From positions 1 to 25,280 of the IMG/VR virus record IMGVR_UViG_3300032289_000249: a stretch of DNA of 25,280 bases. One strand, given 5' to 3'. A program made the translations under genes and the position numbers. Positions 1 through 25,280 of this stretch are shown piece by piece (the first letter of the stretch is position 1; every line of letters starts with the position of its first letter). The notes below the pieces were generated by a model. It was given only the letters and a program-made list of their open reading frames with translations. It ran no database searches and was not told the DNA's origin. This DNA comes from a virus.

Positions 1-77
1 AAAGATGCGTCATCTCGCTCAGAATATCTAATGATATCCTGAACAAGATTGTTGTAGGTCATTACATATGCTGGCAT
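1..77 (-). CDS. Neck/connector-type structural protein, N-terminal fragment
   Basis: Partial gene running off the left edge; only the first 25 codons are present. The peptide begins MPAYVMTYNNLVQDI and continues with IRYSERDD, resembling the start of phage neck or tail-completion proteins, which often open with an MTYxxLVxDIxxYxER pattern. It starts two bases after the stop codon of the adaptor gene, so the two are probably co-transcribed and translationally coupled. The neighbour is a head-to-tail adaptor, which fits a connector role. The fragment is too short for a domain assignment; the family is a pattern-based guess. Confidence 0.6.
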   Translation of the reverse strand, partial: MPAYVMTYNNLVQDIIRYSERDDAS

Positions 78-79
78 GA

Positions 80-1150
80 TTACCTTGTGTAGTAAGAGTA
101 GTTAGGTCTAAGGAAAATTGGTAGTTCGTCTTCCTCGCCGTTTTCAGCGCCTTGTAAATGTTTCATTGCCTGGGCTTCTAAGTACTGAACCCGGTTCAAA
201 TCAATACCCGGCAGTTGTAGCGCCAATTCGTGGCTTAGCATTGCCTGTACGGCGCGCAACCAACGGTTAGGTACGTAGAGCTCGTTGCTAAGATTACCTA
301 CGTCCCAAGGCTGCAGTTCTAATACCATCTGCAACATTTGGAAGTCATTGTTAGGCACAGGCCAGATACGGATTTGTGGGTCAATTTTTTTATCAAACCA
401 ATACTGTAGAGCACGATTAGAGGCAAAGGCTTGCTGTGGAAGTGAAAAGTAATCGTCACGGTTCAAAGGAGCTATCGGGATAACTTGTTGCACGTAGTTG
501 AATGTAATTTGACGCAATGAGAATGTAGATGCTACTGTCTCACGCAATCTGTAGTAGTTGTGGTTGACTGTAGTGTCAATTGGGTAGTATGCCCATGTAC
601 CATCTTGCAAAACAGTCGTAGGTAATGTCTCTATGGTAGACCATGTGCTTCCGTTTTCGCTTGACTCTAAAATTAAATTGTACGTCGCTGAACCACCGCC
701 TGCAACGTAAGCATTAAATCCTACGTTGGTAATTCTTTGACCTGCACTGTAAGATGCACCAAACCAATTATTAGCGCCAGAGATTGACGTTGCAAAACCA
801 TTTAAGTTACCGTCAAACAATGTTGACGCGTTTGCGTTTGCAGTAGGTAGGGCTGCTGATATTTGTGGTGCTACTTGATATGACCAGTTTGCTGCACGAA
901 TACCAATTGTCGTAGCTGGTAGGTCAACCACCTTTTGTCCATTGACAATACCAATTAAAATCTCTTTAATCATCCACAAGTTAACACCTTTGTTAGGTAG
1001 GTCTTGTAGGATGTAGTAAAGAGCTTGCTTGGCAGCGTCAATGTACTGAGGTGTTTGTTCTTCTGCTGTCTTACCAGCGGCACGGAACGCGTACTCAATT
1101 AATTGAGCAACTTTAATTTTAGTTTGGTTTTGTGTGTTTGAGTACGCCAC
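80..1150 (-). CDS. Head-to-tail adaptor-like protein with inserted discoidin-like domain
   Basis: A 356-aa protein in three parts. Residues 1-85 are helical (IEYAFRAAG, YIDAAKQALYYILQDLP, NLWMIKEIL) and end in a short strand, as in the N-terminus of P22 gp4/HK97 gp6-type adaptors and related packaged-DNA stabilisation proteins. Residues about 222-356 (RDDYFSLPQQ, YWFDKKIDPQIRIWPVP, LYVPNRWLRAVQAMLSHELA) look like the conserved C-terminal half of that family. Between them, about residues 92-220, lies a beta-rich segment (LFDGNLNGFA, NNWFGASY, LESSENGSTWSTI, HNYYRLRE) with the look of an F5/8 type C (galactose-binding-like) domain. Such adaptors usually lack it. It probably sits at the head-tail joint and may display a sugar-binding module. 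The adaptor call is fairly confident, the inserted fold moderately so. Confidence 0.65.
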   Translation of the reverse strand: MAYSNTQNQTKIKVAQLIEYAFRAAGKTAEEQTPQYIDAAKQALYYILQDLPNKGVNLWMIKEILIGIVNGQKVVDLPATTIGIRAANWSYQVAPQISAALPTANANASTLFDGNLNGFATSISGANNWFGASYSAGQRITNVGFNAYVAGGGSATYNLILESSENGSTWSTIETLPTTVLQDGTWAYYPIDTTVNHNYYRLRETVASTFSLRQITFNYVQQVIPIAPLNRDDYFSLPQQAFASNRALQYWFDKKIDPQIRIWPVPNNDFQMLQMVLELQPWDVGNLSNELYVPNRWLRAVQAMLSHELALQLPGIDLNRVQYLEAQAMKHLQGAENGEEDELPIFLRPNYSYYTR

Positions 1151-1153
1151 GTT

Positions 1154-1321
1154 TTATCTTCCTCTGCCTGCTGCTTTTTTAGGCACCTTGTTAGGTAGGT
1201 TCTTAGATGCTGGACCAGCCTTTATAAACTCCTTGCCAACCTTCTTAGGTATGCCAAGGGTGCTCTTGCCAGCCGCCGCAGCGCCCATTGCGCCGCGTTG
1301 TGCTTCTGACTTATAAGGCAT
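1154..1321 (-). CDS. Small basic phage protein ([10 protein letters not shown] type)
   Basis: A 55-aa, strongly basic ORF. It begins [20 protein letters not shown] and continues [17 protein letters not shown], ending in a Lys/Arg-rich tail (KKAAGRGR). Small proteins with the opening YKSxAQRxxM and the GIPxKVxxEF pattern recur in phage late regions, with unknown function. Its ATG overlaps the stop of the preceding gene as TAATG, so translation is probably coupled. Its stop lies only three bases before the adaptor start. No membrane segment or cysteine is visible. A nucleic-acid or portal-ring contact is possible but unsupported. Confidence 0.7.
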
Positions 1322-1662
1322 TATTTCTTATTCCCGCGTTTTGCTTTGCCACCATTTTTTAAAGGTACTAAGTGCTCTTTTAGCTTTTCTCGAGCTGGAT
1401 TACTTCCACCATCAATCCTTGGAATATTTTTTCTTTTTGATTCTTGTGTCGGCATATCAATGCCTTCTACTTTGTATCCTTTATTACTATCTATAAAACT
1501 TCTATCACTGCCAGATTTAGCAGTTAACCCCGGTTTTAAATCTACAGGATTTTTAATAGCAGATTTAATAGCAGATTTGTTTCCCTCAACAATGTTACCT
1601 TCTGAATATTTTTTAACAGAACCACCGGTTTTCATTTTAGGAAGGCACTTAAAGTCTTTCAT
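1321..1662 (-). CDS. Basic hypothetical protein with GG motifs
   Basis: A 113-aa Lys-rich protein without recognised domains. The chosen start (MKDFKCLPK) overlaps the upstream stop as TAATG. It carries short Lys/Gly motifs, [14 protein letters not shown] near the N-terminus and [10 protein letters not shown] near the C-terminus, of the same style as those in the upstream 279-aa gene. The duplicated SAIKSAIKN is a small internal repeat. Low complexity and high charge suggest a disordered protein, perhaps bound to DNA or to the inside of the head. Lying between a GG-repeat protein and the adaptor implies a late virion role, which is inference only. Confidence 0.65.
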
Positions 1663-2501
1663 TATATTGAGCCTCCGCAAGCACGACCAATTGCAGTAAT
1701 ACCTTTTAACAATGCACGCTCTTCATCTGTCATAGCTCCCTGTCCCATCATTGGCATAGCTTTTTGACGTTCCATGTCTGAGATTGCGCCTTGTCCTGCC
1801 ATCTCTTGACCAGCAAACTGACCCATTTGGCTTGGTGTTAAACCTGCGCCCATGGCGTTGTTAGTACGAGCCATCTTGCGCTGTCTTTCTAATTCCATCA
1901 TCTTGCGGTCCATATCAGACATAGTGCCTTGACCTACAGGAACACTGCCGCCATATTGGAACATTGGCATTTCGCCTTCCGCTGGGAACTCTGGCTCTGC
2001 CATAGTCATTGGTTTAGCAGGAGCTGATTTTGTCTTAGGGGCTGCTTTCTTTGGTGCAGAACCTTTTTTCTTAATACTAGCAATGTCTTTCTTGTCGGCT
2101 GCTGTCTTTTTCATACCAATAATTTCGCCGCCGTCTTTGCATTTTTTAATTGAACCGCCGTCTTTTTTCTTTAATAACTTAAAGTCTTCAGCATCAATCT
2201 TACCGTTATCATTTTTATCAATCTTGTCTTGATTGCCTTTAAGTCCAACTTCGCCACCCTTTTGGTATTTCTTAACTGTGCCGGTTTCTTTTTTGCAACG
2301 ACCACCATTTTTTAATTTTAACTCTGTCTTGCCTTCACCTTTGTGCTTTGCTGACTCATGCTGACCGACAGCTTTTTTAACAATTTTCTTGTCTTGTTTC
2401 ATGTCTTTTGCGTCGCAAGCTGGAGTGTTGCGTGCCTTGTATCCCACTTGGCCGCCTTCTTTGAAGCATGCAATCTTAGGGTTTTTCTTGAAGCCTTCCA
2501 T
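1662..2501 (-). CDS. Lys-rich GG-repeat protein with EF-hand-like loop
   Basis: A 279-aa protein, not assignable to a named family. The N-terminal 130 residues are very Lys-rich and carry repeated GG motifs: FKEGGQVG (13-20), LKNGGRCKK (63-71), YQKGGEVGLKG (79-89), KKDGGSIKK (112-120) and CKDGGEIIG (121-129). Between them lies DKNDNGKIDAED (95-106), which matches an EF-hand/dockerin-type calcium loop. Residues 131-170 are an Ala/Pro/Lys linker. The C-terminal part holds FQYGGSVPVG and three copies of GQG(A/T)(M/I)(S/T)D followed by charged helix (190, 237, 254). The start has a good ribosome site (GAGGAAATACC-ATG). It follows a motif site and hairpin, so it is probably the first gene of a separate transcript running into the neck genes. 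Confidence 0.7.
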   Translation of the reverse strand: MEGFKKNPKIACFKEGGQVGYKARNTPACDAKDMKQDKKIVKKAVGQHESAKHKGEGKTELKLKNGGRCKKETGTVKKYQKGGEVGLKGNQDKIDKNDNGKIDAEDFKLLKKKDGGSIKKCKDGGEIIGMKKTAADKKDIASIKKKGSAPKKAAPKTKSAPAKPMTMAEPEFPAEGEMPMFQYGGSVPVGQGTMSDMDRKMMELERQRKMARTNNAMGAGLTPSQMGQFAGQEMAGQGAISDMERQKAMPMMGQGAMTDEERALLKGITAIGRACGGSI

Positions 2502-2543
2502 GGTATTTCCTCGAGGTTAAATGGTTGAATGGGATTGTGCACA

Positions 2544-2563
2544 TCCCTAATACTACTTATGCA
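2544..2563 (-). promoter_or_regulatory. Copy 1 of the 20-base late motif (candidate phage promoter)
   Basis: Minus strand reads TGCATAAGTAGTATTAGGGA. It lies between the lysozyme gene and the 279-aa GG-repeat gene, directly after a T-run hairpin and about 43 bases before the ATG at 2501. From its GGGA the minus strand continues as GGGATGTGCACAATCCC, able to fold into a 5-bp hairpin (2531-2547). The resemblance to single-subunit RNA polymerase promoters (an A/T-rich core ending in TAGGGA) is the reason for calling it a promoter. This is inferred from position and repetition. Confidence 0.6.
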
Positions 2564-2564
2564 C

Positions 2565-2583
2565 AAAAAAAGGCCACTAGGCC
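2565..2583 (-). terminator. Weak intrinsic terminator after lysozyme
   Basis: On the minus strand the lysozyme stop codon sits inside GGCCTAGTGGCC, a 4-bp stem with a TAGT loop, followed immediately by seven T residues. The stem is short, so strength is uncertain. A motif site follows directly, which makes a stop-then-restart junction plausible. Confidence 0.5.
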
Positions 2584-3098
2584 CCATTGATAAACAGTTT
2601 GTGTTCCATGTGTCTTCGCTTTGTCAAGGACTTAGGATTGTCCCAATTCAGCATGGACCTGGCCGCTAACATATAGTCTCCACCGTTTAGATAATAGACA
2701 GTGTGTGAACGTTTAAAATTATCATGTCCAATATTAAAGCAAAGGCTCATTAGAGCGTCGAATTGTCCCTGGGTAAGGGGTAGGGTTACCCCAGACTTAA
2801 TAACGTCCTCACAGGGCCTCATATCGCTTAATAGGAGGTCTTCTACTTGCCTGTCTGACAGGGTGGCGTAGTAAAGGTGTGGCTCATTGTTTCTGATAAG
2901 GTGCCCTACGCCAATGGTCATGTTGCCATATCCATCATCGTAAGCCTGATGTCTAACACCCTCAAAGTGCTTAATAAGCTCGATGGTGGATGTTGTAATA
3001 CCCACTTCCGACTTTTTTAAAGACAGTGGATAATCATGTAAGGTCATGATTATAACGAAAAAAATGTAAACTACCCAGAATGTTAGTCGTGATTTCAT
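2577..3098 (-). CDS. Endolysin: T4-type (GH24) lysozyme with signal anchor
   Basis: A 173-aa muramidase that would cleave the MurNAc-GlcNAc bond of peptidoglycan. Residues 5-20 (LTFWVVYIFFVIIMTL) form a single hydrophobic segment after MKSR, as in signal-anchor-release endolysins such as that of phage P21. The GH24 catalytic triad is visible as E46, D55 and T61 (E-8-D-5-T spacing, within FEGVRHQAYDDGYGNMTIGVGH split by the active-site loop), and C-terminal family motifs FDALMSLCFNIG and NW follow. The ATG at 3098 is chosen because it places the anchor at the N-terminus; a longer upstream reading overlaps the peptidase. The anchor suggests Sec-dependent export, with a holin or membrane depolarisation as the timer. 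The stop is TAG. Confidence 0.85.
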   Translation of the reverse strand: MKSRLTFWVVYIFFVIIMTLHDYPLSLKKSEVGITTSTIELIKHFEGVRHQAYDDGYGNMTIGVGHLIRNNEPHLYYATLSDRQVEDLLLSDMRPCEDVIKSGVTLPLTQGQFDALMSLCFNIGHDNFKRSHTVYYLNGGDYMLAARSMLNWDNPKSLTKRRHMEHKLFINGA

Positions 3099-3113
3099 AC
3101 TACTACTAATGCA
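3094..3113 (-). promoter_or_regulatory. Copy 2 of the late motif, fused to the lysozyme start
   Basis: Minus strand reads TGCATTAGTAGTAGTATGAA, the most divergent of the five copies. The lysozyme ATG (3098-3096) occupies bases 16-18 of the motif, so initiation at the usual GGGA position would give an almost leaderless transcript. It lies just downstream of the peptidase stop at 3118. Lower confidence than copies 1, 3 and 5. Confidence 0.4.
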
Positions 3114-3117
3114 AACT

Positions 3118-3552
3118 TTAGGAAAAAGACCGTGTCCCAGTTTTATCAATAATAAGAGTTTGGCCTCTTGGCGTTGAGCCTTGTTTATCAGGGATACTAA
3201 TGTGTGTCCAAGAATCAAACTCACGGATTAGCTGGTCATACTGAAGCTCTGAGGCAATAATAGCTCGGCACACTGCGTCTGGAGTCATTCCAGGTACTCT
3301 AATATCTGCCGCGCACCCTATTAAATGCTGGCTATTCTTAGAGCCTTTTACAGCGGCATTAACCAACGGACCACGATAAGCTGAGTTAATCATCACCGGC
3401 TTGCCTAATACCTTACGCACTTCTTCTAAAAAATTAGCTAGGCGAACTAGGTTTTGTTGGGCAGTAGGATTTGGAGTGTTATCTAAGTTGTGCCTTAAAG
3501 CCGTTTCACTGATGGTTAGTTCTTCAAGCGTAAAGTTAGGGCTTAGGTTCAT
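3118..3552 (-). CDS. Peptidase M15-type cell-wall peptidase
   Basis: A 144-aa zinc peptidase of the M15A type, likely to cut peptide cross-links of peptidoglycan. The family signature is clear: SAYRGPLVNAAVKGSKNSQH (57-76), GCAADIRVPG (79-88) and SWTHISI (114-120). Expected zinc ligands are H76, D83 and H117. The N-terminal FTLEELTISETA is also typical. There is no signal peptide, so exit would need the adjacent holin. Its ATG overlaps the holin stop (ATGA), linking the two. Together with the downstream lysozyme the phage carries two enzymes that attack different peptidoglycan bonds. One of them might instead act in the virion at entry. Confidence 0.85.
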   Translation of the reverse strand: MNLSPNFTLEELTISETALRHNLDNTPNPTAQQNLVRLANFLEEVRKVLGKPVMINSAYRGPLVNAAVKGSKNSQHLIGCAADIRVPGMTPDAVCRAIIASELQYDQLIREFDSWTHISIPDKQGSTPRGQTLIIDKTGTRSFS

Positions 3553-3947
3553 TTCTTAGCTTTCATATCCATAATCTTCTCTAGCGTACGACCACCAAAG
3601 TAAAAAGACATAATCAACATGCCCCACTGTCCTAGCAGTTCAACATAGGGTTGATGCACATTCATTTCAAACGCACTCATAATCGCAAACGCCGTATATA
3701 CACTCAAAATAAATATAAGTGTTGCTGGGCGTATGTTCTTGGAAAGAAAAGAATCACTAGCCATGTCAGCTTGCTGGCGCTTGGTCAGTTCTTGGTTCTC
3801 AATATTGTCAGCATTAAGTTCAGCCAAACGACCCTCTTGTTGCATCTTCAATAACTCAGCTTGAGCCTTGGCTTTAGCTTCTGGGTCTGGAATAAACTTA
3901 TCTAGCACCTTCATTCCAACATCTAGTATGGATGCAATTGGTAACAT
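3549..3947 (-). CDS. Holin-like membrane protein (GTA holin / 3TM-type)
   Basis: A 132-aa protein. The first 65 residues are amphipathic and charged (DKFIPDPEAKAKAQAELLKM, a pattern shared with the GTA_holin_3TM group). Two membrane segments follow, about residues 73-93 (ATLIFILSVYTAFAIMSAF) and 102-118 (VELLGQWGMLIMSFYFGGR), with the typical end FGGRTLEKIM. It directly precedes and overlaps the cell-wall peptidase gene and follows a small membrane protein, as expected of a lysis cassette. Known proteins of this group are called holins mainly by context; pore formation here is inferred. Confidence 0.75.
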   Translation of the reverse strand: MLPIASILDVGMKVLDKFIPDPEAKAKAQAELLKMQQEGRLAELNADNIENQELTKRQQADMASDSFLSKNIRPATLIFILSVYTAFAIMSAFEMNVHQPYVELLGQWGMLIMSFYFGGRTLEKIMDMKAKK

Positions 3948-3948
3948 A

Positions 3949-4161
3949 TTATTTGTGGAAGAAGCTAGTTAGATAGGTAACCAAACCGCCGACTCCGGAT
4001 GCAATGACCATACCCATCCAGAAGCCACCCTTAGATTTGTTGGCGAGCTCAAGTAGCTGTTCCATGTTAGTCTCCAGCTTGTCTATCTTCTTTTCCATAG
4101 ACTCTACCTGAGCTACCAGTTTGCCGTATTTGTAGAGGTCCACTCCGTTATCTGTAGTCAT
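3949..4161 (-). CDS. Small coiled-coil membrane protein of the lysis cassette
   Basis: A 70-aa protein with a heptad-rich helix (LVAQVESMEKKIDKLETNME, residues 15-34) and one membrane segment near the C-terminus (FWMGMVIASGVGGLVTYLTSFF, about 47-68, split at GG). This layout resembles haemolysin XhlA-type and other small phage lysis accessory proteins. It is separated from the holin start by one base (TAATATG), so both are likely translated together. Possible jobs are holin partner, antiholin or spacer. The sequence alone does not decide. Confidence 0.65.
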   Translation of the reverse strand: MTTDNGVDLYKYGKLVAQVESMEKKIDKLETNMEQLLELANKSKGGFWMGMVIASGVGGLVTYLTSFFHK

Positions 4162-4171
4162 TATTTAGTCT

Positions 4172-4438
4172 TTATATTGTGCTTACGGGCGATACCACCA
4201 CAGGATAAGGCTGAACTAGCGCTTCAATAACATCCGCATTTTGAGGATTAGAAGCTAAAGCGGTTTGTCTTTCAACTAACCAAACGGGAGCCATACCTTG
4301 AATAATTTCTTCTAATCTGTCACCTACTGGGAAAGCGTTGTTTTCTATTGGTAAGTCAATAGCATATGTCCATTTTCCTGCGTACTCTACATTGATTTGA
4401 CCGTTTTCTTTGTCAAAACTTCTAATAATATATTCCAT
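4172..4438 (-). CDS. Small hypothetical protein after the glycine-rich adhesin
   Basis: An 88-aa protein beginning MEYIIRSFDKENGQINVEYAGKW-type sequence, then LPIENNAFPVGDRLEEII and a C-terminal tail rich in Val and Pro. The ATG at 4438 is preferred over an upstream TTG because AGGAG lies six bases before it. No membrane segment or known motif is visible. Short proteins of this kind often follow fibre genes and are annotated as tail fibre assembly or hypothetical proteins. The position between the adhesin and the lysis genes suggests a fibre-associated role. Confidence 0.6.
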   Translation of the reverse strand: MEYIIRSFDKENGQINVEYAGKWTYAIDLPIENNAFPVGDRLEEIIQGMAPVWLVERQTALASNPQNADVIEALVQPYPVVVSPVSTI

Positions 4439-4455
4439 ATTCAACTCCTACTTAA

Positions 4456-5220
4456 TTAATTTAACGCGCCGTTACGAGTTCCCGCAACAACCCATGTTAT
4501 AAACGTTGGCCCACCTTGAGTACACGCACCTCCACCACCACCAGAACCTCCGGAGCCAGCACCTGGAGCACCTCCTGCACCTGAACTGCCGTATGTACCT
4601 CCATTACCCCCAGCACCAGCGGGGACTGTTTCACCACCACCGCCGCCGCCGCCATCTCCACCATTACCAGCTGATGTTAATGTGCCACTTCCCCCATTAC
4701 CACCACCATTTCTACCACTACCGCCGCTACTAACTCCAATACCACCACCACCACCACCGCCACCAGCTGAACCATCTTGCGCCCAAGAACCGCCACCTCC
4801 ACCACCACCACCGCCAGCAACTCTATTGTTATTTGTAATAGCAACAGCATATTGAGCTAAAATCGCAGGGCCACCACCGCCGCCACCGCTAGGAAAGTCA
4901 AAAGGAGGAGCACCATTACCACCATTACCACCACGCCCTACTATTGTTCCATTATTTATTACTGTGATTGTGTCACCAGTTGTCCATGAATTATCTACTG
5001 TAAAAGCATATGAACCTGTAGAAGCTGAAGAAACAAATATACCATTATTGATTGTTAAAGTAACGTCTGTTTTACCTGCCTTATATCCAGTAACTTTAGC
5101 AGTGTTTAGTGTGTAGTTTGCTGTGTCAGATGAAATAACAATATTTGCTACAAGACGGCCTGCGGTAGTTAAACCAAATCCTCTTGCTGAAGCGGCTGCA
5201 AAGGTACCTAAGATTGGCAT
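4456..5220 (-). CDS. Glycine-rich adhesin, probable receptor-binding tip
   Basis: A 254-aa protein. Residues 1-95 form a beta-rich attachment domain (TVDNSWTTGDTITVINNGTI), a pattern seen at the base of glycine-rich modules in lambda gpJ-like and other fibre proteins. From about residue 95 to 235 come runs of Gly, some of 6-9 residues, separated by short loops (GRGGNGGNG, SGRNGGGNGGSG, GAGGNGGTYGSSGAGG). This recalls the polyglycine type II helix bundle known from phage S16 gp38, where the loops between the Gly runs contact the receptor. A short hydrophobic end (TFITWVVAGTRNGALN) closes it. It is the last large gene of the fibre region, fitting a distal receptor-binding subunit. Fold by analogy only. 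Confidence 0.7.
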   Translation of the reverse strand: MPILGTFAAASARGFGLTTAGRLVANIVISSDTANYTLNTAKVTGYKAGKTDVTLTINNGIFVSSASTGSYAFTVDNSWTTGDTITVINNGTIVGRGGNGGNGAPPFDFPSGGGGGGPAILAQYAVAITNNNRVAGGGGGGGGGSWAQDGSAGGGGGGGGIGVSSGGSGRNGGGNGGSGTLTSAGNGGDGGGGGGGETVPAGAGGNGGTYGSSGAGGAPGAGSGGSGGGGGACTQGGPTFITWVVAGTRNGALN

Positions 5221-5229
5221 AGTTAACTC

Positions 5230-5655
5230 TTATTTAAATTGTGTTTGACTTGCTAAAACCGTAAATGTTGCGTTAGCAGTTTTAATGATTGTATATACAT
5301 ACACATCTAAGCCGTTTATGTTACCACTTGTCCAAGCGGAACCGCCCTGATACTTTGGTGTAACAGAAGAGCCATCAATCTGCAAAGCGTTGTTGTAATA
5401 AGCAGTACCACCTTGGGTTGCTATAAACACAACCGTCACAGCTTGACCTGTTGCCAGCATGGTATTTAAACTGACAGAAGATGAGCCACGAACGTTAATC
5501 GTCCAGTTTGCAGACGCATTGGATGTGTAGTAGACAATACTTTCATTTAAAGCGTTGAGGTTAATTGTTCCTGTTGCCGCTGTTGCAGAAATAGTTGCAT
5601 TCTCAACTAAGCCCGTTGGGTTTACTAAAGGGCCTTGTACTTGTGTTAATGCCAT
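5230..5655 (-). CDS. Phage virion/fibre-associated structural protein
   Basis: A 141-aa beta-rich protein (ENATISATAATGTINLNALN, VTVVFIATQGGTAYYNNALQ, YVYTIIKTANATFTVLAS). Proteins of this pattern are widespread in aquatic phage genomes near fibre genes, with no assigned function. The ribosome site AGGAG lies eight bases before the ATG and is embedded in the last codons of the upstream small gene. No catalytic residues are visible. It probably forms a compact beta-sandwich on the tail or fibre, by context only. Confidence 0.6.
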   Translation of the reverse strand: MALTQVQGPLVNPTGLVENATISATAATGTINLNALNESIVYYTSNASANWTINVRGSSSVSLNTMLATGQAVTVVFIATQGGTAYYNNALQIDGSSVTPKYQGGSAWTSGNINGLDVYVYTIIKTANATFTVLASQTQFK

Positions 5656-5658
5656 ATA

Positions 5659-5847
5659 TTATTCTCCTGAGTCGGCAGGTTGCGGGGTGTTGCCCTCGGC
5701 AAGCCATTTTAAATAAGCCTGGTAATCGGTGTTGTCGGGTGCGAAAGGAATACTTAAATTGTAGTCTTCACCAATTAGCATGACAGATGATTCCGTCATT
5801 TCTCGTGTTATTGGATTTAATGTTTTAACTAATTTATATTGTGTCAT
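5659..5847 (-). CDS. Small fibre accessory protein, paralogue A
   Basis: A 62-aa protein whose C-terminal part YQAYLKWLAEGNTPQPAD is nearly the same as that of the gene at 8873-9046. Its ATG lies one base after the stop of the preceding fibre gene (TAA-A-ATG); a longer in-frame reading overlaps that gene and is not preferred. Such a short acidic protein after each copy of the same fibre module suggests a fibre-assembly chaperone or base-attachment peptide. No family can be named with certainty. Confidence 0.65.
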   Translation of the reverse strand: MTQYKLVKTLNPITREMTESSVMLIGEDYNLSIPFAPDNTDYQAYLKWLAEGNTPQPADSGE

Positions 5848-5848
5848 T

Positions 5849-6922
5849 TTATAATTCCGCAACAAAAGCAACAAAAGCTGATGTTGAATTATCGGCTCCA
5901 AGATAATGAACTCTGCCTGTTGATAAACTACTTGAAACAATGTCTAAATAAGCACAATCAGTACCATTGTTTACGGCACTAACTGACATACTTGATACTG
6001 CTCTAGAATAAGAATAAACATCACTTACTTTTAAATTACTACTGTAAGATAGACTTGGCGATGTTCTAAGTTTTACAGGCATTACAAACGGCCCTTGGCA
6101 TTGTGTTGAACTATAAGAAATAGCGTAACCATTACCAATACCTTCATAAGCACTATTACCTAATAAACGATAGTAATAGCGTTGGCAAAGCTGTAACTCA
6201 GTACCATACAAACGATTTTCAAATGGCGAGGCTGCTGTGCCTTCTTCGAGCTGGACGCCTGTGACTTGCCATGTTGCGCCGTTGGTTCCTACTACTGAAA
6301 CTGCTCCTGTGGCTGACCATGCACTAGGTTTAGAAGTCCATGCGCCAGCTGTGTCAGAATAAGTAGAACCAACACCTAATCCAAACTGAACCATAATACC
6401 GATACCATTAGTTGTCAACCAAGTTCCTGTAGTATCTCCAGCAACTGTTACAGATTTGTATTCCCAAGTATTAGCAGAATTAATTGTAAAACTAAAAGGA
6501 TAACTTCTGTTTTGTGCATTATTTTCTAAAGTTCCACCAAAACTACCAGTTAAACTAGACTTAACCCAAAACGATAAAGTAACTGTAGATGCATTTGCAG
6601 TTCCAAAGCCTAAGTCTGTGCAATTTAAACCTTCAATACATTGGCGAATAAAATAGTAATCAGTAGCACCAACAGAAGTAGCAGCTAAAGAAGTAACCAA
6701 AGTAGAATTTATAAAGCCAGTAGGTGCATCAGATGATTGTGATAAAGAATATTTTGATGATGCACTAGAGAACATCTGCCATCTGTCTAAGCCATAATCA
6801 CCATCAGCAGTAACTGTTCCGCTAAATCCTCTTTGATTTATGCCCATAGCACCATTGATGATACGGTTGCGCATGGTTTGGTTGTTTGAACCCGATTGGG
6901 CGATATTTACGGCATTAGTCAT
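5849..6922 (-). CDS. Tail fibre protein with NRIINGAM module (copy B)
   Basis: A 357-aa fibre protein. After a short 18-residue lead it enters a module (about 19-250) that begins RNRIINGAMGINQR and contains LDRWQMFSS, STVTLSFWVKSS, SYPFSFTI, GDTTGTWLTTNGIGI, VTGVQLEEG and YGTELQLCQRYYYR. The same module forms the middle of the 451-aa fibre at 9048-10403. The module resembles a carbohydrate-binding-like beta-sandwich domain found in many phage fibres. Residues 250-357 are a different beta-rich C-terminal domain, presumably the variable tip. It lacks the MSYIG N-terminal domain found in the other two fibres. The gene overlaps the upstream XkdW-like gene by eight bases. Confidence 0.75.
   Translation of the reverse strand: MTNAVNIAQSGSNNQTMRNRIINGAMGINQRGFSGTVTADGDYGLDRWQMFSSASSKYSLSQSSDAPTGFINSTLVTSLAATSVGATDYYFIRQCIEGLNCTDLGFGTANASTVTLSFWVKSSLTGSFGGTLENNAQNRSYPFSFTINSANTWEYKSVTVAGDTTGTWLTTNGIGIMVQFGLGVGSTYSDTAGAWTSKPSAWSATGAVSVVGTNGATWQVTGVQLEEGTAASPFENRLYGTELQLCQRYYYRLLGNSAYEGIGNGYAISYSSTQCQGPFVMPVKLRTSPSLSYSSNLKVSDVYSYSRAVSSMSVSAVNNGTDCAYLDIVSSSLSTGRVHYLGADNSTSAFVAFVAEL
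6173..6868 (-). repeat. Duplicated fibre module, copy B
   Basis: Encodes the NRIINGAM to LCQRYYY module (residues 19-250 of the fibre). It is homologous to copy A at 9369-10061, with recognisable similarity at the DNA level too, for example around the GDTTGTWLTTNG segment (near 6410-6440 and 9605-9640). Confidence 0.7.
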
Positions 6923-7076
6923 TTAGTTGCTCCTCAGTTGGGCGAGGTAATGTTGGGTGGTTCCAGGCTGCGATGTAGTCACCACGGCCATCGGAATCGT
7001 TTCTTAAACGAATGGTGTCAAGAAAGTCATTAGCTTGTAGCTCAGGGTATAGAGCCATGATTTTGTCGTATAACAT
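6915..7076 (-). CDS. XkdW-like small tail protein
   Basis: A 53-aa protein: MLYDKIMALYPELQANDF, then TIRLRNDSDGRGDYIAAWN and HPTLPRPTEEQLND. The layout (M-LYD-IM--YP, then RNDxDGxG-YI--WN, then P-PT) closely resembles the Bacillus PBSX prophage XkdW family of small proteins found beside tail fibre genes. Start and stop overlap both neighbours (TAATG with the upstream fibre, eight bases with the downstream one), which implies coupled translation of fibre, small protein and next fibre. The role is unknown; a fibre-assembly or baseplate contact is a guess. Confidence 0.7.
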   Translation of the reverse strand: MLYDKIMALYPELQANDFLDTIRLRNDSDGRGDYIAAWNHPTLPRPTEEQLND

Positions 7077-8092
7077 TATGCTGCCCTCACTAATGATGCT
7101 TGGAAATACGTTTCAGTAGATAAAGCACTTACAGAATTTGCACTTCCTCTAGCTTGGTATGCATAAACATCTATGTAATCTGTAGAGCCATTTAAATACA
7201 CTAATGCAGAAACAATACCACTATTGACTGATGCACTACCGCTATCGTTTCCTCTTTTCCAAGAAGAACCATTTTTAAATAAATTTATAATAACTCTAGT
7301 GTCGCCGCTAGTAAAAGCAACTCTTGCGTTTACTTGATAATAGCCAGCTACAGTTGGTGTAAATCTTGAGTTTGATGTATCAAAACAAGAAGCTGTGTCC
7401 CATTCTTCTGTTTGATAATTAACTTTTGTTTCTGTTGCATTGTTAATTGATTGTGAAGAACTTTGATAAGCACTAAACGATGGACCATTGCCTGCCACAC
7501 CGCTTGCCAACTTAGCCTGAGTCACATTGGCATCGGCAATCTTAGTTGTTGTCACCGCACCAGTATTGATATAAGTCTCAGTTACCGCATTAGCCACCGC
7601 AGGGATGGCGTTTAGTACGCTTGATACGAAGAAGCTGATTGTCTCAACCAAGTCGCCAGCCGTAGCACCAGAAGCCAACACGACTGTTGTGCCAGATGTA
7701 GCAGTGAAGTCGGCAGTGCCTAACTTAACGCCGTTACGGTACACGTCAATATAACCGACTGTGTAGCTTGGCACTGAGAATGTAGTCTGACCTGACGTAG
7801 CAGTGAACGTGGTTAGTGTTCTGTAGGCTGTCGTGGCTACGCCTGATGCAGGGATGCCAAGGAAGCGAACAGAGATGTTGCTTGAGCCGCTTGGAGGTGC
7901 GCCAGAGAACGTCAGTGTTACGCCAGATACGCTGTAGGTGGATGGGTCTTGCACCACGCCACTGACTGCCACCAAGATAGATGACGTAGTGGCAGGAGCC
8001 TGACTTAGCGTAAATGCTGTGGTAGAACCATTGCCGCTGAACGTGTCAACGAGAAAGGCTACGGTTGTTGGGATATTACCGATGTAGCTCAT
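7076..8092 (-). CDS. Tail fibre protein with MSYIG head domain and C1q-like tip
   Basis: A 338-aa protein. Residues 1-80 (MSYIGNIPTT, FSGNGSTTAFTLS, VSGVTLTFSGAPPSGSSNISVRF) match the first domain of the 451-aa fibre at 9048-10403, a common virion-attachment module. Residues 91-160 form a second beta domain (TLTTFTATSGQTTFSVP, YIDVYRNGVKL). A short stalk (ETYINTGAVTTTKIADANVTQAKL) leads to residues 200-338, which resemble a C1q/TNF-like jelly roll (FSAYQSSSQSINNATETKV, RFTPTVAGYYQVNARV, LFKNGSSW, VYLNGSTDYIDVYAYQ, TYFQASLVR). The tip probably trimerises and binds a receptor. Confidence 0.75.
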   Translation of the reverse strand: MSYIGNIPTTVAFLVDTFSGNGSTTAFTLSQAPATTSSILVAVSGVVQDPSTYSVSGVTLTFSGAPPSGSSNISVRFLGIPASGVATTAYRTLTTFTATSGQTTFSVPSYTVGYIDVYRNGVKLGTADFTATSGTTVVLASGATAGDLVETISFFVSSVLNAIPAVANAVTETYINTGAVTTTKIADANVTQAKLASGVAGNGPSFSAYQSSSQSINNATETKVNYQTEEWDTASCFDTSNSRFTPTVAGYYQVNARVAFTSGDTRVIINLFKNGSSWKRGNDSGSASVNSGIVSALVYLNGSTDYIDVYAYQARGSANSVSALSTETYFQASLVRAA

Positions 8093-8095
8093 AGG

Positions 8096-8347
8096 TTAGT
8101 TTCCTGTTAAGGCTTTAATTTCAACGTCAGTCAAGCCAAGTGCGGCTAGTTTAGCTAGTGCAGAAGCCTTTGCACTAATAGCAGCTTGTGAATCAGCTTG
8201 TGCTTGTGCTTGTAGTTCTGCTAACTTGGCTTCTGCTTGTGCCTTGTCGTAAGCAACAACATTATCGTTTGCGTCATAAGCTACGTCACCACGAATGGTT
8301 ACGATAGAAGAATTAAGTGCAAGGATAGCTTGATGAATAGTTATCAT
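8096..8347 (-). CDS. Small Ala/Gln-rich coiled-coil fibre accessory protein
   Basis: An 83-aa protein: an N-terminal strand region (MITIHQAILALNSSIVTIRG, then DVAYDANDNVVAYD), a long Ala/Gln/Lys helix (KAQAEAKLAELQAQAQADSQ) and a hydrophobic C-terminal helix LAALGLTDVEIKALTGN. Proteins with this RGDxAYD plus ALAKLAALGLTxxEIxAL pattern often follow phage fibre genes. The ATG overlaps the upstream stop (ATGA). A chaperone or trimerising helper role is possible; it has no visible enzyme motif. Confidence 0.65.
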   Translation of the reverse strand: MITIHQAILALNSSIVTIRGDVAYDANDNVVAYDKAQAEAKLAELQAQAQADSQAAISAKASALAKLAALGLTDVEIKALTGN

Positions 8348-8871
8348 GCCGCAATCTCCATAAGAATAATTGTTGATGTGCCATTAGGCGCACCTCCAGC
8401 TGATTGATAACTAACGCTTCTTCCAGAGGTACTTTGGCGTATTCTGCCTTGAGTTTTGTAAGTAACAGAAGATGTTGTAGCTGGACTATCTAAATAATTT
8501 AAACAAGTGCGAGAAGAAAAATAAATTTGAGATGAACCAATAATTTCCATATACGGTTCAAATGGACCAACTCCGTCAGAAAAAGGAACTAATATAGGTG
8601 TTGAATTTCTTACTATTTGCGTTCCAGCGGCCACATTATCAGTTGTTCCGTAAATATATATTTGTTGGCTTACTAAAACTAAAATTTTGCTTGTTGCACT
8701 TGTTGGTGTAATAGAAGCAGTTAAACCTGTATCCGTATACGATGTTGCTGTAATTGTTACAGGCGTTGATGTTGTTCCTTGAACCACTTGCAACACAGTG
8801 CCAGCGGGCAACTTAGCCGTACTTGGCACACCGCTGGCTAACGAAGCATTTTGAATTGTACTTACTGCCAT
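8344..8871 (-). CDS. Fibre tip or fibre-associated beta protein
   Basis: A 175-aa protein beginning MAVSTIQNASLASGVPSTAK, followed by LPAGTVLQVVQG and a beta-rich domain (TGLTASITPTSATSKILVLVS ... STIILMEIAA). The GTVLQVVQ opening and ITPTSATSKILV followed by IxLMEIA end are a recurrent phage C-terminal fibre module, often fused to long fibres. Here it stands alone as its own gene. GGAG lies six to eight bases before the ATG, embedded in the end of the upstream small gene. It probably docks on the fibre encoded upstream. Confidence 0.65.
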   Translation of the reverse strand: MAVSTIQNASLASGVPSTAKLPAGTVLQVVQGTTSTPVTITATSYTDTGLTASITPTSATSKILVLVSQQIYIYGTTDNVAAGTQIVRNSTPILVPFSDGVGPFEPYMEIIGSSQIYFSSRTCLNYLDSPATTSSVTYKTQGRIRQSTSGRSVSYQSAGGAPNGTSTIILMEIAA

Positions 8872-8872
8872 A

Positions 8873-9046
8873 TTATTCTCCGTCCGCTGGTAATGGTGTG
8901 TTGCCTTCAGCTACCCATTTTAGGTAGGCTTGGTAGTCTGTGTTGGCTGGGTCTTCAGGTATAGAAGTTGCAGAACCATCTTGATTAGTTCTGATAATTT
9001 CTAAATATTCATTATTGAGATAAGTTTTTACAGTTACTTTATACAT
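8873..9046 (-). CDS. Small fibre accessory protein, paralogue B
   Basis: A 57-aa ORF: MYKVTVKTYLNNEYLEIIRT, then NQDGSATSIPEDPANTDYQA and YLKWVAEGNTPLPADGE. The C-terminal half is almost identical to the protein at 5659-5847 (YQAYLKWLAEGNTPQPAD), while the N-terminal halves differ. It starts one base after the stop of the 451-aa fibre (TAATATG) and ends one base before the next ATG. The pairing with an NRIINGAM fibre in both places indicates co-duplication and a likely joint function, such as helping that module fold or attach. Confidence 0.7.
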   Translation of the reverse strand: MYKVTVKTYLNNEYLEIIRTNQDGSATSIPEDPANTDYQAYLKWVAEGNTPLPADGE

Positions 9047-9047
9047 A

Positions 9048-10403
9048 TTAAAGTTCCGCAGAAAGGGTTATGGCTGAAGCACCAACATAGGGTTCTAAAT
9101 AATAAGGTCTATAGGCAGTCAAACCTGATGCTGTTGTGCAATCAAAAGAAGTTTTATTCACATCTGATGTAACACTTTGAATACTAATTGCAGTAAGTAC
9201 TGTTCCAGCACTTGCATCAGAAAGTTGGAAAGTTGATGCACCTGTAGTTGTTAATGATGGCTTTGTTCTCATTGGTACTGGATGAGGAGTGTTTACATAA
9301 CCCTTAGTAGAAGAATTTGCAAAACCTAAAGCATATCTATTAGCCGCACTATCAGTATTGCTCATTACAAAACAGTATCTCTGACACAAAGCTAACTCAG
9401 TACCATAAGGTCTGTAATCAAAGCTAGTAGCAGTAGAGCCTTTTTCTAGTTGAACACCTGTGATGTAGAAGGTTGCTCCTGATGTGGCAACAAGATTAGT
9501 TGCACCAGTAGCACTACGATAATCAGCACCAGCCCACGCACCAGCAGTTCCGCTAAGTGTAGAACCAACACCAAGACCAATATACATATTTATACCAAGT
9601 CCGTTAGTGGTTAACCAAGTGCCTGTAGTATCGCCAGCAATAGTAATTGATTTATATTCAAAAGTGTTTGCGGAGCTAATTGTGTAAGTAAACGGATATG
9701 ACCTGTCACCAGCAGAGTTTTGTAATGCACCACCATAAGTGCCTGTTACTGAGCTACGAACCCAAAAGCTAAGAGTTACAGTTGAAGCACTTGCAGTTCC
9801 CCATCCTAAGTCTGCAACATTTAACCCTTCAATTGGTTGCTGAACATAGTTGCGACCATTTGATGCTGGTACTGCTCCTGTACCAACTGTTACGATTAAA
9901 GAATTTTTAAATCCTGTTGGTGCAGTTGTTGATTGTTGAGTTGTATTTCCACTTCCTGAGTCTGTACGAACTACCCAGCGGTCTAAAGTGTAAGCATTAC
10001 CAGCAGCAACACTAGCACCAGCATTACGCTGGTCAATCATCATTGCACCATTGATGATGCGGTTCTTAAAGCTACCACCAAATGTGCCTTGCATGTCAGT
10101 ATTGAACGTGCTGTATGAAACAGTGTTCTGGCTTGGTGTAATAGACTGAGTTGTTGTGCTTAGATAGCGAACATAGACGTTGCTAGTGCCTGAGCTTGGA
10201 GCTGAGGTGAACGTGATGGTTGAGCCACTGACGTTGTATGCGTCGTTAGGTACTTGGACGACGTTGTTAACCACCGCCTGGATGTCGTTGACCGACACGA
10301 CAGGGCGAGACAATGTAAACGCAGTCGTTGAGCCATTGCCGTTAAAGTAGTCAGTTCCGGCTATGAAATTCTGCGTTGTTGGGGTTGAGCCAATATATGA
10401 CAT
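9048..10403 (-). CDS. Tail fibre protein, MSYIG domain plus NRIINGAM module (copy A)
   Basis: A 451-aa fibre. Residues 1-85 are the MSYIG attachment domain (FNGNGSTTAFTLSRP, YNVSGSTITFTSAP, NVYVRYLS) shared with the 338-aa fibre. Residues 115-345 are the NRIINGAM module (NRIINGAMMIDQR, TLDRWVVRTDS, STVTLSFWVRSS, GDTTGTWLTTNGLGI, ITGVQLEKG, YGTELALCQRYCF) shared with the 357-aa fibre. Residues about 346-451 are a unique beta-rich C-terminal tip. It is the only fibre here that contains both shared modules, so it may reflect the ancestral arrangement. It is followed by small paralogue B with one base between. Confidence 0.75.
   Translation of the reverse strand: MSYIGSTPTTQNFIAGTDYFNGNGSTTAFTLSRPVVSVNDIQAVVNNVVQVPNDAYNVSGSTITFTSAPSSGTSNVYVRYLSTTTQSITPSQNTVSYSTFNTDMQGTFGGSFKNRIINGAMMIDQRNAGASVAAGNAYTLDRWVVRTDSGSGNTTQQSTTAPTGFKNSLIVTVGTGAVPASNGRNYVQQPIEGLNVADLGWGTASASTVTLSFWVRSSVTGTYGGALQNSAGDRSYPFTYTISSANTFEYKSITIAGDTTGTWLTTNGLGINMYIGLGVGSTLSGTAGAWAGADYRSATGATNLVATSGATFYITGVQLEKGSTATSFDYRPYGTELALCQRYCFVMSNTDSAANRYALGFANSSTKGYVNTPHPVPMRTKPSLTTTGASTFQLSDASAGTVLTAISIQSVTSDVNKTSFDCTTASGLTAYRPYYLEPYVGASAITLSAEL
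9369..10061 (-). repeat. Duplicated fibre module, copy A
   Basis: Encodes residues 115-345 of the 451-aa fibre. Homologous to copy B at 6173-6868. The conserved blocks are in the same order in both copies. Confidence 0.7.
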
Positions 10404-10412
10404 TTAAGCCTC

Positions 10413-10739
10413 TTAGGTGATGTTCAATACAGAAGTAATAACGTCGGCTGATGCTGCGGCAGAGGTGATTACTTTAAGTGCATCACCTGTAACCATGACC
10501 ACCTTCTGGTCACCACCGACAACTACCAATGAAGAACCAACAGGTACTGTGGCGTCTTCAATCAGGTAGTAGTTCACCGCAGAGCGTGTGATGTACGCAC
10601 TGGCTGTGATTGGTGCGTTTGTGGTGTTAGCGAAAGACAAGCCGATGATGGTTGTCTGTGTGCTTGCACCAACGGTGACCACTGTGGAAGCAGATGTGCC
10701 TACGTCTTTGTTCATGTACGATGTAAATGTATTTGCCAT
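10413..10739 (-). CDS. Small virion structural protein
   Basis: A 108-aa beta-rich protein with QTTIIGLSFANTTNAPITAS, YLIEDATVPVGSSLVVVGGD and QKVVMVTGDALKVITSAAAS. The pattern (IGLxxANTT, then PVGSxLVVVGGDQKVV, then GDxxKVxSSA) recurs in aquatic phages as a small structural or neck-associated beta-sandwich protein. An AGGA ribosome site precedes the ATG. Its context between the glycosyltransferase and the fibres suggests a tail or fibre-base component. Function unproven. Confidence 0.65.
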   Translation of the reverse strand: MANTFTSYMNKDVGTSASTVVTVGASTQTTIIGLSFANTTNAPITASAYITRSAVNYYLIEDATVPVGSSLVVVGGDQKVVMVTGDALKVITSAAASADVITSVLNIT

Positions 10740-10751
10740 TTTATTTTCCTA

Positions 10752-10958
10752 TTAACCTAATGCGATTGCCATAGCGACTGCTGTACCAGCGGGGTCGTTT
10801 AATTGAATAATGCTTGAGCCTGCTGCGTTTTTAAAGTAAGCCACGCCATCAGCAATGTTTAATCCAAGCTCACCCAACGCCAAGTTTCCAGTCGTTGGCT
10901 GTGTGCTTGCCGTAGTGCTGTAGTACAGCGATATTGGTGTAAAGCCTGCTGCTGCCAT
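10752..10958 (-). CDS. Short fibre attachment-type protein (GELGLNxxDG)
   Basis: A 68-aa protein: MAAAGFTPISLYYSTTASTQ, then PTTGNLALGELGLNIADGVA and YFKNAAGSSIIQL. This is the module found at the N-terminus of many phage fibres (ANLALGELAINxxDGxLFxK), here as an independent small gene. It probably forms a connector between virion and fibre or is a remnant of a longer fibre. AAGGA precedes the ATG. It lies two bases downstream of the glycosyltransferase stop. Confidence 0.65.
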   Translation of the reverse strand: MAAAGFTPISLYYSTTASTQPTTGNLALGELGLNIADGVAYFKNAAGSSIIQLNDPAGTAVAMAIALG

Positions 10959-10960
10959 GT

Positions 10961-12004
10961 TTATTCCTTGTAAAATTTCAAGTTTTTAATTAGTCGTTCG
11001 TTACTTGGTTCTAACTCTACGGCTTTTAATCCGTGTTTTAATGCTTCTTCTTTTAAACCTAAATAGTAAGCAGCGATAGCTGCTAAGTCATACGGTTTGG
11101 CACTGAATGAATCTGGACTTGCCGTGTAAGAATAATTTGGCTCTGTAATTGCCAGTGCGCTCATCGCAGCACCAAAACTCTCAGACCATAAATTTTTTCT
11201 TTGTGCTGCACTTGCTAACGCAATCCAAGTCTCTCTAACCTTCGGGTCTTCTGCTACACCTTTTCTGTACCACTCCAAACCATCCCTACCCAATGCCTCG
11301 TAAGAGTCGCCAATTAGGCGCATTGCGTAGGCTCTTTCGTTATTCCATGTTGCCTCTGGCATGTCTAGGTACTTCTTCAATGCCACAATCGCCTCTTCCC
11401 ACCTGCTGTAGTATGTCAACTCTCTAGCGTAATAAAATGCGTTGCGAGGACATAGCGGGTCTTCTTTGACTGACATCTCAAGCAGGTCCATGTACTGACC
11501 CCTTGATTTTGTTTCGTCTGGCTTGTGTACAACCATCAACATATCAGACCACACAAACTTCTCGTTTGTCCTTGCGTCTGCTCTGATATATTCATGGCAC
11601 GGATGGTGCCAGTGATACCCACTGCGACTGTGCAACTTGGTAGAGTAAAACACTTTACCGTGTCCCCAGTCAAACTTGTAACCCATGCGGGTTGTGTCTG
11701 GCTGCCACAATCTTTCTATCTCTTGTCTCCACCCTGGCTGAAGCTCTTCATCCAAGTCCAAAGACACGCACACATCAATGTCTCTTGGCAGTAACGCTAA
11801 TGCCGCGTCTCTTGCCTTGTCAAACCGCCACGGTGTGATGCAGATGTCATACACCGTCGCACCACACTCTTTGGCTATCTCAACCGTCTTGTCTGTAGAG
11901 CCTGTGTCGGCTATTACAATCAAATCTGCTTCTTTAGCTGATTCACAAAAACGTTTAACAAATTGTTCTTCATTTTTACTAATTGCATATATCGCAATTT
12001 TCAT
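10961..12004 (-). CDS. GT2-family glycosyltransferase with TPR-like C-terminus
   Basis: A 347-aa enzyme. The N-terminal GT-A fold begins KIAIYAISKNEEQFVKRF and has the nucleotide-binding stretch IADTGSTDKTVEIA (31-44) and a DLD metal-binding motif at 83-85 (VSLDLDEEL). His-rich YHWHHPCHEY follows. From about residue 160 the protein is helical with TPR-like repeats (EDPLCPRNAFYYARELTYYS, EEAIVALKKYLD, ERAYAMRLIGDSYEAL, EALKHGLKAVELEPSNERLI), which often bind a protein acceptor. It would transfer a sugar from an activated donor. It follows the collagen-like gene by 13 bases with a strong AGGAG site, so glycosylation of that fibre's Thr residues is a reasonable idea. Modification of host envelope glycans is the alternative. 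Confidence 0.8.
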   Translation of the reverse strand: MKIAIYAISKNEEQFVKRFCESAKEADLIVIADTGSTDKTVEIAKECGATVYDICITPWRFDKARDAALALLPRDIDVCVSLDLDEELQPGWRQEIERLWQPDTTRMGYKFDWGHGKVFYSTKLHSRSGYHWHHPCHEYIRADARTNEKFVWSDMLMVVHKPDETKSRGQYMDLLEMSVKEDPLCPRNAFYYARELTYYSRWEEAIVALKKYLDMPEATWNNERAYAMRLIGDSYEALGRDGLEWYRKGVAEDPKVRETWIALASAAQRKNLWSESFGAAMSALAITEPNYSYTASPDSFSAKPYDLAAIAAYYLGLKEEALKHGLKAVELEPSNERLIKNLKFYKE

Positions 12005-12017
12005 GTACTGCTCCTAA

Positions 12018-13406
12018 TTAAAACGTGCCGCCACTCACTCCGATGTAAGCTGTTGCGGTTATTGTACCAGCACTGAAATTACCGTTTGTATCGCGCTGTA
12101 CCAGCGCGCTTGCGGTGTTTGCACTTGCTGCCACTAATGACGTGCCCCACGCCGTGCCAGTGGATACTGCCACGCCAGAGGCTGGGTATGTTGTAGGTCC
12201 TGTCGGTCCTGTGTCACCAGTCGGGCCAGTGGGTCCAGTCCATCCTGTCGGACCAGTGGGGCCTTGAGGTCCAGTGTCACCTGTCGGACCTGTTGGTCCT
12301 TGAATGCCTTGTGGACCAGTCCAGCCAGTTGGACCTGTTGGTCCTTGAATGCCTTGCGGTCCAGTAGGGCCTGTCGGGCCTTGTGGTCCTGTGTCACCAG
12401 TAGGACCCTGTGGTCCAGTAGGGCCTTGCGCGCCGCTAACAATTGCCAAGAACAACGGCAAGTTGTTTGCAAAGTTTGTCGCGCCCGTGCCACCTGATGA
12501 GGTGATTGTTACTGGCACCGTCCAGTAGCTGTTAGCCGTGTTAGGGTTAACGTTGGTTGGTGTGCCGTTAATTGTCCAAGTCTGAAAGTTTCCACTAACG
12601 GTTTGGTCTTGGATTGTAATGACTTCGGTATTTACCAGTGTATCTAAGAAAATATCAATGTCAATATTGTTATCTGTTAGATGGTGGATATTAAGTTGTG
12701 TAGCACTGGTTTGTGTGGCGTTATTCCACACGATAAATCCTGCAGTTGGGTCACCACTTGTTATCGTGGTGTTCGCCTTGTATAAAAACAAACTGGATGA
12801 TGAACCTTGTGGTCCTGTCGGTCCAGTGGCGCCTTGTATGCCTTGAGGTCCAGTAGGTCCAACAACGCCTGTCGGACCAGTGGGTCCTTGAATGCCTTGT
12901 GGTCCTGTCGGTCCTAAAGGTCCTGTATCGCCTGTCGGTCCTTGAATGCCTTGTGGTCCTGTCGGTCCTTGGATGCCTTGAGGTCCTGTCGGTCCTTGAA
13001 TGCCTTGTGGTCCTGTAGGTCCAGTTGGTCCTGTGTCGCCTGTTGGTCCTACGGGTCCTATTGGTCCTGTTGAGCCTTGTATACCTGTCGGACCAGTTGG
13101 TCCGGTTGAGCCTTGTATTCCTTGCGGTCCTGTTGGTCCGGTTGAACCAGTGGGTCCTGTTGCGCCTTGTATGCCTTGAGGTCCAGTCGGTCCGGTTGAA
13201 CCAGTTGGTCCTGTTGCACCTTGTGAACCTGTAGGACCTGTCGGTCCTGCGTTGCCCTGTGGTCCAGTAGGACCAGTTGGGCCACCAAGATTAGAAATAT
13301 CTTGCAGCTGAGTTTGTTTTGTAACGCCGTTTTGTACAACTACAGTAACCTCATTGCCCGTTAACGGACCGGCTACTTGTAGTTGTGATATCGATTGGTC
13401 AGCCAT
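12018..13406 (-). CDS. Collagen-like fibre protein with two GPT-rich blocks
   Basis: A 462-aa protein. The N-terminal domain (1-40, [20 protein letters not shown]) is a phage attachment-type sequence. Collagen-type Gly-X-Y repeats follow in two blocks, about 41-201 and 327-405, dominated by [12 protein letters not shown] and GDTGPT. A globular beta domain of about 125 residues separates them ([20 protein letters not shown] ... PLFLAIVSG). The C-terminal end ([20 protein letters not shown]) is a motif common before phage fibre tips or intramolecular chaperones. Viral and bacterial collagen-like proteins form trimers without hydroxyproline. Thr is unusually frequent at position Y, a possible glycosylation site, and a glycosyltransferase gene is directly downstream. 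Confidence 0.85.
12192..12428 (-). repeat. Collagen-type repeat block 2 (Gly-X-Y codons)
   Basis: Repeating 9- and 18-base units encoding GPT/GPQ/GDT triplets, residues about 327-405 of the fibre. Similar sequence to block 1 suggests slippage or recombination between them. Confidence 0.8.
12804..13286 (-). repeat. Collagen-type repeat block 1 (Gly-X-Y codons)
   Basis: About 53 Gly-X-Y triplets, residues 41-201, with higher-order GPTGPQGIQ units repeated in tandem. Minor breaks such as GVVGPT are still in register. Confidence 0.8.
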
Positions 13407-13418
13407 TTATTATTCTCT

Positions 13419-13751
13419 TTATTCTGCTAAATCGCCCTGGGCTCCAGCCGCGGGAGGAATGCCTTCAATAAACATAGAATTGCCGGCGTTATTTGGGTTA
13501 CCTTGTGTTTGAATTTGACTACTGGTCCTAGCAAGACTTACATCAGGTCTTGGATGACGTAGTGTAATATTTTCTGGCTGAATCGCCGGCAAACGCCACG
13601 GGTCAAACTTGTCTAAATCATCTTTGCAAACTCTCATGCCAGGAAAGTTTGGGTCTGGCATTAAATCAACATACGCAAACTTTCTGTTGCATCTATCACA
13701 GATAGCAACAGAAAGTACTGTGTTTCCGCGCGTGTCTAAGTAGACCGGCAT
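13419..13751 (-). CDS. Small Cys-containing structural-region protein
   Basis: A 110-aa protein with C18 and C21 in AICDRCNRKF and C42 in MRVCKDD, resembling an incomplete treble-clef or zinc-knuckle site. DPWRLPAIQPENITLRHPRP then follows and the C-terminus is disordered, rich in Asn, Gln and Pro. The pattern YLDTRGNTxLSVAICDRC recurs in aquatic phage structural clusters as a conserved unknown. Its ATG overlaps the upstream stop at base 13751. It may bind zinc and act in virion assembly; there is no direct evidence. Confidence 0.65.
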   Translation of the reverse strand: MPVYLDTRGNTVLSVAICDRCNRKFAYVDLMPDPNFPGMRVCKDDLDKFDPWRLPAIQPENITLRHPRPDVSLARTSSQIQTQGNPNNAGNSMFIEGIPPAAGAQGDLAE

Positions 13752-14542
13752 TAAGCCACCTGGCTGTCGTTCTTAATTAAAACAAAGTTAAAAAACGCGC
13801 TGACTGAGTTGTTGTTGGCGGTGCCAATTGCCGTTGCACCAAAGCAATTTTTTTCTAGTATTGCAATAGGATACGCAAAGTCATACGAAATTGAGCCGTT
13901 GTTTAATGTAGATATTGCCGCTACTCGCAAGATACCGTCTGGGCTATGTTGCTTTAAAAAAGCAGTAACCGAAGTAGACCCTGACGCCTGTCCGGCGGTA
14001 AGAACAGCTTCTGTTAAATATGCTGTGTAACCGGCCGGCACGCAATAGTGCGCCGTGGTGCGCTGGTTGTATCCTACAGCAATTAAATCATACAATGTGG
14101 CACCAACTTTTGCAGTTATTTCACCTGCGTTTACTCCGCCACTACCTGCGGTAGCAACATAAAATTGGTTAACATAAAGATATGTATTGGTTGTAGCAAC
14201 AGCAGTTGTGCCATTTAGCGTAACAGTTTCGCTAACAACATTGTAACTACCATTTAAACCTTCAATATATACAGTTCTTGCCCCTGTCCCTACTGGGCTA
14301 CCATCATCATCTGTGCTAGTAGACACAATATCTAATACCGAGGCAGTTGTTGGGTGTGGTACAGTTCCGCCATCGGGCCAGATTGACTCTTCTGTTTGGT
14401 CAAGGTCGCCATTATATCCAAAGACTGTAACGGCCGAGTGACCCATAATTTGACCGCGTGCTACTTGAAGGTTAAAGGGCTCGTAGGCTCCTTGAACGGA
14501 TACGGAATGTGGGGGTGCTTGGTATTCTACTTGATTTGCCAT
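13751..14542 (-). CDS. Virion structural protein
   Basis: A 263-aa beta-rich protein. Segments such as GHSAVTVFGYNGDLDQTEES, IWPDGG, GTGARTVYIEGLNGSYNVVS followed by ETVTLNGTTAVATTNTYLYV, and AHYCVPAGYTAYLTEAVL match a structural protein family frequent in marine and freshwater phages, of undefined role (head fibre, decoration or tail component). It begins after a hairpin terminator candidate at 14561-14583 with an AGGAA site. Its position downstream of the capsid gene supports a virion role. Confidence 0.65.
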   Translation of the reverse strand: MANQVEYQAPPHSVSVQGAYEPFNLQVARGQIMGHSAVTVFGYNGDLDQTEESIWPDGGTVPHPTTASVLDIVSTSTDDDGSPVGTGARTVYIEGLNGSYNVVSETVTLNGTTAVATTNTYLYVNQFYVATAGSGGVNAGEITAKVGATLYDLIAVGYNQRTTAHYCVPAGYTAYLTEAVLTAGQASGSTSVTAFLKQHSPDGILRVAAISTLNNGSISYDFAYPIAILEKNCFGATAIGTANNNSVSAFFNFVLIKNDSQVA

Positions 14543-14560
14543 GGTTTTTCCTAAAAGGTT

Positions 14561-14583
14561 AAAAGAGGCGGGACTAGCCCGCC
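14561..14583 (-). terminator. Intrinsic terminator or attenuator between two structural genes
   Basis: Minus strand GGCGGG-CTAGT-CCCGCC is a 6-bp all-GC stem with a 5-base loop, followed by TCTTTT. It sits between the stop at 14591 and the ATG at 14542. No copy of the repeated motif follows, so it may be a partial terminator that lowers downstream expression. Confidence 0.6.
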
Positions 14584-14590
14584 GTCTTAA

Positions 14591-15163
14591 TTAGTTATTT
14601 GTATAACCAGAACCGTAGGCGATGATAGAACCATCATTGTTACGTGCTGTGTAGTTAACGTCTAATGTTCCACCCAAAGAACCACTTGTTAATACTGTCA
14701 CTGCTGCTGCAGAGAATGTCAATGTTGCGTCAAGTGGACCAATGTTAGCAATAATAGCGGCAACAGCTGCTGAGGCTGTAAATACACCAGCGATACGGCC
14801 ACCGGCTGCTGTTGGAGTAATTGTACCAATAGCGGTAGTAGTTACAACGCCAGTTGATGGGTTGGTAATGCTGATAGATACAGTAATTACACCACCAGTT
14901 AAACCAACAGGAACTGTGGTTTGATAAAGAGAAAATGACTCAATAATAGAACCGGCCGGTATTACAAAAGGAACTGCCGTGGTTGTGCCAACTGGGGCTG
15001 TTGTTAATGTGGTAGCTACAGCAGTTACGGCTGTAATTGGGTTTAGAATTACGTCTTGTTGGCTTATGCGTACTGCGCCAGTGTTATCTGGAGCAATTGT
15101 GCCGTCGTTTGTTGGGTTGTTACGTTTAAATACGCGAATTGGGGATGTAAATGTTGATGACAT
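14591..15163 (-). CDS. Virion structural protein, beta-rich
   Basis: A 190-aa protein low in charge and rich in Thr, Val, Ala and Ile (PVGTTTAVPFVIPAGSIIES, GVITVSISITNPSTGVVTTT). It begins MSSTFTSPIRVFKRNNPTND and ends DVNYTARNNDGSIIAYGSGY, patterns seen in phage head or neck structural proteins next to the major capsid gene. It is the first gene after the capsid terminator and a motif site, with an 88-base leader, so it may have its own strong transcript. AAGGAAA precedes the ATG. Exact role unknown. Confidence 0.65.
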   Translation of the reverse strand: MSSTFTSPIRVFKRNNPTNDGTIAPDNTGAVRISQQDVILNPITAVTAVATTLTTAPVGTTTAVPFVIPAGSIIESFSLYQTTVPVGLTGGVITVSISITNPSTGVVTTTAIGTITPTAAGGRIAGVFTASAAVAAIIANIGPLDATLTFSAAAVTVLTSGSLGGTLDVNYTARNNDGSIIAYGSGYTNN

Positions 15164-15251
15164 TTTGAGTGTTTCCTTATCTCAGTGGTTATCCCAAACT
15201 GTCTCTGAGTCGTCCGTCCGGGAAGTATCGGCGGTCAGAATGGGATGAATC
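15164..15251 (-). other. Potentially structured mRNA leader
   Basis: Between motif copy 3 and the ATG at 15163. The minus strand contains CTCAG...CTGAG arms (15181-15209) and GGAAG...CTTCC arms starting at the motif's own GGAA. Either could fold in the 5' leader. No gene is visible in it. Confidence 0.35.
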
Positions 15252-15271
15252 TTCCTATTACTACTTATGCA
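15252..15271 (-). promoter_or_regulatory. Copy 3 of the late motif (candidate phage promoter)
   Basis: Minus strand reads TGCATAAGTAGTAATAGGAA. It lies about 30 bases after the strong capsid-gene terminator and 88 bases before the next start codon, an arrangement expected for a promoter that restarts transcription. No good sigma-70 -35 element is evident at the right distance. Confidence 0.6.
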
Positions 15272-15300
15272 AAAACGTGGGTAAAAACGCCCCTAAAACA

Positions 15301-15326
15301 AAAAACCCCACCGAAGTGGGGTTTTT
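15301..15326 (-). terminator. Strong intrinsic terminator after the capsid gene
   Basis: A perfect 11-bp inverted repeat. On the minus strand AAAAACCCCAC-TTCG-GTGGGGTTTTT forms a stem closed by the very stable C(UUCG)G tetraloop, followed by a T-run. It begins about 19 bases after the capsid stop. The A/T arms also allow weak termination on the other strand, but no plus-strand genes are present. Confidence 0.9.
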
Positions 15327-15344
15327 AGCTCTATTTCCGACTGA

Positions 15345-16262
15345 TTATAAACCAGCTGTACCGTAGATGTTACGTGCATCGTGCCAACCTGTTGCATAAC
15401 GCTCAGTTGCCTTGTAACGCATTGAGTCAGTCTCGAAATCGCCTTCCATAGATTTCTCTAATGGACGACGCATTACTAACATCAAACCGTTTTCAGCATC
15501 AGTCTGAACCCACCATGCTTTGCTTGAGCTCAAACGAGTAACAACGTGCGTACCTTTTGGTAACATACCTGTTGACTTGATTGGGTTCAAATCGTTATCG
15601 GCTGTGCCTGAACGCAATACAGACTTGAGAATAACTTCAGCTTGGAATTCTAAAGCTGGAGGTACTACTAGCTGTTCTGCCTTTAGACGAATACGCTTAC
15701 CGTTGTTGTCTACAGCGCCACGAATTTGAATCAAAATCTGTTCTACAGATGTCTGAGACAAGTTAGCTGCTGTTGATAACTGGTTAGAGTAAGTCTGACC
15801 GTTAGCGATTGGGTGTGCACCGTTAACTAAAGTTACGCCGTCACCACCGACATAGCCGCTTGTGAACGCGAAGTTCAACAAGTTAGCGCATAATGTCTCT
15901 TTTGTTTCAATCATTGACTGAGCTAAGTGCTTAGCAAATGTTGAACCGATACGAATGTGGTCGCCATCTTCCATCAAAACTTTAGTCAAAGCGTATGCTA
16001 AGCCATAAATTTGATAGATGAAACGTGTGATGTACAAAGTACCACCTTGGTCGTAGCTAACTGGAGTGCCGTCAGGCATTGCAGGAGCTGCGTTCATACC
16101 GAAGAGCATTACTTCTTCATGATAGTTACGTGGAATACCGGTGATTTGGTCTACAAAACCTTTCCACTCATCGTCGCGTTGTTCATAAACGCCATCAAAG
16201 ACTTCGTTGATAATCGGCTCGACTACCGCACGAAAGTCCGTACTACGCATTGGAGTTGCCAT
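15345..16262 (-). CDS. Major capsid protein (HK97-like fold expected)
   Basis: A 305-aa protein. The sequence runs RAVVEPIINEVFDGVYEQRD, GTPVSYDQGG, ETLCANLLNFAFTSGYVGGD, GAHPIANGQTYSNQLSTAAN, IRLKAEQLVVPPALEFQAEV, NPIKSTGMLPKGTHVV and a C-terminal RYATGWHDARNIYGTAG. The order (N-arm helix, central alpha/beta core, LVVPPAL strand, C-terminal WxDAR segment) matches the Mu-type head subunits and related phage capsid proteins. The length is typical of HK97-fold subunits without extra domains. It lies after scaffold-like and head genes and is closed by the strongest terminator of the window, as expected for the most expressed late gene. Confidence 0.85.
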   Translation of the reverse strand: MATPMRSTDFRAVVEPIINEVFDGVYEQRDDEWKGFVDQITGIPRNYHEEVMLFGMNAAPAMPDGTPVSYDQGGTLYITRFIYQIYGLAYALTKVLMEDGDHIRIGSTFAKHLAQSMIETKETLCANLLNFAFTSGYVGGDGVTLVNGAHPIANGQTYSNQLSTAANLSQTSVEQILIQIRGAVDNNGKRIRLKAEQLVVPPALEFQAEVILKSVLRSGTADNDLNPIKSTGMLPKGTHVVTRLSSSKAWWVQTDAENGLMLVMRRPLEKSMEGDFETDSMRYKATERYATGWHDARNIYGTAGL

Positions 16263-16289
16263 TGCTTATTACCTTTCTTTCGTTATAAA

Positions 16290-16961
16290 TTAAATCGAAG
16301 CCTTCGGCGCTACGAATGTATTGTTAGCGATTTGGACTTGAACAATCGTGTAAGCGTCACCCCAAGCGTTTGTCTGACCTGCTGGGAATGCTACTTCACG
16401 GCCTAAACCTACTACGCGTACTTGACCTTGTACAGTTGTAGCAACAGGAGATGCTGCTAAAGCTGTTCTAGAAAAGCCAGCGCCACCGTTACCGATAGAT
16501 TGACCATCGGCTGTTGTGTAACCAGTTGCTGCTGAGAAGTCATATTGACGACCTACAGATGCTGTAGAAGCAGAACCGCTAACTTGCGCTTCGTATACTA
16601 ATGCTGGGTCTGCAAAAATCCAGAATACGATTTCTGTAGAAGCGTCTAAGGTTAACTTAGAAGCCCACTTAGATACTGAACGACGACCTTGTGAGTCTGT
16701 GAACTCAACACCGTCAAATACACCGTACACTGTACCAGCTGAACCGCCAGTTGCAGATGTTGCTGCGATTGTTAATTGGCCAGAAGCTGTTAAGCTAACT
16801 GGTTGGTATTGGTAAAAAGCCTGACCTGAACTCAAAGAGTAAGGGGCTGTGTATGTAGTACCAGTTGTGAAGGTATTTGTACCCACAAATGGAACCGCAC
16901 GGTCAAGACCGCTTGGATGATACACTGGCTTCAGACCAAAGGGGAGAAATGTTGATGCCAT
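16290..16961 (-). CDS. Head structural protein, possible decoration protein
   Basis: A 223-aa, Gly/Ala/Ser/Thr-rich protein beginning MASTFLPFGLKPVYHPSGLD. A beta-rich middle follows (YQYQPVSLTASGQLTIAA, GTVYGVFDGVEFTDSQGRRS, EIVFWIFADPALVYEAQVSG) with end NAWGDAYTIVQVQIANNTFV. The phrase FGLxPxYHPSGL and the FDGVEFTDxxGRR block recur in a phage family found immediately before the capsid gene, usually annotated as hypothetical or virion structural. An AAGGA ribosome site precedes the ATG. Position and composition support a head decoration or minor capsid protein; this is inference. Confidence 0.65.
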   Translation of the reverse strand: MASTFLPFGLKPVYHPSGLDRAVPFVGTNTFTTGTTYTAPYSLSSGQAFYQYQPVSLTASGQLTIAATSATGGSAGTVYGVFDGVEFTDSQGRRSVSKWASKLTLDASTEIVFWIFADPALVYEAQVSGSASTASVGRQYDFSAATGYTTADGQSIGNGGAGFSRTALAASPVATTVQGQVRVVGLGREVAFPAGQTNAWGDAYTIVQVQIANNTFVAPKASI

Positions 16962-16990
16962 TTATTTTCCTTTGTTGTTATTGAAGTATG

Positions 16991-17566
16991 TTATGAGAAG
17001 CGAATATCTCTATTGTTCGCCTTTGCGGTCTCTTTTTCCATTTCCAATAAGCCGCCTTCAAGAACTGAGCGTCCACCCTTGTTTCCCTGTGCAGTATCAC
17101 GAACTTGCGCTGTGATATTGCGTTGGTGCTCAAGCGGGTCTTCTAAATGAAGCATACGCATTACTTCTTGATACACGTCCTCTGGTAACTTAAAGAGAAC
17201 CATTTCGTTACAACTAACACAGCCTTCAAACTTGCCTGAGCTCATCTTACCTAGTGCTTCAAAGCCTTTTCCTAACTCTCCGGCTTTCACTGGCTCATAA
17301 CCCAACGCCATACGTTTGTCGATACTGTCATAAGTGTTGGTCGTTGACAACCAGCACAAATGGAACCCAGGGATAATATCCTTGGGCAGGTCTGGCAACG
17401 CACTGTTTGCCCATTTATCGCGGAACGCATCAAGGCGTTCCCTACGTGCTATATCTGCCTCGGGGGCAGTGTTTCTTGACGCTATCACTTCACCTGCACG
17501 GCTTGCTAAGCGGTCGTCTAAGTCTCTTGTTGCGCTTGTATCGCGCTTAATTCTTGTGTTTGCCAT
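16991..17566 (-). CDS. Conserved-type phage protein between scaffold and head genes
   Basis: A 191-aa charged, mainly helical protein. It begins MANTRIKRDTSATRDLDDRL, contains PGFHLCWLSTTNTYDSIDKR and MALGYEPVKAGE, then CVSCNEMVLFKLPEDVYQEV, and ends with a helix rich in Glu and Lys. The HLCWLSTTN and LGYEPVK segments recur in proteins at this position in phage head clusters. Two cysteines (CVSC) could bind metal but there is no full zinc site. A head-assembly factor or minor virion protein is likely; no catalytic motif is visible. Confidence 0.6.
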   Translation of the reverse strand: MANTRIKRDTSATRDLDDRLASRAGEVIASRNTAPEADIARRERLDAFRDKWANSALPDLPKDIIPGFHLCWLSTTNTYDSIDKRMALGYEPVKAGELGKGFEALGKMSSGKFEGCVSCNEMVLFKLPEDVYQEVMRMLHLEDPLEHQRNITAQVRDTAQGNKGGRSVLEGGLLEMEKETAKANNRDIRFS

Positions 17567-17571
17567 AATAA

Positions 17572-18537
17572 TTATCCTTTATTTGCTTTATCGTATGCGT
17601 TATATGCCTTAATCATTTTATTGCGTTTAACTGGGTCATCCCAGGCTCCCGCGTCTTTGATGGCATTGACTCTCTCACGGCTTAGCGTGACAGTGTTGGC
17701 TGACTTACCGGTTGGGTTGGCTGTTCTGCTTGAAGCAGTTGGGCCACCGCGTTTGGTAGTAGAGCCAGTCTTCGCTGCATAGCGATGTGGCAAACGTGCT
17801 GTTAGTCTGTTATCCAACTCATCCCAATACTCAGGGTCTGCTGGGTCCCAGCCGTCAGCGGCTAATTCTTGGTCAACAACTTTGGCAATTCGTGAGTCTG
17901 TGTCACGCGCCTGTGGGTCATACCACTTGTTCTTGCCTAACCATTCTGTTGCGTTACGCTGAACCTCTTGTGTTACTGGGTTAGGAACGTTTTGTTTTGG
18001 TCGTCTAGCATTATCAAGCTGTTGTTTCTTGTAGGCTTGAACTTGTGCAAGTCTTTGCTTTGAATCTTGCAACTGTTCCAAGTACTCTACTTGTCCTTCT
18101 GCGTCACCGGCTTGTGATGCCTGTAACAATTTCATTTTAGCGTATTCGACGCGTGTTGCCTCGTCTTCAATCGCTTTGTCCACCTGAGCAAACTGGAATG
18201 ATGACGCTGTAGATTCAACTGCAGCCAATCGTCTTGCCAGTTCTTCATTTCGGCGCTCAAGCGCACTAATCTTATGTTTTGCTGAAGCGTCGCGTTGCTT
18301 GGCTAGTTCTTTCTTTAGCTTTCGCTCTTCGCGTCGGGCTTCGCGGATTTTCTCACGCTCTTCCGGGTCTTCATCTTCGTAGCTGTCGTCGTCGGAGGCT
18401 TCTACTTCACCACCTTCGGCGTGCTCTTCAGGCTCATCGCCCTCTTCTTCTTTCTCAAACGGGTCAACTTCTTGCTCTACTGCAATTAAAGCCGAACCAT
18501 CTTCCTGTTCTTGGACAGGGATGTCTTTTTCACTCAT
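17572..18537 (-). CDS. Scaffold-like head assembly protein
   Basis: A 321-aa protein with the layout of a capsid scaffold. Residues 1-60 are very acidic (FEKEEEGDEPEEHAEGGEVE), residues 60-110 form a charged coiled coil (EEREKIREARREERKLKKEL, HKISALERRNEELARRLAAV), and a second helical region runs to about 180. The middle contains EWLGKNKWYDPQARDTDSRI followed by WDPADPEYWDELDNRL, a stretch seen in many phage scaffold-type proteins. The C-terminus is basic (KRNKMIKAYNAYDKANKG), where scaffolds usually bind the capsid subunit. It lies between the co-chaperonin and capsid genes. No protease domain is visible. Confidence 0.75.
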   Translation of the reverse strand: MSEKDIPVQEQEDGSALIAVEQEVDPFEKEEEGDEPEEHAEGGEVEASDDDSYEDEDPEEREKIREARREERKLKKELAKQRDASAKHKISALERRNEELARRLAAVESTASSFQFAQVDKAIEDEATRVEYAKMKLLQASQAGDAEGQVEYLEQLQDSKQRLAQVQAYKKQQLDNARRPKQNVPNPVTQEVQRNATEWLGKNKWYDPQARDTDSRIAKVVDQELAADGWDPADPEYWDELDNRLTARLPHRYAAKTGSTTKRGGPTASSRTANPTGKSANTVTLSRERVNAIKDAGAWDDPVKRNKMIKAYNAYDKANKG

Positions 18538-18555
18538 ATTATACTTTCTTCAAAG

Positions 18556-18993
18556 TTAGTCTACAAAGGCCTTCATTTTTTGTGCAAATTCAAAGCTCTT
18601 AATCTTTGAAATGACTTCACGAGCTTGTAATGTAATAAACACTACAGGTGCTCCGCCATCTTCTGGATTAACAACAAACCGGTCACCACCATATTTAATG
18701 GTACGAACTAAGTCGCCTTCTTTGCACCAAGGACCTTCAATCCAAGGAGCTAGGTCTTCTAAGTTCTTGTATGCTAAGGGGCCAACTTGCACCACTTTAG
18801 CTACCGTTTCGTTAAACCTTAACGTTTGCTTGGTCTCATCCACCAGGATAATACCGCCTTTGCTGGTTGTTTTTTCTCGTCTTAATTGTACAAGAACTCG
18901 GTCACCAACTACCTCAACGCCTGGGTCTACATTAGGAAAACATTCTGCTTCCGAACGTAAATCTGGTTCGTCTTTACTTGATATATCAAACAA
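18556..18993 (-). CDS. GroES-like co-chaperonin
   Basis: A 145-aa phage co-chaperonin expected to cap host GroEL and help fold the capsid protein, as T4 gp31 does. The core runs from about 27 to 130: VEVVGDRVLVQLRREKTTSK, the mobile loop with GGIIL (46-50, the I-I-L matching the IVL tripeptide of GroES), VAKVVQVGP, GDLVRTIKYGG and the end VVFITLQAREVISKI. The 20-25-residue extensions at both ends make it longer than bacterial GroES (about 97 aa). No in-frame ATG exists near the start; TTG at 18993 is chosen because AGGAG lies nine bases before it. An ATG-TAA lies between them. It precedes the scaffold gene, consistent with a head-assembly role. Confidence 0.85.
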   Translation of the reverse strand: MFDISSKDEPDLRSEAECFPNVDPGVEVVGDRVLVQLRREKTTSKGGIILVDETKQTLRFNETVAKVVQVGPLAYKNLEDLAPWIEGPWCKEGDLVRTIKYGGDRFVVNPEDGGAPVVFITLQAREVISKIKSFEFAQKMKAFVD

Positions 18994-19009
18994 TTTACAT
19001 TGCTCCTAT
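18991..19009 (-). promoter_or_regulatory. Ribosome site with ATG-TAA minimal ORF before a TTG start
   Basis: Minus strand AGGAGCAATGTAAATTG. The AGGAG site is followed at good distance by ATG-TAA (19000-18995, a start codon directly followed by a stop) and then the in-frame TTG start of the co-chaperonin. The ribosome may start on the ATG, stop at once, and restart at the TTG, which would dampen or time expression. Confidence 0.45.
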
Positions 19010-19014
19010 AAGTC

Positions 19015-19209
19015 TTACGACTCTTCGTTTTCGTCATCTCCTGTCATGATGTCGTCTAAAATTTGAAGGGCTATTTGTATCCCTTCGGCTCTACCCACGA
19101 GGCGTTGATAATTCTCAAAAGAATTTACCCCGCGGCCTGCGGCGACAGTGTCCGCAATTTCCTGTTTCGTCTCTTTTGCAAGAGATATAAAATTTGAAAT
19201 AATGTCCAT
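19015..19209 (-). CDS. Small helical hypothetical protein
   Basis: A 64-aa protein: MDIISNFISLAKETKQEIAD, then TVAAGRGVNSFENYQRLVGR and AEGIQIALQILDDIMTGDDE. It is predicted helical with an acidic tail. The NFENYQRLVGRAEGI pattern (a Phe-x-x-Tyr-x-x-Leu helix followed by a Leu-rich one) recurs in short proteins between portal and capsid genes of phages. Its ATG is fused to motif copy 4, so the transcript may be nearly leaderless. It is followed by the co-chaperonin gene with a short gap. No function can be assigned. Confidence 0.65.
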   Translation of the reverse strand: MDIISNFISLAKETKQEIADTVAAGRGVNSFENYQRLVGRAEGIQIALQILDDIMTGDDENEES

Positions 19210-19226
19210 ATATTACTACTTATGCA
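19207..19226 (-). promoter_or_regulatory. Copy 4 of the late motif, fused to a start codon
   Basis: Minus strand TGCATAAGTAGTAATATATG; the final ATG is the start codon of the 64-aa gene. The first 15 bases match copy 3. The GGGA end is replaced by ATATG, so initiation in the usual place would give a leaderless mRNA. It follows a hairpin directly. Confidence 0.5.
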
Positions 19227-19246
19227 AAGGCAGAATATTTTCCGCC
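19226..19246 (-). terminator. Possible weak terminator before motif copy 4
   Basis: Minus strand GGCGGAA-AATA-TTCTGCC is a 7-bp stem with one G-T pair and a 4-base loop, followed by only three T residues. Position between the 69-aa gene and the motif fits a stop-restart junction, but the short T-run makes it a weak or processing hairpin. Confidence 0.4.
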
Positions 19247-19253
19247 CCAAAAG

Positions 19254-19463
19254 TTAGTAAAGACTACCGCTAGACTTGCGTAAGTTATTGTATGGACCAA
19301 TTTTACCAGCTAATTTTAACTTGTTTGCTGTTAAGTCTGCATTGTTTGAGCGCTTTGAACCTGATGCGCCTTTTTCGATTTTAGCGTCAGGACCGCCGCC
19401 GCTTGACAAATTGCCGGTCTCTTGATACGTTTGACGGAAGCCTTGTAAATTTTTATCGGCCAT
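19254..19463 (-). CDS. Small basic hypothetical protein after portal
   Basis: A 69-aa polar protein: MADKNLQGFRQTYQETGNLS, then SGGGPDAKIEKGASGSKRSN and LKLAGKIGPYNNLRKSSGSL. It has no membrane segment or cysteine and looks disordered. Its ATG has an AAGGAG site seven bases upstream that is embedded in the last codons of the portal gene, giving coupled translation. Short proteins at this place in portal-led operons are usually unassigned. A portal or scaffold partner is possible. Confidence 0.65.
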   Translation of the reverse strand: MADKNLQGFRQTYQETGNLSSGGGPDAKIEKGASGSKRSNNADLTANKLKLAGKIGPYNNLRKSSGSLY

Positions 19464-19464
19464 T

Positions 19465-22281
19465 TTATACTCCTTGGGGTGATAGTTGTGGGGGTTGTAA
19501 TTGTGTTTCTGCTGCCTGTTGTTCTAAATTTTGCATGTGTTGCTGTTGTGCTTGATTAGCTTGCTGTTCTGCATCTAGCGTCTTTTGAACTTGTGCTGCC
19601 TGTTCGGCAAACGCCTGTTGTTCTACCTGAATACCGTGCTGTCTAATGTCTTCGTCCGCAGAATTAATAGCATCAATGGCGCTCATGTTTTGCTCGTGCT
19701 CAAGTTGCTGTTGTTGCTGTGTTAGCTGACCCACAGCGTTAATTTGGGCGACGCGCTCACGCGAGGCGTTGTTAATGTTAGCCAATGCAATTTCAGTGGC
19801 GTTAGCCTGCTCATCAATTGCCACTTGAGTGTTGTACTTAGCCATAAGCTCTTGTACCTTTTGCTCCAACTGAGCAACTTTAAGCTGGTATTCCTGCTGG
19901 TGCTTCTGCATTTCTATTTGCATCTTAGTCTCAGACTCTTTAGCTTTACGTTCTGTCTCAGCCATCTGTGTTTTCATGATAACTTGAGCCGTCGGGTCAC
20001 TGTTCATAGCTTGCTCACGAGCAGACTGTTGAGCTTGCTGTACTTTTTGTAGCAATGCTTGTATTGCCGGTTGAGCTGACTGGAATGTAGCCTGTGCATC
20101 TTCGTTAACCATCTGAGCAGCCAAGGCAAGAGCTTGTTGGCTCTCAATATCCATTGGATTTTCTTCGTGCAACTTAAGAGTATCTTCACCACCGGCAGCT
20201 TGAGCGACATAGGCACGCATAGATTGCAAATAGTGCAATGTTAAGTGTTGCTTAATGTGCTCAAGCGCTTGTGGCGCAAATTGAGGTCCGATAAGAGGGC
20301 TGCCGCCGTAATTTGGGTCTGCTGCATACATTAAGTGAATCTTAATGTGACTGATATGGTCCTGGTCTGGGTAGGCTGCCGCAGGGCGGCCCATGGACAT
20401 TGCAACGTTCTCCAGTGCAGGATTAGATTCTTTAATCCCATCTGGGTCGGGCAATATCTCGTTAATTGCTGGGACCTTCATTTGCTTCAAGACACGACGG
20501 TGTGCCGCCCTCAAATCGTATAGTTGTGGTGCTTGAGAAGCCATTTGTAAAATAGCTTGTGCTTGCGCCATTCTCTGTGTTTCAGAGAAAATATTAGGGT
20601 CAGATACTGGACGGACATCGTTGTTCGCAGCAAAGTCGCGAACTTCAATCTCAACACCTGACTGGTTGTCCATTTCTTCCAAGTACCAGTGATTGATACG
20701 AGAAAGAATCTGGAATGATTTAGCTTGTGAGCGGTGTAGTCTTGCATGAATGCTAGAGAACACTTTAGCGCCCTGCTCAATAAGAGCTTGTGTAGTTCCT
20801 ACAGGAGTATTGGAGTTTACTTCACCAATCTTCTCTTCTGCAGTAGTTACAACGCCTTTGGCTGCTGTTGTTAGCCAACCTAAAAGATTAAATAGTACAG
20901 AACTTGGCTGGTTAAACGGAAGTGGCATTGCCAACTTACGTACGTCATCAACACCTGGCGCTCCTTCAATCTCTAAAACTTGCGTCGGCTCAATTCTATC
21001 GCTTTGGCCCGAAATGCGGCCGCCCTTGAGCTTAAGCATTGTCTGACTGTTATTAATGTGAGCAGCGTCCAATAAAGCACGGAGAGAGCCAGTAAGAGCA
21101 GCAGATAACCCACCAATAAGATGAGGTAGGCCAATAGCATAAGCACCGCGCCAAGGAATGAATTTATACTCGACATACCAATCCAATTTTGTAAGTTTGT
21201 CATCCCCATATGCCCAGTTACGGCACAATGATAGTACTTTGCTTGTTGACTCATCAATACATAAAATGTACGGAGCTCTTCTGCCTTGTGTTTCCTGGTC
21301 GTCTTCTAAACGTAAGAAGCAAGTAATTTCATAAATACGACGGACGCCGTCAACGTTTTTAGATGTGGTGGACTTACCTTCAATCTTGTCGTTAGCTTTT
21401 TGTGCGTTTGTCTGGTCATCAATGCTTAAATCAGATACATAGTCTGAATCGATGTCGCGATAAATACCTTGCTCGACACGTTGTATAAATACATCTTCTG
21501 TAATGTCTTGTACTTCTGTTATACGCTGTGACGTGTAAAAACTTGTAGTTGAATATGGCAACAAGATGTTATCAATTGGCACCCACTCACACATAGGACG
21601 ACGTTGCTCTGAATCGTAACGCCATTTTTTAAATTGAGAACCACCTAAAGGTAACTGAGTCAAACATATTTCTGTCTCGTCACGATACTCAGGAATTTGT
21701 TCTGTCAACTGCCAGTTCATGAACGCGGCTTTGCGTTCTGCAACTTCTATTTGTTTACGGTTTGCTTCACCTTTTATTTCGGCTTTGACCATTCCGTCAG
21801 GAGGTAATAATTCTCTAGCGCTTGACGCTGCAAAATCGACACACGCCTCAGCCATGACTGGGTGAACAACTTTTGATGCGCCATCAAATGTCGCACCACC
21901 TGGTGCATCTTTTCCAAGTCCTGTTCTACGTAATCCATCTTCGTATTGTTTATCACGCTCTTTTCTAGCCTCTTTATCTACGTCAATTAGGTCAAGGTAC
22001 TCATACGCCAATGCGTCTAGCATGCCTTCGTCAAACTCTTCTGCTAAGTTAACGTAGAACTCTGGATTTTGAATAGGGCCTTCTGTTGGTCTGTAGTTAA
22101 TAACTACAGAACCATCTTCTAACTCAATAACTTCTTCGTCAGCTTCACCCGGCTCAAGACCTAACACTTCTTCAAAGTGTTCAATCTCTTCTTCTTGCAT
22201 AAGAGCTTCTTCAATGTCCTGCTCGTTGTCTAGTGACGGCAGATTAGAGCCCATTTGCATTGGTAGTTTTGGATTTGCCAT
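19465..22281 (-). CDS. Portal protein, unusually long with Q-rich coiled-coil C-terminus
   Basis: A 938-aa portal, the dodecameric ring at the head vertex through which DNA enters. The first 100 residues are acidic. The portal core includes EYLDLIDVDKEARKERDKQY, DGASKVVHPVMAEACVDFAA and SSARELLPPDGMVKAEIKGE, the segment WRYDSEQRRPMCEWVPIDNI, and LPFNQPSSVLFNLLGWLTTA, followed by AEEKIGEVNSNTPVGTTQAL, resembling large podovirus-type (P22 group) portals. From about residue 700 to the end the sequence is Ala/Gln-rich helix with heptads (KAKESETKMQIEMQKHQQEY, QLKVAQLEQKVQELMAKYNT) then Gln runs. P22 has a helical barrel in the same place but shorter. It lies between an unknown 456-aa gene and small head genes. 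Confidence 0.85.
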   Translation of the reverse strand: MANPKLPMQMGSNLPSLDNEQDIEEALMQEEEIEHFEEVLGLEPGEADEEVIELEDGSVVINYRPTEGPIQNPEFYVNLAEEFDEGMLDALAYEYLDLIDVDKEARKERDKQYEDGLRRTGLGKDAPGGATFDGASKVVHPVMAEACVDFAASSARELLPPDGMVKAEIKGEANRKQIEVAERKAAFMNWQLTEQIPEYRDETEICLTQLPLGGSQFKKWRYDSEQRRPMCEWVPIDNILLPYSTTSFYTSQRITEVQDITEDVFIQRVEQGIYRDIDSDYVSDLSIDDQTNAQKANDKIEGKSTTSKNVDGVRRIYEITCFLRLEDDQETQGRRAPYILCIDESTSKVLSLCRNWAYGDDKLTKLDWYVEYKFIPWRGAYAIGLPHLIGGLSAALTGSLRALLDAAHINNSQTMLKLKGGRISGQSDRIEPTQVLEIEGAPGVDDVRKLAMPLPFNQPSSVLFNLLGWLTTAAKGVVTTAEEKIGEVNSNTPVGTTQALIEQGAKVFSSIHARLHRSQAKSFQILSRINHWYLEEMDNQSGVEIEVRDFAANNDVRPVSDPNIFSETQRMAQAQAILQMASQAPQLYDLRAAHRRVLKQMKVPAINEILPDPDGIKESNPALENVAMSMGRPAAAYPDQDHISHIKIHLMYAADPNYGGSPLIGPQFAPQALEHIKQHLTLHYLQSMRAYVAQAAGGEDTLKLHEENPMDIESQQALALAAQMVNEDAQATFQSAQPAIQALLQKVQQAQQSAREQAMNSDPTAQVIMKTQMAETERKAKESETKMQIEMQKHQQEYQLKVAQLEQKVQELMAKYNTQVAIDEQANATEIALANINNASRERVAQINAVGQLTQQQQQLEHEQNMSAIDAINSADEDIRQHGIQVEQQAFAEQAAQVQKTLDAEQQANQAQQQHMQNLEQQAAETQLQPPQLSPQGV

Positions 22282-22284
22282 AGA

Positions 22285-23655
22285 TTATTTTAGTTTCTTA
22301 ATTTTGTTAGCGCCCATTGTTTTTAGGGGTTTAATTGCCATTGCTTGTCCGGGTAGGATTGACGCTGATAAAGCTCCACTCAATGTGTCACCACGTTTAA
22401 ATTGTTCAACTGCCTCAAAAGGTGCTAATGGGTCTAAAAACATTGTAGGACCAATTCCTGTTTTGGCTGTAATACCTTGTGGGTCCATGCTACCTATGTC
22501 ACCTGTGATTACACCAGCTTGTTCACGTGCTCTACGTGGTGTCATTCCAATCTTTTCTAAGTACGGAGCAATCTTATCTGTAGCACGTTCTCTAATGCCG
22601 GGTTCGTAGGCTTGAAATTTTGGTGCAAAACCGTAAGGGTCTTTTTGCGATAAAGTCCACTCATCTAAATCTTTAAGGGTTGGCATTCCACCGTTAGAAA
22701 ATTTCTGTGGCTCTTTTCCATAAGCCACCATCATGTAACGCATTTCGTCTGGCGTAATCTGACCGCCTCCAGCCTTCATGGTTGGGTATATCTTAACCAA
22801 GTTGCCGTTTTCGTCAACGTAAAAGTCTGTTGGTTGTACATCTTTTGGTACACGCTTCTTAGCTTCTTTAATACTTGGTAGTTGTCCGCGTTGGATAGTC
22901 AACTCATCCTGAATATATTGTGGGTAGTTGCCTTGGCGCTTAGTGAGGTATGATTCTTCTACGCCTTCGTTACGCGCGGCGTTACGGAAGTCTGTCATTC
23001 CTTTTGCTGACGGTGGGCGTTGACTCATAATACCAACACCTTGTGAACCATACTGATGTCTTGCAGGATTAAACTCTGCAATCAAAGCATTTGTCTCGTC
23101 TGCGTCTGGATAGCGTCCGGTCTTTTCAAAAAACCCTTGCTTTAACTTATCAAACGCACCACCTTGCAATGCTGAGTTCTCAATGTTAGTAGACACTTCA
23201 CCCAAGTAATCCGCTGATGGTGTGATAGAGTTGCGTACTCCCTCTTCCAACTGTTGACTTTCAATGTTCTTTACAACCGATGGGTCTGTAATATCTTCAA
23301 CCACGGGGCGCAAGCTAGTTCCCTTTGTCGTTCTGCCAGTTGTCATCTTAGTTAAGAATTCATCTCTGGCAGTGTTAGGGTTAATTAGGTTTGGGTCTGT
23401 AGCCAACTCAAAAGCTGCTCTTGGTTGTGCAGACATGCCAGAACGTAAACCGCTAGTTGGGTTAGATAAACCTTGAATGTGTGACTTTAACTGCTCAACT
23501 TCTTGTGCAGAAGGAGCTTTGTTGTTTAACTGTTTATACTTTGCAATTGCCGCAGCAATCATTCTATCAAATTGTCCCACAGCCCTGCCTCCTGCCATAT
23601 GAGGAATGCCTGCCATCTCAGCCAACATCTCCTGCGGTGTTTTAATTGGGTTCAT
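22285..23655 (-). CDS. Unknown 456-aa virion-type protein between terminase and portal
   Basis: A large protein of unknown family. The first 30 residues include MAEMAGIPHMAGGRAVGQFD-type sequence; a helical, polar middle follows (QEVEQLKSHIQGLSN, QGGAFDKLKQGFFEKTGRYP, ADETNALIAEFNPARHQYGS). Then come FYVDENGNLVKIYPTMKAGG, GQITPDEMRYMMVAYGKEPQ and KFSNGGMPTLKDLDEW. The C-terminal 60 residues are Pro/Ala-rich with LDPLAPFEAVEQFKRGDTLS and basic KKLK. The GG motifs resemble those of the left-end proteins. It starts 24 bases after motif copy 5, and the portal ATG follows three bases after its stop region. A minor head, internal or ejected protein is plausible; no enzyme motif is recognised. Confidence 0.65.
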   Translation of the reverse strand: MNPIKTPQEMLAEMAGIPHMAGGRAVGQFDRMIAAAIAKYKQLNNKAPSAQEVEQLKSHIQGLSNPTSGLRSGMSAQPRAAFELATDPNLINPNTARDEFLTKMTTGRTTKGTSLRPVVEDITDPSVVKNIESQQLEEGVRNSITPSADYLGEVSTNIENSALQGGAFDKLKQGFFEKTGRYPDADETNALIAEFNPARHQYGSQGVGIMSQRPPSAKGMTDFRNAARNEGVEESYLTKRQGNYPQYIQDELTIQRGQLPSIKEAKKRVPKDVQPTDFYVDENGNLVKIYPTMKAGGGQITPDEMRYMMVAYGKEPQKFSNGGMPTLKDLDEWTLSQKDPYGFAPKFQAYEPGIRERATDKIAPYLEKIGMTPRRAREQAGVITGDIGSMDPQGITAKTGIGPTMFLDPLAPFEAVEQFKRGDTLSGALSASILPGQAMAIKPLKTMGANKIKKLK

Positions 23656-23678
23656 ATGTATTATTCTTATTGGGTTTA

Positions 23679-23698
23679 TCCCTATCTCTACTTATGCA
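23679..23698 (-). promoter_or_regulatory. Copy 5 of the late motif (candidate phage promoter)
   Basis: Minus strand TGCATAAGTAGAGATAGGGA. It lies between the terminase stop and the 456-aa gene, 24 bases before its ATG. From its GGGA the strand continues GGGATAAACCC, able to fold into a 3-bp hairpin at the would-be 5' end. No clear terminator lies just upstream, although GGGCG...CCCCC could pair weakly. Confidence 0.6.
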
Positions 23699-23719
23699 GA
23701 ATACTGGGGGGATTCGCCC

Positions 23720-25156
23720 TTATTGGGAATATGGGTTCTCGCTCTTTTTCCTGTCGTCGGCGTAATCATAGTCCCTGGCAGGCAAAGGGTCCAGTTGTAG
23801 CCAGCCAGAGTCACGTAAGACTCGTAAGGCCTGTGACAGCGCATCCACATAGTCATCATGACCTCCAGACTCAGGGAACGAACACACCTGACGTATAAAA
23901 CGTTTGGCCCATGGTGCCACTTCACCTGGCTTGTCTGGGTCGCCAGGGATATATACTTTTCCTTTAGCAATCAATGGCGCAATAATGTTAACACGCTGGA
24001 CTTTATCAGCTTTACCTGGGTTGTATCCACGTACAGGCACGCCCGCGCCCTGTAGTTCTTGAATTAGAGATATACCAGCCGACTTATCTTCCATAAGAAT
24101 GAGGTCTGCCTTCCTGCCTTTAGCAAAAGCATTGTCAGAACCGTAGACAACCTCTTTGAAGTCATCCATAACTTTCTTACGTAGCTCTGGGTAAGACAAG
24201 TGAGCATCCCAGCAGTCCAACAACAGCACACAGGTACCTGCATCTTGTCTGTCAAACACTCCCCATACCTCGCAAGCAGTAGGGTCATTGTGCGTCTTCT
24301 CGCTCGTGGCGGGGTCGTAGCTGGCAATGACATACTCTAGGGTAGGCGTCTCTTTTTTATCGTCCCACAGGCGGAACCACTTACGTTTTATAATACCTGC
24401 GTCTTCTGGGTCAAGAATCTCACCGTAAATTTCCTGCTTGCCTAAGTCCGAGCCTTCGTACGTCTCTAGCTGTTTGAAGAACGTACTAGATAGGTTAGAC
24501 TTATTGTCGTACGAGCTGGCGTTTACCACGTACACGTCACCACCAATCTTACCCTCGTTTAAATCTACAATCAACTCTTTAGGTTTTGGTGTGGTTGTGA
24601 TAATTTGCTGCACACGTTCGATGTTGGGGTGCTTCAAACGCAAAGTAAACTGTACACCGTCGTATGCGTCATCCAAATACTCAAACGCACAGAGCTCGTC
24701 AAACCAAGCACCATGGAATTGCTTACCACGATAACGTTCTGGCTCTGACGCAGGTATACCTTGGATGATAGAGCCGTTGATTAGTGTCACTTCAAACAAT
24801 GACTTGTTGTAATCCTTAATTAAAGATGGTGGGATGATGTTTAAAAGTCCAGAATCCCCTTCAAAACAGGTCGCGCGGATGTCGTTAGAAGTAGGTGCAG
24901 TGACCAACCATCTAGTTCCTGGATGTTTCCATGCACGAATCCCAATCCAGTGTGATGCGGTGTGCGTTTTCCCTGAGCCTCGACCTGCGAGCATGAGGAA
25001 CGTGTCATACTCTCCGTCTTCGGGCTCTCTTTGGTGGGGGAGCGCTTGGAGCTGCCATTTGACTTGCCAGAGCGCGGCGTCGAGCTCCGTTTTTGGCCAG
25101 TGTTTGTTGTTTTTTGCAAAGTTGTCAAGGATTTTCTCTTGTTCTAGGGTTAACAT
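23720..25156 (-). CDS. terL: Large terminase subunit (TerL)
   Basis: A 478-aa DNA-packaging motor, ATPase plus nuclease. Walker A is LAGRGSGKTH (about residues 56-65), Walker B is HGAWFDEL with acidic D-E at about 153-154, and the coupling motif is probably ITTTPKP (about 187-192). The RNase H-like nuclease half shows ASYDPATS (D281), LILMEDKSAG (E356) and GGHDDYVDALSQAL (D434-D438), the expected metal ligands. The ATG at 25156 (MLTLEQEKIL) is preferred to a GTG at 25213 because the extra segment is basic, not family-like, and lacks a ribosome site. The small terminase is not in the window. The 124 bases upstream to the right edge show no gene, motif copy or clear promoter. Confidence 0.92.
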   Translation of the reverse strand: MLTLEQEKILDNFAKNNKHWPKTELDAALWQVKWQLQALPHQREPEDGEYDTFLMLAGRGSGKTHTASHWIGIRAWKHPGTRWLVTAPTSNDIRATCFEGDSGLLNIIPPSLIKDYNKSLFEVTLINGSIIQGIPASEPERYRGKQFHGAWFDELCAFEYLDDAYDGVQFTLRLKHPNIERVQQIITTTPKPKELIVDLNEGKIGGDVYVVNASSYDNKSNLSSTFFKQLETYEGSDLGKQEIYGEILDPEDAGIIKRKWFRLWDDKKETPTLEYVIASYDPATSEKTHNDPTACEVWGVFDRQDAGTCVLLLDCWDAHLSYPELRKKVMDDFKEVVYGSDNAFAKGRKADLILMEDKSAGISLIQELQGAGVPVRGYNPGKADKVQRVNIIAPLIAKGKVYIPGDPDKPGEVAPWAKRFIRQVCSFPESGGHDDYVDALSQALRVLRDSGWLQLDPLPARDYDYADDRKKSENPYSQ

Positions 25157-25280
25157 ACGGGAATAAAGCCTTCTCCGACTAGGAATTGAGTGCCTGTGTC
25201 CACATGAACGCACGGCTGTGCTGGTATTTTAGTAATTTTTGTTACAAACCTTCTATTTTTTCCGATTAACTGTGTAAAAT

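Follow-up and report, generated by a model that had tools for sequence, protein, structure and literature searches.

A predicted discoidin-like domain interrupts the head-tail adaptor in a clade of phages

Introduction

The gene found at positions 80-1150 of a viral DNA (IMG/VR record IMGVR_UViG_3300032289_000249, positions 1 to 25,280; the whole stretch of 25,280 nucleotides is hereafter called the window) was described in a first-pass annotation, made from the letters alone, as encoding one head-tail adaptor fold broken at about residues 92-220 by a discoidin-like domain. Is this segment a genuine insertion, in which phages does it occur, and what may such a domain do on an adaptor ring?

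The interrupted adaptor gene

The reading frame exists, and the peptides LFDGNLNGF, NNWFGASY and SSENGSTWSTI, held to be features of F5/8 type C domains, are all present in its product. The features of the gene are the following.

80..1150, minus strand: insert-bearing head-tail adaptor gene, 356 aa, GTG start (ORF call, SU10_adaptor and F5/8C matches, AlphaFold2 model)
878..1150, minus strand: N-terminal part of the adaptor core, residues 1-91, with a pair of helices and the first of the dock-like strands (aligned to insert-less adaptors)
491..877, minus strand: inserted discoidin/CBM32-like domain, residues 92-220 (Pfam F5/8C, Foldseek CBM32, missing from insert-less relatives)
806..817, minus strand: F-D-G-N motif, residues 112-115, aligning to the DGN loop of F5/8C domains (alignment to 3f2z)
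83..490, minus strand: C-terminal part of the adaptor core, residues 221-356, remaining strands and two C-terminal helices (alignments, model)

Profile searches matched the protein to both of the expected families, in each case below the curated cut-off. The score against Pfam SU10_adaptor (PF24175) is 21.8 bits (E=2.8e-4; cut-off 27), and F5_F8_type_C is matched by residues 102-194 with E=0.003 when the whole protein is searched. The PF24175 cut-off is passed by CRP-902 and DSL-LC04, insert-less proteins that have the same core, and by MW202675. No match to PDB sequences was obtained by phmmer. The AlphaFold2 model of the full protein (mean pLDDT 83, with residues 342-356 of low confidence) is not a single continuous fold, and has a separate domain at about residues 92-220. 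The N-terminal core is made of helices 14-24 and 34-54 and strands 60-68, 74-76 and 81-93; the C-terminal core includes strands from 227-229 to 290-292, followed by helices 295-312 and 318-337. Residues 1-91 and 221-356 are a single head-tail adaptor fold. Portal, capsid and terminase matches are found in the window, and a nozzle match downstream in a relative. The product is probably a ring-forming adaptor of a short-tailed phage; the ring would have 12 copies, with the domain presumably exposed outward.

Other genes of the window are worth recording. A GroES-like co-chaperonin (18556-18993, minus strand; Cpn10 E=1.5e-7) is encoded between the portal and capsid genes, and the same gene occupies the equivalent place in ctpbd312 and in Caulobacter phage RW. 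A lysis cassette at 2577-3947 (minus strand) consists of a phage lysozyme, an overlapping peptidase M15 family protein and a GTA-type holin.

Identity of the inserted domain

Residues 92-220 or thereabouts are confidently predicted to form an F5/8 type C (discoidin/CBM32) beta-sandwich. The greater part of the segment has pLDDT of about 91-94, and CBM32 and F5/8C structures are retrieved from the PDB by Foldseek with the full model at probability 1.00 (for example 7d2a_A, TM 0.76 on target, rmsd 3.1 A); APC10 and galactose-oxidase domains are among the further matches. Searched alone, the segment scores 21.2 bits against Pfam F5/8C (E=3e-4; cut-off 28.2), and several relatives outscore it, the same segment reaching E=3.2e-5 and 1.4e-5 in related phages. 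Profile searches of PDB sequences returned mainly F5/8C, CBM32 and lactadherin chains, with weak E-values. The profile of 58 relatives hit four chains with E up to 1, all within the insert: 3f2z (E=0.008), two CBM32 entries and lactadherin. Both 3f2z and the lactadherin fragment are F5/8C-type domains. The F112-D113 pair is conserved in both of the full-length insert types described below, those of the window and of ctpbd312. No second copy of the domain was detected by the insert profile in the other ORFs of the window and of the relatives' loci searched with it.

Insertion site and adaptors lacking the domain

When residues 92-220 are deleted from the query, the protein aligns, mostly end to end, with phage adaptors of about 220-230 aa that have no interruption. 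These include proteins of MW202675, of the Roseobacter phages CRP-901 and CRP-902, of Pelagibacter phage HTVC023P, of DSL-LC04 and of an Alcaligenes phage, and the matches span 75-100% of the deleted query in one piece. At the site the insert-less adaptors hold 3-9 residues, a turn that joins the same two strands, and the core aligns on both sides. In a profile-profile comparison of the window type with the insert-less family, 228 core columns were aligned at 99.1% probability and the insert was skipped. The order of helices and strands in the model of an insert-less relative (AlphaFold2; mean pLDDT 72, pTM 0.44) is that of the 80-1150 model. An apparent insert-less family member of 350 aa (L195) carries its surplus sequence at the C-terminal end and has no insertion.

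It is scarcely credible that the segment belongs to the normal adaptor fold. Such a reading could appeal to the Pfam scores, which lie under the curated cut-offs; structure and profile searches nonetheless indicate F5/8C and CBM32, and relatives keep the flanking strands without any such domain, so that the uninterrupted homologues refute it. Many homologues do without the segment, and it is thus not a core part in all of them. On alignment, structure prediction and the relatives devoid of it, the earlier view of one adaptor fold broken by a discoidin-like domain holds, and the proposed boundaries were right to within a few residues. In the full model strands 81-93, before the site, and 211-225, after it, cross the boundary. 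As these flanking strands continue into the domain, the latter is predicted to be rigidly mounted, and it would stand out from the adaptor ring.

Distribution of the insertion

Stretches related to the window type number at least 541 in IMG/VR. Eighty of these loci were examined, and nearly all match the window protein over its full length, insert included. Scans for the ctpbd312 and Caulobacter RW types returned 289 and 178 stretches, respectively, in sets that may overlap with each other and with that of the window type. Insert-less adaptor families are common too. In a tree built on 222 core columns all the insert-bearing proteins fall together (support 99), and window and ctpbd312 types are joined at 100. 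The insertion hence marks a single clade with three sub-lineages, the window, ctpbd312 and Caulobacter phage RW types. Comparison of the insert profiles relates the window to the ctpbd312 type at 99.2% probability, and the RW type to the other two at 96.4% and 98.3%. Cultured phages bearing the shortened RW form are the Caulobacter phages RW, GB2A, RLK and KcrB; the laboratory host of RW is CB15. No relative was found by a search of genome contigs, which gave no host or prophage link.

Among the window-type proteins divergence is faster in the insert than in the core: mean pairwise identity is 0.59 for the former versus 0.72 and 0.69 for the two core parts, and entropy 1.12 versus 0.71 and 0.81 bits. 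The insert nevertheless has no hypervariable patch.

A second adaptor

The first-pass annotation placed the domain at the neck, in 12 copies per virion. One correction to it is that the phage group encodes two proteins of the adaptor family, and the domain is found on only one of them. The beginning of the second gene lies next to the interrupted one.

1..77, minus strand: second adaptor gene, first 25 codons, cut by the window edge, translation MPAYVMTYNNLVQDIIRYSERDDAS

This product is 64% identical over 22 residues (E=1.2e-4) to the second adaptor of a relative. In the relative G004 the next gene encodes an uninterrupted 206-aa protein matching SU10_adaptor (E=5e-22), followed by a 421-aa protein and by one of 700 aa with a match to the VP1 nozzle (E=1.3e-5). 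Similar proteins are encoded by relatives of all three insert types and by four insert-less phages. The second adaptor is the next gene in the window type, and is found several genes downstream in ctpbd312 and RW. Given a second SU10-type adaptor and a nozzle gene downstream, a short-tailed phage of this kind probably has two adaptor rings, of which the interrupted protein forms one. Two rings would not be unusual, since between one and three dodecameric adaptors have been described for Gram-negative podophages (PMC11784390). In the seven records searched, the P22-type nozzle family PF11134 was not found; one ctpbd312 gene carries the annotation "phage stabilization protein".

G004 also encodes (L495 5380-8688, minus strand) a protein of 1102 aa with a DUF6321 domain at its C-terminal end (E=8e-22), preceded by an M23-peptidase-domain protein. 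Both are candidate ejection proteins.

Possible roles of the domain

The fold, the insertion site, the relatives without insert, the single clade and the second adaptor are supported by the computation. What the domain does can be approached from its position. The idea that adaptors normally form a plain ring does not fit the T7/SU10-type proteins: a fibre-dock domain is present in the SU10, T7 and KP32 adaptors, those of P22 and Sf6 being without one (PMC9509320), and the P-SCSP1u adaptor likewise has it (PMC10575957). In SU10, T7 and P-SCSP1u, fibres are held on this domain (PMC9509320, PMC10575957). Foldseek aligned one phage protein, from the cyanophage A4 portal-tail complex, to the full model over 353 columns; the insert-less relative retrieved neck or adaptor proteins of VP1, A4, Pa223, GP4, KHP30, SU10, B2, N4 and crAss001. 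E-values of the insert-less model against the solved adaptors are good and TM-scores low (0.28-0.43). No adaptor was found by sequence when the PDB was searched with the profile of the insert-less family. The elements of the adaptor fold, a helix bundle and a dock-like beta region, follow the same order in both models, which Foldseek relates to the A4, VP1, GP4 and SU10 adaptors with low TM-scores. Judging from this order, the insertion would fall in the beta region that matches the T7/SU10-type tail-fibre dock.

Two fibre-type proteins of the window are of interest in this respect.

9048..10403, minus strand: fibre-type protein whose N-terminus resembles that of the T7 tail fibre, a candidate partner for the adaptor ring (Phage_T7_tail E=0.0021, under the curated cut-off)
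7076..8092, minus strand: another fibre-type protein, similar at the N-terminus (its first 80 residues align with those of the 9048-10403 product; weak C1q-like match, E=0.015)

The fibre-type proteins encoded at 5849-6922 and 9048-10403 (minus strand) have a long stretch of their central and C-terminal parts in common, but only one of them has the T7-like N-terminus. The pattern looks like module exchange or duplication in the fibre block.

A CBM32/discoidin beta-sandwich may have been inserted once, in the ancestor of the clade, into a short turn between strands of the dock-like region, and would serve as an enlarged docking surface for a decoration protein such as a fibre or a spike. This docking role is the favoured reading, with a probability of roughly 0.5, because the domain lies in the dock-like part of the adaptor, fibre proteins with T7-like N-termini are encoded in the window, and RW keeps a reduced domain without the DGN loop. 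Several points tell against it. Fibres might attach to the second adaptor or to the nozzle; TM-scores and the pTM of the insert-less model are low, and the fibre N-terminus scores under the Pfam threshold; genuine carbohydrate-binding modules have the same fold as the insert, and the DGN motif is kept in two of the three lineages.

On these last two grounds glycan binding is the next reading to be weighed, and it is a tenable, if tentative, one. The domain would be a working lectin, and its copies in the ring would together bind polysaccharide of the host or matrix, weakly and multivalently, either ahead of the fibres or alongside them. CBM32 domains, several of them solved with sugars, are indeed the best structural matches, the F-D-G-N motif is retained in the window and ctpbd312 types, and the faster divergence of the insert points the same way. 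F5/8C folds, however, bind proteins and lipids too, the loops are not hypervariable, and the RW type has lost the N-terminal part carrying the DGN loop. Docking and glycan binding might both hold. A variant that seems rather doubtful is that a lectin ring on one of the two neck adaptors makes an adhesion collar apart from the fibres, gained once and remodelled by the RW lineage into a sugar-independent dock.

A collagen-repeat protein (12018-13406, minus strand; Pfam Collagen E=1.9e-36) is encoded within the block of structural genes; downstream of it, at 10961-12004, is a glycosyltransferase gene. The first-pass suggestion that the domain might hold whiskers would make it the anchor of a whisker or collar, with a collagen-like fibre such as this as its cargo. 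Location in the same block as the adaptor is compatible with the proposal, as is a homologous gene seemingly present in a relative (ORF starting MADQPITGLPV, L496); but no link in sequence or structure was found between collagen-like protein and adaptor, and the former could be a fibre shaft attached elsewhere. Anchoring of whiskers is accordingly improbable, and docking of a fibre or decoration protein remains the preferred reading.

Relation to known systems

The insertion of this domain in a known virion part is real and widespread, and apparently undescribed: no published account of a phage adaptor bearing a discoidin, F5/8C or CBM32 domain was found in a partial coverage of the literature that included few subscription journals. 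If the domain binds sugar, these phages would have adhesion sites both on their fibres and on the neck ring; if it serves for docking, a carbohydrate-binding fold would have been recruited as a virion attachment point. In either case the domain allows a large and poorly annotated group of mainly environmental phages to be recognised, and the cultured Caulobacter phages with the shortened form make structure and deletion tests feasible.

The architecture is already in databases, as the uncultured phage protein A0A6J5RSL2 (BFVD), labelled merely uncharacterised protein, matches the full-length structure (TM 0.78-0.79 over 364 columns). Many other viral proteins of 280-420 residues in BFVD match along the full length of the adaptor, a hint that different extra domains are carried, at or near this site, by other adaptors.

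Among the closest known proteins, two have the same core and a domain inserted at the same site: the ctpbd312 (MW202545) adaptor and gp76 of Caulobacter phage RW. The ctpbd312-type insert is about 26% identical to that of the window type; the RW-type insert, 98 residues long, lacks the N-terminal part including the DGN loop and keeps the later strands of the sandwich. The insert-less adaptors of MW202675, CRP-901/902, HTVC023P and DSL-LC04 have a homologous core (21-25% identity, most aligned end to end), and feature a few residues where the window protein hosts the domain. With CBM32 and F5/8C domains (PF00754; AlyQ CBM32, 7d2a) the insert has in common the predicted beta-sandwich, but is only about 15% identical and lies inside a virion ring protein. 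The SU10/T7 gp11-type adaptors (PF24175; SU10 gp11, T7 gp11, KP32 TTPA, P-SCSP1u gp22) have the same order of helix pair, beta region and C-terminal helix pair, and Foldseek ties the insert-less relative to the SU10, KP32, VP1, GP4 and cyanophage A4 adaptors. From the gp11-type adaptors the window protein differs by about 129 extra residues, predicted to form a separate discoidin-like domain at one turn.
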